The position numbers were made by a program, and so were the translations under genes. The notes under the pieces were generated by a model that made no database searches, was not told the origin of the DNA, and saw only the letters and a program-made list of their open reading frames with translations. Positions 1-64,000 of a DNA stretch of 64,000 nt are shown in pieces (the first letter of the stretch is position 1; each line of letters begins with the position of its first letter). This stretch comes from Halobiforma lacisalsi AJ5 (GTDB taxonomy: Archaea > Halobacteriota > Halobacteria > Halobacteriales > Natrialbaceae): contig NZ_CP019285.1 in the NCBI RefSeq assembly GCF_000226975.2, positions 3,100,001 through 3,164,000 on the forward strand, written 5' to 3'.

Positions 1-1
1 C

Positions 2-1129
2 CCCACGATCGCGTTCACACTGGGCTTCGAACCGGACTTCGGTGACGAAAACGAGTATCCTGCCCTCAAGGTGTATCACACGCCAGAGACGCCTCATCAG
101 ACGACGATCACCCGGTGTGCGAATCGTCGATTCCTCGCTCGAGCGGAGAAGTTCATCACGGACGTCGCCGACGAGGTCGAAGCCTACTGGCATCGACACA
201 CCCACCTCGTCGAGATGCATGAGCTGTGGAGCGAGAACGATGACGTGAATCCCGGCGAGTCGGAGGAAAAACTCGACCCAGATGGTCTCACGAAAGAGCA
301 GATCCGCCGGCTCGTGAACGAGTTGATGCGCCACGTCTGTCCGAATATTAGCTTCCAACGCGGGAAGAGCAAGGAGATCCGCAAAAACCTCTTTCTCGAG
401 GTGATCGCCCACTGCGGGCTGACGAACTCGAGTGTCTACGGTGGCGGCGACGTCTTCGATATCTACGCTTGCCCCGAGGACGGCGAACTGCCCCACGGCA
501 AGACCTTCTTCGACCACATGAAGGGGCTACGTCTCGAGGAGATGCTCGAGATGTTCGACGCCGCAATCGAAAGTATGGTCGGCGGGGCACAGGATATCGG
601 CCTCTACGACCGGCCCGTCGACATTGCAATCGACGTGACGACCGTCGAGTACACCGGTATCGGGAAGACGTTCAGCTTCGAAACGATCGCCGATCCCGAC
701 AACGATGACTGGGGCGCTCGCGAGCGGTCGGAAGTGAAAGAGGCGATCGAAGAGTGGGACCTCGAGCCGATCGTCGGCGAGGACCCAGCGGACATCAAGC
801 ACGCGAACTTCGACGACCCAGATAAACGGGCTGCTGCCAAGCGCGTACGGGACTGTGTGCAGTGGGTGAACGGCACGAAAAAGCAAGACGAGGATATCGA
901 ATACGGCTTCCAGTTCGCCGCTGCGGCATTCGCTGAGCATACCTGTCCGATGATCTACGGGGTGGAGCCGATCGACAGTCGGAGTGGAGAGGAGCTAGCC
1001 AACCACGTCAGTCAGTTCGTCGAGCGAGCGCAGGACCTCGTGGTAGTGGATACGGTGTACATGGACGCCGCCTACGGGCGGTGTTCAGAAGTCCACAACC
1101 AGTTGTCTCGGGATGGAGTTCGCTGGTGA
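2..1129 (+). pseudogene. Truncated DDE transposase, remnant of an insertion sequence
   Basis: The reading frame is open from the left edge of the window and the first possible internal start is a GTG at 71, so the 5' end lies outside. The protein has a first catalytic Asp in IAIDVTTVEYTG and a second in VYMDAAYG, spaced as in DDE transposases of the haloarchaeal ISH6/ISH3-like type. It stops after SRDGVRW, just past the second Asp, so the region that should carry the catalytic Glu is missing. I therefore read it as an inactive remnant. The exact IS family is uncertain. A second frame opens at 1113 and runs to 1193 (MEFAGEPLIKF...), which could be the other side of a deletion or frameshift. 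Confidence 0.75.
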
Positions 1130-1508
1130 GCCGCTCATCAAGTTCGAGGTGTTCGTGGCCGCCGTAGCGAACTTCATGCGGCCAGTCGACTGAACTGGCC
1201 GCCGTTTCGGGTTCGAAATCCGATAGTGGCGACACTATTCTGTGATTCAGTTTTCGCCGTTTTCTTATCAGATTCGACTAGATAGCTGATTCTAGTTTTC
1301 TGAGAGGCCATGTTTTCACCCGGATTGGCCCCGATAGAACTTTTGTTCACTGTTAGCTGTGCTTGGAGGAACCCGTTTCTCGATTAGCTGACCTCAGTTT
1401 GGGCGATCGAATCGAAGGCAAATCTCGGGGTCGTAACACGGCTCGAGCGGGAAAACGACGGGGAGACGTAATCGGGGCTGTCGATCGGCTACTCCCGGGA
1501 CCTCGGAC
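1130..1508. other. Gene-free, dyad-rich stretch after the transposase remnant
   Basis: I see no gene here. The stretch is richer in A+T than its surroundings and holds several dyads. GTTCG/CGAAC lies at 1151-1172. A perfect 9-bp hairpin, GCGGCCAGT/ACTGGCCGC, has arms at 1178-1186 and 1194-1202. A 6-bp hairpin ATAGTG/CACTAT lies at 1223-1238. These are plausibly the end structures of a decayed insertion sequence. Confidence 0.5.
1178..1202. repeat. Perfect 9-bp inverted repeat, hairpin
   Basis: GCGGCCAGT at 1178-1186 and its exact reverse complement ACTGGCCGC at 1194-1202 are separated by 7 bases. It lies just downstream of the transposase remnant and could be a terminator-like structure or a subterminal IS repeat. 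Confidence 0.6.
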
Positions 1509-2462
1509 TCACTCCTGAACCGCCAGCTCCGTCTCGAGGTCCGGGCCGTTCAGTAGCGAGCGAACGGCGGCGGTCGCCCTCGAAACTTCGGGCGGACTCT
1601 CGAGCAATACCGTCTCGCTGGGGAACAGTTGCTCTCCCAGCAACAGGCCGTGTTCGCGGGCCGTCGATCCGGTGACGGTAAGATACACACCGAGGCCCGT
1701 CTCGGCGATGGCGGCCTCTTCTTCCTGGCCTTCCTCGGGGTAACGGAACTCGACTCCCTCGAGCGCGCGCGTTCCGAGCACCGCGCGAACCAGCCGTTCG
1801 TACCGGGGTTCGATACATAGCGGGCCTTCGTAGGACTCGAGGAACTCGCGGTCGAGAGCGCCGGAAGAGGGTGCGACGTCGGGCGTCGCCATCAAGGTGT
1901 GGTAGACGGTGTCCCCGAGCCCGGTCACGACGCGGACGTCGCTCTCCGCGGGGTCGATTCGGGCGTTCACGTCCTCGATCCGACCGACGGGATCGGGACG
2001 CAGTTCGACGACCTCCTCGAGAACGAGGTCGGCGCTGTCGAACCCGAGCGCGAACTCGTGGGTGCGGAGCGCGCGGAACGGTTCCTCGCGTCCCACGAGC
2101 TGGACTACGGTGTCGTCGGGAACGCGGCCGTCGAGCCCGGCGTCCGGACCGGCCTCCTCGAGCGGGATCGTGACGCTGTCGAAGACGATCCGACGGGGTT
2201 TGCCCGCGCGATCGTCCCGGAGGAGCGTGTACTCGGGTTCGGTCGGATCGTCAACGTCGCTGTAGTCGGCGAGACGATGGTAGACGCTGCGCTCCGGATG
2301 GTCGGGGTCTAGCGTGCCCTTCGTGAGCGCCTTCTCGTGTCGCAACGTCGACGTCACGTCGTCCGCGAGATCCGGAACGTCGAGCCGGCGTGCGAGGCGG
2401 TCGAGCACCGCCTCGAGGGGTCGCCCCTTGCGGGGGACAGCGATCGGAATCGTCTCACCCAT
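1509..2462 (-). CDS. HisG-like protein (ATP phosphoribosyltransferase paralog)
   Basis: The 317-residue protein begins with MGETIPIAVPRKGRPLEAVL, which resembles the opening of HisG (IAVxxKGRL). It also has a segment like the HisG lobe (VGREEPFRALRTHEFALGFDSADLVLEE) and a C-terminal VTGSTAREHGLLLGEQL matching the TGxTLRxNGL phosphoribosyl-binding loop. HisG catalyses the first step of histidine synthesis. Typical archaeal HisG is shorter and closer to consensus, so this may be a divergent paralog with another substrate. The ATG at 2462 is preferred over an upstream start at 2579 because the longer form would overlap the next gene. The function is inferred from fold-level motifs only. Confidence 0.6.
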   Translation of the reverse strand: MGETIPIAVPRKGRPLEAVLDRLARRLDVPDLADDVTSTLRHEKALTKGTLDPDHPERSVYHRLADYSDVDDPTEPEYTLLRDDRAGKPRRIVFDSVTIPLEEAGPDAGLDGRVPDDTVVQLVGREEPFRALRTHEFALGFDSADLVLEEVVELRPDPVGRIEDVNARIDPAESDVRVVTGLGDTVYHTLMATPDVAPSSGALDREFLESYEGPLCIEPRYERLVRAVLGTRALEGVEFRYPEEGQEEEAAIAETGLGVYLTVTGSTAREHGLLLGEQLFPSETVLLESPPEVSRATAAVRSLLNGPDLETELAVQE

Positions 2463-2539
2463 CAGTATCGAGCGGGTTTCAGCCGGCGACGGATAAACAG
2501 GTTGTGTTTCCGGAGACGTTCGCGTCGGCCCGGACGCGT

Positions 2540-4558
2540 TCAGTCGTCGGAGAACATCGAGCCGAGCTGGTCGCGCCACTCGTGGAGGTCGGTCACGTCC
2601 TCGCGGACCCCTTCGAGGTCGTCTTCGAGGTCCTCGACGTCGTCTTCGACGTCTTCGACCTCCTCCTCGAGGTCGTCGAGGTCGTCGCCGAGGTGCTCGA
2701 CGGAGTCGTCGACCTCCTCGACGTGGTCCTCGACCGATACGGTCCTGTCGGTAAGTTCGTCGACCTCGGTCGTCACCGTCTCGAGATCGGCTTCGACCGT
2801 ATCCGTCCGGTCCGCGAGCGCGTCGACGTCGTCGGTCGTGGCGGAGAGGTCGTCCTCGATGTCGGTCGTCCAGTCGGTGAGGGTTTCGATCTCGGTTTCG
2901 GCCGCGTCGACCCGCCCCTCGGTTCGGTCGAGCCGGTCGTCGACGGCCTCGAAGTCGTCCTTGAGATCGGCGAGTTCCTCCCGGAACTCCTCGATGAGCT
3001 GTTCGCCGGTACCGTGCTCGCCGAGGAACTCCTCGAGTGCCTCGGTGTAGGCGGCGACCTCCTCGACCCGGGACTGGAGGTGATCGACCTTCGCGAGCGC
3101 CGCCGTGGTCGGCTCGCCGTCGTCCTCGAGGTCGAGTTCCGAACCGAGCGTCTCGAGATCGTCGTCGTCGACGTCACCGCTGCGGATTTCGTCGGCGAGT
3201 CGGGCTGCGAGGGTGGTGTCGTCCCCGCTGACGGGTGTGGTCGCGGGCGCCGTTTCGGCTCCGGTCTCGGCCACCGGTGGTTCGTTCGGTTCCGCCGCTG
3301 GTTCGGGTTCCGGCTCCGGCTCCGGCTCTGGCTCCGATTCGGGTTCGGACGTCTGCTCCGTTCCGGCCTCCGAAACGGTCCCGTCCTCGTGCTCGTCCCC
3401 AGTTTCGTCCTCGTCCGAGGTGTCGACCGGTTCGGCAACGGACGGCTCCGACTCGTCGGCCTCTGCCCGGTCCTCTACGTCCTCGAGTTCGTCCGCCGCG
3501 TCCGGCGTCGGTTCCGACTCGAGGTCGCTCTCGAGTTCCGGCTCGGTCGTTTCGTCCGACTCGTGTTCGATCGGGTCTGCGTCGATGTCCGAGTCCGTGT
3601 CGCCGTCCGCGTCGATACCGACGGCTTCCCCGTCGTCCTCGTCGAGCACCGCGGCACCGCTCTCGAGGTCGATGTCGATCTCGTCGTCGTCCGCCTCGGA
3701 GACGGGTGCCTCCGGTTCCGGAATCTCCTCTTCCTCGAAGCCGAGGTCGATGTCAGGGGCATCCTCGTCGTCGGTCTCCTGGGCCGGGTCGGGGTCGACC
3801 GGCTCGGCGTCCACGTCGTCGAGATCCAGGTCGAGGCCGCCAGCGTCGTCCGTCCCGACCTCGTCGTCAGCCGAAGCCACGTCCGTCCCCTCGCCCTCGG
3901 TGGGCTCCTCGAGGCCGTCCTCGGATTCCGCTTTCGCACTCCCGTCGTCGGCCGTTTCGGCCCCGTCTTCGGGGGGTTCCTCGAGGTCGTCCGGCTCCTC
4001 GTCGACAGCCCCCGTTTCGTCCGCGTCCTCCTCGCTCGTCGTCGGCTCGGCTCCTCCAGTACTGTTCTCGAGTCCGGGCACCGCCGACGACTCCCCGGAG
4101 ATCATCTCCTTGACCGCCCGGTCGCTGTCGTCGGAGACGATGCTGTCGATCACCGCGTCGTCGACCTCGTCACCGGTCGATCGGTCCTCGTCGGCGCTGA
4201 CCTCGACGATCGTCGGCTCGGTCAGGAACTCTTCGACGGCGCTGTCCTCGTCCAGCCGGATCCCGTAGACCGTGACGATCCGCTCGTCGGGTTCGAGCGT
4301 CCCGGTGAACTCGACGTGGTTGTCCTGGAACGCCGTCCAGTCGTCGCTGTGATAGTCGGGGTGGAACCCGATCTTGTCCATCGGGAACGAGGACGGGATG
4401 TCCTCGGAGAGCCGGAACTCGACCTGTTCGTCGCGTTCGGACTCGATCTCGAATCGAATCGCCGGAACGGGGAACTCGTCCGCCTCGAACGTCTTCGAGA
4501 CGGTCAACCCGTCGGCGCTGACTTCGATTACGTCGTCCGCGTCGGCGGTGCTGCTCAT
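2540..4558 (-). CDS. Very acidic protein with C-terminal coiled coil
   Basis: The 672-residue protein has three parts. Residues 1 to about 135 form a compact, beta-rich-looking N-terminal domain (VIEVSADGLTVSKTF...). Residues about 140 to 430 are a low-complexity, extremely Asp/Glu-rich linker with an EPEPEPEP run. Residues about 440 to 672 are a long heptad-like coiled coil (DDLDDLEEEVEDVEDDVEDL). There is no signal peptide or membrane segment, so it is probably cytoplasmic. It is transcribed toward the HisG-like gene. I do not recognise the family. The shape suggests a scaffold or partner-binding protein, but that is only inference. Confidence 0.75.
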   Translation of the reverse strand: MSSTADADDVIEVSADGLTVSKTFEADEFPVPAIRFEIESERDEQVEFRLSEDIPSSFPMDKIGFHPDYHSDDWTAFQDNHVEFTGTLEPDERIVTVYGIRLDEDSAVEEFLTEPTIVEVSADEDRSTGDEVDDAVIDSIVSDDSDRAVKEMISGESSAVPGLENSTGGAEPTTSEEDADETGAVDEEPDDLEEPPEDGAETADDGSAKAESEDGLEEPTEGEGTDVASADDEVGTDDAGGLDLDLDDVDAEPVDPDPAQETDDEDAPDIDLGFEEEEIPEPEAPVSEADDDEIDIDLESGAAVLDEDDGEAVGIDADGDTDSDIDADPIEHESDETTEPELESDLESEPTPDAADELEDVEDRAEADESEPSVAEPVDTSDEDETGDEHEDGTVSEAGTEQTSEPESEPEPEPEPEPEPAAEPNEPPVAETGAETAPATTPVSGDDTTLAARLADEIRSGDVDDDDLETLGSELDLEDDGEPTTAALAKVDHLQSRVEEVAAYTEALEEFLGEHGTGEQLIEEFREELADLKDDFEAVDDRLDRTEGRVDAAETEIETLTDWTTDIEDDLSATTDDVDALADRTDTVEADLETVTTEVDELTDRTVSVEDHVEEVDDSVEHLGDDLDDLEEEVEDVEDDVEDLEDDLEGVREDVTDLHEWRDQLGSMFSDD

Positions 4559-4611
4559 GGAGCCAACGTTACCATACCATTAATATAAATGATGGGGGGA
4601 GTCAGGGAGCC

Positions 4612-5451
4612 CTAGGCGTCGGCGAGGTCGACCCGATCGCCGATCTCGACGATCTCGAGTCGCCGCGGGAACTCGAAGCTCGCCGTGTGGTGATGAAGGA
4701 CTTTCGGGTCTGCGGTCAGCCCCTTCCACATGTCCCAGTGGGTCGGGAGGAGCCGCTCGAGTTCGAGCGCCGCGGCCGTCTCGACGATCTGGTTCTCATC
4801 GTTGTACCAGCGCGTGCGCTTCGGTTCGCGGGTCTCCTTGTCCGGAATCCGCCCGACGGTACCGAACGCGAGCGCGCCGAGATCGATGTCGTACTCCCGT
4901 CCGATCCGGTCGAACGCCTCGCCGGGTTTCGTGTCTCCGCCGTGGAAGAAGGTGCCGGCGTCGTGTTCGATCACGTAGCTCACCGGGTGGGTCGCGTCGG
5001 CGTCGTGGGCCTCCTCGACGTGGACGGTGAACTCGCCGATCTCGACGGTTTCTCCCTCGTTCACTTCGGTGAGCTGGTTCTCGGTGACGTTCCACTCCCC
5101 GGTCCAGTTTTCGTCCTCGCGCGCGACGGACAGGCTGTCGTCGGGGGCGTAGAACGTCGCGCCCGTGCGCTCGAGGATCGGGGCCTGGCTCGGCCCGTGG
5201 ACGTGGTCGGTGTGCTCGTGGGTCGCGAGAACGGCGTCGGCCTCGGCGACGTCCTCGGGATCGAACGGGACCGGGATCATCCGGACCGTCCGCGGCGGGT
5301 CGCCCAGTCCGAGATACGGATCGATAAAGAGCGTCGTCCCGTCGGTTCCTTTGAGAACGAACCCGTTACAGCCCAGATACCAGACTGCGACGCCGTCGGG
5401 CGTCGCCGCTTCGACGTCACGAAGGAGCCAGTCGTCCCAGTCGCTTTCCAT
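4612..5451 (-). CDS. Metallo-beta-lactamase-fold hydrolase, UlaG-like
   Basis: The protein has the MBL zinc motif THEHTDH at about residues 77-83, an early FIDPYLG strand typical of UlaG/RNase Z-like hydrolases, HGGDTKPG with a metal-ligand Asp, and a late LLPTHWDMWKG with a His ligand. Family members hydrolyse phosphoester or lactone bonds with two metal ions. The substrate here is unknown. I chose the ATG at 5451. A GTG 18 bases upstream (5469) is also possible. No signal peptide is visible, so it is cytoplasmic. Confidence 0.85.
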   Translation of the reverse strand: MESDWDDWLLRDVEAATPDGVAVWYLGCNGFVLKGTDGTTLFIDPYLGLGDPPRTVRMIPVPFDPEDVAEADAVLATHEHTDHVHGPSQAPILERTGATFYAPDDSLSVAREDENWTGEWNVTENQLTEVNEGETVEIGEFTVHVEEAHDADATHPVSYVIEHDAGTFFHGGDTKPGEAFDRIGREYDIDLGALAFGTVGRIPDKETREPKRTRWYNDENQIVETAAALELERLLPTHWDMWKGLTADPKVLHHHTASFEFPRRLEIVEIGDRVDLADA

Positions 5452-5627
5452 ACTCGGGGGTGTGACCACCGTGCGGGTAAGTGTTACCGTCTGTGTTCAC
5501 GTCCGAAGAGCGGATCGTCAGCAGTCTCGATTGCGGCCCCGTGACCGGCGGTCGTCCGAGGTGTCGTTCGTTTCGTCCTCGTGCAGTCCTCGCCCGCCGA
5601 ACGGAGAGAACAGTGGATCAATCGCGT

Positions 5628-6419
5628 TCACGATTGGCGAAGGGAGATGAGCGCTTCGCTGCCCTCGAGCGATCGAACTTCGACCCCGGTCTCTGCACCG
5701 ACTTCGGCGCACGCCCCCGCCGTCTCCGAGCCGGTGTGAGTTCGACCGCCCGACTCGTCGACGAGCCAGGCCGCGGAGACGAACCGGTCGTTCTCTGCGA
5801 ACACACGGTCGGCGTCGGGGTCGTACGCGACGAGGCCAGCCTCGCTCAGCGCCGGCAAATGGACGTGAACCAGCGACGTCCGGACCCGCTCGACGCGTTC
5901 GCAGTCGACGTCGCGTTCGATCGTTCCCTCCTCGAGGGCAGCGACGGCCCGCGCGAGTTCGGCCGTCGAGAGCCGGCGCCGGCGACCGCCCAGCGCGGAG
6001 AGGATCGATCGCCGTCGATCGTCGGAAAGCGCCGCGAACAGCGCGTCGAGTTCGGCGCTCGAGGCGTCGGTCCGCCCCGCGAGGATGGGCTCGAGGTTCG
6101 GGTCGTCGTAAACGGGATGGTCAGTCGCGACGACCGTCCCGTCGTCGGTCTCCTCGACGAGGCCCACGTCGATCAGCGCCGGGAGCGAGCGGTGCTGGCA
6201 GTCGATGTGGGCGCGTTGGCGTTCGGTTTCGTCGACTGCCGCGACGGGTTTGTCGTTCGTTACCGCGGCGAGTTCGGTGGCAAGCTCCTTTTTCCCGATG
6301 CCTTCCGGCGATCGGTCGTAGACGGTTCGGAGCAGTCGGCGGCGCGTCCCGTCGGCGAGTGCTCCGAAGAGGTCGTCCCCGGCGTGAGTCGATCGGTCGT
6401 CGGACGATGGGTTACTCAT
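5628..6419 (-). CDS. Double winged-helix regulator (two DUF7344-like domains)
   Basis: The same wHTH motif occurs twice: LFGALADGTRRRLLRTVYDR near residue 17 and LFAALSDDRRRSILSALGGR near residue 128. Each is followed by a LPALxxxGLV segment. This is the ArsR-like winged-helix arrangement common in haloarchaeal DUF7344 proteins, here duplicated inside one chain. It should bind DNA, and the target and ligand are unknown. The last 45 residues are not helical-repeat-like and carry a single Cys. It is a single gene with AT-rich DNA upstream. Confidence 0.75.
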   Translation of the reverse strand: MSNPSSDDRSTHAGDDLFGALADGTRRRLLRTVYDRSPEGIGKKELATELAAVTNDKPVAAVDETERQRAHIDCQHRSLPALIDVGLVEETDDGTVVATDHPVYDDPNLEPILAGRTDASSAELDALFAALSDDRRRSILSALGGRRRRLSTAELARAVAALEEGTIERDVDCERVERVRTSLVHVHLPALSEAGLVAYDPDADRVFAENDRFVSAAWLVDESGGRTHTGSETAGACAEVGAETGVEVRSLEGSEALISLRQS

Positions 6420-6691
6420 CGACTACTCGTCGGGGCCGTTTCTGCATAAGAACTGCTCCAAATCAATTTGGAATCCGCGGGTAATTAGGACTGTACTGCC
6501 GAATTTCTCGAATATTAATAGAAGAGATCCTTGATGTACCGTGGCGGGTTGATACGTAGTAAACATTCGTTTAGGAGAACGTTCCGGCGACGAGGCAGTC
6601 CCGCCTTCGCCGGACCGCTCGGATCGAGAGGCCGCCAGCGCAACTCGAGAACTCGGACCGTTGCTGACGAACCGGGTCCTCGACGATCAGC

Positions 6692-7753
6692 CTACCAGGT
6701 TCCGTGGAACGTGTCGAAAGACAGGTCCTCGAGCGGCTTGTTGCCAACGGCGATCTCGTACTCGCCCGGGGTCAGCATCGGCTTGTGGAACTGTGGGCCG
6801 TCGTCGGTCGTGATCCGCGGACAGCCGGTGTTGACGAACGCGTCCATGTCGAAGTTCCGCAGGCGGTCGGGCGTGACCTCGTCCATCGTGATGAGGTAGG
6901 CGTCGTCGTTGTCCTCGAGGATCTCCTGGGCCTGGTCCCAGCGACCCTGACCGATTTTGGTACAGAAGATGACGCCCCACTTCTCGGCGTCCATCGCCTT
7001 GTGGACCGAGGCGTAGCGCTGTTTCATGAACTTCTCCGTGTCGGCGACGGTGACGACGTTGTTGACGGGGTCGGCGATGACGACGTGCTTGTCGGGGTGT
7101 TCCATCGCCAGCCCGAGCGGGTGGAACTTCCCGCCGCCGACGTACAGGACCTGGTCCGCAGGTACGTCCGCGCTCGCGTAATTGCACCCCAGGACCTGCC
7201 CCTCGTGGGTCAGTCGCTCGTCGCCGCGGCGGCTGTGAACTTCGTAGCCGCGTTCCTCGAGGAACTCGGACATCTCCTCGTAGCGGTTCATGTGCTGGGC
7301 CGTGGTGACGAGGCCGACGCCCTCGGTTTCCTCGGGGTCCTCGAGGGTGTCGAGTGCCTCCTCCATGATCGGCGTCACCTCGACGTTCGAGAACAGCGGG
7401 ACGTAGATCACCTTGTCCGTGTTCTTCATCGGCGAGTGGCCGAAGTGGACGAACACGTCGGTGCGTTTCATCAGATAGGTGTCGAGGTCGCAGGCCCCGT
7501 AGCAGGGCTGGCCCGACAGCATGAACGTGACGTCGTCGTCGGCGAGCGCCCGGAGGTCGTCGGCCACCTTCGGGCCGCGGCGTTTCAGGCCCTCGGGGAA
7601 CTGCAGGCCGACCGTTTCGGCGTCGCGCTCCTCGATCGCCTCGATGATCCGCTCGAGTTCGTAGTCCCACTCGCGATCGTGCTTGAGACGCATTCCGGTG
7701 TTCCGAAGGTCGCCTTCGGTGTACTCCGATCCCGGCTCCGACTCCTGACTCAT
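6692..7753 (-). CDS. dph2: Diphthamide synthase subunit, 2-(3-amino-3-carboxypropyl)histidine synthase
   Basis: This is a non-canonical radical-SAM enzyme that modifies a histidine of elongation factor 2 in the first step of diphthamide synthesis. The 353-residue chain has the family layout of three similar domains, each giving one cysteine to the [4Fe-4S] cluster: C84/C88 in GQPCYGACD, C190 in VLGCNYA and C311 in NTGCPRI. QFPEGLKRRGP near residue 51 is also characteristic. The ATG at 7753 is chosen because the upstream extension lacks family features. The product is cytoplasmic. Confidence 0.93.
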   Translation of the reverse strand: MSQESEPGSEYTEGDLRNTGMRLKHDREWDYELERIIEAIEERDAETVGLQFPEGLKRRGPKVADDLRALADDDVTFMLSGQPCYGACDLDTYLMKRTDVFVHFGHSPMKNTDKVIYVPLFSNVEVTPIMEEALDTLEDPEETEGVGLVTTAQHMNRYEEMSEFLEERGYEVHSRRGDERLTHEGQVLGCNYASADVPADQVLYVGGGKFHPLGLAMEHPDKHVVIADPVNNVVTVADTEKFMKQRYASVHKAMDAEKWGVIFCTKIGQGRWDQAQEILEDNDDAYLITMDEVTPDRLRNFDMDAFVNTGCPRITTDDGPQFHKPMLTPGEYEIAVGNKPLEDLSFDTFHGTW

Positions 7754-7905
7754 TGGCCGCGTTAACGGCCACGGACGTATAACGGCCGCGCTTTTCGGTT
7801 CTCCTCGTGGGGGCGGTTCGACCGGTGGCGAACGATCCTTCCTGGTGTGACCTGAGAGCGGTGTCGACCCAACAGTCATAGTACTGGAGTCTAAACCAGG
7901 GGTTA

Positions 7906-8811
7906 ATGTCAGCGGAAGCGCCCGCGGATGGATATCTCTTCGACCTCTATCGCCGCTACATCGGCGAACCGGAGGGCCGGACCGACGTCTACGTCGGCTT
8001 CGGACTGTTCCTCGGCGGAATCGGCCTTGCCGTCGTGGCCCTGTTGCTCTTCCTGTGGAGCACCACGCTCGAGGCCCGGACGGCGACGTACTTCGCGTGG
8101 GTCCAGCCGGCCTACGCCATCGCGATGTTGTCGGTGCCGGCGACGCTGCTGGGCGTCGTCGTCCTGTTGCCCTCGGAGCGGCGCACCCTCTACACCTCGG
8201 TCGCCGGCGTGGCGATCACGGTCGCCGCGGTCGTCGGGTTCCTGCTCGCCTACCCGGACGATTGGCTGTACGGGGCCGACTACTCCGTCGAAGTCGTCGC
8301 GACCTACGCCGTCGGACTGGCCGGCGTCGCGGCCTCGACCGGCGCGGCGTTGATCGCCCACTACCTCGACATGGCCCAGTCGGCCGACCACCTCGAGGCC
8401 GGCGATGCCGACGAGGACGGCGAATCCTACACCGACGAGGAGATTCAGGAGGACATCGACGAGGCGATGGAGGGCGTCGAACTCTCCTGGGGCGGCGTCG
8501 AGAAAACCGAACACACGCGCCTGAGCTTCTCGAGCGACGAGTTCGACGACGTCGAGGTCAACACCGACGCCGGCACGAAGACGAAACGATCGTCCGGCGT
8601 CGACGCCCAGGTCGCCGGACTCAAGGGGCTGAAAGGCGGCGAGACGGAGACGACCACCTCGAGTTCGACCGTCGACGATCAGACCCAGAAACTGAAGGAA
8701 CTCCGCGAGCAGCAACGCGCCGAGGAACTCGCGACGAAAGACGAGAGCGGGCCCGCACGCGTTCTCGAGGCGGTCGTAGATCGGTTCCGCGCCCTTCTCG
8801 GCCGGAAATAA
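7906..8811 (+). CDS. Haloarchaeal membrane protein with cytoplasmic acidic tail
   Basis: The 301-residue protein has about four hydrophobic membrane segments between residues 28 and 155 (for example GLFLGGIGLAVVALLLFLW). A hydrophilic, acidic and helical tail follows to the C-terminus. The tail carries a short Gly/Lys/Thr stretch and a KLKELREQQRAEEL helix. It looks like a haloarchaea-specific family (DUF7139 type, from memory). It lies 97 bases upstream of the actin-like gene on the same strand, so a role in linking filaments to the membrane is possible but not shown. The upstream gene is divergent. Confidence 0.75.
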   Translation: MSAEAPADGYLFDLYRRYIGEPEGRTDVYVGFGLFLGGIGLAVVALLLFLWSTTLEARTATYFAWVQPAYAIAMLSVPATLLGVVVLLPSERRTLYTSVAGVAITVAAVVGFLLAYPDDWLYGADYSVEVVATYAVGLAGVAASTGAALIAHYLDMAQSADHLEAGDADEDGESYTDEEIQEDIDEAMEGVELSWGGVEKTEHTRLSFSSDEFDDVEVNTDAGTKTKRSSGVDAQVAGLKGLKGGETETTTSSSTVDDQTQKLKELREQQRAEELATKDESGPARVLEAVVDRFRALLGRK

Positions 8812-8878
8812 CGATCTATTAACTCGAGTAACGTTATATATTTACCTACTTTCCTAAATTGAAATTAAAGCACATAGA

Positions 8879-8886
8879 TTTATAAT
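8879..8886 (+). promoter_or_regulatory. TATA box of the actin-like gene
   Basis: TTTATAAT lies about 26 bases before the ATG at 8909, the spacing expected for a leaderless haloarchaeal transcript. The 90 bases before the gene are strikingly AT-rich. The preceding gene therefore does not need to supply the promoter. Confidence 0.7.
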
Positions 8887-8908
8887 CCGTCAACCGCCTT
8901 GCTCAACT

Positions 8909-9934
8909 ATGGCCAAAGGCCTAGACGTCGGAACGATGAACATCCTGTCCGCACAGCAGGATGGGAACGACACGGTGTTCGTGCAACAGCGTAATTCCTT
9001 CGTAGAGATCGAGTACTCGGACATGGCCGAGCAGATGCTCTCGCGGAGCGAAGTCCTCCACATTCGGAAGGACGACAAGGTCTACGTCGTCGGGGACGAC
9101 GCCCTGAACTTCGCGAACATCTTCAACAAGGAGACCCGCCGGCCGATGAAACACGGGATCCTCTCGAACGACGAACAGAGCGCGATCCCGATGATGAAAC
9201 TCATCATCGAACAGGTCGTCGGCGAACCCGCCTATCCCGACGAGAAACTGTACTTCTCGACGCCCGCCGATCCGATCGACTCGGATCTCTCGACGCTGTA
9301 CCACCAGAAGACGATCGAATCCTTCCTCGACGACATGGGGTACGACGCCGAACCCATCAACGAGGGGATGTCGGTCATCTACTCCGAACTCGCGGACAAC
9401 AACTTCACCGGCCTCGGGATCTCGTTCGGTGCCGGCATGACAAACGTCTGCCTGTCCTACTACGCGGTCCCGGTCATGAAGTTCTCCGTCGCCCGCGGTG
9501 GCGACTGGGTCGACGAACAGGCCGCCCGCGCGACCGGAACGCCCGTCGACAAGGTCACCTCCATCAAGGAAGACGACTTCGAACTGGACTTCACCACCGA
9601 CGTCGGCGGCGTCGAGGGTGCGCTGTCGATCTACTACGAGAACCTGCTCGACTACGTCATCGACAACATCGTCGAGGAAGTCGACGAGGAGGACGTCGAG
9701 GAAGGGCTGGACGTCCCCGTCGTCGTCACCGGCGGCACCTCGAGTCCGGACGGCTTCGAGGAACTGTTCCGCGACCACCTCGACGAGGCGAACATTCCGT
9801 TCTCGATCAGCGACGTGACTCACGCCGACGAACCGCTCTACAGCGTGGCTCGTGGCGGACTCGTTGCCGCACGATCCGACGAGGACGTCGATCGCGAAGA
9901 GGAAGACGCGGAAGCGGCGACCGCGAGCGAGTAA
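8909..9934 (+). CDS. Salactin-type actin/MreB-family filament protein
   Basis: The protein belongs to the actin/MreB/Hsp70 ATPase fold. It opens with [12 protein letters not shown] (phosphate-1 loop), has [15 protein letters not shown] in the middle (phosphate-2 loop) and [14 protein letters not shown] near the C-terminus (adenosine loop). Haloarchaeal members are salactin of Halobacterium, a dynamically unstable filament, and volactin of Haloferax, linked to cell shape. The C-terminal 25 residues are an acidic tail. There is no signal peptide, and the product is cytoplasmic. Its own TATA box suggests independent, strong expression. Which of the two named groups it belongs to needs a tree. 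Confidence 0.85.
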
Positions 9935-10003
9935 CGGCGTTCGGTTCCCGTTCGGTCGGTTCCCGTTCGTTCCGTTTTCGATGGATAGCGCCGACCGTGA
10001 CAC

Positions 10004-10174
10004 TCACTCCTCGTAGAAGCGGTTGAACGCGTCCCGCCAGGATTCGGGCTCTTCCCGTCGGGACTCGTGCTCGACGGGGATGTCCGCGTACTCGCAGTGC
10101 GGGCAGGTGACGGTCGACACCTCGCCCAGCGAGAGTTCCTCGAGCGAGCGCTGACATCTGGGGCACTCGTCCAT
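10004..10174 (-). CDS. Small zinc-ribbon protein (56 aa)
   Basis: A 56-codon frame starts at ATG 10174 and stops at TGA 10004-10006. It has two CxxC knuckles, CPRCQRS at the start and CPHCEYAD at about residue 24, as in small haloarchaeal zinc fingers. The tail is acidic and ends in DAFNRFYEE. It converges on the actin-like gene. Its function is unknown, and such proteins often bind nucleic acids or protein partners. Confidence 0.75.
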   Translation of the reverse strand: MDECPRCQRSLEELSLGEVSTVTCPHCEYADIPVEHESRREEPESWRDAFNRFYEE

Positions 10175-10340
10175 AGTTGATCGTCCGACGGAGCGTCCTT
10201 AACTCTATGCGTAGTTGTCTCGAAACTGGGAGGTGTTGGTTATCCGACCTCTATCGCCGCGCCGTCTCCGAAATCCCCGCCAAAGAATTACTACTGTGCA
10301 TGCAACAAAGTTTTTGTATGAGGGCTATGTATGAATTGGT

Positions 10341-10742
10341 ATGAGCACGACCTCGTCCCCCGACCGATCGTCGACGATCGACTGTTGTAACCAGGCCGAC
10401 GTCACCCCCGTCACCATCGAGGCGAGCGACCTCGAGTCGACCGCCCCGGAGTACCTGCGGGATCTCAAGCGCGACCTGGCCGAATCCGACCTCGCGCCGA
10501 CCGGCCTCTCCCTCGAGGCCTGCTTCGACGAGGACTGTTCGCTCGCGACTCAGGAGGAGGTCGACCGCATCCGTGGCTACGTCCGTGCCGGCGCGTTCCT
10601 CGGCGTCGCCTCGCTCACGGTCTCGGTCTCTGACGTCGAGAACCCGGAGAAGGTCCGGCCCGCGCTCGCGGCCTGTGCCGAACGGGCCGACCGCGAGGGC
10701 ATCGTTCTGGAACTCGAGGGGCCTATCACGCTCGACGCCTAA
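10341..10742 (+). CDS. Conserved haloarchaeal protein with N-terminal CC motif
   Basis: The 133-residue soluble protein has a Cys pair near its start (DCCNQADV) and two more in LEACFDEDCSLA. The middle has an alternating beta/alpha pattern ending in a VLELEGPITLDA strand. I do not recognise the family. The gene ends 10 bases before the METTL5-type methyltransferase, so the two are probably co-transcribed and may act together on RNA. That is inferred from position only. Confidence 0.65.
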   Translation: MSTTSSPDRSSTIDCCNQADVTPVTIEASDLESTAPEYLRDLKRDLAESDLAPTGLSLEACFDEDCSLATQEEVDRIRGYVRAGAFLGVASLTVSVSDVENPEKVRPALAACAERADREGIVLELEGPITLDA

Positions 10743-10752
10743 CGTCGGCGCG

Positions 10753-11385
10753 ATGGCACCCTCCCGGCGCACGCTCGCCCGCGAACTCGAGTCGCTCGCG
10801 GACTTCTCCGATCCCGATCCCGACCTCGAACAGTACCTCACGCCGCCGGAGGTCGCCGCCCACGTCTGTCATCTCGCCGGGCTGCAAAGCGACCTCGAGC
10901 GGCTGGTGATCGACCTCGGCACCGGAACCGGTATGCTGGCGGTCGCGGCGTCGCTGGCCGGCGCCGATCGGATCGCCGGGATCGACGTCGACCCGGACGC
11001 CCTCGCGACCGCCGCGGAGAACGCCGCCCGTGTCGGCGCGGACGTCGACTGGGTCCGCGGAGACGTCACTCGGCCGCCCTTTTGCTCCCCCGAGTCCGAC
11101 GCGGACGACGGACTCACCGTCGTCTCGAACCCGCCCTTCGGCGCACAGCACGGGAACCGCCACGCCGACCGCGAGTTCCTCGAGACCGCCCGCTCGATCG
11201 CCGCCGTCTCCTACACGATCCACAACGAGGGGAGCCAGGAGTTCGTCGAATCGTACGCGGACGACGAGGGGGGGACGGTCACGCACGCCTTTCGAGCGCC
11301 GTTCCCGATAGAACGGCGGTTCGAGTTCCACACCGCGGCGACGGAGACCCTCGAGGCGGAGGTCTTCCGGATCGAGTGGCGATAG
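10753..11385 (+). CDS. METTL5-type N6-adenine RNA methyltransferase
   Basis: This is a Rossmann-fold SAM-dependent methyltransferase. Motif I is DLGTGTGML at about residues 54-62, an acidic IDVDPD loop follows near 77-82, and the catalytic NPPFG lies at 126-130. The preceding LEQYLTPPEVA matches the conserved N-terminal element of the METTL5 family, which methylates an adenine of small-subunit rRNA. The ATG at 10753 fits the family start. The length (210 aa) is normal. The product is cytoplasmic. Confidence 0.85.
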   Translation: MAPSRRTLARELESLADFSDPDPDLEQYLTPPEVAAHVCHLAGLQSDLERLVIDLGTGTGMLAVAASLAGADRIAGIDVDPDALATAAENAARVGADVDWVRGDVTRPPFCSPESDADDGLTVVSNPPFGAQHGNRHADREFLETARSIAAVSYTIHNEGSQEFVESYADDEGGTVTHAFRAPFPIERRFEFHTAATETLEAEVFRIEWR

Positions 11386-11455
11386 GGTATCTCTGCAGTC
11401 GGTCGCTCAAATTCCTCGAGTAGCCGTACGAACGGGTCGGAAACCGAATGAGAGC

Positions 11456-11463
11456 TTTATAAT
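11456..11463 (+). promoter_or_regulatory. TATA box of the cba oxidase operon
   Basis: TTTATAAT is centred about 28 bases before the ATG at 11489 but only about 11 bases before an in-frame ATG at 11471. This supports 11489 as the true start and a leaderless message. Confidence 0.7.
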
Positions 11464-11488
11464 TGCCGCCATGGTGGGCATCCGTAGC

Positions 11489-11671
11489 ATGTCGAACGTT
11501 GCCAGACAGGATGACCCGGCCTCCGTTGAGCGGATCGAACACGACGAGTTCGATCCAGTCGGAACGCTCGCGCTCATCGCGTTCTACTTCGCCGTGCTGG
11601 TGCTGTTGTGGCTGTTCACGTACTTCGTGGAGTTTCTGGGGAACGTCCCGACGCCGGTGGTCGTCGCATGA
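11489..11671 (+). CDS. cbaD: Small subunit of ba3-type cytochrome c oxidase
   Basis: The 60-residue protein has one membrane segment (TLALIAFYFAVLVLLWLFTYFVEF, positions about 25-47) after an acidic, Arg-containing N-terminus. It is the first gene of a four-gene set matching the cbaDBAE order of the Natronomonas ba3 oxidase. It overlaps the subunit II gene by an ATGA. The role is presumably structural. The name is by position and size, since such short subunits diverge fast. Confidence 0.75.
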   Translation: MSNVARQDDPASVERIEHDEFDPVGTLALIAFYFAVLVLLWLFTYFVEFLGNVPTPVVVA

Positions 11672-12468
11672 GGATCCACCAGTACGAACGGGTGTGGTTG
11701 CTCGCGTCGATGGTGTTGATCGTCGGGTTCATCGCGACGATCACGTACGGCGCGGTGGGGCTTGGGATCACGATGGTCGACGATCGCGGGGCGACGATCG
11801 CGCCGGACGAGATCAACGAGGACGAGCGATTCGGCGACCCGCGAGTCGAGCAGGTGGGCGACGACGAGTACGAGGTCTACGCCGTCGCGATGACCTTCGC
11901 CTTCCAGCCGGATCCGATCGAGATCCCCGCCGACAGCGAGGTCACGTTCTACGTCACGAGCCGGGACGTGATTCACAGTTTCTACGTCGTCGGGACCAAC
12001 ACGAACACGATGGTCATCCCGGGGGAGATCTCGGTCGTGACCGTCGAGTTCGACGAACCCGGCGAGTACGGTCTCATTTGCACCGAGTACTGTGGTGCCG
12101 CCCACCACGAGATGGAGGGGCAACTGGCCGTCCTCGAGGACGAGGAGTTCGACCTGACCGAACTCGAGGTCGAGGCCCCCGACGAGGTCGAACCGGACGG
12201 GGAGATCGAGATCACCGCGACGGTGACCAACGGCCAACTCGAGGCGATCGAGGAGACCGTTACGGTGGAACTCGGCGACGAGACGCTCGAGGAGTCGGTC
12301 ACGGTCGAGGGGGACGACAGCGAGTCGGTGACGTTGACGGTCGATGCGGCCGACCTCGGCGAGGGCGATCACGACTGGACGGCGTCGGCGGGCGACCTGA
12401 CGGAGAGCGGTACGGTGTCGGTCGTCGAAGGGAGCGAAGACGACGCCGAGGGGGACGACGATGGCTAA
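11668..12468 (+). CDS. cbaB: Cytochrome c oxidase subunit II, CuA-binding
   Basis: An N-terminal membrane anchor (residues 8-33) is followed by a cupredoxin domain facing outside. The CuA ligands are complete: H103 in RDVIHSFYV, then C138, E140, C142, H146 and M149 in CTEYCGAAHHEM. CuA accepts electrons from the external donor, here probably a halocyanin. About 110 extra residues after the CuA site form an acidic Ig/CARDB-like domain, which many subunit II proteins lack. The start overlaps cbaD (ATGA), and the end overlaps cbaA by 8 bases. Confidence 0.92.
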   Translation: MRIHQYERVWLLASMVLIVGFIATITYGAVGLGITMVDDRGATIAPDEINEDERFGDPRVEQVGDDEYEVYAVAMTFAFQPDPIEIPADSEVTFYVTSRDVIHSFYVVGTNTNTMVIPGEISVVTVEFDEPGEYGLICTEYCGAAHHEMEGQLAVLEDEEFDLTELEVEAPDEVEPDGEIEITATVTNGQLEAIEETVTVELGDETLEESVTVEGDDSESVTLTVDAADLGEGDHDWTASAGDLTESGTVSVVEGSEDDAEGDDDG

Positions 12469-14209
12469 CGGCGATACCTTCGCCGACGCCTACCCCACCC
12501 AGGCACGCCACATCAGGGCGGCGTTCTGGGCGTCGTTCCTCTCGCTTGGCGTCGGCGCGTTCTTCGGCCTGATCCAGGCGCTCCACCGGACCGACATCCT
12601 TCGCGTGATCGAATCACAGACCTACTACACCGTGTTGACCGCACACGGGGTCTTCCTCGTGATTTCGTTTACCATCTTCTTTCTGGTCGGGGTCTTCCAG
12701 TGGGCGGTCACCGACAGCCTCGAGCGCCCGCCCGTCGACATGCGGTTCACGTGGGGCTGGTACGGCCTGATGTCACTCGGCGCGTCGCTCACGGCGTTTG
12801 CAATCCTCGCCGGCTTCACCGACTCGATCGACGTGAGCGCCGACGTGCTCTTTACCTTCTACGCGCCGCTGCAGGCCCATCCGCTGTTTTACGTCGGGCT
12901 GGTGGTGTTCGTCGTCGGTACCTGGCTCGCGGGGGCCGACTGGTTCCGTAGCTGGCTGGCCTGGAAGGGCGACAACCCCGGCGAGCGGATCCCGCTGCCG
13001 ACGTTCATGGTGTTGACGACGATGATTATGTGGTACATCTCCTCGATCGGCGTCGCCGTCGCGATCCTCGCCTTTATTCTGCCGTGGTCGCTCGAGCTCA
13101 CCGGGTCGCTGAACCCGACGTTGACCCGGACGCTGTTCTGGTACTTCGGGCATCCGGTGGTCTACTTCTGGCTGCTGCCGGCGTACCTGCTGTGGTACAT
13201 CCTCCTGCCGAAACTGGCGGGCGGACGGCTGTTCAGCGACCCGCTCGCCCGCGTCGTGTTCATCCTGTTCGTCCTGCTGTCGACGCCGGTCGGGATCCAT
13301 CACCAGTACCTCGACCCCGGCATCTCGGAGGGGTTCAAGTTCATCGCGATGACGAACACGATGTTCCTCCTGTTGCCGAGCCTGCTGACCGCGTTCACGA
13401 TCATCGCGAGCATGGAACACGGCGCGCGCCAGCGCGGCGGCGAGGGCTATTTCAACTGGCTGACCGCACTCCCCTGGCGCGACCCGGCCTTCACAGGGAT
13501 GGCGCTCGCAGGAATGATCTTCGCCTTCGGGGGGTTCACCGGCATCGTCAACGCCGGCATGAACATCAACTACCTCGTCCACAACACGCTGTGGGTTCCC
13601 GGCCACATCCACACGCAGGTCGGCACCGCGGCCGCGCTGACGTTCATGGCCGGCGCCTACTGGCTGGTTCCCCAGCTCACCGGCAATCGCCTCGTCGGCC
13701 GGAGCGTCGCGCTGGTACAGGTCGTGCTCTGGTTCGTCGGCATCGTCTTCATGACCAACTCGATGTACCGCGGCGGGCTGGTCGGCATGCCCCGCCGGAC
13801 GGCCGAACCGCAGTACGAGGGCTTCGAGTACGAGGTGGCTGCCGGCTCGGTCGGCGAACTCAACGCCCAGCTCGCGGTCGGCGGCACGCTCCTGTTCGTC
13901 TCCGCGATGCTCTTTCTCGCGCTCATGGTCCTGACCGCGTTCAACGGCGGGACGGAACCGATCGACGACGGGTCGATCCCGCCCGCGCTCTCGGGCCCGG
14001 AGGACTCCCCCGCCGTCCTCGACAACCTGAAACTGTGGGTCGCCATCGCGGCCGTCCTCGTCGTCATCGCCTACAGCTTCCCGCTCGCGAGTATCGTCTC
14101 GAGAGGTGGCCTGTTCGGCCCCGACATCGGTCCGATCCCGGTCGCGATCGACGCCGCGTCGACGGTAGCGCGGACGGCACTCGAGGCCGTCGCGGCCGTC
14201 GTTCGCTAA
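12461..14209 (+). CDS. cbaA: Cytochrome c oxidase subunit I, ba3 type
   Basis: This is the haem-copper catalytic subunit that reduces O2 to water and pumps protons. The 582-residue chain has about 13 membrane segments. Typical motifs are VLTAHGVFLVISF (low-spin haem His), GHPVVYFWLLPAYLLWY (CuB His with Tyr, lacking the Glu of A-type GHPEVY), the HHQYLDPG His pair, and VPGHIHTQVGTAA (haem ligands). The missing Glu and the sequence of this loop fit the B-family (ba3) enzymes. It is translated from an overlap with cbaB. Confidence 0.94.
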   Translation: MANGDTFADAYPTQARHIRAAFWASFLSLGVGAFFGLIQALHRTDILRVIESQTYYTVLTAHGVFLVISFTIFFLVGVFQWAVTDSLERPPVDMRFTWGWYGLMSLGASLTAFAILAGFTDSIDVSADVLFTFYAPLQAHPLFYVGLVVFVVGTWLAGADWFRSWLAWKGDNPGERIPLPTFMVLTTMIMWYISSIGVAVAILAFILPWSLELTGSLNPTLTRTLFWYFGHPVVYFWLLPAYLLWYILLPKLAGGRLFSDPLARVVFILFVLLSTPVGIHHQYLDPGISEGFKFIAMTNTMFLLLPSLLTAFTIIASMEHGARQRGGEGYFNWLTALPWRDPAFTGMALAGMIFAFGGFTGIVNAGMNINYLVHNTLWVPGHIHTQVGTAAALTFMAGAYWLVPQLTGNRLVGRSVALVQVVLWFVGIVFMTNSMYRGGLVGMPRRTAEPQYEGFEYEVAAGSVGELNAQLAVGGTLLFVSAMLFLALMVLTAFNGGTEPIDDGSIPPALSGPEDSPAVLDNLKLWVAIAAVLVVIAYSFPLASIVSRGGLFGPDIGPIPVAIDAASTVARTALEAVAAVVR

Positions 14210-14245
14210 CGGCGGGTTGAAGGCTCGCGCCGTGTGGTATTCAGT

Positions 14246-14437
14246 ATGCGGCTGCGAACCTCTCCAGCGAAGTTACTCGTTTTGGTCGCGCTCTGTCTCG
14301 TCGTCCTCGTCGAGTTGCGGACGGCGCTCGCGTTCGTCGGCGTTTCCCTGTCGGTCAGTGCGACGGTCGCAGTCGGGGCCGTTGCGATCGTACTGCTGTT
14401 ACTCTGGGCAGTACAGCCGGCAGAAAGCGCGGAGTGA
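14246..14437 (+). CDS. cbaE: Small membrane subunit of the ba3 oxidase
   Basis: The 63-residue protein has two hydrophobic helices (LLVLVALCLVVLVEL and VAVGAVAIVLLLLWAV). It begins 36 bases after cbaA, in the place of cbaE in the Natronomonas operon. A GTG 12 bases upstream is an alternative start. The protein has no catalytic motif and is probably an accessory subunit. Confidence 0.65.
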   Translation: MRLRTSPAKLLVLVALCLVVLVELRTALAFVGVSLSVSATVAVGAVAIVLLLLWAVQPAESAE

Positions 14438-14454
14438 GCCACGTCGCGCGTCGG

Positions 14455-15717
14455 CTACCCCTCGAGGTGATCGATCGTCGCGTACCGACCGGCACGCCAC
14501 CCGGCGATGAGCGCGACGACGGTGCCGACGACGAGGGCGATGGCGATCCCGAGGACGTAGACGTCCGGCGAGGTCCGGACGAGGGCGTCGAAGCTCGCGA
14601 TAGAGGCCGCAAATCGGTTCAACCCGGACGCGAGCAGCGGCGTCGCGGCGATACCGACGAGCCCGCCGAGCAGCCCGATCACCAGTCCCTGGGCCGCGAC
14701 CGTCCCGGCGAGGAGTCTCCTGGAGAGGCCGACTGCCCGAAGCGCGGCCAACTCCTCGCGTTGCTGGGCGGCCACGAGCGCGAACAGGTTGACCGTCAGG
14801 ACGACGCCGCCGACGACCGCGAGGCCGACGAGCGTCGCCCCGCTGGCGACCACGAGCGGGCGTTCGCCGATCATCGCCTCGACCTGTTCGTCGCTGGTCC
14901 GGACGTCGTACTCCGGGTACGACTCGTCGAGGTCCGCGGCGACGGCCTCCCGGTCGGCGTCGTCGGCCACGTCGGCGGTCAGGAAGGTCGCGCGATCGGT
15001 CCCCGTCGTTCCCGCGACGGCCTGCAGGTCGACGAGCGGCATCGTCACCGTCTCCGACCCCAGGTACTGGGAGTAGTAGTCCGAAACCCCGACGACGGTG
15101 AACTCGTACTCCGGCGCGGTCTGTCGGCTGGTGCCGACGTAGACGGTGTCACCGACCTCCGCGTCGAGTTCGTCCGCTACGCGCGGATCGAGCACGATCT
15201 CGTCCGTCACTGGATCGTCGGACCGCGGCTGGTCCGTTTCGTAGGCCGACTCGGGCGTTTCGAAACCGCCGCCGGACCGGAAGTCGAACCCGTCGTGGGT
15301 TTCCTGAACCCCGATCGCGGGGTGGCGTTGCAGTTCCGACGGATCGGGGTCCGTGCCGACGTAGACGTCCTGGAGCGCCAGCGGTGACGCGGACGTGACG
15401 TCGTCGCGCTGGGTGAGTTCAGCCGCAGTCCCGTGAGCGCCGACGATCGGGTTCTCCGTCCCGCTCGCGTCCGGATCGACGGGGTCGCTCGAGATCCAGA
15501 TATCCCGATCGGCGTTGTCCAGTCCCTCCTCGCCGGTGGCGACGACGCCGGCCCCCAGGCTCGCAAGCAGGGTCACGGCGAGCACCGCGAGGGCCACCGA
15601 GAGGACCGCGAGGACGGTCCGACCCGGCGAGCGCCGAAGCTGAGCGACGGCGATCCCCAGTATCGCGCGGGTCCGGACGAGCGGCAACAGCACCAGCGCG
15701 AGCGGCGCCCGGGTCAT
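14455..15717 (-). CDS. ABC transporter permease, MacB/FtsX family (second permease)
   Basis: The topology is one N-terminal membrane segment (about residues 33-57), a large external domain of about 220 residues, then three membrane segments at the C-terminus. The C-terminal part has the FtsX-type EELAALRAVGLSRR coupling loop. This is the standard MacB/LolC/FtsX architecture, in which the transporter moves energy rather than cargo through the membrane, or exports lipids or peptides. The ATG overlaps the upstream permease stop (ATGA), and the ATPase gene completes the operon. Confidence 0.85.
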   Translation of the reverse strand: MTRAPLALVLLPLVRTRAILGIAVAQLRRSPGRTVLAVLSVALAVLAVTLLASLGAGVVATGEEGLDNADRDIWISSDPVDPDASGTENPIVGAHGTAAELTQRDDVTSASPLALQDVYVGTDPDPSELQRHPAIGVQETHDGFDFRSGGGFETPESAYETDQPRSDDPVTDEIVLDPRVADELDAEVGDTVYVGTSRQTAPEYEFTVVGVSDYYSQYLGSETVTMPLVDLQAVAGTTGTDRATFLTADVADDADREAVAADLDESYPEYDVRTSDEQVEAMIGERPLVVASGATLVGLAVVGGVVLTVNLFALVAAQQREELAALRAVGLSRRLLAGTVAAQGLVIGLLGGLVGIAATPLLASGLNRFAASIASFDALVRTSPDVYVLGIAIALVVGTVVALIAGWRAGRYATIDHLEG

Positions 15718-17027
15718 CGGCCCACCTCCTCGAGGACGGTCGTCCGGTGGGCGATCGCAAGCGGATAGGGGACGGCGATCAGTCCGGAGGCCAGCCCGAC
15801 GACGACGGCGTAGGGGAACAACAGCGGGTGTGTCTGGGCGACCGCGCCCGAACTCGAAGCGCCTGCGACCGTCGACGCCGCGACGGCGTTGACGGCCTCG
15901 ATCCCGAGGAATCCGAGCGCGGCCCCGAGGAGGGCACCGCACAGCGTCGTCACGACCGTCGAGAGCGCGACGATCGCGAGGCGACTGCCGGTCGGGAAGC
16001 CGACGGACTCGAGGACGGCGAGGGTCCGCCGGTCCTGATCGACGGTCATCCCCGTCGTCGTCGCGACGAACGAGGCACAGATCGTCACGCCGACGACGAG
16101 CGCGAGGGCGCTCGTCGCGAACGCGAGCCCGTCGTCGAACAGGCTCGAGGGGTCGGTCCCGGCGTCGGTCTCGACCGCCGCCTCGGGGTACGCCTCGCCC
16201 GCGACGGCGGCGGCGGTTTCGTCGTCGCCCCAGACGAGGACCCGATCGGCGAGTTCGCCGTCGGACGCCCCGGAGACGGTCTGTACCTCGCTGAGCGGCG
16301 CGAGCGCGACGGGGGCGTCGCTGCCGGCGTCCTCGACGGCGGTCACGGTGACGGTGGGTGCCGGTCTCGAGTCGGCGTCGGCAGCGTCTGCGTCGGCTAT
16401 CTCGGCCGGATCGAGGCCCGCCGGTTCGAGTCGATCGCCGTCGGTCACGCCCAGCCTGTCGGCCGCGGTCGCCGAGAGAACGATCTCGCCGCGCTGTGCC
16501 CCGGCGTAGGTACCGCCGGCGTAGTGGAGGTCACCCGGCTCGAGTGCACCCGTCGAGAGGCCAGCGACGGTCCGTGGCTCCTCGTCGGGAACGACTCCGA
16601 TGACGAGGATCGTGCGCGGTTCCGACACCGCGCCGTTCGCGTCGCTCCCGTTTGCCGCCTCGAGGCGGACCTTCTCGACCAGCATCGGCGTCGCGTGGTC
16701 GACGCCGTCGGCCGCGGCGATCGTCTCCGCCCGCTGGTTCGCCTCGCCCAGTCGTGGTCCCTCGACGCCGTCGACGGCGGTGAGCGAGCCCGTATCTTCG
16801 GGCGCGACCCGGACGTCGGCGTCCGTCTCGGTCGCCACCCCGCCGTCGGCCAGCGCCAGCGCGATCCCCGTCACGATCACGAGCAGGGCTATCGTCATCG
16901 CGACGGCGGCGGTCGTCGCCGCGACCCGGCCCGACCTGGTGCGGGTCGCTCGCTTCCACAGGCGATCGAGCGAGAACCCGACGACCCCGAGCCACCGTGA
17001 CCCGCGTCCGCCGCGGTCATCGCTCAT
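15714..17027 (-). CDS. ABC transporter permease, MacB/FtsX family (first permease)
   Basis: This has the same architecture as the next permease: one N-terminal membrane helix (TTAAVAMTIALLVIVTGIALALA), a long external domain and three C-terminal helices. The coupling loop DQDRRTLAVLESVGFPTGSR is typical of the family. Two different permeases beside one ATPase imply a heterodimeric transporter. It overlaps the ATPase gene by 11 bases and the second permease gene by ATGA. The cargo is unknown. Confidence 0.85.
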   Translation of the reverse strand: MSDDRGGRGSRWLGVVGFSLDRLWKRATRTRSGRVAATTAAVAMTIALLVIVTGIALALADGGVATETDADVRVAPEDTGSLTAVDGVEGPRLGEANQRAETIAAADGVDHATPMLVEKVRLEAANGSDANGAVSEPRTILVIGVVPDEEPRTVAGLSTGALEPGDLHYAGGTYAGAQRGEIVLSATAADRLGVTDGDRLEPAGLDPAEIADADAADADSRPAPTVTVTAVEDAGSDAPVALAPLSEVQTVSGASDGELADRVLVWGDDETAAAVAGEAYPEAAVETDAGTDPSSLFDDGLAFATSALALVVGVTICASFVATTTGMTVDQDRRTLAVLESVGFPTGSRLAIVALSTVVTTLCGALLGAALGFLGIEAVNAVAASTVAGASSSGAVAQTHPLLFPYAVVVGLASGLIAVPYPLAIAHRTTVLEEVGR

Positions 17028-17811
17028 CCGTCACCACCCGTCCGTCACGGAGCGGGATCACCCGGTCGGCGACCTCGAGCGTGGCGTCGTCGTGCGAGGC
17101 GACGAGCACTGCCCGGTCGCCGTCGCGGCCGGCGTCGGTCAGCAGGTCGAGCACCTCCGCGCCGGTCGTCGTGTCGAGTTCGCCCGTCGGCTCGTCCGCG
17201 ACGATGACGTCCGGGTCCGTCGCGAGCGCCCGGGCGATCGCCACCCGCTGGCACTCGCCGCCGCTCAACTCGCCGGGGAGATGGGTGGTCCTGTCCGCCA
17301 GGCCGACTTCCTCGAGCAGCGACTCGGCCCGGCGGCGGCGTCGCGACCGCGGGACGCCGGCCTGGACGAGCGGCAAGGCGACGTTCGCGCGGGCCGACAG
17401 CGACGGGAGCAAGTGGAACCGCTGGAAGACGATCCCGACGTGTTGCCGGCGCAAACGGGTGCGTTCCCTGGCCGAGAGTTCGGTGACGTCGGTTCCGAGG
17501 ACGTCGACTCGTCCCTCGGTCGGGACCAGTAGCCCCGCCACGGAGTGCAGGATCGTCGATTTGCCGCTCCCGCTCGGGCCCTTCAGGCCGACCACTTCGC
17601 CCGGCCGGATCTCGAGGGAGACGTCCTCGAGGGCCGTGACCGAGGAATCCCGCCCCGACCGGAGTCGGCCGCTGTCCGTCCCGTACTCGTGACCGACGGC
17701 CTCGAGACGAACGGCCGCTGCCGAGTCTTCGCTCGAACCGTCGCGATCGTCAGCCCGAGTCGCCCCCGACGTCGAGGCCGTCCGCCGCAGTGAGAGGTGT
17801 AGGTCGATCAT
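17017..17811 (-). CDS. ABC transporter ATP-binding protein, LolD/MacB type
   Basis: The Walker A is GPSGSGKST, the signature is LSGGECQRVAIARAL, and the Walker B is VIVADEPTGELD followed by the H-loop ASHDDATL. DEPTGELD is characteristic of the MacB/LolD/FtsE subgroup. The C of the signature (GGECQ rather than GGQQQ) is unusual. The ATG at 17811 is used, though a start farther upstream cannot be excluded. The gene heads the three-gene exporter operon. Confidence 0.9.
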   Translation of the reverse strand: MIDLHLSLRRTASTSGATRADDRDGSSEDSAAAVRLEAVGHEYGTDSGRLRSGRDSSVTALEDVSLEIRPGEVVGLKGPSGSGKSTILHSVAGLLVPTEGRVDVLGTDVTELSARERTRLRRQHVGIVFQRFHLLPSLSARANVALPLVQAGVPRSRRRRRAESLLEEVGLADRTTHLPGELSGGECQRVAIARALATDPDVIVADEPTGELDTTTGAEVLDLLTDAGRDGDRAVLVASHDDATLEVADRVIPLRDGRVVTDER

Positions 17812-17951
17812 TGGTCCGGTCCAGTTGCTCGAGCGAACGGTCCACCGGGCCATTGTTTCCCGCTGGCTTCCTGTGGCCACGTTGCGGTTAACCACACCCC
17901 GGACGCGCGCGGTCGAACCCGGCCGACGGTCGTCCGACTCGAGCGGAACGT

Positions 17952-17966
17952 TTGTAGCAGCTACAA
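17952..17966. promoter_or_regulatory. 15-bp perfect palindrome upstream of the ABC operon
   Basis: TTGTAGC-A-GCTACAA is a perfect inverted repeat with a single central base. It lies 141-155 bases before the chosen start of the ABC ATPase gene, in the only gene-free DNA between that operon and the end of the rhomboid gene. It is a good operator candidate, but no regulator is encoded next to it. Confidence 0.5.
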
Positions 17967-18037
17967 CTCCGGCGCTGACGACGAACGGTGACGAAACGTC
18001 CACGTACAGCCGACCGTTCGGCGCACTGACTCGAGGC

Positions 18038-19852
18038 TCAGTCGTAGCTCTCCTCGGTCGCGACGGCGACGACGGTCCCGTCGGTGATCGCGTAGACCGT
18101 GTCGTCTTGCCGTTCGAACTCGAGGCCGGCGGCCGCGGTGGACTCGTCGGCCGCGGGGATCGCCACGGTCTCGACGGCGTCGGTCCCGTCGACGGTCACC
18201 TCGAGGACGAACTCGCCGTCCTCGGAGGCGACGGTGACGAACCTGTCGTCGATCCGTACCTCGGCCTGCGCGTCGTCGGACTCGAAGACGACGGTCTCGG
18301 GGTCGGGGGATTCACCCATCCGGACCTGATAGACGGGGTCGTTCCCGACCGGCTCCCAGCCCGCGCGTTCGACGTGGACGGTCGAACGCCAGCCCGGGCC
18401 GCCGACGGTGACCGTCTCCTCGCCGGTGTACGCCAGGTGATCCGCGGTGACCGCTTCCATCCAGATGTTGCGCCGCTCGCTCGCGACGATGACGCCACTG
18501 GCCTCGAGGCTCTCGTCTAGGTATTCGATACCGAAGTCGGAAACGAGTTCGTTCTCGACGTTTTCGGCGTACTCGATCGTGTAGTCCTCGATTTCGATCG
18601 CCGACTCGGGGGAGTGGGCCGCCCCGTCGACCGCGACCACGTTCACGGGGATCGCCATGCCCGCGAGGGCCGCGAGGACTAACAGGACACAGAGGAACGC
18701 GACACCGCGGCGGTGCAGCGACGTCAGTCTGGTTGCCCGACTGTTGCGGTAGCCGCCGGCGATGTCGTAGACGCGGTCGAACCGGTCCGTGCCGTCCGTG
18801 TCGGGGTTGCCACCCTCGGCTCCCCGATCGGGGCCGCTCCCCGCCGCGATCTCGAGGGGCCGATCGACCGACAGTTCGGTCCGGGCGCGAGCGAGTCGGC
18901 GGGCGATCTTTCTCGGCACGGCGGGTCGTTCCGAGGCGGTAAGCGCGACCGTGATCACGAGCGCGAGCACGGCCACGATGACGATGCCGGGGCCCCGGTA
19001 GAGGTAGAAGACGTTGCCCTCGCCGAACCAGTAGATCTGGTACAGGCCACGCGAAACGGCGTAGATCAGGACTGCCGCCCAGATCCGGAGCGCGTCGGGG
19101 CGGGTGTCGCGGCGCTCGAGGAGGGCGATCCCGATCACGAGGCCGACGAAGAACCCGAGGGCGTGGCCCTGGATGGCGACGGCGGCCCACGAGGGCGCGG
19201 ACGGCGGACTCGGCTCGGCGACGTAGCGGTAGATCGGCGACTGGAGCGCGCGGTAGATCGTCGTGAGTACGCTCTGGACGCCGATCGCGGCGACGAGCGT
19301 CGTGATGGGGTACTGGACGAGCGCGACGGCGACGAACGCGAAGACGATGCCCGAGAATCCGATTACGGGGCCCAGCGAGAACAGACTCGTGAGGAGTCCG
19401 ATTCCGATGACGACGGCGGGGAAGACGAAAAGCGCCCGGACCCAGGGGTTCGATCGGAGTCGGCCGTCGTCGCCACTGTCCGGGTAGTGACCCCAGGCGT
19501 ACTCCGCCAGCGGGGAGACGACGACCGTCCCCGCCAGATTGCTCACGAGGTGGCCCGGGCCGGCGTGGGCGAACGACCCCGTGAGTATCCCCAGCGGGTA
19601 GAAATACGACCAGGCGCGGTAGGGGATCGTGACCGGATCGGAGAAGTCCGTGATCCCGTCCTGGACGAACAGGTAGACCGCGAGGACGAACGCAGTCACG
19701 ACGAGCGTGCCCCAGGGGACGCCCAGGACGAGCCGATCGCCGGCGATCTCGCGCCACGGGCGTTCGGGGTTCTGGAGGCGTCGAACGGCGGCGATCGACG
19801 CCGCGAAGGTGACCGCGACCGCGGCCGCGAGCACCGTCCCGAGCAAGCGCAT
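18038..19852 (-). CDS. Rhomboid-family intramembrane serine protease with extra C-terminal region
   Basis: The rhomboid core occupies residues about 45-270. It has [11 protein letters not shown] (residues 96-106), the serine motif GFSG with S167, and the catalytic His in QGHALG (H230) on a following helix. These enzymes cleave membrane proteins within the bilayer. After further membrane segments, an extra helix near residue 390 leads to an external domain of roughly 200 residues rich in beta strands, which is not part of the basic rhomboid. This domain may bind substrates. The start at 19852 gives the hydrophobic N-terminus. Confidence 0.9.
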
Positions 19853-20003
19853 GTCACTCTGGTTCGACCGGAGCCGTATAGTGATTACCTTCCCCTCTCC
19901 CGGGTTCGGTCGCGATCGCCCACAGCCGTTCAGGGCGCGGAATCGATCCCCGCCGGAAACCGGCTTCGAAAGGTACAAGCGGCCGACGGCCGGATTCGTT
20001 GAC

Positions 20004-20288
20004 ATGGAACTGCGGGTCACCGAGCGCACCGACGACGAACTCTCGATCGAAATCGCCGGCGAGGATCACACGTTCATGAACGTCCTCAAGGGCGCACTGC
20101 TCGAGCACGAGGACGTGAGCGCGGCCACCTACGACGTCAACCCCGAGCAGTCCGGCGGTCAGACGGAACCGATCCTGACGATCAAGACCGAAGACGACGT
20201 CGACCCCATCGACGCCCTCGAGGAAGCGGCCGGCGACGTTCGCGACAAGGCCGTCTCGTTCCGCGAGGCGTTCGAAGCCGCTGCGTAA
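20004..20288 (+). CDS. rpoL: DNA-directed RNA polymerase subunit L (Rpo11)
   Basis: The 94-residue protein matches archaeal Rpo11/RpoL, homologous to eukaryotic Rpb11, which dimerises with Rpo3 to start polymerase assembly. The family element [26 protein letters not shown] is present at residues about 20-45, and the C-terminal amphipathic helix follows. It is divergent from the rhomboid gene. The length is normal. Confidence 0.95.
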
Positions 20289-20492
20289 CGGTCCCGTTTC
20301 TCTCCGCGACTGCGTCGGTACAGGGACGTCGTCTTCCGTGGCTTTCCTCGTTTCGTAGCGACGCTTCGACGGTCTCCGATGGAGTACTCGAGTTCCCTTG
20401 CACTCTCAGTTCCGTCCGCTGTTACGAACGCGAGGGGGGTCCCGGGGTCCCCGACGTTGGTCGACCGCGGGAAAACCCAATGCCCTCGTCGC
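20289..20492. other. Convergent intergenic spacer
   Basis: This 204-base spacer lies between the ends of rpoL and the zinc-ribbon/CAP-like gene. I see no gene or convincing structure in it. Confidence 0.4.
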
Positions 20493-21314
20493 TCAACAGG
20501 CGACGTAGGTGACGTAAATCGTCCCCTCGACGGCGTGGACGTCGACCCCCTCCGCGGCGGGGCCGTCGGCCGTGCTCACGTCGCTCGCGGCGAGCAACTG
20601 CTCGGCGACCGTATCGGCCAATTCGCCCTCGTTCTCGTACTCGTCCGGACCCGAAAGCGCGATCCGGTCACCGCTTAGATCGACGGCGCACTCGACGCCG
20701 AACTCGTCCGGGGAAACGGGCTCGGGCTGGGCGTCGTCGTACTCCATCGCCACGAACCCGCGGTTCTGGTACTCCGCGAACGCCGCGAGGCTTTCGTCGT
20801 AGCTCCGCGAGCCCTGCCGGTCGGCCTCGAGGCGCTCGTGAATCTCTCCCTCCGTGGCCTCGAGATCCAGACCGCCCGCGACGCTCCCGTTGCCGGACGC
20901 CTCGGGCGGCTCCGGCGCGCCGATGCCGGGAAGTATCTCCGGGGGGACGATTCCGGTCACAAACAGCAGGACGACGACGCCGACGACGGCGAACACCGGG
21001 AGGTACGGTCTGGCGACCTCGAACCAGCCCGGGGTGTCGAGTTCCCGTTCGACGTCGTCGTAGGTCTGCTCGGTCTTCTCGAGTTCGGGGTTGCCACACC
21101 GCGAGCAGGGCGGGTTGTTCCTGACGTGTTCGCGTCCGCAGTTGGGACACTCCCAGACGTAGGTCGTGCCGGTGTCGACGGTCTCGGTCGACTGCCGGTC
21201 GTCGGGGTCCCCCTCGCGGACGATCGCCCTCTCGAACTTGTTGTGCCCGCAGTTGTCACAGGGCGGGTCGTTTTCCTCGTGTGGTTTGCCGCACCAGGTA
21301 CACCGCCACTTCAC
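20493..21314 (-). CDS. Membrane protein with two zinc ribbons and an external CAP-like domain
   Basis: Residues 1-90 contain two related zinc ribbons: CTWCGKPHEENDPPCDNCG, then CPNCGREHVRNNPPCSRCG. A single membrane helix (VFAVVGVVVLLFVTGIVPP) follows near residue 110. The C-terminal half, with IHERLEADRQGSRSYDESLAAFAEYQ and a final GVDVHAVEGTIYVTYVAC, resembles the SCP/CAP fold found in several haloarchaeal surface proteins. A zinc-ribbon inside and a CAP-like domain outside is an unusual combination. The function is unknown. Confidence 0.75.
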   Translation of the reverse strand: MKWRCTWCGKPHEENDPPCDNCGHNKFERAIVREGDPDDRQSTETVDTGTTYVWECPNCGREHVRNNPPCSRCGNPELEKTEQTYDDVERELDTPGWFEVARPYLPVFAVVGVVVLLFVTGIVPPEILPGIGAPEPPEASGNGSVAGGLDLEATEGEIHERLEADRQGSRSYDESLAAFAEYQNRGFVAMEYDDAQPEPVSPDEFGVECAVDLSGDRIALSGPDEYENEGELADTVAEQLLAASDVSTADGPAAEGVDVHAVEGTIYVTYVAC

Positions 21315-21392
21315 TAGTAAAACGGTCGACTCCGAAGGGATAAGCGTATTGGAACGACGAACTCGACGCGGGAAACGAGGCGGGAGAGCGCC

Positions 21393-22208
21393 TTACAGCC
21401 GAACCGGCACGCCTCGCTCGTCGAGGTACTCCTTCGTCTCCGCGATCGAGTACTCGTCGAAGTGGAAGATCGACGCCGCCAGTCCCGCGTCCGCGCCGGC
21501 CTCGGTGAACACGTCGTACATGTCCTCGGGACCGCCACAGCCCGAGGAGGCGATGACTGGGGTGTCGACGACGTCACAGACCGCCTCCGTCAGGGGCAGG
21601 TCGTAGCCGTCCTTGGTGCCGTCCTTGTCGATCGAGTTGACGAACAGCTCGCCCGCGCCGCGGGATTCGGCCTCTGCGGCCCACTCGAGGACGTCTATCC
21701 CGGTTCCTTCGCGGCCGCCCTTCTTCGTGCACTCGAACCAGCAGGACTCGCCGTCGACCTCGACGTAGTGTTCGCCCTCCTCGTCGAACCGGCGGCGGGC
21801 GTCGACGCTGATGACGATACACTGGCTGCCGAAGGCCGAGGCCCCTTCGTTGACCAGTTCGGGTCGCTCGAGCGCCCCCGTAGTGATGGAAACCTTGTCC
21901 GCGCCGGCCCGCAGAGTCTCCTTGATGTCGTCGGTGGTGCGGATGCCGCCGCCGACCGTAAGGGGAATGAACACCTCGTCGGCGACGTCGCGGACGACGT
22001 CGAGCATCGTCTCGCGGCCGTCCGCGGAGGCGGTGATGTCGAGGAAGACGAACTCGTCGGCCCCGGACTCGTTGTAGGCCTTGGCCATCTCGACCGGGTC
22101 GCCGGTGTACTTGAGGTCCTCGAAGTTAACGCCCGTGTAGACTGCCGGGTTCCCGTCCTCGTCCAGGTCGACGTCGATACAGGGGATGATTCGTTTGGTC
22201 AGTGTCAT
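21393..22208 (-). CDS. hisF: Imidazole glycerol phosphate synthase, cyclase subunit
   Basis: HisF uses ammonia from HisH to turn PRFAR into imidazole glycerol phosphate and AICAR. The (beta/alpha)8 barrel is complete. It opens [14 protein letters not shown] with the catalytic Asp near residue 11, contains FLDITAS and [13 protein letters not shown] phosphate-binding motifs, the second Asp in [17 protein letters not shown], and IASSGCGG. The length of 271 is normal. No other his genes are adjacent, so the pathway is scattered here. Confidence 0.96.
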
Positions 22209-22329
22209 GTAGCTGTTACGCGAGGGTTCGTTCCGAGGGTAGTAAAGGGGTCTGGATCGGGCGATTGCAGCCGTCGTCGCGTGGCGCCCGCTCGCCGTCC
22301 GCTTCGGCCGTCGGTACCCGCGGATGCCG

Positions 22330-23763
22330 TTACTCGAGCACTCGCCCGCGGAAGGTCTCGACTGCTTCTCGGAAACCCTCGAGTCGTCCGCGTGCGATCG
22401 CGTAGTCGCGGTACTGGTCACCAAGCGAGACGTTCGTCTCCGGATCCCGCTCGGCCGCCCGGCGGAGGCCGTCGTCGGCCCACTCGATCCCGCGCAGCGT
22501 CTCCGCGAGGACGTAGGCGGCAAGCGACGGTGACTCGGACGGGGAGACGGGTTCGCCCGCCACTTCGAGGTCGCGGACCCCCTCTGCCGCCTCCAGGGCC
22601 GCCGACCGCTCCGCCAGCACGTCTTCGAGTGAGGGGTCCGCGAACCCGCCGCCGGCGATCCGGTCGCGAACCGACTCGAACGCGCGGAGGGCAACCTCGA
22701 ACTCGAGTGCGCGGTGGAGGGCGGTTCCCAACTCGCCGTCGTCCGTGGCCGTCTTCAGCCGCTTGCGGGCGCTGTCGACCGGCTGACCGGCGCGCCAGAC
22801 GGTGTGTTCGAGATACGAGTCCTCGAGGTCGCCGAGGCCGACCCCCTCGAGCCACTCCTCGTCCTGTTCGGGAAAATCGGCCGCGTCGGCGGCTTCGATC
22901 GACCGCTCGAGCGCGTCCTCGAAGACGGGCTGGAGGTCGGTACCACCCTCGCCGTCGCCCTCGCTCTCGAGCCCCGCCCGGTAGCGTTCGTCGAGGTGGT
23001 CCCAGGCCTCCACCGTCGCCGTCGCGTGCTCGAGTTCGCCCGCGCTCTCGCCGAGTTCGAGGGCGTCGTCGCCCGCGGCGACGCTCCAGCGATCGAGGGT
23101 CGCAGCGGCACGTGCCAGGTCGGACTCGCGGCGATAAGCGTACAGCGACGCCCGCAGTCGGCCGTCTCCGGTATCGGTCCCCCGATAGTCGATCCCATCG
23201 TGGCGGTCCCGCGCGACGGACCGAACCGCCCCTCGTTCGTCGCGGAGTTCCTCGAGCAAGCGCGTCCGTCGGTCCGGGTCGTCTTCGTCCGCGAACCTGA
23301 CTACGAACCAACTCGTCAACGCGTGGCGGGCCGCCTGTCGGGCGCTACGGCTCTCCCGCAGGGCGTGGTACTGCGCGTCGCCGGTCGCGTCGCCGGCGTC
23401 GTCGCGCCCGGCGGTCGCCTCGTCGCGTTGCTCCACGATCTCCGTCCGCACGACGCCGTTGGGGACGTCCTCGGGCTCCAGTGCGTCGGGGACGTCGGCC
23501 AGCAGCGTATCGACGCGCTCGAGCGCGCCCTCGAGCGCGGTCGAGTCGGGCCGGACGGGGACTGGCCACGAGAACTCGACGGGATCGACGTCCCCGAGGG
23601 CGGCGTCGACGTCCCCCGCGCTGAACCGGACCGAGGAACTCGTCTCGTCGTTCCAGGAGAGCGCGCTACAGCCCGCGAGGGCGACCCCGCCGACGCCCGC
23701 GAGGCCGGCGAGGAAGCGTCGACGGGACGACCGGCCGGACGTGCCGCGGTCGTTCGCGGTCAT
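22330..23763 (-). CDS. Tat-exported lipoprotein of unknown function
   Basis: The signal [21 protein letters not shown] has a twin-arginine motif and a lipobox Cys near residue 32. The mature part of about 445 residues is almost entirely alpha-helical with many Arg/Glu pairs, resembling a helical-repeat or four-helix bundle array. No enzymatic motif is visible. It overlaps the upstream lipoprotein gene by ATGA (23760-23763), so the two are translationally coupled and probably act together at the cell surface. Confidence 0.75.
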
Positions 23764-24536
23764 TCGTCCTCACCTCCGTCGGTCGACTCGTTCGCCCCGG
23801 TGCTCGAGTCGTTCCCGTCGGTGTCGGTGCCGCCGTCCCGATCGCCTTCGGACCCGTCGGATTCCCCGGCGTCAGGGGTCGTCGAATCGGGACACGACAT
23901 GTGCTCGGAACTGCCGCTGCTCGAGGGCCGCTCGGCGTACGGCCGGTCGACCCTGATGAGGATCACCTCCATCAGTTCCCTATCGGCTTCGCAGGGCGCC
24001 ATCGGGCCCTTCAGGGTCCGACAGAACCGCGCGCGGAACTCGTCGTCCCGGGCTTCGATCCCGAGGAGTCGCCGCTCGTAACAATCTTCGATCGTCCGCT
24101 GGTGGACGACGATCGACTGGCTCCCGAAGTCGGTGGCCTCGAGGAACCTCCGGATCTCACTCTCGTCTTCCTCCGCGAGAGCTGGGTCGATCCAGAGGTC
24201 GTCGGCCGCCGATTCGTCGACGACGAACAGCCTCGAGAGTCGATGAGCGACGGTCTCGTCGTCCTGGGCGTCCTCGGCCTCGTCTTCCGACCGATAGACG
24301 AACGGGTCGGGGTCGTCGGAGCGGACGAACAACGACTCGTACTCGTGAGTGGAGTCGAACCCACCGTCCGGGGGACTTTCGCTCGCCGACCATTCAGTCG
24401 TGGATTCGCTTCCGTCGCCGGCACAGCCGGCCAGCGCCGCCGCGAGACAACCGCCAACGGCGGCGAGCAGCCGCCTTCGCGACCGCGATCGCGATGGGGA
24501 CTGAGATGGAGACGTCGATCTGCACGTGGAGGGCAT
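23760..24536 (-). CDS. Exported lipoprotein of unknown function, partner of the next gene
   Basis: The N-terminus is Arg/Ser-rich with RSRRRLLAAVGGCLAAALAGC, a Tat-type signal with a lipobox Cys near residue 38. The mature part contains EATDFGSQSIVVHQRTIEDC and further cysteines (FCRTLKGPMAPCEAD, HMSCPDS), which could form disulfides outside the cell. The last 50 residues are a low-complexity acidic tail. The start at 24536 is preferred, though a start 45 bases upstream is possible. The stop overlaps the start of the next lipoprotein gene. Confidence 0.7.
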   Translation of the reverse strand: MPSTCRSTSPSQSPSRSRSRRRLLAAVGGCLAAALAGCAGDGSESTTEWSASESPPDGGFDSTHEYESLFVRSDDPDPFVYRSEDEAEDAQDDETVAHRLSRLFVVDESAADDLWIDPALAEEDESEIRRFLEATDFGSQSIVVHQRTIEDCYERRLLGIEARDDEFRARFCRTLKGPMAPCEADRELMEVILIRVDRPYAERPSSSGSSEHMSCPDSTTPDAGESDGSEGDRDGGTDTDGNDSSTGANESTDGGEDE

Positions 24537-24660
24537 CGGTAGCGACTCGTCGCCAGAGCGGTAAATATCTCCGGGTGACACGACGCTTCGCCTCGCGTCC
24601 GATCTTCCCCGTCAGCGACCGACCGTACTGGTCGGAGCCGCCGCTCGCAGCGTGTAGGTG

Positions 24661-24668
24661 TTTTTAAG
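24661..24668 (+). promoter_or_regulatory. TATA box of a small membrane protein gene
   Basis: TTTTTAAG is centred about 28 bases before the ATG at 24693, fitting a leaderless transcript. Confidence 0.6.
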
Positions 24669-24692
24669 ACCTCGAGGGGACAACGCCCGGAC

Positions 24693-24863
24693 ATGGCAGA
24701 CGACACCGACCACGACTCGGCCGCAGACGTCGGTCACGACCTCGAGGACGAACGAACGACGGCACCGATGAGCGAGTACACGGCGAGCGACGTCACCGTC
24801 GGCTTCGTCGTCATGCTGATCGGCGTCGCGGTCGCGTTCGGAATACCGCTGATCGCGTTTTAG
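24693..24863 (+). CDS. Small single-helix membrane protein (56 aa)
   Basis: An acidic, His-rich N-terminal half (MADDTDHDSAADVGHD) leads through ERTTAPMSEYTASD to one membrane helix, VGFVVMLIGVAVAFGIPLIAF, at the very C-terminus. It resembles the small DUF7550-type proteins of haloarchaea, from memory. It has its own TATA box and overlaps the convergent RHH gene by 4 bases at the stop codons. The function is unknown. Confidence 0.75.
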   Translation: MADDTDHDSAADVGHDLEDERTTAPMSEYTASDVTVGFVVMLIGVAVAFGIPLIAF

Positions 24864-25090
24864 AAGACGTACTCGTCGTCGTGGCCCATCATTCCGTCGT
24901 CTTCGAGGCCGGTACCGCCACCGGTAGCTCCCTCCTCTTCGTCCATCGGCCCGCTGGTCTTGTAGGCTTTGATGCCCGTCGACAGGAGGTCCTCGATGGC
25001 CTCCTCGCGGTTGACGAACTCACCGCGTTCGACCATCTGGGCGATCTGCATCTCGAGGTGTTCCGGGATGGTGATCTCTACTTTCGGCAT
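24860..25090 (-). CDS. Ribbon-helix-helix (CopG-like) DNA-binding protein
   Basis: The 76-residue protein opens with MPKVEITIPEHLEMQIAQMVERGEFVNREEAIEDLLSTGI, a beta strand followed by two helices in the CopG/RHH pattern. The acidic, Gly-rich tail ends DDEYVF. It probably forms a dimer that inserts its strands into the major groove. The TATA box TAAATACC at 25113-25120 lies 26 bases before the start. A TnpB element ends just upstream of that promoter. Confidence 0.75.
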   Translation of the reverse strand: MPKVEITIPEHLEMQIAQMVERGEFVNREEAIEDLLSTGIKAYKTSGPMDEEEGATGGGTGLEDDGMMGHDDEYVF

Positions 25091-25112
25091 CTGATTCCGC
25101 TTTCGGCGAGGG

Positions 25113-25120
25113 GGTATTTA
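25113..25120 (-). promoter_or_regulatory. TATA box of the RHH gene
   Basis: On the minus strand TAAATACC is centred about 26 bases before the ATG at 25090. The neighbouring insertion element ends about 20 bases farther upstream, so the core promoter was spared. Confidence 0.55.
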
Positions 25121-25149
25121 GGTTTGACGGGGAACAAACGTGACATCCT

Positions 25150-25169
25150 CCGCGCCCTGAAGGACGCGG
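25150..25169. repeat. Right-end hairpin of the TnpB element
   Basis: CCGCG/CGCGG arms enclose one mismatch, two further base pairs and a TGAA loop. It lies just after the tnpB stop, where the guide-like RNA of these elements normally ends. Confidence 0.5.
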
Positions 25170-25201
25170 CTTCCCGTACCGTGGGTGGGATATTTGCTGG
25201 T

Positions 25202-26452
25202 CTACGACACGACCTGTTCTCTCGGTTTGAATGTCCCGCTCTCGCGGTCGAACAGGTGTGTCGAGGGCTGTGACACGCAGCCGTTACTCCTATCCTCGCC
25301 GTGAGGACTCGGAGTTATCTTCTGGCGCATGTTCTCCGCTCCGTTACAATCTGCGTTGGCTACCAACTCACACGACAAACAGACGTACAGGCCACGTTCG
25401 ACACGGTTCGACTTCGTGTCGTCACCACACCGTGAGCAGGTCTTCGAGGTGTTCCACTCGTTCTCCTTCAGCACCTCGACGCCACGGATCTCACCCTTGT
25501 ACGCGAGGTACTGGTAGATGCGGTCAAACGCCCACGAGTGCAACTTCTTGTTCCCCGTTTTGCCCCAGTCTGAGTTCCGCACGTCTTCAGGCCAGCTCAC
25601 CGCGAGCGTGCCAACATCACGTTCGACACACTCGGTGATGATGGTGTCCGTGAGAACGTGGTAGAAATGCGTCTCGCGGTCTGCGAGTTTCCTGCGTGCC
25701 CACATCGACTTCTCTGACGGGCCGTTCTCACCCTCAGTCTCGTACTCTGCTCGGGTGAAATAGTGCTTGTCTTGCTTAAGCGAGTTCCCGGGGTACAGGA
25801 CGTACTCGTCAGGGAATGCAACCGTGGCGATATTCGTGATTCCGAGATCGATCCCTGCTACGCTGTCGCCTGCCGAGTCATTGGTCTCGCGTTCGACTTT
25901 GCAGACGAAGTGCAGTTCCCACTCGTTACCGTTCCAGACGGCACGAACGTTCTGCACTCGGGTGACTTCCGAGAGGTCAACGTCTGGCCGGGTCTGGTAC
26001 TCACAGAGGATGAAGTCCGACCACCCTTCTTTCAAATTCGACCCTTTCGAGAGTCGGACGCGGTTGTTCTCTGGGTCGTGTTTGAACCCGTCTGCTTTGA
26101 ACGTGACCGTACTCTTGGGTCGGTCATCGCCGTGTTTGCGGTAGCCGGGCGGATTCGCCTCGTCGTCTGTCTGTCGCAGATCGAACCACGACTGGAAAGC
26201 ATCAGAAAGTTCTTCGATGACTTTCTGACTGGATTGTGCGTTCAAATCTTTCCAGCATGATTGGGTCTTCATATACGCTTTCAGGACGCCTTCAGATGGG
26301 ATTTCTCCTGTTGCGTTCCAGATGCGGTCGGCTGTCCAGCGTGCGACGTTCCAGATCTTCGAGGCGGAGTCTCCGAGCGAATCGAGGCCATCGCAGACCT
26401 GTCGCTGGTTCTGGATAGAGCCAACGTAAGTACGAGTGACCTCGATCACCAT
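25202..26452 (-). CDS. tnpB: TnpB, RNA-guided nuclease-like protein of an IS1341-type element
   Basis: TnpB is the RuvC-fold, guide-RNA-dependent nuclease of IS200/IS605 elements and an ancestor-type of Cas12. The first RuvC Asp is in VAGIDLGITN, the zinc ribbon is CSRCG...CLSC, and the last Asp is in ANADCNGAENM. At the place of the RuvC-II Glu (usually I-V-x-E-D-L) the sequence reads LAVSWPEDVR, so the expected residue is Ser with a Glu three residues later. The ATG at 26452 is used, since a TTG 24 bases upstream is a weaker start. The length of 416 is normal. Confidence 0.88.
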   Translation of the reverse strand: MVIEVTRTYVGSIQNQRQVCDGLDSLGDSASKIWNVARWTADRIWNATGEIPSEGVLKAYMKTQSCWKDLNAQSSQKVIEELSDAFQSWFDLRQTDDEANPPGYRKHGDDRPKSTVTFKADGFKHDPENNRVRLSKGSNLKEGWSDFILCEYQTRPDVDLSEVTRVQNVRAVWNGNEWELHFVCKVERETNDSAGDSVAGIDLGITNIATVAFPDEYVLYPGNSLKQDKHYFTRAEYETEGENGPSEKSMWARRKLADRETHFYHVLTDTIITECVERDVGTLAVSWPEDVRNSDWGKTGNKKLHSWAFDRIYQYLAYKGEIRGVEVLKENEWNTSKTCSRCGDDTKSNRVERGLYVCLSCELVANADCNGAENMRQKITPSPHGEDRSNGCVSQPSTHLFDRESGTFKPREQVVS

Positions 26453-26764
26453 GTATAGCCTATGTTGATAATCCAACTTAATGGTGCGGATTATCGTGGA
26501 ATATCCAGCCTGCTACCGACAGTGGATTGTGTCATCCAACGACGCGATTCACGCCCACCGTAAACGGTGGGATTCTCTCGCTGTCCAAAGATAGATCGAA
26601 AAACGGCGTCGACGGACCGCCCCGGCCCCGCAGCGATCGACCGATTCCGTCCGCTGATCAGGGTGAAGTCGCAGAGCTGGACACGGTGACAGTTGCGATT
26701 TCCGACTCTCCGTCGACCGAACCTGCAGGCCCGCGTCCGTGCGGCCCGAATCGGGCCCCCGGCG
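26453..26764. other. Gene-free stretch upstream of tnpB with two dyads
   Basis: No gene is seen. The left part holds the 8-bp GATAATCC/GGATTATC dyad (26467-26495). A perfect 7-bp hairpin, CCCACCG-TAAA-CGGTGGG, lies at 26554-26571. The rest is ordinary GC-rich spacer before the convergent small membrane protein gene. Confidence 0.5.
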
Positions 26765-27064
26765 TTAGCGGTTCCCCATCATCGAGTCGATGGCGTTCCG
26801 CAGCGACGTCCCCGGCTGGGTGATCGACTGCAGCTTGTTGAGCATCTTCCGCTGGTTGAAGTAGCTCGCGAACGCGAGAATCGTCGGCGGCCAGAGGCCG
26901 ATGAACGTGCCGAGCTGGCGCTCTCCGCGGATGAAGAAGTAGTAAAGGGAGAGGCCCACGGATGCCGCCGACGCGATGGCCGCAGGGCCCATGGCTTCCT
27001 CGCCGACTTCTTCTGCTGCCTGTTCCGTGACTTCCCGTTCGGGTAGCTGCTGTCTACTTGCCAT
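26765..27064 (-). CDS. Small membrane protein
   Basis: The 99-residue protein has an acidic N-terminus (EREVTEQAAEEVGEEAMG) and two hydrophobic helices (PAAIASAASVGLSLYYFFI and LGTFIGLWPPTILAFASYF). A short basic and polar tail follows (NQRKMLNKLQSITQPG). I do not recognise the family. The ATG at 27064 is preferred to more upstream starts because the extension lacks coding character. Confidence 0.65.
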   Translation of the reverse strand: MASRQQLPEREVTEQAAEEVGEEAMGPAAIASAASVGLSLYYFFIRGERQLGTFIGLWPPTILAFASYFNQRKMLNKLQSITQPGTSLRNAIDSMMGNR

Positions 27065-27333
27065 ACAGATGAGCGTAGTCGAGACTGTACTAAGGGGTGG
27101 CGAGGGTTTCGTGAGGAATCCCTCGACTTGTGACGAGGAGACGACCGTTTCGACGTGTTTCGAATCGTTTCGATCCCGCCACTGGGGCGGAAATTCGTCG
27201 TTACGCGCCCCAACCGTCATGCTCGAGGGGAGGTGGCGTCGCTCGCAAGTGACACGCCGCTGAGAGGGAGTTCGACGTCTTCGGTCGAACGAGAAGGCGT
27301 CACATCTACGGTCGTCCCCACTAACCTACGCGT

Positions 27334-27936
27334 ATGACTGACGACGCCATCGACGTCACGGACCTCTATCAGGAGTTCGGCGACGACCGGCTCCCCTCGG
27401 GACAGCGGGAGACGACCGCGTTTCCGGTCCTCTCGAAGGGTTCCACTCCCGACTGGGATCCCGAAACCTGGGAGTTCACCGTCACCGGGGCCGTCGACGA
27501 GGAACTGACCTTCTCCTGGGACGAGTTCCGCGACCTGCCAAGCGAGACACAACGCCAGGACTTTCACTGCGTAACGGGCTGGAGCAAGTTCGACTGCGAG
27601 TTCACCGGGGTTCCGTTCCCCGAACTCGCCGAGCGGGCGGGCCTCGACGACGACGTCTGCCACGTCCTGTTCTCGGCGCTCGACGGGTACACGACGGACC
27701 TCCCCCTCGAGGACTGCATGCGCGAGGAAGTCCTGTTCACGTGGGCGTTCGACGGCGAGGAACTGCCGGCGGACCACGGCGGCCCGCTCCGGGTCGTCAC
27801 CCCCCACAAGTACGCCTACAAGGGGGCCAAGTGGGTCGACGGCGTCGAGTTCCTCACCGAACCCGAACTCGGCTACTGGGAGCGGCGCGGCTATTCGGAG
27901 ACGGCCAACCCCTGGGAAGAGGAGCGATATAGTTAG
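27334..27936 (+). CDS. Sulfite oxidase-like molybdopterin oxidoreductase
   Basis: The SUOX/YedY-type molybdopterin domain fills the chain. The conserved Cys that binds molybdenum is C79 in DFHCVTGWSKFD, and the TPHKYAYKGAKWVDGVEF segment is typical of single-domain members. It lacks the haem domain, the dimer domain and any signal peptide, so it seems cytoplasmic. The substrate is unknown. It ends 32 bases before menF on the same strand, so the two could be co-transcribed. Confidence 0.88.
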   Translation: MTDDAIDVTDLYQEFGDDRLPSGQRETTAFPVLSKGSTPDWDPETWEFTVTGAVDEELTFSWDEFRDLPSETQRQDFHCVTGWSKFDCEFTGVPFPELAERAGLDDDVCHVLFSALDGYTTDLPLEDCMREEVLFTWAFDGEELPADHGGPLRVVTPHKYAYKGAKWVDGVEFLTEPELGYWERRGYSETANPWEEERYS

Positions 27937-27968
27937 GCTGAAGGCGCGGCGGTCCTGAACCCCGTTCG

Positions 27969-29381
27969 ATGGAGAGGACGTCGGGCGAGGGCCGGAACCG
28001 GGAGCCGGAGCGAGGCCGAGTTACGGCCGAGACCGACACCGAGACCGACACCCGAACCGAAGGCGGGACCGAATCCGCTGGCGACACTCGCGAACTCGTC
28101 GCCCGGAGCCGGGACCTCGAGGACGAGGACGTTTCTTTCGGCGCGATAGTCGATACGGACGCCGAGACGCGGATCCAGTGGGCGACGCCCGCTGGCCTCG
28201 AGGTCGTCGGTCGCGGGGCAGTCGCCGAGATCACGGCGGCCGGTCCCGACCGGTTCGATACCGTTCGCCGGCGCGCGGATCGACTGTTCGCGACCCTCGA
28301 GCACGACGGGCCAGCGGTCGCCCGACCGCGCGCGTTCGGCGGGTTCGCCTTCCACGACGAGCACGACCCTGCCGCCGACCCCTGGACCGGGTTCGACGCG
28401 GCTTCCTTCGTCATCCCCGAGATTCTCGTGGTCAGAAGCGACGACGGGACCTGGCTGACCGCCGTCGCCGAGTCGGCCGACGCGGCCGAGGATCGTCTCG
28501 AGCGGTGGACCGACCGGCTGGCCGAAATGCCTGCGATGCGACCGAGCGGGTCGGGTCCTGGCATCGCCGACACCCGTCGCAGCACCTCGCCCGGCGAGTG
28601 GACCGATCAGGTCGAGACCGCACTCGAGCGGATCGCCGACGGCCGACTCACCAAGGTCGTGCTCGCACAGGCGCTTTCGGTCGATCTGGCGGCCGACCTG
28701 GACGTCGCGGCGGCCCTCGAGCGGCTGCGTCGTCGCTACCCGAACTGTTATCGCTTCCTCGTCGGCCACGAGGTCGGCAGGACCTTCTTCGGCGCACCGC
28801 CCGAGCGGCTGGTCGCGAAAACCGGCACTCGGGTCGAGACCGAGGCCCTGGCGGGCTCGGCCCCCCGCGGCGAGACGCCAGAGGAGGACGACGAACACGC
28901 CGAGCGGCTGTTCGACAGCGACAAGGTCGGGCGCGAGCACGGCCTCGTCGCCGAGTCGATCCGGGAGCAACTCGAGCCCCTGGCCCGGGAACTCACGATC
29001 GCCGACCGCGAGGTCCGGAAGCTGGCGACGATCCAGCACCTCAGGACGCCGATCGACGCCGAACTCGACGCGGATCGGCACGTGCTCGAACTCGCCGAGG
29101 CGCTGCACCCGACCCCGGCCGTCGGGGGCGTTCCCCCCGCGACTGCCTGGGAGACGATACGCGAGACGGAATCGTTCGCTCGCGGCTGGTACGCCGCGCC
29201 GGTCGGCTGGTTCGACGCCCATGGCGACGGCGAGTTCGCGGTCGGCATCCGCTCGGGCGTCGCCCGCGGGGACGAGATCACACTGTTCGCCGGCAACGGC
29301 ATCGTCGCCGACAGCGATCCCGACGACGAATGGGAGGAAGTCCAGTTGAAGCTACGCTCGATTCTCGACGAACTCCGCTAA
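27969..29381 (+). CDS. menF: Isochorismate synthase
   Basis: MenF converts chorismate to isochorismate, the first step to menaquinone. The C-terminal half is the chorismate-binding fold: the KVVLAQAL lysine, FFGAPPERLVAKTG, EALAGSAPRGETPEEDD, HPTPAVGGVPP and ESFARGWYAAPVGW with the metal-binding Glu. The N-terminal 45 residues are a low-complexity Thr/Glu-rich extension, so the true start could lie later. It is followed after 4 bases by menD, the usual partner. Confidence 0.9.
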   Translation: MERTSGEGRNREPERGRVTAETDTETDTRTEGGTESAGDTRELVARSRDLEDEDVSFGAIVDTDAETRIQWATPAGLEVVGRGAVAEITAAGPDRFDTVRRRADRLFATLEHDGPAVARPRAFGGFAFHDEHDPAADPWTGFDAASFVIPEILVVRSDDGTWLTAVAESADAAEDRLERWTDRLAEMPAMRPSGSGPGIADTRRSTSPGEWTDQVETALERIADGRLTKVVLAQALSVDLAADLDVAAALERLRRRYPNCYRFLVGHEVGRTFFGAPPERLVAKTGTRVETEALAGSAPRGETPEEDDEHAERLFDSDKVGREHGLVAESIREQLEPLARELTIADREVRKLATIQHLRTPIDAELDADRHVLELAEALHPTPAVGGVPPATAWETIRETESFARGWYAAPVGWFDAHGDGEFAVGIRSGVARGDEITLFAGNGIVADSDPDDEWEEVQLKLRSILDELR

Positions 29382-29385
29382 TACG

Positions 29386-31185
29386 ATGACCGATTCCACC
29401 CCGAGCCCGAACCCCGCGACCCTGTGGGGACGGACGCTCGCCGACGAACTCGCCGCCGGCGGCCTCGAGGCCGTCTGTATCGCCCCGGGAAGCCGTTCGA
29501 CGCCGCTGACGGTCGCCTTCGCAGAACACCCGGAGATCGACGTCTACTCGCACCTGGACGAACGATCGAGCGCCTTCTTCGCGCTCGGCCGTGCGCGCCG
29601 GACGGGGGAGCCGACGGCGTTGATCTGTACCTCGGGCACCGCCGCGGCGAACTTCCACCCCGCGGTGATCGAGGCGAACCAGGCCCGCGTGCCGCTGCTC
29701 GTGCTGACGGCGGATCGGCCGCCCGAACTGCGCGACAGCGGCGCGAACCAGACGATCGACCAGACCAAACTCTACGGCGACGCCGTCCGCTGGTTCGCCG
29801 AGCTACCCGAACCGGAAGCCGACGAGCGGAAAGTCAGGAGTCTCCGGACGACCGCCGCGCGCGCCCTCGCCGAGACCGGCGGCCCCGAACCCGGACCGGT
29901 CCACCTGAACTGTCCGTTCCGGAAACCGCTCGAGCCGACCGAACTCCCCGGCTCCGTCCCGGAGTCGTTCGCGGAAACGCTCGCCGGCCGCGGCCGGGAG
30001 GGACCGTTCGTCGACGTCGATCGCGGGGACGTGACCCTCGAACTCGAGCGGGCACGCCCCGTCGCGGACGCGCTCGCGAATGCCGACCGCCCGCTGATCG
30101 TCGCCGGGCCGGCCGATCCGGCCGATCTCCGGGACTTCGAGCCCGATCGAGCGGTCGAACTCGCCGAGCGGATCGGCGCGCCGCTGCTCGCGGATCCGCT
30201 CTCCGGGCTCCGGTTCGGCCCGCACGTCGAGGACGGCCCGGTCTACGGCGGCTACGACGCCTACGCCGACGCGGTCGTCGATCCCGACGTCGTCCTCCGG
30301 TTCGGCGCGTCGCCGACCTCGAAACCCCTGCGCCACGCGCTGCGGGACGCCGACGCGCGCCAGTTCTTGATCGACCCCGCGGGCGCGTGGCGCGAGGCGA
30401 CGTTCACTGCAACCGATCTGCTCGCCGCACGGCCGGAGTCGGTCGTCGAAGCCGTCCTCGAGGTCCTCGACGGACTCGAGACCGACGAGAACGGAACGAA
30501 CGACGCGTGGCGATCCCGCTTCGATGCCGCGGAGCGCCGTCACTGGAAGCTCCGGGATGACGCCCGGACCCGCGATGCTCTCGCGGAGACGCCCTTCGAG
30601 GGGGCCGTCCTCGCGTCCGTCCTCGAGCGTGCGCCCGATCCCGCGACGATCTTCGTCTCGAATAGCATGCCCGTCAGGGACGCCGACCGGTTCGGCAAAC
30701 CCCGGGACGCCGACCTGACGGTCCTCTCGAACCGCGGCGCGAGCGGCATCGACGGCATCGCGAGCACGGCCCTCGGCGCCGGGAGCGCCGCCGACGAACC
30801 GCTCGTGGTCGTCACCGGCGACCTCGCCTTCTACCACGACTCGAACGGGTTGCTCGCGGTCGACCGCTGTGACGTTGACGCGACGATCGTCCTGCTGGAC
30901 AACGACGGCGGCGGCATCTTCCACAAACTCCCGATCGAGGAGTTCGATCCGCCGTTTACCGACCAGTTCAAGACGCCCCACGGCCTCGAGTTCGACGCGC
31001 TCGCGGACCTCTACGGCCTCGAGTTCGAGTCGGTGTCGCCCGGCGGGTTCGCGGACGCCTACGAGCGGTCGCTCGAGCGGACGGGGACACAGGTGCTTTC
31101 GGTTTCGTTCGACGCGGAGACGAGCCATCGTCGGCGGGAGGAACTCGCGCGGCGGGTCTCGAACGCGGTCGAACGGGACGAGTAG
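29386..31185 (+). CDS. menD: 2-succinyl-5-enolpyruvyl-6-hydroxy-3-cyclohexene-1-carboxylate synthase
   Basis: This thiamine-diphosphate enzyme joins isochorismate and 2-oxoglutarate. N-terminal CIAPGSRSTPLTVAF and DERSSAFFALGRA (with the ThDP-activating Glu) match MenD. GDLAFYHDSNGLL and LDNDGGGIFHKLP are the C-terminal ThDP/metal region. The 599-residue length is normal. It is tightly coupled to menF, and the next gene points the other way. Confidence 0.95.
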   Translation: MTDSTPSPNPATLWGRTLADELAAGGLEAVCIAPGSRSTPLTVAFAEHPEIDVYSHLDERSSAFFALGRARRTGEPTALICTSGTAAANFHPAVIEANQARVPLLVLTADRPPELRDSGANQTIDQTKLYGDAVRWFAELPEPEADERKVRSLRTTAARALAETGGPEPGPVHLNCPFRKPLEPTELPGSVPESFAETLAGRGREGPFVDVDRGDVTLELERARPVADALANADRPLIVAGPADPADLRDFEPDRAVELAERIGAPLLADPLSGLRFGPHVEDGPVYGGYDAYADAVVDPDVVLRFGASPTSKPLRHALRDADARQFLIDPAGAWREATFTATDLLAARPESVVEAVLEVLDGLETDENGTNDAWRSRFDAAERRHWKLRDDARTRDALAETPFEGAVLASVLERAPDPATIFVSNSMPVRDADRFGKPRDADLTVLSNRGASGIDGIASTALGAGSAADEPLVVVTGDLAFYHDSNGLLAVDRCDVDATIVLLDNDGGGIFHKLPIEEFDPPFTDQFKTPHGLEFDALADLYGLEFESVSPGGFADAYERSLERTGTQVLSVSFDAETSHRRREELARRVSNAVERDE

Positions 31186-31205
31186 ACGGCTTCTCTCGAC
31201 GGCCT

Positions 31206-32186
31206 TCAGGGCCGCAACGCCCACCAGACGACGATCGCGTACCCGAACGGGATCCAGGCGAACGCGATCGTCGCCGCGCCGCGAAGCGAGAACGGCGACA
31301 GTATCGCGGTCCGGACCACCACGGTCGGAATCACCAGGCTCCAGAACCCGAACATCGCGGTCGCGACCCTGGGGAACGTAAGCGCGTAGGCCACGAACGC
31401 GAGCGTACACGCCGCGACGACGGCGTTGGTCCAGGTCGCGAACACGGGGGTGACGCTCGAGTAGACGAACAGCGGGTACAGCGCCCAGAGACAGGCGAGC
31501 GTCACCGCCGCGGATCGCGTGAGCGGCCGTCCCTGCCACTCGAGGTCGACGTCGTCGTCCCAGTCGTGGACCGCGTAGCCGTCGTCCGCGGCGGATTCGG
31601 TCCCGGCTTCGCCGGTCCCAGCGTCCGTTTCCGCGGCCGACGCTCCCTCGGGGGTCGAAAACCCCTTCCCCGGGTTCGCCCGCTCGGACGTCCCGGTCCC
31701 AGCCGTTTCCCGGTTGACTTCCTCGTAGACCTCCTGCCACCGACTCCGGTTGCCGGTACGTCGACGGCCTCCTCGGCGGCCGGATCTGCCGCTCGAGGTC
31801 CCCGTCTGGCTGGCGGTCGATCCGCGTCGACCCGTCCCGCGGGTGCGGGTATTCGTCCCGCGCGCGCCGTCGGCGGTCCCGCGGCCTGGGTCGGCCGACG
31901 GATCCTCGTCTCCAGTCGACCCGTCGCGCTCGCCGCTATCGGCCGTCGCCGGTCCGTCGGCTAACTCGACGTACGCCTCGTGGCCGAGGCGATCGTAGCG
32001 AGCGCGTTCGGCCTCGTCCCCGAGCACCGACTCCGCTTCGGCGACCCGCTGGAACTCCTCGGCGGCGTCCGGGTCGTCGCTCTGGTCCGGATGGGTCTCG
32101 AGGACTCGCTCCCGGTAGGCGGCCTCGATCTCCGCCGGGGTGGCGTCGGGGTCGACCTCGAGAACGTCGTAGTACGTCTCGGCCAC
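31206..32186 (-). CDS. Membrane-anchored J-domain protein
   Basis: A J domain occupies residues 1-65 (TYYDVLEVDPDATPAEIEAAY). The signature HPD is present as ETHPDQSDD, so it should stimulate a DnaK-type ATPase. A Gly/Arg/Ser/Thr-rich linker of about 130 residues follows. Four or so membrane helices close the chain (AVTLACLWALYPLFVYS and after). DnaJ itself lacks such helices, so this is a membrane-tethered co-chaperone. The start is a leaderless GTG with TATA TTTTTATC at 32208-32215. Confidence 0.85.
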   Translation of the reverse strand: MAETYYDVLEVDPDATPAEIEAAYRERVLETHPDQSDDPDAAEEFQRVAEAESVLGDEAERARYDRLGHEAYVELADGPATADSGERDGSTGDEDPSADPGRGTADGARGTNTRTRGTGRRGSTASQTGTSSGRSGRRGGRRRTGNRSRWQEVYEEVNRETAGTGTSERANPGKGFSTPEGASAAETDAGTGEAGTESAADDGYAVHDWDDDVDLEWQGRPLTRSAAVTLACLWALYPLFVYSSVTPVFATWTNAVVAACTLAFVAYALTFPRVATAMFGFWSLVIPTVVVRTAILSPFSLRGAATIAFAWIPFGYAIVVWWALRP

Positions 32187-32599
32187 GCGATCCGGTTTCG
32201 TCGCCGCGATAAAAACGCTACTGTCGCCGCGGGTTACCGCGCTCGTCCGCCATCACCCGAATGAACTGTATAGGGATATACGAAATGGAGATCGATGACT
32301 GCTGAGATCCGGACGAAGGCGTTCGCGGTCGAGTTCCTCGAGGGGGATCGTCGGTGGAACCGGTAGTCGGAAACGGAGACAGCCCTCGCGCTGTGTCGCC
32401 ACAACCCGCGCCGGATTCCGGTTGTGATAGAGCGCTCCCGGATCAGCCGTCGAGCGACGAAAACGTCCACCAAACCGGAGTAAATCGGGAAATCGGGGGA
32501 AAAGGTCGGTGGAAACAGCCTCAATACGGGGAAAATATCGTTGAGCCGGAGTCAACGACTTCGGTATATATTGAGGTGAGTGACCGAGGAGAGATCGCA
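32187..32599. other. Divergent promoter region with dyads
   Basis: The 413-base stretch lies between the J-domain gene and an exported protein gene. It holds the J-gene TATA (32208-32215), a GTATA/TATAC dyad at 32268-32281, a perfect 7-bp hairpin CACAACC/GGTTGTG at 32400-32426, and GTATATAT at 32564-32571 for the right-hand gene. A 23-codon frame at 32295-32366 is too short to call a gene. Confidence 0.45.
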
Positions 32600-33352
32600 A
32601 TGACCCGAATCCGAACGATCTTCCTGACGATCGCGCTGGTGACCGCGCTGGCGGCGCTCCCGCTCGGTGCGGCTGCCGCGTTCGATGGTACCGACACGCA
32701 AACCGAGACGGCGAACGAATCGGTCGAGCCCGGCGAACGGATGGCCGGCGTCGTTGGCGTCCAAACCGCCGAAATAGACGGCGAACTGGACGAGCGCACG
32801 TACGGCGTGAAAATCGCGACCGCTCGGACGGACCAGGCGAAAGCCGACGTCGTGGACGAGCGATTCGACGAGATCCGAGACCGCCTCGAGGACCACGAGG
32901 CGGAACTCGAGGAGTTGGAACGGGCGCGCGAAGGGGGTGAGATCAGCGAAGGCGAGTACAGGGCCGAGGTGGCGACGATCGAGGCCGAGAAGGCAAACAC
33001 CGAGCGAGCGGCCGAGCAGGTCGGGGAGACCGCTGACGGACTCCCCGAGGACGTCCTGGCCGAGCAGGGCATCGACGTGGACGCGATTCACGAACTGCGT
33101 GACCGGGCGAGCGAACTCGGCGGGCCGGAGACGGCGGAACTCGCGAAATCGATCGCGGGCGAGGACGTCGGGACGTCGGTCGTCGACGATCGAACGCCCG
33201 ACCGACCGGATGCTGAGGAGGATAGCGAACCGGAGGGTGACGGCTCCGACTCGGACGACGGGACCGATGAGGAACGAGACGCCGAGGACGACGAGACTGA
33301 GACCGAGGACGAACGGGACGCCGAGGCCGACGGTGACGAGCACGGTCGCTAA
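32600..33352 (+). CDS. Secreted acidic coiled-coil protein
   Basis: A Sec-type signal peptide (RIRTIFLTIALVTALAALPLGAAAA) is followed by a helical domain with Glu/Arg heptads (RDRLEDHEAELEELERA) and a low-complexity Asp/Glu tail. It is presumably extracellular. A GAGGAG element lies about 10 bases before the ATG. It is followed after only 2 bases by the PGF-CTERM protein gene, so the pair is probably one operon. The family is unknown. Confidence 0.72.
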   Translation: MTRIRTIFLTIALVTALAALPLGAAAAFDGTDTQTETANESVEPGERMAGVVGVQTAEIDGELDERTYGVKIATARTDQAKADVVDERFDEIRDRLEDHEAELEELERAREGGEISEGEYRAEVATIEAEKANTERAAEQVGETADGLPEDVLAEQGIDVDAIHELRDRASELGGPETAELAKSIAGEDVGTSVVDDRTPDRPDAEEDSEPEGDGSDSDDGTDEERDAEDDETETEDERDAEADGDEHGR

Positions 33353-33354
33353 CC

Positions 33355-34089
33355 ATGCCGCGGTCAATCGCAGTCGTCGCGGTCGCCTCGTTGCTACTCG
33401 CGAGCGTCCTCGTGACTCCCGTAGCGGCGACGACCGGGATCGAGGATCCCGACGAATCGACCGTACACGTCGCCGTGGAGACCACCGGCGACGCGACGGT
33501 ATCCCTGGTCACCGTGTACGAGTTGAGCGACGAAACGGAGCGTGCGGCGTTCGAATCGCTAGAGAACGACGAAAGCGCCCAGCACGAACTGCGCGATCGG
33601 TTCGCTGAGCGGATGGCGTCGGTTGCCGACGGGGTCGGTGAGGACGGTGCGACGACGATCACCGACGAGTCGATCGACGTCCGGACCGAAGGCGAGCGCG
33701 GTATCGTGACGGTCTCGGTCACGTGGACCGACTTCGCCGAGACCGACGGCGATACGCTCGTCGTGGCCGAACCGTTCGCGAGCGGGTTCGAAGCCGACCA
33801 GCCGCTGGTCGTCGCCGGTCCGGACGGGTCGACGATCGAACGCGTCTCCCACGAACCCGACGAGGAATCGGAGCACCGAGCCTCGTGGGACGCCGGAACG
33901 GATCTGAGCGGCTTCGAGATGGCCTTCTCGCTCGAGGGAGTCGACACGGAAGCCGACGGTGAAACCGAGACCGGTGCCGGAGCCGGTGACAAACTGCCCG
34001 GGTTCGGCGTCGGCGTCGCGCTGGTCGCGATAGTCGCCGGGGTCGGACTGGCGAGACGCGCGGCGGGTCGACGGTCGCGAGCCGAGTAG
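33355..34089 (+). CDS. PGF-CTERM surface protein
   Basis: After a Sec signal peptide (VVAVASLLLASVLVTPVAA) the mature domain of about 170 residues looks beta-rich and acidic. The C-terminus has the archaeosortase A tripartite signal: LPGFG, a hydrophobic helix VGVALVAIVAGVGLA, and a basic end RRAAGRRSR. Such proteins are cleaved and attached to a lipid at the cell surface. Its partner upstream is a secreted coiled-coil protein, which may be retained by it. Confidence 0.78.
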   Translation: MPRSIAVVAVASLLLASVLVTPVAATTGIEDPDESTVHVAVETTGDATVSLVTVYELSDETERAAFESLENDESAQHELRDRFAERMASVADGVGEDGATTITDESIDVRTEGERGIVTVSVTWTDFAETDGDTLVVAEPFASGFEADQPLVVAGPDGSTIERVSHEPDEESEHRASWDAGTDLSGFEMAFSLEGVDTEADGETETGAGAGDKLPGFGVGVALVAIVAGVGLARRAAGRRSRAE

Positions 34090-34246
34090 CGGCGTCCGTT
34101 TTTCGAGTCCTCGTCGCCGAGTACCCGTTAGGTGTCGCGGTAGCTGTCCTGGGGACGGAACGCCGCTACAGCAGCCCGTCTGATCCATCGCGAACCGACA
34201 CGCGAACCTATTTCACGTCGCCGTCGCCAAACTCGAGGCAAGACAG

Positions 34247-35140
34247 ATGGTATCGGAACTCTTCGACCCCGATCGCTGGGAGCCGATCGAGGACCTGAAC
34301 GCCGATTTCCGGGATATCACGTACCACCGCGCCGTCGACTCCGGAACGGTCCGGATCGCGTTCGACCGCCCCGAGGTGCGCAACGCCTTCCGCCCCGGGA
34401 CGGTCGACGAACTCTACGACGCCCTGGAACACGCCAAACGACAGACCGACGTGGGCTGCGTGTTGCTGACCGGGAACGGTCCCTCGCCGAAGGACGGTGG
34501 CTGGGCGTTCTGTTCCGGCGGGGATCAGACGATCCGCGGCGAGGACGGCTACCAGTACGAGGGTGACGAAGAACGAGCGTCCGAACAGGGCCGCCTGCAC
34601 ATCCTCGAGGTCCAGCGGCTCATCCGCCATATCCCGAAGGTCGTCGTCTGTGTCGTCCCGGGCTGGGCTGTCGGCGGCGGCCACTCGCTGCACGTCGTCT
34701 GCGATCTCACGCTCGCCAGCGAGGACCACGCGAAGTTCCTCCAGACCGATCCCGACGTGGCGAGTTACGACGCCGGCTTCGGTTCGGCGTACCTCGCCAA
34801 ACAGATCGGCCAGAAGAAGGCCCGTGAGGTCTTCTTCCTCGGGAAGACCTACGATGCCGCCGAAGCCGAGGAGATGGGCATGGTCAACGAGGTCGTCCCG
34901 CACGAAGAACTCGAGGAGACCGCCCTCGAGTGGGGCGAGCGGATCAACGCCAAGAGCCCGACGGCGATGCGGATGCTCAAGTACGCGTTCAACATGACCG
35001 ACGACGGCATGGTCGGCCAGCAGGTCTTCGCCGGCGAGGCGACCCGACTCGGCTACATGACCGACGAGGCGAAGGAGGGGCGGGACGCGTTCGTGGAGGG
35101 CCGCGAACCGGAGTTCGACGACTATCCGTGGCACTACTGA
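34247..35140 (+). CDS. menB: 1,4-dihydroxy-2-naphthoyl-CoA synthase
   Basis: This crotonase-fold enzyme closes the second ring of menaquinone. FDRPEVRNAFRPGTVDELYDAL and GGWAFCSGGDQTIRG match MenB. VVPGWAVGGGHSLHVVCDLTLAS carries the oxyanion-hole glycines, and TDPDVASYDAGFGSAYLAKQIG carries the conserved Asp/Tyr region. The length of 297 is typical. It stands alone in the locus between two surface-protein groups, separated from menA-menC-menE by three exported genes. Confidence 0.95.
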   Translation: MVSELFDPDRWEPIEDLNADFRDITYHRAVDSGTVRIAFDRPEVRNAFRPGTVDELYDALEHAKRQTDVGCVLLTGNGPSPKDGGWAFCSGGDQTIRGEDGYQYEGDEERASEQGRLHILEVQRLIRHIPKVVVCVVPGWAVGGGHSLHVVCDLTLASEDHAKFLQTDPDVASYDAGFGSAYLAKQIGQKKAREVFFLGKTYDAAEAEEMGMVNEVVPHEELEETALEWGERINAKSPTAMRMLKYAFNMTDDGMVGQQVFAGEATRLGYMTDEAKEGRDAFVEGREPEFDDYPWHY

Positions 35141-35213
35141 CGGACTACTGACGGGCGTCGTCCGGTAGCTGTTGGGAGCAAACCATTTCCACCCGACTCT
35201 CGAAGTGCGTGCC

Positions 35214-36521
35214 GTGACGCTCCCCGACACCGATCGCTCCGGGCTCTCCCGGCGCGAGCATCTCCGTGCGCTGGTCGCCGTCGGCGGTGTGAGTGCGCTC
35301 GGCGCGTGTCTCGATCTCGGGGCCGACGGCGACGGAGCAGGGGGTTCGAACGCCGTGTCCGTGCCGTCCGGCACAGACCCGGCCGCGCTGCCGGAGCGAC
35401 AGCACGCCTGGAACGAAGCCCTCCCGACCGACGAGGGCGGGAACGTTCGCCCGCCGGAACACCACGTGCTGGTCGCGCTCTCGCTCGCCGACGGGGTCGA
35501 CGTCCCGCCGAGTGACGACGCACGGGAGACCCTCGAGACGGCGCTGCGAACGCTCGAGCGCGCGTACGAACGCAGCAACGAGGGACTGCTGTTTACGCTG
35601 GGGTACACTCCGGAGTACTTCGATCGGTTCGACGAGCCGTTGCCCGATGACTCCCTCCCCGACCCCGAACCGCTGTTTCCCGGCGGCGACCCCGCGGTCG
35701 ACGCACACGATGCCGTCCTCCACCTGGCGAGCGACGAGGCGGCGGTCGTCCTCGAGGCCGAGGAGGCGCTGTTCGGCGACCGTGAGACGGTCAACGGTAT
35801 CGCCCTCGAGGCGGACCCGACGGCCGTTGTCGACCCGCTCCCGGAGCGGCGTCGGACCGGGTTCGTCGGTGAGGGTCTCCCGGCCGAACACACTGACGTC
35901 CCGGGCGTTCCGAACTCGATCCCGGTGGAAGCGCCGTTCTTCATGGGCTTTCGCTCGGGATTCCGGCGCAGCCAGGCGACCGAGGACCGAGTGACGATCG
36001 AGTCGGGGCCGTTCGCGGGTGGGACGACCCAGCAGATCACGACGATGGCCCTCCAGCTCGAGGCCTGGTTCGAACAGGACAACCACTTCCAGCGCGTCTC
36101 GAAGCTGTTCAGTCGGGAACACGCGGAGAGGGACCTGGTCGGCGAGTACGGCGAGGCCCTCGAGGCCTCGAACGGCCTGACCGAGGAGCGGATCGATTCG
36201 ACCGCCGCGGACGCCCGCGAACACGGCGTGGTCGGCCACGCCCAGAAGGCAGCGCGAGCGCGGGAGGACGGCGACCCTCCGCTGCTGCGGCGCGATTTCA
36301 ATACCGTCGACGGCGACCGGCCGGGGATTCATTTCCTCTCCCTGCAGCGGACCATCGCCGACTTCGCCCGCGTCCGGGAGGCGATGGTCGGCGAGGACCT
36401 GGGGGTTCCGACGGCGAACAACGGGATCCGTCACTACGTCTTCGTCGACCGGCGCGGGAACTATCTGCTGCCGCCGCGGTCGCTGCGGGCGCTGCCAGTG
36501 CCGGACCCGGGACGGAGCTGA
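35214..36521 (+). CDS. Tat-exported DyP-peroxidase-like protein lacking the distal Asp
   Basis: The signal has SRREHLRALVAVGGVSALGAC (twin-Arg and a lipobox-like Cys). The fold of dye-decolorizing peroxidase/EfeB is recognisable by VVGHAQKAARA with the proximal haem His, LLRRDF and GIHFLSLQRTI near the C-terminus. Where DyP enzymes have GxxDG, this protein has GFRSG, so the distal catalytic Asp is replaced by Ser. Haem handling rather than peroxidase activity is possible. The GTG at 35214 is used as start; upstream starts are weaker. It is followed by a P19-like gene after 8 bases. Confidence 0.75.
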   Translation: MTLPDTDRSGLSRREHLRALVAVGGVSALGACLDLGADGDGAGGSNAVSVPSGTDPAALPERQHAWNEALPTDEGGNVRPPEHHVLVALSLADGVDVPPSDDARETLETALRTLERAYERSNEGLLFTLGYTPEYFDRFDEPLPDDSLPDPEPLFPGGDPAVDAHDAVLHLASDEAAVVLEAEEALFGDRETVNGIALEADPTAVVDPLPERRRTGFVGEGLPAEHTDVPGVPNSIPVEAPFFMGFRSGFRRSQATEDRVTIESGPFAGGTTQQITTMALQLEAWFEQDNHFQRVSKLFSREHAERDLVGEYGEALEASNGLTEERIDSTAADAREHGVVGHAQKAARAREDGDPPLLRRDFNTVDGDRPGIHFLSLQRTIADFARVREAMVGEDLGVPTANNGIRHYVFVDRRGNYLLPPRSLRALPVPDPGRS

Positions 36522-36529
36522 GACTGACT

Positions 36530-37729
36530 ATGCGAGATCGGACCACCTTCGACAGGATCGACCGACGAACGTTCGTGACCGGCGTCGCAGCCGGGACCCT
36601 CACCGTTGGGGGGTGTACGAACGAGGGATCGGACGACGACGACGACGCGAGCGAGGGCGGCGATGGAGACGAGGTCGAAGACGCGGACCTCGAGGTCGGC
36701 CCCGCCTTCCGGGAGGTCGAGGAGCCGCCGGACGCGGTCTACCTGCCGACCCACCGGGAGGCGATGCGGACCGTCGACCCCCTCGAGGCCGGTGACTACA
36801 CCATCGTCCCGATGCTCTCCTATCCGCACCCGTTCTGGCTGGTGACGGGCGGGACCGGCGAGGACGACGTGTCCCGCGAGGTGCCCGACGACGGCCGCGG
36901 CGTCCACCTGATGTTCGTCCTTCGGGACGCGAAGACCGACATCGTGCTCCCAGTCGGAGACGGGGCCAGGATCGAAATCTCCGCGGACGGCGAACCGGTC
37001 GGCGGCCCGCGTTCCCCGTGGCCGATGATCTCCCAGGAGATGGGGTTTCACTTCGGCGACAACGTCTCGCTGCCGGGGGATGGGACCTACCGCGTCGAGA
37101 TCACGCTGCCGCCGCTCTCGACCCGGACGACCGGCGACCTCGAGGGGCGATTCGAGGAGCGTGCGACCGCGGAGTTCGAGTTTACCTACGACGACGCGTT
37201 TCGCGAGGGGGTTGTCGGCGGCGTCGACTATCTCGACGAGGAGGAGTGGGGGCGGCGGGACGCGCTCGAGTTGATGGACGCTGCGACGGGAGGAACCGGG
37301 GACGGACCATCGGCCGACGAGTACCCGGGGACGGCACTCGTCGCAGCCGAGGACGACGACGGCGTGGAACTCCCTCGGAGCGGCGACACAGCCGTTCTCG
37401 CGACCCTCGTCGAGTCCGGCAACCGGTTCGCCGCCGACCCCTATCTGCTCGTCTCGCTGCGGACGCCGTACAACGGCGTTCCGTTGCCCCACGCGTTTCT
37501 CTCCGCGACCGTCGAACGCGACGGCGAGCCCATCGCGTCGGAAGTTCCCCTCGAGGGGGCCGTCGACGGCGAGGTCGGCCACCACTACGGCGCGTCGCTC
37601 GCCGACGTCCGACCGGGTGACGCCGTGACGATCACGTTCGAGTCGCCGCCGCAGGTCGCCCGCCACCAGGGGTACGAGACCGCGTTCCTCGAGATGCCGC
37701 CGGTCGAACTCGAGGTGTCCGACCGGTGA
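36530..37729 (+). CDS. Exported lipoprotein with P19/Tp34-like metal-binding domain
   Basis: The N-terminus DRRTFVTGVAAGTLTVGGC is a Tat signal with a lipobox Cys. Residues about 85-215 resemble the P19/Tp34 iron-transport fold, including GVHLMFVLRD and PMISQEMGFHFGDNVSLPGDGTYRV with Met/His residues in the metal-site region. A second domain of about 120 residues follows. P19-like proteins bind Cu/Fe in bacterial iron uptake. Adjacent to a DyP/EfeB-like gene, this suggests a haloarchaeal iron or haem acquisition pair. No permease is in the operon. Confidence 0.65.
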   Translation: MRDRTTFDRIDRRTFVTGVAAGTLTVGGCTNEGSDDDDDASEGGDGDEVEDADLEVGPAFREVEEPPDAVYLPTHREAMRTVDPLEAGDYTIVPMLSYPHPFWLVTGGTGEDDVSREVPDDGRGVHLMFVLRDAKTDIVLPVGDGARIEISADGEPVGGPRSPWPMISQEMGFHFGDNVSLPGDGTYRVEITLPPLSTRTTGDLEGRFEERATAEFEFTYDDAFREGVVGGVDYLDEEEWGRRDALELMDAATGGTGDGPSADEYPGTALVAAEDDDGVELPRSGDTAVLATLVESGNRFAADPYLLVSLRTPYNGVPLPHAFLSATVERDGEPIASEVPLEGAVDGEVGHHYGASLADVRPGDAVTITFESPPQVARHQGYETAFLEMPPVELEVSDR

Positions 37730-38415
37730 GCGGAGCGTTCGGTCGCGCTGGAGTCGCGCTCGCCCTGGCGCTCGCCTGCGCTCTCGCTATCGTCACGGGC
37801 ACGTTCGCGATCCCGGCCGCGGCGGGCGACAACGTCGCGATCTTCGCCCTCGAGCCGGCCGAGATCGACGCGGAGTCGGGCGGGACGGTCGAGCTATCGC
37901 TGGTCGTCGGCACTCACGGCGACTACGCGGGTAACGGGATCGACGAACTGTCGGCAACCCTGGCCTACGACCCGGCGGTCTTCTCGGTCGCGGAGATCAC
38001 ACACGAGGGGATGCTCGCCCAGGGCGACCCGGACGCGTCGGTCGACGGCTCGGCGACCGTCGATGACGGAGACGGCACGGTGACGATCGAGCAGGAACGC
38101 GACCCGTCAGGAGACGGTGCGGCGACGACTGCCCCGGCGGCGACCGTTCGGTTCGACGTCGCGCCGGACGCGCGGACGGCGAACGAGACGATCGAGGTGG
38201 CAGAGACGTCGGCGATCCTCGTTACCGACTATCCGCAGGGGACGACGGTCCGGGATGCCACTGTCGCGGTCGAAGCCGCCGAGAACCCGGGCGAGGCCGA
38301 AGGTGGAGTCACCGACGCCATCCCCACTCCCGGGTTCGGAGCCGGTGCGGTGCTCGCGGCCGTCGCCCTCACCGCGACCCTGGCAGCGATCGGCCGGTCG
38401 GTGTGGCGGCGCTGA
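37726..38415 (+). CDS. PGF-CTERM surface protein with cohesin-like domain
   Basis: A Sec signal peptide (about residues 10-34) precedes a domain like the cohesin fold (VAIFALEPAEIDAESGGTVELSLVV, LSATLAYDPAVFSVAEI). The C-terminus is TPGFGAG, a hydrophobic helix and RSVWRR, a PGF-CTERM archaeosortase signal. It overlaps the upstream P19-like gene by GTGA, so the three exported genes form one operon. A role as surface anchor or docking partner is inferred. Confidence 0.75.
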   Translation: MSGAFGRAGVALALALACALAIVTGTFAIPAAAGDNVAIFALEPAEIDAESGGTVELSLVVGTHGDYAGNGIDELSATLAYDPAVFSVAEITHEGMLAQGDPDASVDGSATVDDGDGTVTIEQERDPSGDGAATTAPAATVRFDVAPDARTANETIEVAETSAILVTDYPQGTTVRDATVAVEAAENPGEAEGGVTDAIPTPGFGAGAVLAAVALTATLAAIGRSVWRR

Positions 38416-38492
38416 CGAACTCGTCCCACCCGGTTCGTCGGTCGCAATGCCAACGTTGACACTCTCGCGAGTCGGACACTCGAGGTATAGGC

Positions 38493-39440
38493 ATGACCGA
38501 GGTCGAGACGTCACGAACGAAGGCGTGGCTGATGGCGGCACGCCCTCAGACCTTGCCCGCTGCCGCGGGTCCCGTCATCGTCGGGACAGGACTTGCGGTC
38601 CACGAGGGCGTTTTCGCGCCGCTGCCGGCCCTGATGGCCTTCGTCGGTGCGGCGCTGATCCAGATCGGGACCAACTTCGCGAACGACTACTACGACGCGA
38701 TCAAGGGGGCGGACACGGAGGACCGGGACGGGTTCACTCGAGTCACGCAATCGGGACTCATCCCGCCCGAACGGGTCAAACTCGCCACGATCGTCACTTT
38801 CGGCCTGGCGATCCTCTCGGGCACGTATCTCGTCTACGTCGGCGGCCTCCCGATCCTCGTCATCGGACTCGTCAGCGTCCTGTGTGGCTGGGCGTACACC
38901 GGCGGCCCGTACCCGCTCGGCTACCACGGCCTGGGCGATCTCTTCGTTTTCGTCTTCTTCGGGATCGTTGCCGTGATGGGGACCTTCTACGTGCAGGCGG
39001 CCGCAGTCGCCCCGGTCGGGCCGCTGATGACGTCGGTGCCGGACGGAACCGTCACGCTCGAGGCGTTCGTCGCCAGCCTCCCCGTGGCGGGGATCTCGAC
39101 GGCGATCCTGGTCGTGAACAACATCCGCGACAGGGAGACCGACGCCGAAACCGGGAAACGAACGCTCGCGGTGCGGTTCGGCTACCGGGTGAGCCGCGTC
39201 GAGTACGTCGCGCTGATCGCGCTCGCGTACCTCGCACCGCTGTGGTTCTGGCCCATCTCGAGGGCGAGCGGGTTCGGGCCGGTCGTCCTGTTGCCCCTCC
39301 TGACCCTGCCCTACGCCGCAGCCGTCGCCCGGACGGTCTGTACGCGAACCGACGGCGATGCGCTGAACCCCGCACTGGAGGGGACCGGCAAACTGCTCGC
39401 GATTCACTCGCTTCTGTTCGCGGCGGGACTGGTGATCTGA
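38493..39440 (+). CDS. menA: 1,4-dihydroxy-2-naphthoate polyprenyltransferase
   Basis: This UbiA-family membrane enzyme attaches the prenyl chain to dihydroxynaphthoate. The first Asp-rich motif is NFANDYYDAIKGADTEDRDG, and the second is NNIRDRETDAETGKR. Roughly nine membrane segments are present. It is followed one base later by menC and then menE in an overlapping run, so the three are one transcript. Confidence 0.95.
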   Translation: MTEVETSRTKAWLMAARPQTLPAAAGPVIVGTGLAVHEGVFAPLPALMAFVGAALIQIGTNFANDYYDAIKGADTEDRDGFTRVTQSGLIPPERVKLATIVTFGLAILSGTYLVYVGGLPILVIGLVSVLCGWAYTGGPYPLGYHGLGDLFVFVFFGIVAVMGTFYVQAAAVAPVGPLMTSVPDGTVTLEAFVASLPVAGISTAILVVNNIRDRETDAETGKRTLAVRFGYRVSRVEYVALIALAYLAPLWFWPISRASGFGPVVLLPLLTLPYAAAVARTVCTRTDGDALNPALEGTGKLLAIHSLLFAAGLVI

Positions 39441-39441
39441 G

Positions 39442-40554
39442 ATGACTACTGAGACGAACGGCGGCACGGGACTGGACGATCTCGACCTCCAACTCGAGGT
39501 CCGATCGTTCTCACTGCCGCTCGCGGAGCCGCTCGAGACCGCGGGCGGTGCGATCGAGTCCCGCGACGGGTTTCTGGTCCGTATCGCGGAGCGATCGGAT
39601 GGGAGCGCGATCACGACGTCGACCGTCGGCTACGGCGAAGCGACCCCCCTCGCCGGCTGGACCGAGTCCGACGACGACTGCGAAGCGGCCCTCGAGCGTG
39701 CCCGGACGGCGATCCGCAACGACGGTCCGGGCGCGGCGCTGGCCGCGGTCGAAGAACAGGTCGCGGCGCGCCACGCCGTCTCGCTTGCCCTCGCGGACTT
39801 CGAGGCGTCCCGTACGGCGACGCCGCTGTATCGCCACCTCGGCCAGGAGTCGATGATCGGCCGGGTCCGGGCCAACGCGACCGTCGGTGACGCCGCCGCA
39901 CCGGAAACCGCTGTGGCGGCCCGCGAAGCGGTCGACGGTGGCTTCGACTGCTGTAAACTGAAAGTCGGTATGCGCTCCCTCGAGGACGACCTCGAGCGCG
40001 TCCGCCGCGTCCGGGACACCGTCGGGTCCGACGTCGAACTCCGGGTCGACGCCAACGAGGCCTGGACCTACGAGGAGGCCGAACGCGCCCTGGAGACGCT
40101 CGACGACCTCGGCGTTTCCGTCCTCGAACAGCCGCTTCCCGCCGGCGCGTTAGGGGGTCACGCCGCGCTCCGCGAAGAGGCGGGCGACGTCGGGATCGCG
40201 CTCGACGAGGGCCTGCTCGAGCACGGCGTCGATCGCATCTGTGAGGCCGGCGCGGCCGACGTCGTGGTTTTGAAACCGATGGCCCTGGGCGGGGTCGACG
40301 TCGCCCGCGAGGTCGCGGCCTGGGTGAGCGAGTTCGGGCTGACGCCGCTCGTGACGACGACGATCGACGGGGTGGTCGCCCGGACCGCGGCCGTCCACCT
40401 CGCGGCGGCGATTCCGGACGTGCCGGCCTGCGGACTCGCGACTGCGGACCTGCTGGCCGAGGACCTCGGGCGGGATCCGGTCGTCTTCGAGAACGGGGCC
40501 GCGCTCGTCCCGCAGGCGAAGGGCATCGGCGTCGACGGGGTGTGGCCGGAATGA
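39442..40554 (+). CDS. menC: o-Succinylbenzoate synthase
   Basis: Enolase-superfamily dehydratase. The catalytic Lys pair lies in CCKLKVG, followed by metal ligands in LRVDANEAW and VLEQPLP, a further Asp in IALDEGL, and the second catalytic Lys in VVLKPMALGG. It forms the aromatic ring of OSB from the MenD product (SHCHC). The length of 370 fits. It overlaps menE by ATGA. Confidence 0.94.
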   Translation: MTTETNGGTGLDDLDLQLEVRSFSLPLAEPLETAGGAIESRDGFLVRIAERSDGSAITTSTVGYGEATPLAGWTESDDDCEAALERARTAIRNDGPGAALAAVEEQVAARHAVSLALADFEASRTATPLYRHLGQESMIGRVRANATVGDAAAPETAVAAREAVDGGFDCCKLKVGMRSLEDDLERVRRVRDTVGSDVELRVDANEAWTYEEAERALETLDDLGVSVLEQPLPAGALGGHAALREEAGDVGIALDEGLLEHGVDRICEAGAADVVVLKPMALGGVDVAREVAAWVSEFGLTPLVTTTIDGVVARTAAVHLAAAIPDVPACGLATADLLAEDLGRDPVVFENGAALVPQAKGIGVDGVWPE

Positions 40555-42182
40555 TCCCGCTCTCGAGGCCGGGCGAGGTTCCGGAACGAGACCCGCTCTC
40601 GGCACGCGCAGCGGCGACGCCGGACGCCACAGCACTGATCGACGTCGAGACCGACCGGGAGTGGACCTATGCGGCGTTCGATCGGCGGGTCGACCGGGTT
40701 GCTCGAGTCCTCGGCGAGTTGGGAGACGGCGAACCCCCGCCTGATCGACTCGGCGTCCTCATGGATACCCGGCCCGCCTTCGCCGTCGTCTTCTTCGCCG
40801 CGGTGCGGACGGGGACGACCGTCGTCCCGCTGAACGTCCGCGAGACGGTGCCGGAACTCGCCGACAAGGTCGAGCGGACGTCCCTCGAGGCGATCGTCTG
40901 CGAGCGCGGGACCGAGTCGACGGCGGTCGAACTCGCCGACCGCGCTGGAGGGTGTTCGGTCGCGTCAGCCGACGACCCCGAGCGGGTGGACGACGGCGTT
41001 CGATCCCTCGATGTACTCGAGGACGGAGACGCGACCGATGCTGCCCCCGAACCAGACACGCGCGGCAGGATCGACCCCGAGACCACCCAGTTGATCATGT
41101 TCACGTCGGGGACCTCCGGCGACCCGAAGGGCGTCGAACTGACCCTCGCGAACCTCGTCGCCAGCGCGACGGCCTCGGCCTTCCGACTGGGCGTCGACCC
41201 CGCGGACCGCTGGCTCTGCTGTCTCCCGATGTACCACATGGGCGGGCTCGCGCCCGTGATTCGCTCGACGCTGTACGGGACGACCGTCGTGATCCAGCGC
41301 GAGTTCACCGCCCGCGAGACCGCCCACGTGCTCGAGGAGTACGACGTGACCGGCGTCTCGCTCGTCCCGACGATGTGCAAGCGTCTGCTCGAGTGCGACA
41401 GGGGCAGCGACGGGGACGGCGAGGACGGGTGGCAGCCACCCGACACGCTGCGGTTCGTCCTCCTCGGCGGTGCGCCCGCCACCGACGACTTGCTCGAGCG
41501 CTGTCTCGATCGCGGGGTACCCGTCCATCCGACCTACGGGATGACCGAGACGGCCTCCCAGATCGCGACGGCGACCCCCGACGAGGTGCGCCGGTACGAG
41601 GGCACCGTCGGCCGGCCGCTGGTCGGCACCGAGGTGTCGGTCGTCGACGACGACGGGGACCCCGTGGAACCGGGCGAGCCGGGCGAACTCGTCGTCGCCG
41701 GCCCGACGGTGACGCCGGGCTACCTCGAGCCCGCGGTGACCGAGGCGGCGTTCGACGAGCGCGGACTGCACACGGGCGACGTGGGGTACCGCGACGAGGG
41801 CGGCCGCCTCCGGATCCTCAACCGGCGCAGCGACCGCATCGTCACGGGTGGCGAGAACGTCGACCCGGGCGAGGTCGTCGACGCGCTTCTCGAGCACCCG
41901 GCCGTCGACGAGGCGGCCGTCGTCGGTCTCCCGGACGAGGAGTGGGGCGAACGGGTGAGCGCGCTGCTCGTTCCGACCGGCGACGACCTCGAGTACGCCT
42001 CGGTCCTCACACACTGCGACGACCGCCTCGCGGGGTTCAAGCGACCGAAGACCCTCGCCGTCGCCGACGAGTTGCCGCGAACGGCTTCGGGGACGGTCGA
42101 CCGCGACGCGGTTCGCAAACGCCTGCTCGAGGACGGCCTCGACGCGGCTCACCTCGAGGATCGGGCCGGTTCCGGGCGCTGA
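40551..42182 (+). CDS. menE: o-Succinylbenzoate-CoA ligase
   Basis: This is an ANL-superfamily adenylating enzyme. The P-loop-like core motif MFTSGTSGDPKGVELT, the motif HPTYGMTETASQ, the conserved Asp in LHTGDVGYRD and the C-terminal RTASGTVDR lysine-region are in place. It activates OSB before ring closure by MenB. The ATG at 40551 overlaps the menC stop. The 543-residue length is normal. Because close relatives activate other acids, the assignment rests on the men context. Confidence 0.92.
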   Translation: MIPLSRPGEVPERDPLSARAAATPDATALIDVETDREWTYAAFDRRVDRVARVLGELGDGEPPPDRLGVLMDTRPAFAVVFFAAVRTGTTVVPLNVRETVPELADKVERTSLEAIVCERGTESTAVELADRAGGCSVASADDPERVDDGVRSLDVLEDGDATDAAPEPDTRGRIDPETTQLIMFTSGTSGDPKGVELTLANLVASATASAFRLGVDPADRWLCCLPMYHMGGLAPVIRSTLYGTTVVIQREFTARETAHVLEEYDVTGVSLVPTMCKRLLECDRGSDGDGEDGWQPPDTLRFVLLGGAPATDDLLERCLDRGVPVHPTYGMTETASQIATATPDEVRRYEGTVGRPLVGTEVSVVDDDGDPVEPGEPGELVVAGPTVTPGYLEPAVTEAAFDERGLHTGDVGYRDEGGRLRILNRRSDRIVTGGENVDPGEVVDALLEHPAVDEAAVVGLPDEEWGERVSALLVPTGDDLEYASVLTHCDDRLAGFKRPKTLAVADELPRTASGTVDRDAVRKRLLEDGLDAAHLEDRAGSGR

Positions 42183-42234
42183 GCGGATCCGCATCGTCGC
42201 CGGTGTAAAGACGCTGGCCGTCCTACGTGAGACC

Positions 42235-43053
42235 GTGTGTACGCTTACGCTCGCGTGGCAGGTGTTCGAGGACGCACCCGTCGCCGTCGCGGCGAACCGC
42301 GACGAGGCCCTCGAGCGCGACTCGCTGCCGCCGGACGTCTACCGCGAGGACCCGCTCGTTATCGCACCGCAGGACGCCGAGGCCGGCGGCACCTGGATCG
42401 GCTACAACGAACACGGCGTCTTCGCCGGGATCACGAACCGGTGGCTCGGGGCCGATCTCGCGGGAGAGCGCTCGCGCGGACTGCTCGTCGCCGACGTCCT
42501 CGCCGCGACGTCCGCGCGGGAGGCTGCCGAGGTCGTCGAGTCGGCGACGAACGAAGCCGAGTACGACGGGTTCAACCTGGTCGTGGCGGACGCCGACAAC
42601 GCCTACTGTTACGCCTGGGACGGCGAGCTAACCCGGACGACCTTCGAGCCCGGGGTCCACGTCGTGGTCAACGTCGCGATAGACGATGACGCGGAGATCC
42701 CGCCGATCAGGACCGAGGCCGCGCGAGCACAGGCGGAAAACGCCCGGACGGTGCGTCGCGAACTCGCGGTCGAGACCGACGCCGATGCCTCGGGCGAGCC
42801 GATCGAGACGGCCGACGGCTGGCTCGAGCGCGCCGGTGACGTCCTCGGCGACCACGAGTACGGCGTCTGTATCCACGAGGACGGGTTCGGCACGCGGTCG
42901 TCGTCACTGATCGCGCTCGGCTCGGCCGGCGACGGCGACGCTCCATCGGCTCGCTACTCGTTCGCGGACGGGCCGCCCTGTCGGACCGAGTACGAACCCG
43001 CGGCGCGTTCGCTCGGAATTAGCCGCGAAGTCGACGGCGAAGGGCACATTTAA
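42235..43053 (+). CDS. NRDE-family (TANGO2-like) protein
   Basis: The family signature is at the very start: MCTLTLAW, then VAANRDEALERDS. The next conserved element is GGTWIGYNEHGVFAGITNR. The N-terminal Cys resembles an Ntn-hydrolase nucleophile, but the activity of the family is not settled. TANGO2 has been linked to haem handling. The start is GTG. It follows menE by about 50 bases and may share its transcript. It is soluble and cytoplasmic. Confidence 0.85.
   Translation: MCTLTLAWQVFEDAPVAVAANRDEALERDSLPPDVYREDPLVIAPQDAEAGGTWIGYNEHGVFAGITNRWLGADLAGERSRGLLVADVLAATSAREAAEVVESATNEAEYDGFNLVVADADNAYCYAWDGELTRTTFEPGVHVVVNVAIDDDAEIPPIRTEAARAQAENARTVRRELAVETDADASGEPIETADGWLERAGDVLGDHEYGVCIHEDGFGTRSSSLIALGSAGDGDAPSARYSFADGPPCRTEYEPAARSLGISREVDGEGHI
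43045..43053 (+). promoter_or_regulatory. TATA box of the winged-helix gene and its upstream ORF
   Basis: ACATTTAAG is centred about 29 bases before the ATG at 43079. This places the predicted transcript start at or near that ATG rather than at the regulator gene itself. Confidence 0.5.
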
Positions 43054-43078
43054 GCGGCTCCCCGCATCTCATATGGAC

Positions 43079-43129
43079 ATGGACGAACTCCTGCCTGTCG
43101 CGTCGAGCACGGAGGGGTGGTCACCGTGA
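43079..43129 (+). CDS. Possible 16-codon leaderless upstream ORF
   Basis: ATG 43079 starts MDELLPVASSTEGWSP and stops at 43127-43129, overlapping the GTG start of the next gene as GTGA. The TATA spacing puts the transcript start at this ATG. An SD-like GGAGGGG (43111-43117) lies inside this frame and about 8 bases before the downstream GTG, the arrangement expected for translational coupling. It could be a leader peptide or just an upstream start. Low confidence. Confidence 0.4.
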   Translation: MDELLPVASSTEGWSP

Positions 43130-43476
43130 GCGTCTCAGCGGCGGAAGAAGAGCTGACCGAGGACGAGCGCGCCGGGCTCGAGCTCGTTCGCGAGACCGGC
43201 GGGATCCACCAGAGCGACTTCTGGAAGGAACTGGACGTCTCCTCGCGCAAGGGGAGCCGCATCGTCGAATCGCTCGTCGAGAAGGACTTGGTCGACCGCG
43301 AGGAGACGGTTTACGATGGACACAACACCTACTACATCAGCCCGACGGCTCGCGACCTGGACTTCCGGCTGCTGATGGCCGGGGACATGCTCTCGCCGTT
43401 TATCGGCGAGGAGGAGATCGATCCACAGAGCGACGCCTTCTCGCAGTGGATCATGAACCTCGCCTACGAGGAGTAG
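43126..43476 (+). CDS. Winged-helix DNA-binding protein
   Basis: The 116-residue protein has a MarR/Lrp-like wHTH: LELVRETGGIHQSDFWKELDVSSRKGSRIVESLVEKDLVDREETV, in which the second and recognition helices are clear, and the wing has YDGHNTYYISPT. The C-terminal helix may dimerise. The GTG at 43126 is chosen because the SD-like GGAGGGG is 8 bases upstream; an in-frame GTG at 43117 overlaps that SD. The target is unknown. Confidence 0.8.
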   Translation: MSVSAAEEELTEDERAGLELVRETGGIHQSDFWKELDVSSRKGSRIVESLVEKDLVDREETVYDGHNTYYISPTARDLDFRLLMAGDMLSPFIGEEEIDPQSDAFSQWIMNLAYEE

Positions 43477-43532
43477 TCGGGGACCGCTGCTTTTCGCCGG
43501 CAATCGTTCGGTTCCTCGAGTGAGGAGACCGG

Positions 43533-44357
43533 TCAGTCGTCGTCCTCCGCGCCCCGCACTTGAGCGACGTGTGTGAACGTGACAAGACCGATGCCGCCGA
43601 CGAGGTTGCCCGCGGTCGAGACGACGACCGTCTCCCCGAGCGCGCCGTAGCCGATCGCCGCGTCGAAGAGGAACCCGAAGAAGACGTGAATCGCGGTGAC
43701 GACCACGTGGTCGAAGGGGCCAAGCGCTAGCAGGAACCCGACGATGTACGCCATCGTGATGCGGCTCCGGACGCTGTTGACGGCCTCGAGGAGGTACGAC
43801 AGGAGACTCACCAGCGCACCGCCGACGATGGCGCTCGCGAACATCCCCCGTGTCGGCCGGTGAACGATCTCCTCGGCGGTCCGCGCCAGCGCGTGTGCCG
43901 ACCCCGACGGGAGGACGCCCTCGACGGCGAAGACGAGCGCGAAGAGGAACCCCCCGACGAGATTGACGACGAGGGTGAGGGCCCACAGCCGGAGGAGCGG
44001 CCCGAGCAGCCACGAGCCGTCCTGAGCGACCGCCTTCGCGGCTGGATCGAAGAAGTTCTCGTTGAACAGCTCCGTTCGGCCGACGACCAGGAAGACGACG
44101 CCGGTCGCGAACGTGAGTGCGCCCGCGATATGCGCTACCTCGCCGAACTGGGGTTCGACCAGTGCGTCGACGACGCCGAGCGTGGCGATGCCGAAGACGA
44201 TCGTGAACCCGGCGATGAAGCTGGTCGCCGTCAGCTCGAGAAACGACTGGTCGAGCCGCCGTTCACCTTCCTCGACTGCCCGGTCGAATATTTCGTCGGG
44301 GTCTGGGGCGATGGGCACACAGATATTGCGCTTTTGTGACACATAACGGGACGACAT
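43533..44357 (-). CDS. Formate/nitrite transporter (FNT) family protein
   Basis: The protein has six membrane helices with the family pattern. The helix-2 loop region reads VVFLVVGRTELFNENFFDP, as in the YfdC-like subgroup of FNT channels. These are pentameric channels for small monovalent anions such as formate or nitrite. With nirK genes nearby, nitrite export or uptake is plausible but unproven. The ATG at 44357 is used. It lies behind a 250-base leader with unusual inverted repeats. Confidence 0.82.
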   Translation of the reverse strand: MSSRYVSQKRNICVPIAPDPDEIFDRAVEEGERRLDQSFLELTATSFIAGFTIVFGIATLGVVDALVEPQFGEVAHIAGALTFATGVVFLVVGRTELFNENFFDPAAKAVAQDGSWLLGPLLRLWALTLVVNLVGGFLFALVFAVEGVLPSGSAHALARTAEEIVHRPTRGMFASAIVGGALVSLLSYLLEAVNSVRSRITMAYIVGFLLALGPFDHVVVTAIHVFFGFLFDAAIGYGALGETVVVSTAGNLVGGIGLVTFTHVAQVRGAEDDD

Positions 44358-44455
44358 GAATACGCCATGGCCGTCGAGGGCTCGGCGGTGGGCGACAGGA
44401 CGCTATCGAGCGATCGCTGCTCGTCGCGCCAAGCATAGGTGTGTGATTTCTGACT

Positions 44456-44519
44456 GATGGGTTCTGTGATAATAACAGAAATAGCCCTCGATCAGGTCGT
44501 ACGCTCGCGAGAACCCATC
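44456..44519. repeat. Perfect 10-bp inverted repeat in the FNT leader
   Basis: GATGGGTTCT at 44456-44465 and its exact complement AGAACCCATC at 44510-44519. One arm shares four bases with the competing hairpin TTCTGT/ACAGAA (44462-44467 and 44475-44480). Confidence 0.6.
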
Positions 44520-44592
44520 GAACTCGACTGCCTGATCCCCCGGGATTTTTGCGCGCCCACTCGGGCGAACCGTTCGGGACGCCTGTGGTTGC

Positions 44593-44604
44593 TACACGCG
44601 TGTA
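44593..44604. promoter_or_regulatory. 12-bp perfect palindrome, possible operator
   Basis: TACACGCGTGTA directly adjoins an AT-rich TATA-like element on the minus strand, upstream of the FNT leader and just past the gatA stop. It is well placed for a dimeric repressor. Confidence 0.4.
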
Positions 44605-44608
44605 AAAA

Positions 44609-45880
44609 TTAGGGGAGCGCGCTCGCGGCCCGGATCAACTCTCGTTCGCCGAACGCGGGGCCGATAAGTTGCAGGCCGACCGGCAGTCCGTCGGTTTCGC
44701 CCGCCGGTACCGAGATCGCGGGCAGGTCCGCGAGGTTCACCGGGACGGTGTTCGCGTCCGCGAGGTACATCTGGAGGGGATCGTCGAGGCTCTCGCCGAG
44801 TTCGAACGGGGGGACGGGCATCGTCGGCGACGCCAGGACGTCGGCCTCGGAGAGGGCCTCGTCGAAGTCCTGCTTGACCCAGGCGCGGGCGTCCTGTGCC
44901 TTCTTGTAGTACTTGTCGTGGTAGCCCGCCGAGAGGGCGTAGGTTCCGAGGAGGATGCGGCGCTTGACCTCGTCGCCGAAGCCCTCCTCGCGTGCTTTCG
45001 AGAACGCCTCGTTCCAGTTGCCGTCGTAGCCGCCCGAGTGGCCGTACCGGACGCCGTCGAACCGCGCGAGGTTCGAGGATGCCTCGGACATCGCGATCAC
45101 GTAGTAGGCCTCGACGGCGTGTTCGACGGAGGGCAGCGAGACCTCGTGGTACTCCGCGCCCCGATCCTCGAGGTCCGCGATGGCGTCCCAGAAGGTCTCG
45201 ACGACGCCCTCGTCGGCACCCTCGAGCAGTTCGGTGGGGACGCCGATCGAGAGGCCGTCGACGTCGCCGGTGGCGGCGTCGGCGTAGTCGGTTTCGTCTC
45301 CCGCATCGCGGGTGGTCGCGTCGCGTTCGTCGCTGCCGGCGATCACGTCCAGGAGTTCGGCCGCGTCCTCGACGGTGTTTGCGAAGGGGCCGATCTGCTC
45401 TAAGCTGTTGCCGTAGGCGACGAGGCCGTACCGCGAGACCAGGCCGTACGTGGGCTTGATGCCGACGACGCCGCAGAAGGCTGCAGGACAGCGGATCGAG
45501 CCGCCGGTGTCGGACCCGAGCGCGACGTCCGCCTCGCCGGCCGCGACGGCCGCCGCCGAACCGCCCGAGGAGCCGCCCGGCACGTGACCCGGCGCGGCGG
45601 GGTTGTCGGTCGGCCCGAACGCGGAGGTTTCGGTCGTCGTCCCCATGCCGAACTCGTCCATGTTCGTCTTGCCGACGACCGTCGCACCCGCCTCTTTCAG
45701 GCTGGAGACGACCGTCGCGTCGTACGGCGGAACGTAGTCGGCGAGCATCTCGGAGCCGCAGGTCGTCCGGACGCCCTCGGTGGAGATGTTGTCCTTGACG
45801 GCGACGGTCGTGTCGGCGAGGGGGCCGTCCTCGTCGCCTTCGATCGATTCCTCGGTGATGAAGATGTTTGCGTCCGACAT
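44609..45880 (-). CDS. gatA: Glu-tRNA(Gln)/Asp-tRNA(Asn) amidotransferase subunit A
   Basis: GatA releases ammonia from glutamine for GatB. The Ser-cisSer-Lys triad is present: Lys in TTVAVKDN, the Ser pair in [15 protein letters not shown], and the nucleophile region in [15 protein letters not shown]. The length of 423 is normal. The gene starts 3 bases after gatC. gatB is not in this window. In haloarchaea this enzyme supplies Asn-tRNA from mischarged Asp-tRNA. Confidence 0.95.
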
Positions 45881-45883
45881 AGA

Positions 45884-46162
45884 TCAGGAGACGTTCGGGC
45901 CCTTGAAGTAGCCGTCCTCGGTTTCCGGGGCGTTTCGGAGCGCCTCCTCGCTGTCCAGGGAGTCGCGCTCTTCGTCCGGTCGCATCACGTTGACGAGGTC
46001 GGCCTCCCGATCGACCTCCGGAACCTCGTCCAGCGTCTCGAAGTACTCGAGGATGTCCGCGAACTGCCGGGTGAACTGGTCGACCTCGTCGTTCTCGAGG
46101 CCGACACGAGCGAGTTCCGCGACGTGGCGGACCTCCTCGGGGCTGACGGCGTCGTCGCTCAT
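45884..46162 (-). CDS. gatC: Amidotransferase subunit C
   Basis: The 92-residue protein matches GatC, which stabilises GatA and joins it to GatB: VSPEEVRHVAELARVGLENDEVDQFTRQFADILEYFETLDEV is the conserved helical hairpin, and the C-terminal LRNAPETEDGYFKGP wraps GatA. It heads the operon with gatA. Confidence 0.94.
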   Translation of the reverse strand: MSDDAVSPEEVRHVAELARVGLENDEVDQFTRQFADILEYFETLDEVPEVDREADLVNVMRPDEERDSLDSEEALRNAPETEDGYFKGPNVS

Positions 46163-46292
46163 ACCTGTTGAAACCGGCCTCCGGGGAGTAAGGGTTTCGA
46201 TACGACGGAACGCCGCGGAGTCGACCGGTGCCGACCCGGGTCGTCACGGACGGGACGTAACCGCTCTCAGTTACGGCTCCCGCCACCGGAGC

Positions 46293-46317
46293 TTTTAAGT
46301 AACTGAGTTGCGTTACT
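46293..46317 (+). promoter_or_regulatory. TFB promoter: TATA box overlapping a 6-bp dyad
   Basis: TTTTAAG (46293-46299) is followed at once by AGTAAC (46299-46304), eight bases, and GTTACT (46312-46317). The dyad covers the expected transcription start, so a bound protein would block initiation. It could serve autoregulation of this TFB. Confidence 0.5.
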
Positions 46318-46358
46318 AGTCAGCACTACGGAGCGTTTTCAGCGCCGTTTCGAAAACA

Positions 46359-47348
46359 ATGACCGACTCCACCATCCGAACCCGCAGCGACCAGCGACGC
46401 CAGGCGGACCGTGCCGAGTCGCAGGAGACGTCCGAGGAGGACGAGCGTGAGCGCGAACAGTGTCCCGAATGTGGCGGTCGCCTCGTCTCGGACGCCGAGC
46501 ACGCCGAAACTGTCTGTGAGGACTGCGGGCTCGTCGTCGACGAAGGCGAAATCGACCGCGGCCCCGAATGGCGGGCGTTCGACGCCGCCGAGAAGGACGA
46601 GAAGAGCCGTGTCGGTGCCCCGACGACGAACATGATGCACGACCAGGGCCTGTCGACGAACATCGGCTGGCAGGACAAAGACGCCTACGGCCGCTCGCTG
46701 TCCAGTCGCCAGCGCCAGAAGATGCAGCGGCTGCGCACCTGGAACGAGCGGTTCCGTACCCGCGACTCGAAGGAGCGCAACCTCAAGCAGGCGCTCGGCG
46801 AGATCGACCGCATGGCCTCGGCGCTCGGCCTGCCGGAGAACGTCCGCGAGACCGCATCGGTGATCTATCGCCGTGCACTCGAGGAGGATCTCCTCCCGGG
46901 TCGCTCGATCGAAGGCGTCGCGACTGCGTCGCTGTACGCCGCCGCCCGCCAGGCCGGCACCCCCCGTTCACTCGACGAGATCTCGGCGGTCAGCCGCGTC
47001 GAAAAGGACGAGATCGCTCGCACGTACCGCTACGTCGTCCGCGAACTCGGCCTCGAGGTCCAGCCGGCCGACCCCGAGAGCTACGTCCCGCGGTTCGCCA
47101 GCGACCTCGAACTGCCAGACGAGACCGAACGCCGCGCCCGGCGACTGCTCAAGACCGCCAAGGACGAGGGGATCCACAGCGGCAAGTCTCCCGTCGGTCT
47201 CGCCGCCGCCGCGGTCTACGCCGCCGCTCTACTGACCAACGAGAAGGTCACCCAGAACGACGTCAGCGAGGTCGCCAGCATCTCCGAGGTCACGATCCGC
47301 AACCGCTACCACGAACTCCTCGAGGCCGAGGAGGGTGCGCCGGCCTGA
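46359..47348 (+). CDS. Transcription initiation factor TFB
   Basis: This is the archaeal homolog of TFIIB. A zinc ribbon is present with C35, C38, C53 and C56 (CPECGG...CEDCG). The B-finger/linker GPEWRAFDAAEKDEKSRVG and two cyclin-like repeats (about residues 130-220 and 225-320) complete the protein. The first 30 residues are an Arg/Glu-rich extension. Haloarchaea carry several TFB paralogs, so the copy number cannot be given here. A dyad lies over its promoter. Confidence 0.95.
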   Translation: MTDSTIRTRSDQRRQADRAESQETSEEDEREREQCPECGGRLVSDAEHAETVCEDCGLVVDEGEIDRGPEWRAFDAAEKDEKSRVGAPTTNMMHDQGLSTNIGWQDKDAYGRSLSSRQRQKMQRLRTWNERFRTRDSKERNLKQALGEIDRMASALGLPENVRETASVIYRRALEEDLLPGRSIEGVATASLYAAARQAGTPRSLDEISAVSRVEKDEIARTYRYVVRELGLEVQPADPESYVPRFASDLELPDETERRARRLLKTAKDEGIHSGKSPVGLAAAAVYAAALLTNEKVTQNDVSEVASISEVTIRNRYHELLEAEEGAPA

Positions 47349-47489
47349 CCCGTTCCCCGCGCCGCTTGGATCGGACCGCCCGCCAGAACGGCGGCAACCT
47401 CCTGTTGACTCGAGTTATTGCGATCGTAACCGGTCAGCCACGCAGTTAGTCGGTCTATACTGAACAGTAGGGATCACGTCGGGATCCGT

Positions 47490-47615
47490 ATGGAATGCGC
47501 TAACTGTCGTTCGGAAGAGGTAGCGTACACCCTCACGACCTACCCCGAAGACGACGGCATGGAGCACGTGGATCTGCACTTCTGCTCCGCGGACTGTCTC
47601 AACGTCTGGGCGTGA
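47490..47615 (+). CDS. Tiny four-Cys zinc protein (41 aa)
   Basis: ATG 47490 to TGA 47613-47615. The 41 residues hold MECANCRSEE and LHFCSADCLNVWA, two Cys pairs as in TRASH/MYM-type or DUF7576-like zinc knuckles. It stands alone after TFB. A metal-sensing or protein-binding role is possible. The length makes this a moderate-confidence gene. Confidence 0.65.
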   Translation: MECANCRSEEVAYTLTTYPEDDGMEHVDLHFCSADCLNVWA

Positions 47616-48141
47616 GCGGCCGAACGCGCGACGCGTCGCGCCGCGAAACGACGGACGGCCGGAGGCCGTGAGTCGGGGAGCCAGTAGGCGTCCACGACGT
47701 AAGTTGGCCGACTGCCGCCGCCGTCGGGACGACAACGCCGACACCGGACTCGAGCACGGGAAGCGCGTTTCCCCGACGGACACCCACGACGTGTCCTCTG
47801 TCCGGCGCCTTCCCGTCGGCCGGCGCTTTCGGCCGTAGGATACCGGTTGCCGACTTCGACGTCTCCCGAGTGGAAACGTACGAGGTCGTCGTCTCCCACG
47901 TCGGTTCCGAACGCACCCGACTGGAGACGGGCCGTCAGCGACGTTGCGGTCATAGTCACACCAGCGGTCCGGTGGAACGTTCACCTGTCGACGATGGACG
48001 ACATGGGTGGTGTGAGCTGTACCAGTTGCGGACCAAACGAACAAAACGAGGCTTCGATTCGTGGTGACGGGACGAAACGACACAGGGATCGACCCTCCCG
48101 GTCGCTCGCGTTCGGACCCGGTGTGAACTCGAGATTCCCTC
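47616..48141. other. 526-base gene-free stretch
   Basis: Between the small zinc protein and the halocyanin-like gene I see no frame with convincing haloarchaeal coding character. Frames of 60 to 140 codons exist on the minus strand but are Arg/Ser-rich shadows without family features. The stretch could hold decayed sequence. Confidence 0.4.
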
Positions 48142-48729
48142 CTACGGTCCGGCCTCGAGGACGGGGCGGGTCTTTTCGTTGAACAGCTCGATCGCCCGGG
48201 CGGCCTGCGATGGAAGCCCCGGCTGTGGGTCGGCCATCGCGGGTTCGGCGTCGGGGTCGGGGTCGGGCCACCCGACGACGACGCGGCCGATGTTACCCGC
48301 GATCTCGTGGGAGGTACAGACCTGCTGGGTGTCGACGTAGTCGTAGACACCTTCCTGGTCGAACGTCCGTTCGTAGGACGATCCCACGCCGGTCAGTCGG
48401 CGGCTTCCCCAGGTCTCGACGCCGTTGGGCGTTCGGTGAGGGCCGTGCCCGTCCTCGTGGTAGGCGGTGACGTCGTGGCGGCCCGTTTCGACGAGCCACT
48501 CGACGGTCCCGCCGGGAACGACGTGGACGATCTGTGGGTCGAACTCGGGGTGAGGCTGGGAGTTGATCGTAACCGTGACCCGTTCGGCGGGCGCTCCCAA
48601 CTCCCCGGCGTCTTCCGGGGCCTGCTCGTCGTCGTCGAAGCGATCCGCTGCAGTCTCGAGACACCCCCCGAAGGCGGCTATTGCGAGCGCAGACGATCGA
48701 AGCACGTGGCGGCGGGACGTGAGCGTCAT
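48142..48729 (-). CDS. Halocyanin-like blue copper lipoprotein, copy 1
   Basis: An N-terminal export signal with RRHVLRSSALAIAAFGGC (lipobox Cys 23) precedes a plastocyanin/halocyanin domain. Copper ligands are H85 in RHDVTAYH, C138 and H141 in VCTSHEIAGN. The fourth position, where halocyanins have Met (CxxHxxxxM), is N146. It should shuttle electrons outside the cell. The ATG is 44 bases downstream of the nirK stop. Copy 2 lies at 52255-52833 and shares 245 bp without a difference. Confidence 0.82.
   Translation of the reverse strand: MTLTSRRHVLRSSALAIAAFGGCLETAADRFDDDEQAPEDAGELGAPAERVTVTINSQPHPEFDPQIVHVVPGGTVEWLVETGRHDVTAYHEDGHGPHRTPNGVETWGSRRLTGVGSSYERTFDQEGVYDYVDTQQVCTSHEIAGNIGRVVVGWPDPDPDAEPAMADPQPGLPSQAARAIELFNEKTRPVLEAGP
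48293..48537. repeat. 245-bp identical block, copy 1 of 2
   Basis: Identical base for base to 52400-52644 inside the two halocyanin-like genes, while the ends of the same genes differ. It includes third-codon positions, indicating recent gene conversion or very recent duplication. Confidence 0.85.
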
Positions 48730-48773
48730 GGGTGTGGAAGTCGTAATTCGCCCGTCCCGGACGGGACTGGGGC

Positions 48774-49856
48774 TTACGGATCTTCGTCGTAGATTTCGGG
48801 GTTCTCTTCGCCCTCGACGTCGATGACGGCCAGGGCACCCTTGTGGACGACGCGGCTGAGCGCGTGGTCGACGATCTTGACCGGGCCGGGGACGGGGAAC
48901 TCCATCTCGCCGACCGTGGTCGTGCCGGGTGCGACCGGCGCGGTCTCGATGTTGCGGTCGGGGTCCGAGATGAGGTCGCCGTCGCGGTAGTAGCGGCTCC
49001 AGACGTTGCCGATCGGGTGGAGCGCACTGGTCAGGTTGGGGCCGCCGTTGGCGAAGTACACCCGGGCGGTCTCACCCGTGTTGGCCTTCATCGGTCCGAG
49101 GCCGTCCGGGGTGAAGCCGTAGGCCTGGCCGTTGAATGTCACGTAGGTGGGATCCTCCGACTGCATCGCGTCGAAGTCGAAGCCGTGGTGTCCCGCCTCG
49201 CCGGCTTCACCGTCGGTGTAGATCTCGTGCTGGCCGAGGTAGAACTCGTGGTCGACCTCGGGCAGCCCTTCCTCGGGTTCGACGAGGATCGTACCGAACA
49301 TGCCGGCGCTGATGTGGTGATCCATGTTCGGGACCGCACAGTGGTAGATGAACGCGCCGGCGTACTCGGCCGTGAAGCTGATTTCGGCCGCGTTGTCGCC
49401 CGGCGCGATGGTCGTCGCGTCGGCACCGCCGCCGGGGCCGTAGACCGCGTGGAAGTCCACGTTGTGGAGGTCCATGTTGATGTCCTCCGGGACCTCGAAG
49501 CGGAGGTTGACCCGGTCGCCACGGCGGACCCGGACCATCGGTCCCGGGATCTGCCCCCCGAAGGTCATGAAGTCGAAGGTGACCCCCGGCTCGATCTCGG
49601 CCGTCATCTGTTCGGTCTCGAGTGTGATGTCGTGTTCCCGGGGCTCGTCCCAGTCGACAGGGTCCGGAACGTCGGTCGGATCTCGAGCGATCCGATCGAC
49701 GTCGACAGGCTCCGCTGCCGGCAGTCCCTCCTCACTTTCGGTTGTCGTGCTGCTCCCCGACACGTCGTCGTTGCCGAGACAGCCGGCTACCGCTACAGCG
49801 CCGGTTGCCCCGATCGCCTGCATGAACTGCCGTCGGTTGGCCTGAATCGTGGTCAT
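48774..49856 (-). CDS. nirK: Copper-containing nitrite reductase, copy 1
   Basis: NirK reduces nitrite to nitric oxide outside the membrane. It begins with a Tat-lipoprotein signal (NRRQFMQAIGATGAVAVAGC). Two cupredoxin domains follow. Motifs are LHNVDFHAVYGPGGG (type 2 Cu His and the catalytic Asp), IYHCAVPNMDHHISAGMFG (type 1 Cu Cys, His, Met and type 2 His) and ALHPIGNVWSRYY. GAGGAG lies about 8 bases before the ATG at 49856. A CGAA-N4-TTCG-type site (one mismatch) lies 78 bases upstream. Confidence 0.93.
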   Translation of the reverse strand: MTTIQANRRQFMQAIGATGAVAVAGCLGNDDVSGSSTTTESEEGLPAAEPVDVDRIARDPTDVPDPVDWDEPREHDITLETEQMTAEIEPGVTFDFMTFGGQIPGPMVRVRRGDRVNLRFEVPEDINMDLHNVDFHAVYGPGGGADATTIAPGDNAAEISFTAEYAGAFIYHCAVPNMDHHISAGMFGTILVEPEEGLPEVDHEFYLGQHEIYTDGEAGEAGHHGFDFDAMQSEDPTYVTFNGQAYGFTPDGLGPMKANTGETARVYFANGGPNLTSALHPIGNVWSRYYRDGDLISDPDRNIETAPVAPGTTTVGEMEFPVPGPVKIVDHALSRVVHKGALAVIDVEGEENPEIYDEDP

Positions 49857-49933
49857 TGTTCTTCTCCTCATTCGAATAAACACCCCTCATATGTAGAACA
49901 GTCTCGTTAATTCTACACGAGGGGGAATACTGG

Positions 49934-49945
49934 TGAACATGTTCG
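49934..49945 (-). promoter_or_regulatory. CGAA-N4-TTCG-type site, nirK copy 1
   Basis: Minus-strand CGAACATGTTCA, one mismatch from CGAA-N4-TTCG. It begins 78 bases upstream of the nirK ATG, the same distance as at nirK copy 2. Confidence 0.55.
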
Positions 49946-49953
49946 GCTAGCGG

Positions 49954-50001
49954 GAGCGATTCCGGCGGACCCAGCAGTCGGTCGTCGATCACCTCGCGCG
50001 G
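49954..50001 (-). pseudogene. DUF2249 gene remnant
   Basis: On the minus strand PREVIDDRLLGPPESL is readable and matches the start of the intact DUF2249 gene at 55043-55312 (PREVIDVRSLGPPEPL). 43 of 48 bases agree with 55214-55261. No further coding continuation is present, as the frame runs into the nirK promoter. It is the left-over of a gene from the duplicated block. Confidence 0.65.
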
Positions 50002-50138
50002 TCGATCGACGACGGGCGACGGCGACTACGTATCACCGGGATCCCGGACGGTCCTGGACGGTTCGGCGTGGATGTCGTCGGAACGTAGCCCCTTCCGCAG
50101 ATCGAGGCGAAGGCAAAACGGACGCGATCGAGGCGACG

Positions 50139-50810
50139 TCAGACCGCAGCGACGTACAGTTGGCCGACGCCGGCGATCACCAGTACGACCCCTGCAACAC
50201 GGATCACACGATCGACGTAGTTCGCGATACGTCCCGCTCCCAGCGTGTATCCGAAGGCCGTTGCGAGCGTGACCGCGATCATGAGCGTCCCGAACCCGGC
50301 GGCGTAGGTCCCGAGGACGAGCGCCGTCTCGAGCGGCGGCATGGTCAGCGAGCGAAACGCCAGTCCCAGAAACACCGGGAGGACACAGGCCGTCGCTGCG
50401 AGGGCGTACATCGCGCCGAAGAGTCCGAACCCGAGGACGGTCGATCGGCGCTCGGGCAGGAGGACGTGGACGGCACCGCTCCCGCCGTACAGCACCCACA
50501 GGCCGAGCACGATCAGGGCGAGGCCGACGCCGTACTCGAGCAGTGGCAACGCCCGTTCGACCGTCTCTCCGGCGAGGATCGCGGCGACCGACAGGATGCC
50601 GAGTACGCTCATCGCGCCGACGGCTGCCGCGATCCCGCGGGCGAGCGTGCCGGACAGCGGCGGGGTCGTCTCCTCGCCAGTCGCGGCGACGTAGTAGCCG
50701 ACGTAGCCGGGCAACAGCGCGTAGGCACACGGCGAGAAGAACGTCGCTACGCCGATCCCGAGGGCGAACAGCATCGTTCCGAGGAGTTCGCCGGTCGCCA
50801 CGTCACTCAC
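50139..50810 (-). CDS. CcdA/DsbD-like thiol-transport membrane protein
   Basis: Six membrane helices are present with FFSPCAYALLPGYVGYYVA and TACVLPVFLGLA, the two Cys-Pro motifs that carry reducing power across the membrane in CcdA. It would keep the external thioredoxin-like protein and copper-site cysteines reduced. It overlaps the tlpA-like gene by 8 bases in an operon with the Sco1-like gene. The length of 223 is normal. Confidence 0.88.
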   Translation of the reverse strand: MSDVATGELLGTMLFALGIGVATFFSPCAYALLPGYVGYYVAATGEETTPPLSGTLARGIAAAVGAMSVLGILSVAAILAGETVERALPLLEYGVGLALIVLGLWVLYGGSGAVHVLLPERRSTVLGFGLFGAMYALAATACVLPVFLGLAFRSLTMPPLETALVLGTYAAGFGTLMIAVTLATAFGYTLGAGRIANYVDRVIRVAGVVLVIAGVGQLYVAAV

Positions 50811-51333
50811 CCCCTGCTCTGTCGATGGCCGATCGGATCTCTTCGGCGGACTTTCGACCCCGTCCGGACCAGGTCACGACGTTGTCCTCGTTCAGGACGT
50901 ACGCGTACGGCACCCCGGAGCCATCGAGCGCTTCCGTCAGCTCGAGGTCGGAGTCGAGCGCGACCGGCCAGTCACCGTCGTGTTCGCGCCACCAGTCCGC
51001 GACGTCTTCGCGAGTGATGGTGTTCCCGATCGGTTCGCCGGTTACCGAAACGAACTGGATGTCCCCGTCGAGGTCGTCGTGAACCCGACCGAGGGGTTCC
51101 ATCATGTCCTGACAGACGCCACACCAGGTGGCGAACAGTTCGACGAACGTCACCCGGCCGCGTTCCGGCACCGCCACCGTGCCGGCATCGCTCCCCGGCG
51201 CGTCGATCGTCTCCAGTTCGATCGGATCGACGACCGCGTCGCTCTCGAGCGGGTTCCGTTCGCTAACTGCGATCGCGCCGCCGCCGAGGGCGGCGAGTCC
51301 GGCGGCTCCCGCGAGGACCTCACGACGGCGCAT
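50803..51333 (-). CDS. TlpA-like exported thioredoxin
   Basis: An N-terminal MRRREVLAGAAGLAALGGGAIA Tat-type export signal is followed by a thioredoxin fold with the redox motif FATWCGVCQDMM and a cis-Pro in GVPYAYVLNED. It lies between the Sco1-like and CcdA-like genes, a familiar trio for assembling copper centres. The 3-base gap to the upstream gene supports one transcript. Confidence 0.86.
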   Translation of the reverse strand: MRRREVLAGAAGLAALGGGAIAVSERNPLESDAVVDPIELETIDAPGSDAGTVAVPERGRVTFVELFATWCGVCQDMMEPLGRVHDDLDGDIQFVSVTGEPIGNTITREDVADWWREHDGDWPVALDSDLELTEALDGSGVPYAYVLNEDNVVTWSGRGRKSAEEIRSAIDRAGGE

Positions 51334-51336
51334 GGA

Positions 51337-52104
51337 TCACCACCCCTCGACGACGGCCCGGGCGGCGTCGACGATTTCGTTGCCGCCGGGTGAGCCGCCC
51401 GTCCAGGCCCGTTCGACGAGGCCGTCCTTGTTCACGAGCAGGATCAGCGACGTGTGAGTGATGTGTCGCTCGTGGTTCATTTCCTCGTCGTCCATCTCAT
51501 CCGATTCGTCGTCGTGAGCCATGTCACCGGACTCTTCCCCGTGCTCGAACGCCACGCCGAACGTGTCCTCGACGACCTCTTTGGCGTCTCCGTGTGTCTC
51601 CGGACGCAGGAAGTACCAGTTCCCTGCCTCGAAGTCGACGCCGTAGTCCTCGCCGTAAGCCTCGAGCACCTCGGGCGTATCGTACTCGGGGTCGAAGGTG
51701 ATCGGGAGGAACGCGATCTCGTCCTCGTATCCCTCTTCGTGGGCATCGGCCTGAACGCGCCGCAGGGCCGCGGTCAGACCGGGACAGACGGTCGTACAGC
51801 TGGTGTATACGAACGTCAGCATGACGTGCCGATCGCCCTCGAACTCCGTGGTCGTGACCGACCGGTCGTGCAGCGGAGCCGGGACGGTCGCTTCGGGGAT
51901 CTCCTCCCCGTAGATCGGATGTGGGATATCCGACTCTTTGATTCGATCGTGGTTCTCCGGCGGATCCAGGACGACGCCGTCCGCCCCGTTGCCGGAACTG
52001 GTTAGTTGTGAACAGCCCGCGAGGGACGTGCCGAGTGCCGCTGCTCCCGTCGCGCGCAAGATCGTTCGCCTGTCGACGGATGTAGATGTGGATGTAGGGG
52101 TCAT
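51337..52104 (-). CDS. Sco1/SenC-type copper chaperone
   Basis: The Tat-lipoprotein signal DRRTILRATGAAALGTSLAGC is followed by the Sco fold. The copper motif is TSCTTVCPG (CxxxC), and the partner His lies in ITHTS. Between residues about 195 and 230 there is an insert rich in Met, His, Asp and Glu, which is uncommon and may hold extra copper. Sco1 proteins load CuA and related sites. With two nirK genes and the halocyanins nearby, those are the likely clients. A CGAA-N4-TTCG site lies 70 bases upstream. Confidence 0.88.
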   Translation of the reverse strand: MTPTSTSTSVDRRTILRATGAAALGTSLAGCSQLTSSGNGADGVVLDPPENHDRIKESDIPHPIYGEEIPEATVPAPLHDRSVTTTEFEGDRHVMLTFVYTSCTTVCPGLTAALRRVQADAHEEGYEDEIAFLPITFDPEYDTPEVLEAYGEDYGVDFEAGNWYFLRPETHGDAKEVVEDTFGVAFEHGEESGDMAHDDESDEMDDEEMNHERHITHTSLILLVNKDGLVERAWTGGSPGGNEIVDAARAVVEGW

Positions 52105-52173
52105 GTTCTCGAGTGTTAGTCGGTCTTCGACGGGCTAAAGCACCGCTCGGATTCCCACCCGCTTAGAAAGAAG

Positions 52174-52185
52174 CGAATATGTTCG
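52174..52185 (-). promoter_or_regulatory. CGAA-N4-TTCG site, Sco1 operon
   Basis: CGAATATGTTCG on the plus strand (CGAACATATTCG on the other), 70 bases upstream of the Sco1-like ATG. It is the same sequence as the regulator's own site at 56028-56039. Confidence 0.6.
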
Positions 52186-52254
52186 GCCCCGTTCCGACTT
52201 TCGTGGCGAGCATCCGATCCGGACCGCGGCGACGTCACCGTCGTCGCACCTCCT

Positions 52255-52833
52255 CTACGGTCCGGCCTCGAGGACGGGGCGGGTCTCCTCGTTGAACAGC
52301 TCGATCGCCCGGGCGGCCTGCGATGGAAGCTCCGGCTGTGGGTCGGCCATCGCGGGTTCGTCGTCGGGATCGGGCCAGCCGACCACGACGCGGCCGATAT
52401 TACCCGCGATCTCGTGGGAGGTACAGACCTGCTGGGTGTCGACGTAGTCGTAGACACCTTCCTGGTCGAACGTCCGTTCGTAGGACGATCCCACGCCGGT
52501 CAGTCGGCGGCTTCCCCAGGTCTCGACGCCGTTGGGCGTTCGGTGAGGGCCGTGCCCGTCCTCGTGGTAGGCGGTGACGTCGTGGCGGCCCGTTTCGACG
52601 AGCCACTCGACGGTCCCGCCGGGAACGACGTGGACGATCTGTGGCTCGAACTCGGGGTAGGGCTGAGAGTTCGCCGTGACCGTGATCCGATCGGTCGGCG
52701 ACCCCAGTTCGCCGGTACCGTCGCCCTCCGCACCGCCGAGGCGATCCGCTGTGCTCTCGAGACAGCCGACGAGAGCGATGCCGACCGCGGATGCGGACGC
52801 CTGGAGGACGGTACGGCGGGTAACTGGTGTCAT
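52255..52833 (-). CDS. Halocyanin-like blue copper lipoprotein, copy 2
   Basis: Same architecture as copy 1. Its signal (RRTVLQASASAVGIALVGC) and linker differ, but the blue copper domain is nearly identical, including RHDVTAYH and VCTSHEIAGN with Asn at the axial ligand position. The length is 192 residues. It lies 60 bases after the second nirK, in the same order as copy 1. It has no TATA of its own that I could find, so it probably shares the nirK transcript. Confidence 0.82.
   Translation of the reverse strand: MTPVTRRTVLQASASAVGIALVGCLESTADRLGGAEGDGTGELGSPTDRITVTANSQPYPEFEPQIVHVVPGGTVEWLVETGRHDVTAYHEDGHGPHRTPNGVETWGSRRLTGVGSSYERTFDQEGVYDYVDTQQVCTSHEIAGNIGRVVVGWPDPDDEPAMADPQPELPSQAARAIELFNEETRPVLEAGP
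52400..52644. repeat. 245-bp identical block, copy 2 of 2
   Basis: Identical to 48293-48537. The bases on both sides (g/a at the left edge, g/c at the right edge) differ between copies. Confidence 0.85.
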
Positions 52834-52893
52834 GGTTCTGGAGTGGGTATCGGTCGAATGCGGTGCTCTGCGTGGCGAGCGGGAGGTTCCGCT

Positions 52894-53988
52894 CTATTGG
52901 GGATCCTCCTCGTAGACCTCGGGGTTCTCCTCGCCCTGGACGTCGATGACGCCGAGTGCACCCTTGTGGACGACGCGGCTGAGCGCGTGGTCGACGATCT
53001 TGACCGGGCCGGGGACGGGGAACTCCATCTCGCCGGCCGCGGTCGTACCGGGTGCGACCGGCGCCGTCTCGATGTTGTTGTCGGGTTCGGACAGCAGGTC
53101 GCCGTCGCGGTAGAAGTCACTCCAGACGTTCCCGATCGGGTGCCAGGAGCTCAGGAGGTTCGGACCGCCGTTGGCGAAGTACACTCGGGCGGTGTCACCG
53201 ACTTCGGCTTCCATCGGTCCGACGCCGTTCTCCGTGAAGGCGTAGGCCTGGCCGTTGAACACCACGTAGGTGGGATCTTCCCTCTTCATCGCGTCGAAGT
53301 CGAAGCCGTGGTGGCCCTCCTCGCCGGCCTCGCCTTCGGTGTAGATCTCGTGCTGACCGAGGTAGAACTCGTGGTCGACCTCGGGCAGCCCGTCTTCGGG
53401 CTCGACGAGGATCGAACCGAACATCCCGGAGCTGATGTGCTGGTCCATGTTCGGGACCGCACAGTGGTAGATGAACACGCCCGCGTAGTCAGCCGTAAAG
53501 CTGATCTCTGCGGGGTCGTCCCCCGGCGCGATCGTCGTCGCGTCGGCACCGCCGCCGGGGCCGTAGACCGCGTGGAAGTCCACGTTGTGCATCTCGATGT
53601 TCATGTCGTCCGGGACGTCGAACGTGAGGTTGACTCGATCGCCCCGTCGGACCCGGACCATCGGTCCCGGCACCTGCCCCTCGAAGGTCATGTAGTCGAA
53701 CGTGACGCCGGGCTCGATCTCGGCTGTCAGCCGCTCGGTCTCGATCGTGATGTCGTGTTCGCGGGGCTCGTCCCAGTCGACCGGATCCGGGATGTCCGTC
53801 GGGTCACGGGCGATCCGATCGACGTCGACGCTCTCCGCGGCCGACAGTCCCGCCTGGTTTCCGCTGTCTTCGGACGTCGTTTCGGTCGTAGCCGATCCAT
53901 CGTTCTCGAGACAGCCGGCGACCGCGAGTGCACCCGCTGCCCCGATCCCCTGAAGAAACCGTCGTCGGTTAGCGTCGAATTGGGTCAT
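52894..53988 (-). CDS. nirK: Copper-containing nitrite reductase, copy 2
   Basis: The same Tat-lipoprotein signal type (NRRRFLQGIGAAGALAVAGC) and both copper centres are complete: LHNVDFHAVYG context (MHNVDFHAVYGPGGG), IYHCAVPNMDQHISSGMFG and SWHPIGNVWSDFY. It is highly similar to copy 1 and carries the same GAGGAG-type SD. A CGAACCCGTTCG site begins 78 bases upstream of the ATG at 53988, the same spacing as in copy 1. Whether both copies are used at different oxygen or nitrite levels is open. Confidence 0.93.
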   Translation of the reverse strand: MTQFDANRRRFLQGIGAAGALAVAGCLENDGSATTETTSEDSGNQAGLSAAESVDVDRIARDPTDIPDPVDWDEPREHDITIETERLTAEIEPGVTFDYMTFEGQVPGPMVRVRRGDRVNLTFDVPDDMNIEMHNVDFHAVYGPGGGADATTIAPGDDPAEISFTADYAGVFIYHCAVPNMDQHISSGMFGSILVEPEDGLPEVDHEFYLGQHEIYTEGEAGEEGHHGFDFDAMKREDPTYVVFNGQAYAFTENGVGPMEAEVGDTARVYFANGGPNLLSSWHPIGNVWSDFYRDGDLLSEPDNNIETAPVAPGTTAAGEMEFPVPGPVKIVDHALSRVVHKGALGVIDVQGEENPEVYEEDPQ

Positions 53989-54065
53989 TGGTCTTCTCCT
54001 CATTTCCCGATTGGGGGGTGGTACATACATCGGTCTCGACGATTCTACGGACCAGGGAACGCAAC

Positions 54066-54077
54066 CGAACCCGTTCG
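54066..54077. promoter_or_regulatory. CGAA-N4-TTCG site between nirK copy 2 and the hydrolase
   Basis: CGAACCCGTTCG sits 78 bases before the nirK ATG and 62 bases before the divergent hydrolase ATG, so it could control both. Confidence 0.6.
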
Positions 54078-54138
54078 ACGGAATCGAACGGTATTCCCAG
54101 AAACTGGGATTGAAATGCCGATCCGTCGTAGTAATCCC

Positions 54139-55041
54139 ATGGTAACGCGGCCTCCAGAACCGTCGATATCGGCACTGCTGCCCTCGAGCGAGGCCGAATC
54201 AGTCGTTCGAACGGTCAACGGCGTTCGGCTGCACGCGGTGGTAGCCGGCGACCCGGACGACCCACTGGTGGTGCTGTTACACGGGTTCCCGGAGTTCTGG
54301 TACGGGTGGCGGGACCAGATCGAGCCGCTCGTCGAGGCCGGCTACCGCGTTCTGGTGCCGGACCAGCGAGGTTACAACCGCAGCGATAAACCATTACACG
54401 TACGCGCGTATCGCCGGTCGACACTCTCGCAGGACATCGTTGAACTGATCGAAAGCGAGGGGGAAGACGTCGCCCACGTCGTCGGACACGACTGGGGCGG
54501 GATGGTCGCCTGGGAACTCGGCCTTCGCCGTCCCGACGTCGTCGACCGACTCGTCGTCGCCAACGCGCCCCATCCGACGGCATACCTGCGACAGTGGCTG
54601 TCGAACCCGGAACAGATGCGGCGGAGCGGGTACGCTTACGTCTTCCAGTTGCCGTGGCTACCCGAACGGCTCTGTCGATACGACGAGTTCCGCGTCCTCG
54701 AGCGAGGCCTCAGGGAGAGCGCCGCACCGGGAACGTTCTCAGACGCCGACTTCGAGCGCTATCGCCGGGCGTGGCAACGCGACGGTGCGCTTACCGGAAT
54801 GCTGAACTGGTACCGTGCCAGCGGCCGGTATCCGGCAGCGATGTCGCGCGGACACGTGGACGTCCCGACACTCGTTGCCTGGGGAGAAGCCGACCGGGCG
54901 CTCGTCCCGTCGCTCGCGATCGACAGTTACGAGTTCTGTCGGAACGGCCGCCTCGAGTTGTTCCCGGAAACGAGCCACTGGATCCAACACGAGGCGGCCG
55001 AGCGGTTCACCGACATGCTGGTCGACCACCTTTCAGGCTGA
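54139..55041 (+). CDS. Alpha/beta hydrolase, epoxide-hydrolase-like
   Basis: Strand-loop motifs are VVLLHGFPEFWYGWRDQIE (oxyanion HGFPE), DQRGYNRSDKP, and the nucleophile elbow VGHDWGGMVAW, where the nucleophile is Asp. The late Asp lies in AWGEADRALV and the His in SHWIQHEA. An Asp nucleophile and HGFPE point to epoxide hydrolase or haloalkane dehalogenase rather than lipase. It sits between nirK copy 2 and DUF2249 genes, with no clear link to denitrification. Confidence 0.85.
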   Translation: MVTRPPEPSISALLPSSEAESVVRTVNGVRLHAVVAGDPDDPLVVLLHGFPEFWYGWRDQIEPLVEAGYRVLVPDQRGYNRSDKPLHVRAYRRSTLSQDIVELIESEGEDVAHVVGHDWGGMVAWELGLRRPDVVDRLVVANAPHPTAYLRQWLSNPEQMRRSGYAYVFQLPWLPERLCRYDEFRVLERGLRESAAPGTFSDADFERYRRAWQRDGALTGMLNWYRASGRYPAAMSRGHVDVPTLVAWGEADRALVPSLAIDSYEFCRNGRLELFPETSHWIQHEAAERFTDMLVDHLSG

Positions 55042-55042
55042 G

Positions 55043-55312
55043 CTAGGCGTCTGGATCCCAGATGACGGTCACCACCTCGTCCTCGAGTTCGACGGTCTCG
55101 TGAGCGTAGCCTCGATCCTCGAGTTTCGGGAAGAGGAACTGCGGGACGCGGTCGTTTCGCTGGACCAGCACGGTCCCGTCGTCGAGGTCCACGAGTGTCT
55201 CGAGAGTGTTCTTGAGCGGTTCCGGCGGACCCAGCGATCGGACGTCGATGACCTCGCGCGGGCTGTCGCCGGGCGCGTCGGTACGGTCGACGGCGGAAGC
55301 GTACGACTGCAT
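55043..55312 (-). CDS. DUF2249-domain protein 1
   Basis: The 89-residue soluble protein has the DUF2249 pattern: PREVIDVRSLGPPEPL, LETLVDLDDGTVLVQRNDRVPQFLFPKLEDRGYAHET. DUF2249 proteins have a small alpha/beta fold resembling SirA/TusA and often accompany nitrate/nitrite respiration genes in prokaryotes. The function is not established. The ATG at 55312 is used; a start at 55357 is possible. Confidence 0.78.
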   Translation of the reverse strand: MQSYASAVDRTDAPGDSPREVIDVRSLGPPEPLKNTLETLVDLDDGTVLVQRNDRVPQFLFPKLEDRGYAHETVELEDEVVTVIWDPDA

Positions 55313-55422
55313 ACGCGTACTGACGCGTCCGACTGGCGTAGCTCCCGTGCCGTACATGTTAGGCTTCGGATTCGCAGTTCGAACGGAACGAGAAGCGACT
55401 GTAAGGGCGGACGAAGCGGTCG

Positions 55423-55656
55423 TTAGGCCTCTTGCTTGGGGAACTTGGCGACGAACTCGTCGGTGTCGACGCGTTCGACCTCGTAGCCGTCGGCGTCGAA
55501 GCTCTCGACTTCCGCCTGGAACTCGTAGAACAGCGGTTTGGGTTCGTGATCGTTGACGATCGTCAGCGTCTCACCAGGCTCGAGGTCCTGAAACTCTTCG
55601 TGGATTGTGGGGTGGCGGTTCACCGGCGGGATGTCCCTGACGTCGAGTCGCGTCAT
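55423..55656 (-). CDS. DUF2249-domain protein 2
   Basis: The 77-residue protein reads TRLDVRDIPPVNRHPTIHEEF, then DLEPGETLTIVNDHEPKPLFYEFQAE, with the conserved H-P and D-HEPKPL elements of DUF2249. It may bind haem or metal, or act as a redox/sulfur carrier like the SirA fold, but this is unproven. A CGAACCCGTTCG site lies 41 bases upstream. Confidence 0.82.
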   Translation of the reverse strand: MTRLDVRDIPPVNRHPTIHEEFQDLEPGETLTIVNDHEPKPLFYEFQAEVESFDADGYEVERVDTDEFVAKFPKQEA

Positions 55657-55696
55657 GCGAATGCTGGTGGGTCTCGGAGCGTCCTTTGCCTTTGGC

Positions 55697-55708
55697 CGAA
55701 CCCGTTCG
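55697..55708. promoter_or_regulatory. CGAA-N4-TTCG site, DUF2249 gene 2
   Basis: CGAACCCGTTCG, 41 bases before the ATG at 55656. It has the same sequence as the nirK copy 2 site and nearly the same distance as the DUF2249 gene 3 site. Confidence 0.6.
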
Positions 55709-55714
55709 GGATAT

Positions 55715-55942
55715 TCACGCGGGCTCGATGAGGACTCGCCAGAGGTCCTCATCTTGCCGGTCGCTCTCGTGCGTGTAGCCGCGCGAATCGAGTACTTCGT
55801 AGAGGGGTTCCGGCTCGAACGGAGCGAGCAACTCCAGGCGTTCGCCGTCCTCGAGGGAGCCGACAGCAGACATGATGTCATCGAACGGCGGGCCGTCGAT
55901 CTCGCGCACGTCGATCGTCCTGTCGACTGATTTCGTGGGCAT
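55715..55942 (-). CDS. DUF2249-domain protein 3
   Basis: The 75-residue protein reads RTIDVREIDGPPFDDIMSAV and DGERLELLAPFEPEPLYEVLDSRGYTHES, with the DUF2249 layout. The ATG at 55942 is supported by the TATA box GTAAATATC centred about 33 bases upstream. It is the third DUF2249 gene in a row; the others are at 55043 and 55423. Confidence 0.82.
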   Translation of the reverse strand: MPTKSVDRTIDVREIDGPPFDDIMSAVGSLEDGERLELLAPFEPEPLYEVLDSRGYTHESDRQDEDLWRVLIEPA

Positions 55943-55970
55943 CGCCCCCGACTTCGGCCTGCTCGGGATT

Positions 55971-55993
55971 GGATATTTACTCGAACGTGTTCG
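55971..55993 (-). promoter_or_regulatory. TATA box and CGAA-N4-TTCG site, DUF2249 gene 3
   Basis: The site CGAACGTGTTCG (55982-55993) directly precedes a minus-strand TATA GTAAATATC (55971-55980), with 40 bases from the site to the ATG. This close apposition to TATA is what an activator that helps recruit TBP/TFB would need. Confidence 0.6.
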
Positions 55994-56027
55994 TGCCGTC
56001 GGAGTTCCCACGCTGTAGGAATTACGC

Positions 56028-56039
56028 CGAACATATTCG
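56028..56039 (+). promoter_or_regulatory. CGAA-N4-TTCG site, regulator gene
   Basis: CGAACATATTCG, about 9 bases before the TATA box GTATATGG (56049-56056) and 39 bases before the ATG at 56078. The regulator probably controls itself. Confidence 0.6.
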
Positions 56040-56077
56040 TCGCCACGGGTATATGGCCACGTTTAGAAGGTATCCGT

Positions 56078-56755
56078 ATGGCCCAAGCGACGCTCACTAT
56101 CACGCTGCCCGAGCAGGTCTGGATCGAACAGATTTCGACCGAGTTTCCGGCGGCGACGTTCCGCGTCCTCGCAGCGGTCCCCGGCACCGACAGCGGGTTC
56201 GCACTCGTTCGGGTAACGGGACCGGAGGTCCCCGAGGTGGTCGACGCCATGAACGACCACTCCCAGATCACGGAGCTAACCCTCGCCCAGTGGAGCGAGA
56301 ACGAGGCGACGATCCACTTCGAGACGACGGCTCCGCTGTTGATGTTCTCGTCCCAGGAGTCGGGGATGCCGATCGAACTCCCCGTCGAGATCCAGGACGG
56401 CGAGGCGACGATCGAGGTCACTGGCTCTCGTGACCGGTTGGCGGAACTGGCCGAGCAACTCGAGCACTTCGGTCTCCAGTACCGCATCGAGAACGTTCGC
56501 GAGCGCCTCCACGAGAGCCAACTACTCTCTGAACGCCAACTCGAAGTCGTCGCCGCTGCCGTAGAGCAGGGGTACTACGACACGCCCCGCGAGTGCTCCC
56601 TGACTGAACTGGCCGAACACCTCGACATCGCGAAATCGACCTGTAGCGAGACCCTCCACCGTGCCGAGGAGGCGATTATCAAACGGTTCGTCGAGGACCT
56701 GCCCGCCCTCGACGACGGCGAAGAGCCCCTCGAGGAGCAACTGGCAGTGAGCTGA
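56078..56755 (+). CDS. HTH_10-type transcription regulator (NarO/DmsR/Bat-like)
   Basis: The 225-residue protein ends in the HTH_10 domain typical of haloarchaeal Bat, DmsR and NarO: LSERQLEVVAAAVEQGYYDTPRECSLTELAEHLDIAKSTCSETLHRAEEAIIKRFVEDL. The N-terminal 145 residues form an unnamed sensor part. It carries no cysteines before the HTH, unlike NarO, which has a Cys-rich N-terminus. Given the shared sites around it, it is the best candidate to control the island. It is leaderless with TATA at 56049-56056. Confidence 0.85.
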   Translation: MAQATLTITLPEQVWIEQISTEFPAATFRVLAAVPGTDSGFALVRVTGPEVPEVVDAMNDHSQITELTLAQWSENEATIHFETTAPLLMFSSQESGMPIELPVEIQDGEATIEVTGSRDRLAELAEQLEHFGLQYRIENVRERLHESQLLSERQLEVVAAAVEQGYYDTPRECSLTELAEHLDIAKSTCSETLHRAEEAIIKRFVEDLPALDDGEEPLEEQLAVS

Positions 56756-57110
56756 CTCGGAGGTCGTCGGAGTCGGGGCCGTTCCAGTTTGCACTGACGG
56801 TGGAGACCCGCCTGCTCGAGCAGCCCAACCCATCGTAAGACGACTTTTCTTTGCGTTTGCGGCGGATTTGCGACGCAGCCTCGTAACGAGATGCGGTGTC
56901 ATCGGACACGAAACGTAACTGATCTTGGGCTCCGCAGTTAATATATACCCGAACATATTCGCACCGATTCTCACCGGCTGGAAATCGGCTCTATACTTCA
57001 TCCGCATATGGTTGTGAATCCGGGCTAGGGGACACAGATGAACATATTAAAGTGGGTACCGGCGAGTTACTGCGCTACGAAAACGCCGTGTACAGAGGTG
57101 TTCTGATCTG
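56756..57110. other. Control region between regulator and Fe-S operon
   Basis: This 355-base stretch holds the CGAACATATTCG site (56950-56961) with a minus-strand TATA TATATATTAA (56938-56947), and a second partial site TGAACATATTAA (57039-57050) before the Fe-S operon. A minus-strand frame of about 50-76 codons after the minus TATA overlaps the regulator's end and is not convincing as a gene. Confidence 0.5.
56938..56961. promoter_or_regulatory. Shared site with minus-strand TATA
   Basis: CGAACATATTCG (56950-56961) sits beside TATATATTAA read on the minus strand (56938-56947), the same motif-TATA layout as at the DUF2249 gene 3 promoter. It would start a transcript running toward the regulator gene's 3' end. 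Confidence 0.5.
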
Positions 57111-58793
57111 ATGAGTACGGACGACGAATCATTCCATCCGCTCGGAAACGAGTGGGAAAACGAACTGGAAACGATGCTCGACGATACCGAGTACGATACG
57201 GAACTCGGTATGGAGATGGCCCAGGACGCGTTTCGCGTCACGAAGGGCGAGTTGTCGGAAGCCGAATTCCACGAGAAGTATCACGAAGACGTGATGGAGG
57301 AGTTCGGCGAGGACAACCGCCCGACTGCGGAGGCGTTCGAAGCGGCCCAGGAAGAAGCGAAAGGGGCCGCCTCCCGAATGCTCTCGAAGTTCGAGGGCGA
57401 CGGGGAGGAGGGCCGCCGCGAAGCCATGAAGAAGATGGGCGCTGGCGCGGCCGCCGTCGGCCTCGGCGCGTGGGGCACGGTCGACGACGGGAACGAGCCC
57501 GACCCGGAACCCGACGTCGCCGCCGCCGCTGAAGAGGAAGAAGACCCCTACGAGCACGACCGCACCCAGTGGGGGATGGCCCTCGACCTCGAGCGCTGTG
57601 ACGGTTGCCTCTCCTGTGTTACTGCCTGTGCGACGGAGAACCAGCTCGACAGCGGGGTCAACTGGATGTACGTCCTCGAGTTCGAGGACCCGGGTGAGTC
57701 TGCGAACACGAATTCCTCACTTGCCCGCACGAGCGGACCGAGTCCGAACCGCCTCATCCGGCCGTGTCAGCACTGTACTGACGCGCCGTGTGAGAAGGTC
57801 TGTCCGACGACCGCCCGCCACACCCGCGACAAGGACGGCCTCGTCCTGACCGACTACGACGTCTGTATCGGCTGCCGATACTGTCAGGTTGCCTGTCCCT
57901 ACGGCGTCAACTACTTCCAGTGGGACGAACCCGACGTCTCGACCGAAGACATCGCGGAGCACCACGAGGAACTCGGTCAGGGCGATCACATGACCGACGA
58001 TCGCGATCGCTGGGTCGACAGCCGCGCGCCCCGCGGTGTCATGAGCAAGTGTACGATGTGTCCCAGCCGACAGGACGGTCACATGGGTGAGGAATACGTC
58101 GGCACTACGGCCTGCCAGCAGGCCTGCCCGCCCGGTGCGATCCAGTTCGGTAACATGAGCGACGAGGAAAGCGACCCCAAGAAGTACGCCGCGAACCCGA
58201 GTCGGGGTCGGACGCTCGAGCGTATCTCGCCGCCGTCGGCCGACGCGCTCGCGGAGTCGCTCGACGGCGCCGACGACGACCTCGAGTCGGTTCTCGAGGC
58301 GACCGACCTCGACGAGGACACGCTCGCACTGATGAAGGCCGTCGAGATCACCGGCGAACTCGGCACCGGCGACGGCAAACTCGCCGGATACGAACGCGAG
58401 TTCCAGGAAGCGCTCGACGCGCTTGCCGACCACGGTCTCGACCTCGACAGCGAAGACGTGCTCGTCGAACTCGACCTCGCCGACGAGACCGACGAGGACG
58501 AGGAGTTCGACGGACCAAGCGTCGAGGACGCCCAGCAGCGTCTGGAAGCGTTCACCGGCTCGCCCGAGTCGAACTTCCGGCTCCTCGAGGACATGGGCAC
58601 CAACCCGAACATCGTCTACCTCGGTCAGGAGCCCGGCCCGCATGCCGAGCAGACCGAACCGACCGGCGCGACGAGCCTCGAGTACGAACAGCTCAGCTAC
58701 GAAGCGGTCAACGGCGAAACGATCGACCTCGTCGACAACCGCAAAGAGGTGCTCGACGAGGAAACCGTCGGTGACACGGGGTGGTCGCTGTGA
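57111..58793 (+). CDS. Four-cluster Fe-S protein (NrfC/PsrB/DmsB-like) with internal Tat signal
   Basis: Residues 1-100 form an acidic domain with no Cys. A twin-arginine motif with a hydrophobic stretch follows at residues 101-121 (GRREAMKKMGAGAAAVGLGA), so export is possible with the first 100 residues left inside or cut. Four Cys clusters follow: CDGCLSCVTAC, CQHCTDAPCEKVC, CIGCRYCQVAC and CTMC...ACQQAC, enough for four [4Fe-4S] clusters. About 200 acidic residues close the chain. Such proteins link NrfD-type quinol oxidases to a catalytic subunit, but no molybdopterin subunit is present here. Confidence 0.85.
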   Translation: MSTDDESFHPLGNEWENELETMLDDTEYDTELGMEMAQDAFRVTKGELSEAEFHEKYHEDVMEEFGEDNRPTAEAFEAAQEEAKGAASRMLSKFEGDGEEGRREAMKKMGAGAAAVGLGAWGTVDDGNEPDPEPDVAAAAEEEEDPYEHDRTQWGMALDLERCDGCLSCVTACATENQLDSGVNWMYVLEFEDPGESANTNSSLARTSGPSPNRLIRPCQHCTDAPCEKVCPTTARHTRDKDGLVLTDYDVCIGCRYCQVACPYGVNYFQWDEPDVSTEDIAEHHEELGQGDHMTDDRDRWVDSRAPRGVMSKCTMCPSRQDGHMGEEYVGTTACQQACPPGAIQFGNMSDEESDPKKYAANPSRGRTLERISPPSADALAESLDGADDDLESVLEATDLDEDTLALMKAVEITGELGTGDGKLAGYEREFQEALDALADHGLDLDSEDVLVELDLADETDEDEEFDGPSVEDAQQRLEAFTGSPESNFRLLEDMGTNPNIVYLGQEPGPHAEQTEPTGATSLEYEQLSYEAVNGETIDLVDNRKEVLDEETVGDTGWSL

Positions 58794-60157
58794 GCACGAA
58801 GACTCCCTCCGAGGCCGACATCCTTCGACCGATCAACACGTTCACGAAGAAGTATATCGCGCTGTTCGCCGTGTGTGCACTGGCCTTCGGCGCGTTCCTC
58901 GTCGCCTGGGCCTACCAGCTCCAGAAGGGGCTGGTCGTCACGGGCCTCGGCGACTGGGGCTCCGGTGGCGGCGTCACCTGGGGCCTGTACATCGGCGCGT
59001 TCATCTGGTGGGTCGGTATCGCACACGGCGGGATCATCCTCTCGGCCGCAGTGCGTCTGCTCGGGATGGACCGCTACATGCCGGTCGCCCGCCTCGCAGA
59101 ACTGCTAACGATCGCCGGCCTCTCCGCGGCCGGGTTCTACATCCTGGTCCACATGGGTCGCCCGGACCGGATGGTCACCAGCGTCCTTGGCCACTACCAC
59201 ATCACGGTTAACAACTCGCCGCTGGTGTGGGACGTGACGGTCATTACCGCCTACTTCGTCCTGACCGCCACCTATCTCGCCCTGACGCTCCGGTACGACA
59301 TCACGCGACTGCGCGACCAGCTGCCGGACCTCTTCGAGCCGGTCTACAAGATCATGACGATCGGTTACACCCGAGAGGAAGACCGGATCATCGAACGGAT
59401 GGTCTGGTGGCTCGCGCTGGCGATCATCATCATGGCCCCGCTCCTGCTCCACGGTGGCGTCATTCCGTGGCTGTTCGCCGTGCTGCCGGGCATGCCCGCC
59501 TGGTTCGGCGCCGTCCAGGGGCCGCAGTTCCTCACTATCGCACTGACCTCGGCGATCAGCGGCGTGATCCTCGTCGCCTACGCCTTCCGTCGTGCGTACG
59601 ACTGGGAACACATCATGACCGACGACGTCTTCCGCGGCCTGCTACTGTGGCTCGGGTTCTTCTGCCTGCTGTTCCTCTGGCTCCAGCTCCAGCAGAACGT
59701 CACCGGGCTGTTCAAGGCGCCGCTCTCGACGAGCACCGCACAGGGTGCCACTCTCGACCACCCGATCTACCTGCTCTCGATGGGCCTCGTGTTCGCGACC
59801 CTTGCGTACATCTTCGCACAGACGATCCGCCCGTCGCTGTTCACGAAGGCTCGAGCGATCCTCTCGGGGATCGTCGTGCTGACCGCGACCTTCCTCGAGA
59901 AGCTGCTGTTCGTCGTCGAAGGGTTCATGCACCCCGAATTCGAGATCTACGCCGCGACGCCCGGGGAGTACTTCCCGAGTGCCATCGAGTGGCTCTCGCT
60001 TGCCGGCACGATCGGCATGGTAGTGCTGATCTTCCTGTCGGTCTCGAAGGTCGTTCCGGTCGTCGAACTTCACGCGATCGAACACCTTCGTGGCGACCAC
60101 GGCCACGAACACGAGGAACACGGTGAAACCGCCGCAGAGAAGGAGGTGAAAGCATGA
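58790..60157 (+). CDS. NrfD/PsrC-like quinol-interacting membrane protein
   Basis: About nine to ten membrane helices match the NrfD/PsrC family, with GIAHGGIILSAAVRLLG and GFYILVHMGRPDRM as family-like elements. NrfD proteins take electrons from menaquinol or give them to it. The His/Glu-rich tail (HGHEHEEHGETAAEKE) is on one side of the membrane. It overlaps the Fe-S gene (GTGA) and the next small gene (ATGA), so all three are coupled. The GTG at 58790 is used. Confidence 0.88.
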   Translation: MSTKTPSEADILRPINTFTKKYIALFAVCALAFGAFLVAWAYQLQKGLVVTGLGDWGSGGGVTWGLYIGAFIWWVGIAHGGIILSAAVRLLGMDRYMPVARLAELLTIAGLSAAGFYILVHMGRPDRMVTSVLGHYHITVNNSPLVWDVTVITAYFVLTATYLALTLRYDITRLRDQLPDLFEPVYKIMTIGYTREEDRIIERMVWWLALAIIIMAPLLLHGGVIPWLFAVLPGMPAWFGAVQGPQFLTIALTSAISGVILVAYAFRRAYDWEHIMTDDVFRGLLLWLGFFCLLFLWLQLQQNVTGLFKAPLSTSTAQGATLDHPIYLLSMGLVFATLAYIFAQTIRPSLFTKARAILSGIVVLTATFLEKLLFVVEGFMHPEFEIYAATPGEYFPSAIEWLSLAGTIGMVVLIFLSVSKVVPVVELHAIEHLRGDHGHEHEEHGETAAEKEVKA

Positions 60158-60483
60158 GTCCGACCCTCACGTCCATCGCCGCAACGCTTGCGTTCCTGTC
60201 CCCGGAACTGCTGTATCACGGATACGACGGGACCGAGGGCCTGACCGGCTTCCCGAACATCGGTACCTGGCTGATCTTCGCGGTGATCCTGGTACCGATC
60301 TACATCATGGTGATCGCGTGGTTCGTCGGTGAACCGCGAGACACCAAGTCGGGACTGCTCGGCGTCTCGTATCTCGTCGGCCTGACGACGTCGATGTGGG
60401 TCGGGATGTTCTTCCTGACCATGATCATCGGCATCGTCTTCTACGGCGGGATGCCCGAACCGATCGGCGCGACCGGCCCGTAA
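60154..60483 (+). CDS. Small membrane protein of the NrfD operon
   Basis: The 109-residue protein has three membrane helices (WLIFAVILVPIYIMVIAWFV, GLLGVSYLVGLTTSMWVG, FFLTMIIGIVFYG). It overlaps the NrfD gene. Its conserved elements are HGYDGTEGLTGFPNIGTW and MPEPIGATGP at the end. A near copy stands at 60665-60979. I do not recognise the family; a small subunit of the NrfC/NrfD complex is the simplest reading. Confidence 0.75.
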   Translation: MSPTLTSIAATLAFLSPELLYHGYDGTEGLTGFPNIGTWLIFAVILVPIYIMVIAWFVGEPRDTKSGLLGVSYLVGLTTSMWVGMFFLTMIIGIVFYGGMPEPIGATGP

Positions 60484-60664
60484 CGGACGGCCTCGCGGTC
60501 GCTTTCTCTTCGGTTTCGCCGTTCGATTTTTCGTCTTCCCGTAGCTACCGGACTCGAGTATCGAACGCTTCGGGACGGCCACCTGCCCGTCTTTTCTGCA
60601 CCCGATCCCAACCCCTTGCACGTGCAGGCGGTAGCGAAACCACGGAAGACGTGGTACTCGGGCT

Positions 60665-60979
60665 ATGCTTTCCCTCGCTGCCGCGAGAGCCGTGACCGCG
60701 ACGGTGCTGTACCACGGCTACGAGGGGACCCAGGGGTTGACCGGGTTCCCGAACACGGGGACCTGGCTGATTTTCGCGGTGATTCTGGTGCCGATCTACG
60801 TCATGGTGATCGCGTGGTTCGTCGGGACCCCGCGGCACACCAAGACCGGACTGCTCGGCGTCACCTACCTCGTCGGTCTGACCTCGGGGATGTGGATCAG
60901 CATGTTCTTCCTGACCGTCATCATCGGCATCGTCTTCTACGGCGGCGCGCCGGAGCCGATCGGGGCGACCGGTCCGTAG
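60665..60979 (+). CDS. Second copy of the small membrane protein
   Basis: It is 104 residues and closely matches the first copy over the whole membrane part, with VLYHGYEGTQGLTGFPNTGTWLIFAVIL and EPIGATGP, and DNA identity is high there. Only the first 12 or so residues differ. It stands alone, 181 bases after the operon, so it may have its own control. Tandem duplication is likely. Confidence 0.72.
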   Translation: MLSLAAARAVTATVLYHGYEGTQGLTGFPNTGTWLIFAVILVPIYVMVIAWFVGTPRHTKTGLLGVTYLVGLTSGMWISMFFLTVIIGIVFYGGAPEPIGATGP

Positions 60980-61112
60980 TCTCCGAGAGCCGCTCGTTAC
61001 GAGCCGCGCTGACCGTCCGCTATCCCGTTTCGAAACCGTCTCCGTCCCGCTACGGGGCGGAACCATCACACGTATCCCCGTCGACCCCGTTCGCTCTAGG
61101 TAACGACGCAGC

Positions 61113-62204
61113 ATGAGTATCACAGAACACGAACTCAAGATCAAACTCGAGGAGATCGAGGATCCCGACATCGGCGAGGACATCGTCACCCTCGGGTTAG
61201 TCAACGACGTCGTGATCGACGACGAGACCGCCCGCATCTCGCTCGCGCTCAACGCTCCCTACGCGCCCTCCGAGATGGAACTCGGCAACCGGGTGCGTGA
61301 AGTCTGTGACGAGGTCGGCCTCGAGGCCGACCTCCGGGCCCACGTCGGCCAGGAACACGGCTTCGACGACGAAGTGCTGCCCCGCGTTCGCAATGTGATC
61401 GCCGTCTCCTCCGGGAAGGGTGGCGTCGGCAAGACCACGGTCGCCGCGAACCTCGCGGCCGGCCTCGAGAAACGCGGCGCGATGGTCGGCCTGCTCGACG
61501 CCGACATCCACGGCCCGAACATCCCGAAGATCCTGCCGGTCGAGGGCGAACCGGGCGTGATGCCCAACGAGGACATCGTCCCGCCCCGCTCGGACGGCGT
61601 CCGCGTCATCAGCATGGGCTTCATGACCGAGGAGGACGACGACCCCGCGATCCTCCGTGGGCCGATGGTCAACAAGTTCATGATGAAGTTCCTCGAGGGC
61701 GTCGAGTGGGGTCGCCTCGACTACCTCGTGGTCGACCTGCCGCCGGGGACCGGCGACGCGACGCTGAACCTCCTGCAGTCGATGCCCGTCACGGGATCGG
61801 TCGTCGTCACGACGCCCCAGGAGATGGCGCTCGAGGACACCCGCAAGGGAGTCCAGATGTTCAACAAGCACGACACGCCCGTCCTGGGCGTCGTCGAGAA
61901 CATGAGTTCGTTCGTCTGTCCGTCCTGTGGCGACCAGCACGGCCTGTTCGGGACCGACGGTGCGGACGACATCGTCGACCGGTACGACGTGCCCCTGCTG
62001 GGCAAGATCCCGATCCACCCGGACTTCGGCGCGGACGGGAGCGAGGGACCGATCGTCAAGGACGACGACAGCGAGGTCCAGGAGCCGGTCGAGAACGTGG
62101 TCGCCGAGATCGCCGACCGGATCGGCGAGGCCAACCGTCGCACGGTCGCCGAGCACACCTCGGACGAACCGGCGGACGTTCTGCCGACCGAGACCGAGGA
62201 CTGA
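61113..62204 (+). CDS. Mrp/NBP35-family Fe-S carrier ATPase
   Basis: An N-terminal MIP18/DUF59 domain (residues 1-85) precedes the P-loop ATPase. The deviant Walker A SGKGGVGKTT lies at residues 100-109, and the cluster-binding CPSC is at 269-272. Mrp proteins assemble or transfer [4Fe-4S] clusters, which is suggestive next to a four-cluster Fe-S protein, although Mrp is a general housekeeping factor. The 363-residue length is normal. It is leaderless or has a short leader. Confidence 0.92.
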   Translation: MSITEHELKIKLEEIEDPDIGEDIVTLGLVNDVVIDDETARISLALNAPYAPSEMELGNRVREVCDEVGLEADLRAHVGQEHGFDDEVLPRVRNVIAVSSGKGGVGKTTVAANLAAGLEKRGAMVGLLDADIHGPNIPKILPVEGEPGVMPNEDIVPPRSDGVRVISMGFMTEEDDDPAILRGPMVNKFMMKFLEGVEWGRLDYLVVDLPPGTGDATLNLLQSMPVTGSVVVTTPQEMALEDTRKGVQMFNKHDTPVLGVVENMSSFVCPSCGDQHGLFGTDGADDIVDRYDVPLLGKIPIHPDFGADGSEGPIVKDDDSEVQEPVENVVAEIADRIGEANRRTVAEHTSDEPADVLPTETED

Positions 62205-62314
62205 TCCGCGCCGGTTTTCCTCTCTTTCGCTCCGACCGGTCAGCCTGCCGTTCCGGCTCGCCAGGACTGCGAACGGAGGCGTTTTGCCCCTCGTCGTCGA
62301 AGATAGCCACGGCC

Positions 62315-62680
62315 ATGTCATCCGATAGCGATTCCGACGGCGACACGGGACTCGACGAGTACGCCGCCGCGCTTGCCGACCCCGGACTCGAGCCGGGCGA
62401 CGGCGAGGTCGAAACCGCGGAACTGGTCGTCACCGACGACGTGCTCGTCAAGGCGTTTGCGCTCGGCCCAGGCGCGGAACTCGAGGCTCACGATCACCCC
62501 GACAGCACGAACGTCTTCCACGTGCTCGAGGGGACGGTCACGGTCGTTCGCGGAGAAGACGAGGAGGCGATCGAGGCGCCGGGCGTGGTCCGCCACGATC
62601 GGGGCGTCCCCCACGGGGCGCGAAACGAGACCGAGGAGACGGTGATATTCACGGCGAGTCTGTGTCCGTTGCCGTCCTGA
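62315..62680 (+). CDS. Single-domain cupin protein
   Basis: The 121-residue protein has the cupin-2 barrel: LGPGAELEAHDHPDSTNVFHVLEGTVTVV carries the first HxH and Glu, and GVVRHDRGVPHGARNETEE carries the last His. A metal site is likely. The first 25 residues are Ser/Asp-rich. The substrate is unknown. It stands between Mrp and the substrate-binding protein. Confidence 0.85.
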   Translation: MSSDSDSDGDTGLDEYAAALADPGLEPGDGEVETAELVVTDDVLVKAFALGPGAELEAHDHPDSTNVFHVLEGTVTVVRGEDEEAIEAPGVVRHDRGVPHGARNETEETVIFTASLCPLPS

Positions 62681-62826
62681 TCGTTCGCTCGCGCTATCCT
62701 TTCGCTTCGGGCCTCGCGACCGCTCTTCAGTCTCGTCGAAAGCGGTAACTTTCGACCGAATCCCCGAGCGGAGGCGAGCGTCACCACCTTCAGCGCCGCT
62801 TTGACCCGGTGGCGAGAGGAACGGGT

Positions 62827-64000
62827 ATGGAACGAGAACGATCCGGGCGGGACGATCGGTCACGGTCCCCTCTCGAGCGTGGAGACGGCAACGGCGACGA
62901 CGGTACCGGGCTCTCGCGGCGAAGCGTGCTCGAAACCGCCGGCGTGGCGGGCGCGGGCGTCGGCCTCTCGGCCGTCGCCGGCTGTCTGGGCGGCGCCGTC
63001 GGGGGCTCCGAGACGATCACTGTCGACTACCATCCCTACTACAGCGAGGCCTTCTCCGCGCTGGTGATCCGCCACGGCGAACTGTGGGAGAAACACCTCC
63101 CGGACGGGTACGACGTCGAGTGGCACGCCGTGTTGCAGGGTGCCCCGACGGTCAACCGGCTCATCTCCGGCCAGACGGACCTGGGGTACATGGGCGATAA
63201 CCCGGCGATCATCGCCGCGGCGAACGACGACACGCCGATCCGGATCGTCGGGCTGAGCGGCTACTCGATGGGCCAGCAGGGCAACCTCTGTGTCGTCCAC
63301 GAGGACGCCGACCTCGAGTCCGCGGCGGATCTGGACGGCCGCGAGGTCAACGTCACCCAGGGGACGCTCTCGCATCGGTTCCTGCTGACCGTCCTCGAGC
63401 AGGAGGACATCGAGGTGACGATCAGGGACCAGGACATCAACACGATCGTCACGAACTTACGCGAGGGGTCGATCGACGTCGCCTTCGGCTGGGAGCCGTC
63501 GATGGCCCGCGTCGTCGATCAGGCCTCGTCCGGCCGGTACCTGTTCACCGGCGCCGACTACGACGAACCCGACCTCGGGGCGCTCGTCATGCCCGACTCG
63601 CTGATCGAGGACCGACCCGAGGTCGCGAAGGGGTGGCTGAAGGCCGAACTCGAGGCCAAACACCTGCTCGCGACCGAACCCGACCGTGCGCTGGATCTGG
63701 GTATGGAGGAGTCAGAACTGAGCCGCGACCTCGAGCGCGAGACGGTCCGGACGACGCTGTACGAGAACCTCGAGGTCAACCCCGGGGTCGACCGACAGCG
63801 GTTCTACACCGATTTCTCCGCGGTCGGGCCGGCCCAGGACCTGCTCACCGACACCGGCCCCGAGTTCCTGCTCGAGGAGGCCGAGGTGATCGATCGGACG
63901 CCGCCGAGCGATCGGTACGACACGAATCTGCTGTCGGAGGCGGCCGACGACCTCGAGTCCGAGGTCGACTGGAACCCCCGCCGTGCGGGTGACCGATCGT
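62827..64000 (+). CDS. ABC-type substrate-binding lipoprotein (SsuA/NrtA/TauA class), partial
   Basis: The frame runs off the right edge after 391 codons. The N-terminal signal has LSRRSVLETAGVAGAGVGLSAVAGC (Tat and lipobox). The mature chain has the NMT1/SsuA pattern: ITVDYHPYYSEAFSALVIR, DLGYMGDNPAIIAAAN, LDGREVNVTQGTLSHRFLL and FGWEPSMARVVDQ. Members bind sulfonates, nitrate, taurine or pyrimidines. The substrate cannot be read from sequence, though nitrate or nitrite uptake would fit the neighbouring island. The permease and ATPase presumably lie beyond the window. Confidence 0.88.
   Translation, partial: MERERSGRDDRSRSPLERGDGNGDDGTGLSRRSVLETAGVAGAGVGLSAVAGCLGGAVGGSETITVDYHPYYSEAFSALVIRHGELWEKHLPDGYDVEWHAVLQGAPTVNRLISGQTDLGYMGDNPAIIAAANDDTPIRIVGLSGYSMGQQGNLCVVHEDADLESAADLDGREVNVTQGTLSHRFLLTVLEQEDIEVTIRDQDINTIVTNLREGSIDVAFGWEPSMARVVDQASSGRYLFTGADYDEPDLGALVMPDSLIEDRPEVAKGWLKAELEAKHLLATEPDRALDLGMEESELSRDLERETVRTTLYENLEVNPGVDRQRFYTDFSAVGPAQDLLTDTGPEFLLEEAEVIDRTPPSDRYDTNLLSEAADDLESEVDWNPRRAGDRS

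Follow-up and report, generated by a model that had tools for sequence, protein, structure and literature searches.

The described systems closest to the locus analyzed here are the bacterial Alternative Complex III (ActABCDEF), the haloarchaeal DMSO-reductase-type operons, which comprise genes for a Ferredoxin_N protein, a molybdopterin (Mo) subunit, an FeS subunit, an NrfD subunit and TorD, and, with regard to probable function, the cytochrome bc1/b6f complex (petABD) of other haloarchaea. Cytochrome bc1 has been reported to be absent from a third of haloarchaea (PMC8305020), and both Pfeiffer and Dyall-Smith (2021; PMC8305020) and the 2012 genome paper on Natrialba magadii, which also lacks bc1 (PMC3403918), describe the path from quinol to halocyanin in its absence as unresolved. 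In a 2018 paper on related natronoarchaea, no Alternative Complex III homologues were found and quinol oxidases were suggested (PMC6176080), and no archaeal ActB is listed in a 2023 survey (PMC10100899). The gene set described here provides a specific, genetically testable candidate for the quinol-to-halocyanin step that this open-access literature states to be unresolved. Judging from computational evidence, its product is probably a menaquinol:halocyanin oxidoreductase of the membrane, which would stand for bc1 and resemble Alternative Complex III but carry no haem. Within the window (the whole 64-kb stretch of Halobiforma lacisalsi AJ5 DNA that was analyzed), the set is arranged as follows.

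57111 to 58793, + strand: FeS protein, 560 aa, electron-transfer subunit with four predicted [4Fe-4S] clusters
57135 to 57329, + strand: Ferredoxin_N domain (PF16947) in the FeS protein, E 1.7e-35
57414 to 57482, + strand: internal twin-arginine signal RREAMKKMGAGAAAVGLGAWGTV in the FeS protein, from ortholog conservation
58781 to 60157, + strand: predicted NrfD/ActC-like 10-helix quinol-binding subunit (PF03916, E 7.5e-21)
60154 to 60483, + strand: small membrane protein with two predicted TM helices, directly after NrfD and conserved there
60665 to 60979, + strand: second copy of the small membrane protein, 74-77% identical to the first
61113 to 62204, + strand: Mrp/ApbC-type P-loop protein, from sequence motifs, the fourth conserved operon gene

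Overlaps of 4-13 bp join the gene ends from the FeS gene through the first small-protein gene, and the NrfD start is probably at 58790 rather than 58781 according to ortholog alignment. As the preliminary description stated, the FeS, NrfD and small membrane protein genes, the last in two copies, form a set that lies near nirK and cupredoxin genes and includes no molybdopterin subunit; no such subunit was found in the whole window by tblastn (best E 0.15), and CxxCH motifs of the multihaem ActA or monohaem ActE type are absent from the translated operon proteins. Among the details of that description that needed revision are the end of the operon, which is not at 60483 but extends into the Mrp/ApbC gene, and the three helices of the small protein, for which two long TM helices look likelier. 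A Pfam search found no family for the small protein, and a weak match of its second copy to Bax1-I was below the cut-off. The product of the fourth gene, which we take to be Mrp/ApbC on the basis of its motifs and of established knowledge of the Mrp family, is a probable Fe-S cluster carrier.

We read approximately 50 loci of 14-20 kb each in haloarchaeal genomes and found the order FeS-NrfD-small protein-Mrp in almost all close homologous loci, in several haloarchaeal families and far above chance. The small protein is present in 51 of 145 haloarchaeal genomes and close NrfD homologs in 50 of 145. The window belongs to a member of the Natrialbaceae, and among named proteins its NrfD is most similar to the one from Halobiforma haloterrestris (99%). 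The locus itself has a single NrfD gene, the nearest close paralog in the same genome being 1.5 Mb away, and this genome also holds a dispersed second pair, with an NrfD that is 76% identical and lies beside tpiA and an FeS protein that is approximately 60% identical and lies at another site.

In the preliminary description the set was assigned to nitrite respiration, on account of the neighboring genes and of a motif shared with them.

56078 to 56755, + strand: HTH_10 (bat/DmsR/NarO-type) regulator (PF04967, E 5e-19)
52894 to 54030, - strand: nirK, copper nitrite reductase (TIGR02376, 369 bits, cut-off 296)
48774 to 49883, - strand: second nirK, homology match at 3148780-3149706 of the contig
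52255 to 52833, - strand: cupredoxin (halocyanin/plastocyanin-like), from profile matches
56950 to 56961, + strand: CGAACATATTCG, denitrification-type operator (CGAA-N4-TTCG) upstream of the FeS operon
54066 to 54077, unstranded: CGAACCCGTTCG, CGAA-N4-TTCG motif upstream of nirK
52174 to 52185, unstranded: CGAATATGTTCG, CGAA-N4-TTCG motif upstream of the SCO1 gene
56028 to 56039, unstranded: CGAACATATTCG, CGAA-N4-TTCG motif upstream of the HTH_10 regulator gene

The NirK neighbor was borne out by the TIGR02376 match; the neighboring "halocyanins" gave only weak matches to the halocyanin family, and a plain C-H-M copper motif is missing from them. Each of the two NirK genes in the window is adjoined by a cupredoxin gene. 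The shared motif is real. In the window, 11 copies were counted of CGAA-N4-TTCG, the semi-palindromic denitrification motif that was mutated in the nos and nor promoters of Haloferax mediterranei (PMC10062603), where 2.7 were expected (0 of 100 shuffles reached 11); six of the 11 fall between 52174 and 56961, and these six include the copies that precede SCO1, nirK, the regulator and FeS. Of 57 scanned loci, 24 have it upstream of FeS, whereas chance would give 0.4; in most set loci of the window's own family its distance from FeS is almost constant. The dispersed copies do not have it, nor do the loci of Natronomonas and Halovenus. Because the motif stands upstream of both nirK and the FeS operon, the window copy probably serves denitrification; it looks like a low-oxygen/denitrification isoform, and the copies that lack the motif may be constitutive.

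These observations, together with the adjacency of nirK and cupredoxin genes to the set in approximately 12 of 145 genomes, could be taken to mean that the whole family is a quinol:cupredoxin pathway dedicated to NirK and used in denitrification only. We consider this unlikely. Genome-wide, nirK is unlinked to the set (28 of 50 genomes with the set and 46 of 95 without it, p 0.48), which rejects it as an obligate partner at the genome level. Approximately 20 genomes carry the set without nirK, single-copy bc1-less lineages such as Natronomonas and Halovenus lack the motif, and among the approximately 50 loci the nirK, SCO1, DUF2249 and cupredoxin neighbors are nearly confined to part of one family. 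A role in denitrification thus fits the window isoform, not the whole family. Of the path proposed earlier, from quinol to cupredoxin in place of bc1 and without a Mo subunit, the general part is strongly supported by complementarity with bc1, halocyanin operons and kinship with ActC, as described below, whereas the restriction to nitrite respiration is not.

When cytochrome b was scored by PF00033 across 391 haloarchaeal genomes, the set was present in 96 of the 99 genomes without cytochrome b and in 33 of the 292 with it (odds ratio 251, p 3e-58), although Fisher p values overstate the independent evidence here because genomes share ancestry. Within the set's own family the counts (set/no set) were 80/0 without cytochrome b and 10/11 with it, and outside the family they were 16/3 and 23/248. 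The genome of the window itself has neither PF00032 nor PF00033 in a profile search. Approximately a quarter of the haloarchaeal genomes in this sample, among them those of Natronomonas and of most Natrialbaceae, lack bc1, and this lack is spread over perhaps four or five separate lineages in the NrfD tree; one locus of the tree, L097, is labeled there as bc1-less although its genome (G045) has cytochrome b, which leaves the conclusions unaffected. Among the three genomes with neither cytochrome b nor the set, two also lack COX2, and the remaining one (G365) is a draft with 91% completeness. COX2 was kept by 42 of the 45 bc1-less genomes checked, and one genome (G128) has the set and no COX2 match. 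In the genome studied here a CuA motif is found on several COX2 subunits, one of them inside the window.

11608 to 14209, + strand: cox genes, subunit II with CuA motif CTEYCGAAHHEM and subunit I

As oxidases with COX2/CuA are kept in bc1-less genomes, a one-electron donor should be needed there. Not all members of the set are bc1 replacements, since 33 genomes carry both and one NrfD subclade is confined to genomes keeping bc1. If bc1-less haloarchaea used quinol oxidases, as proposed in PMC6176080, the set could have some other role and its association with bc1 loss could be phylogenetic hitchhiking in a sample dominated by one family. This seems quite improbable to us, given that the association stands both inside and outside that family and in several separate lineages, and that CuA motifs are present on the genome's own oxidase subunits II.

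A link to halocyanin, the proposed acceptor, is seen in the operons themselves. In Halovenus carboxidivorans and SHR40 the FeS gene is immediately preceded, on its own strand, by a tandem pair of halocyanin genes that bear Tat/lipobox signals, with halocyanin-FeS gaps of 45 and 60 bp. At least one halocyanin gene is placed in this way in several MAGs, in Natronobiforma cellulositropha and in two further Natrialbaceae, with gaps of up to approximately 110 bp where the FeS start is less sure. Loci with a halocyanin inside the set operon are a minority.

The FeS and NrfD modules of the set belong to the CISM family. In the FeS protein, Fer4 domains were detected and 16 Cys, kept in nearly all orthologs, form four cluster motifs (residues 163-173, 219-231, 252-262 and 314-339); in the motif CIGCRYC, a Cys is retained where ActB has Thr, so that the equivalent of the ActB [3Fe-4S] cluster has all four of its Cys. 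Sequence matches in the PDB were to the C-terminal part of ActB, ArrB and PsrB, while fold matches of the structure model count little because its confidence is low (pLDDT 65). Residues 9-73 form a Ferredoxin_N domain that is followed by the internal Tat-type signal, which at least 51 of the 54 orthologs of the set type have. Mo-linked FeS proteins have neither, both being located on separate subunits: Ferredoxin_N is a separate 86-aa gene at loci L019 and L020, and in DMSO-reductase-type operons it forms a small protein of its own, encoded ahead of the Mo subunit. This arrangement may indicate descent from a Mo enzyme whose catalytic subunit was lost, the export signal passing to the FeS subunit.

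Alternatively, the FeS-NrfD pair may serve a molybdopterin subunit encoded elsewhere, as a CISM enzyme with a split locus. The origin of the family is consistent with this, as are divergent relatives in Mo operons (L099, which also has a small membrane protein after NrfD, L100, L102 and L103) and other Mo operons in the same genome. The preliminary description had named homologous sets usually lying beside a molybdopterin subunit as evidence against its proposal; this is the case for some divergent relatives (31-43% identical) and otherwise for 1 of approximately 50 close loci, where the Mo subunit lies within approximately 9 kb in an apparently separate operon, so that for close homologs a molybdopterin subunit beside the set is ruled out by the reading of loci. 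A split locus is in our opinion very unlikely, as the Mo operons read in detail, and those of the same genome, have their own FeS and NrfD genes, as the FeS protein of the set bears the Ferredoxin_N domain and Tat signal found on separate subunits in Mo operons, and in view of the halocyanin operons and the bc1 complementarity.

The NrfD subunit matched only ActC chains when compared with the PDB by phmmer (E down to 6e-18). Its structure model (pLDDT 81) has ten long helices and in Foldseek gave TM scores of 0.79-0.83 to all four ActC structures and 0.55-0.59 to ActF. By sequence and predicted fold, it is the ActC of bacterial Alternative Complex III. The ActC residues His139, Ser164 and Asp169 have counterparts in His124, Ser146 and Asp151, whereas Leu stands in place of Asp253 and Lys in place of the gate Arg. 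All 54 of 54 NrfD proteins of the set type have His124; in 10 of 10 divergent relatives, most of them linked to molybdenum, the residue is Asp or Ser. When this position is mutated, DmsC no longer oxidizes quinol and PsrC no longer supports polysulfide respiration (PMC8076601). Flow in the reverse direction, with an outside donor reducing menaquinone as in QrcCD, a known FeS/NrfD quinone reductase (PMC13059093), would fit the matches of FeS to QrcC and of NrfD to DsrP, both of which are below cut-off. It is the least probable of the alternatives, since the set is strongly tied to bc1 loss and CuA oxidases, and no conserved donor enzyme lies near set loci.

For a menaquinol:halocyanin oxidoreductase, we infer the direction of electron flow, the partner, the export of the FeS subunit and the formation of a complex, and propose the following scheme. 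Menaquinol would bind NrfD near the outer face, at His124, Ser146 and Asp151. The FeS subunit would fold in the cytoplasm, be exported by the Tat system through the internal signal derived from the lost molybdopterin subunit, and dock on NrfD, where its four clusters would hand single electrons to membrane-anchored halocyanin on the outside. The halocyanin would then supply CuA oxidases and, where the window copy works at low oxygen, also NirK and related copper enzymes. Possible tasks of the two remaining products are stabilization of NrfD, for the small subunit, and cluster loading, for Mrp; that the set also pumps protons is a conjecture. On balance, and with less assurance than for the function itself, we favor the view that these sets constitute a haem-free archaeal class of complex III, derived from a molybdoenzyme without its catalytic subunit, with a Tat signal on FeS and a quinone-site His, that enabled bc1 loss in several lineages. 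If true, the set would be an analogue of complex III that works without haem, and it would clearly illustrate how a respiratory complex can arise by removal of a catalytic subunit.

With Alternative Complex III, the set shares an ActC-type 10-helix NrfD quinol subunit with the quinone-site His, Ser and Asp, an FeS subunit related to ActB in its C-terminal part and, as a common role, what would be bc1 replacement. However, the set is archaeal, has no multihaem cytochromes and no second NrfD (ActF) at its locus, and its 560-aa FeS protein lacks the Mo-like domain of ActB (by Pfam, and by tblastn in the window); a four-Cys cluster takes the place of the ActB [3Fe-4S] cluster, and the proposed acceptor is a blue copper protein. 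The haloarchaeal DMSO-reductase-type operons have FeS and NrfD modules, a Ferredoxin_N domain and a Tat signal in common with the set, but their catalytic Mo subunit and TorD chaperone are missing from it, its Ferredoxin_N domain and Tat signal sit on the FeS protein, and its quinone site has His where theirs has Asp. The FeS-NrfD redox pair is also found in QrcABCD and DsrMKJOP, whose partner subunits differ; the set proteins fell below the family cut-offs for DsrO/DsrP or Qrc membership. With the cytochrome bc1/b6f complex of other haloarchaea, the set probably shares its function, from menaquinol to halocyanin, although the proteins are unrelated and the two systems are almost mutually exclusive in most lineages.

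Among about 50 close homologs of the set (the operon for the FeS protein, NrfD, the small membrane protein and Mrp), only one, L081 in genome G098, has a molybdopterin (Mo) subunit nearby. At this locus a separate Mo-NrfD-TorD operon is located several kb upstream of the set. More divergent FeS-NrfD sets, at L097 (G045), L098 (G119) and L101 (G046), gave no match to a Mo subunit and possibly form a separate family; their FeS proteins are Tat-bearing with 17-20 Cys, and at L097 and L098 a 70-aa membrane protein follows NrfD.

A subclade of set-type NrfD (L086, L087, L089-L096, L204 and L207-L214) was found only in genomes keeping cytochrome bc1, and some of its members have the denitrification motif. 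In the dispersed FeS paralog (L018:8228-9649), 15 rather than 16 cluster Cys are present, with Asp replacing one Cys of the fourth group, so that one cluster may be altered.

Within the window, the following features were considered:

48142-49883, cupredoxin-nirK pair, copy 1
52255-54030, cupredoxin-nirK pair, copy 2
55043-55357 and 55715-56011, small DUF2249-type proteins adjoining nirK

The two cupredoxin-nirK copies, a tandem duplication of high similarity, flank an SCO1-thioredoxin-CcdA group. Six CGAA-N4-TTCG sites, matching the published denitrification operator, are clustered within 4.8 kb (52174-56961). In Haloferax mediterranei, DUF2249 proteins are induced alongside the genes for denitrification (PMC11218638).
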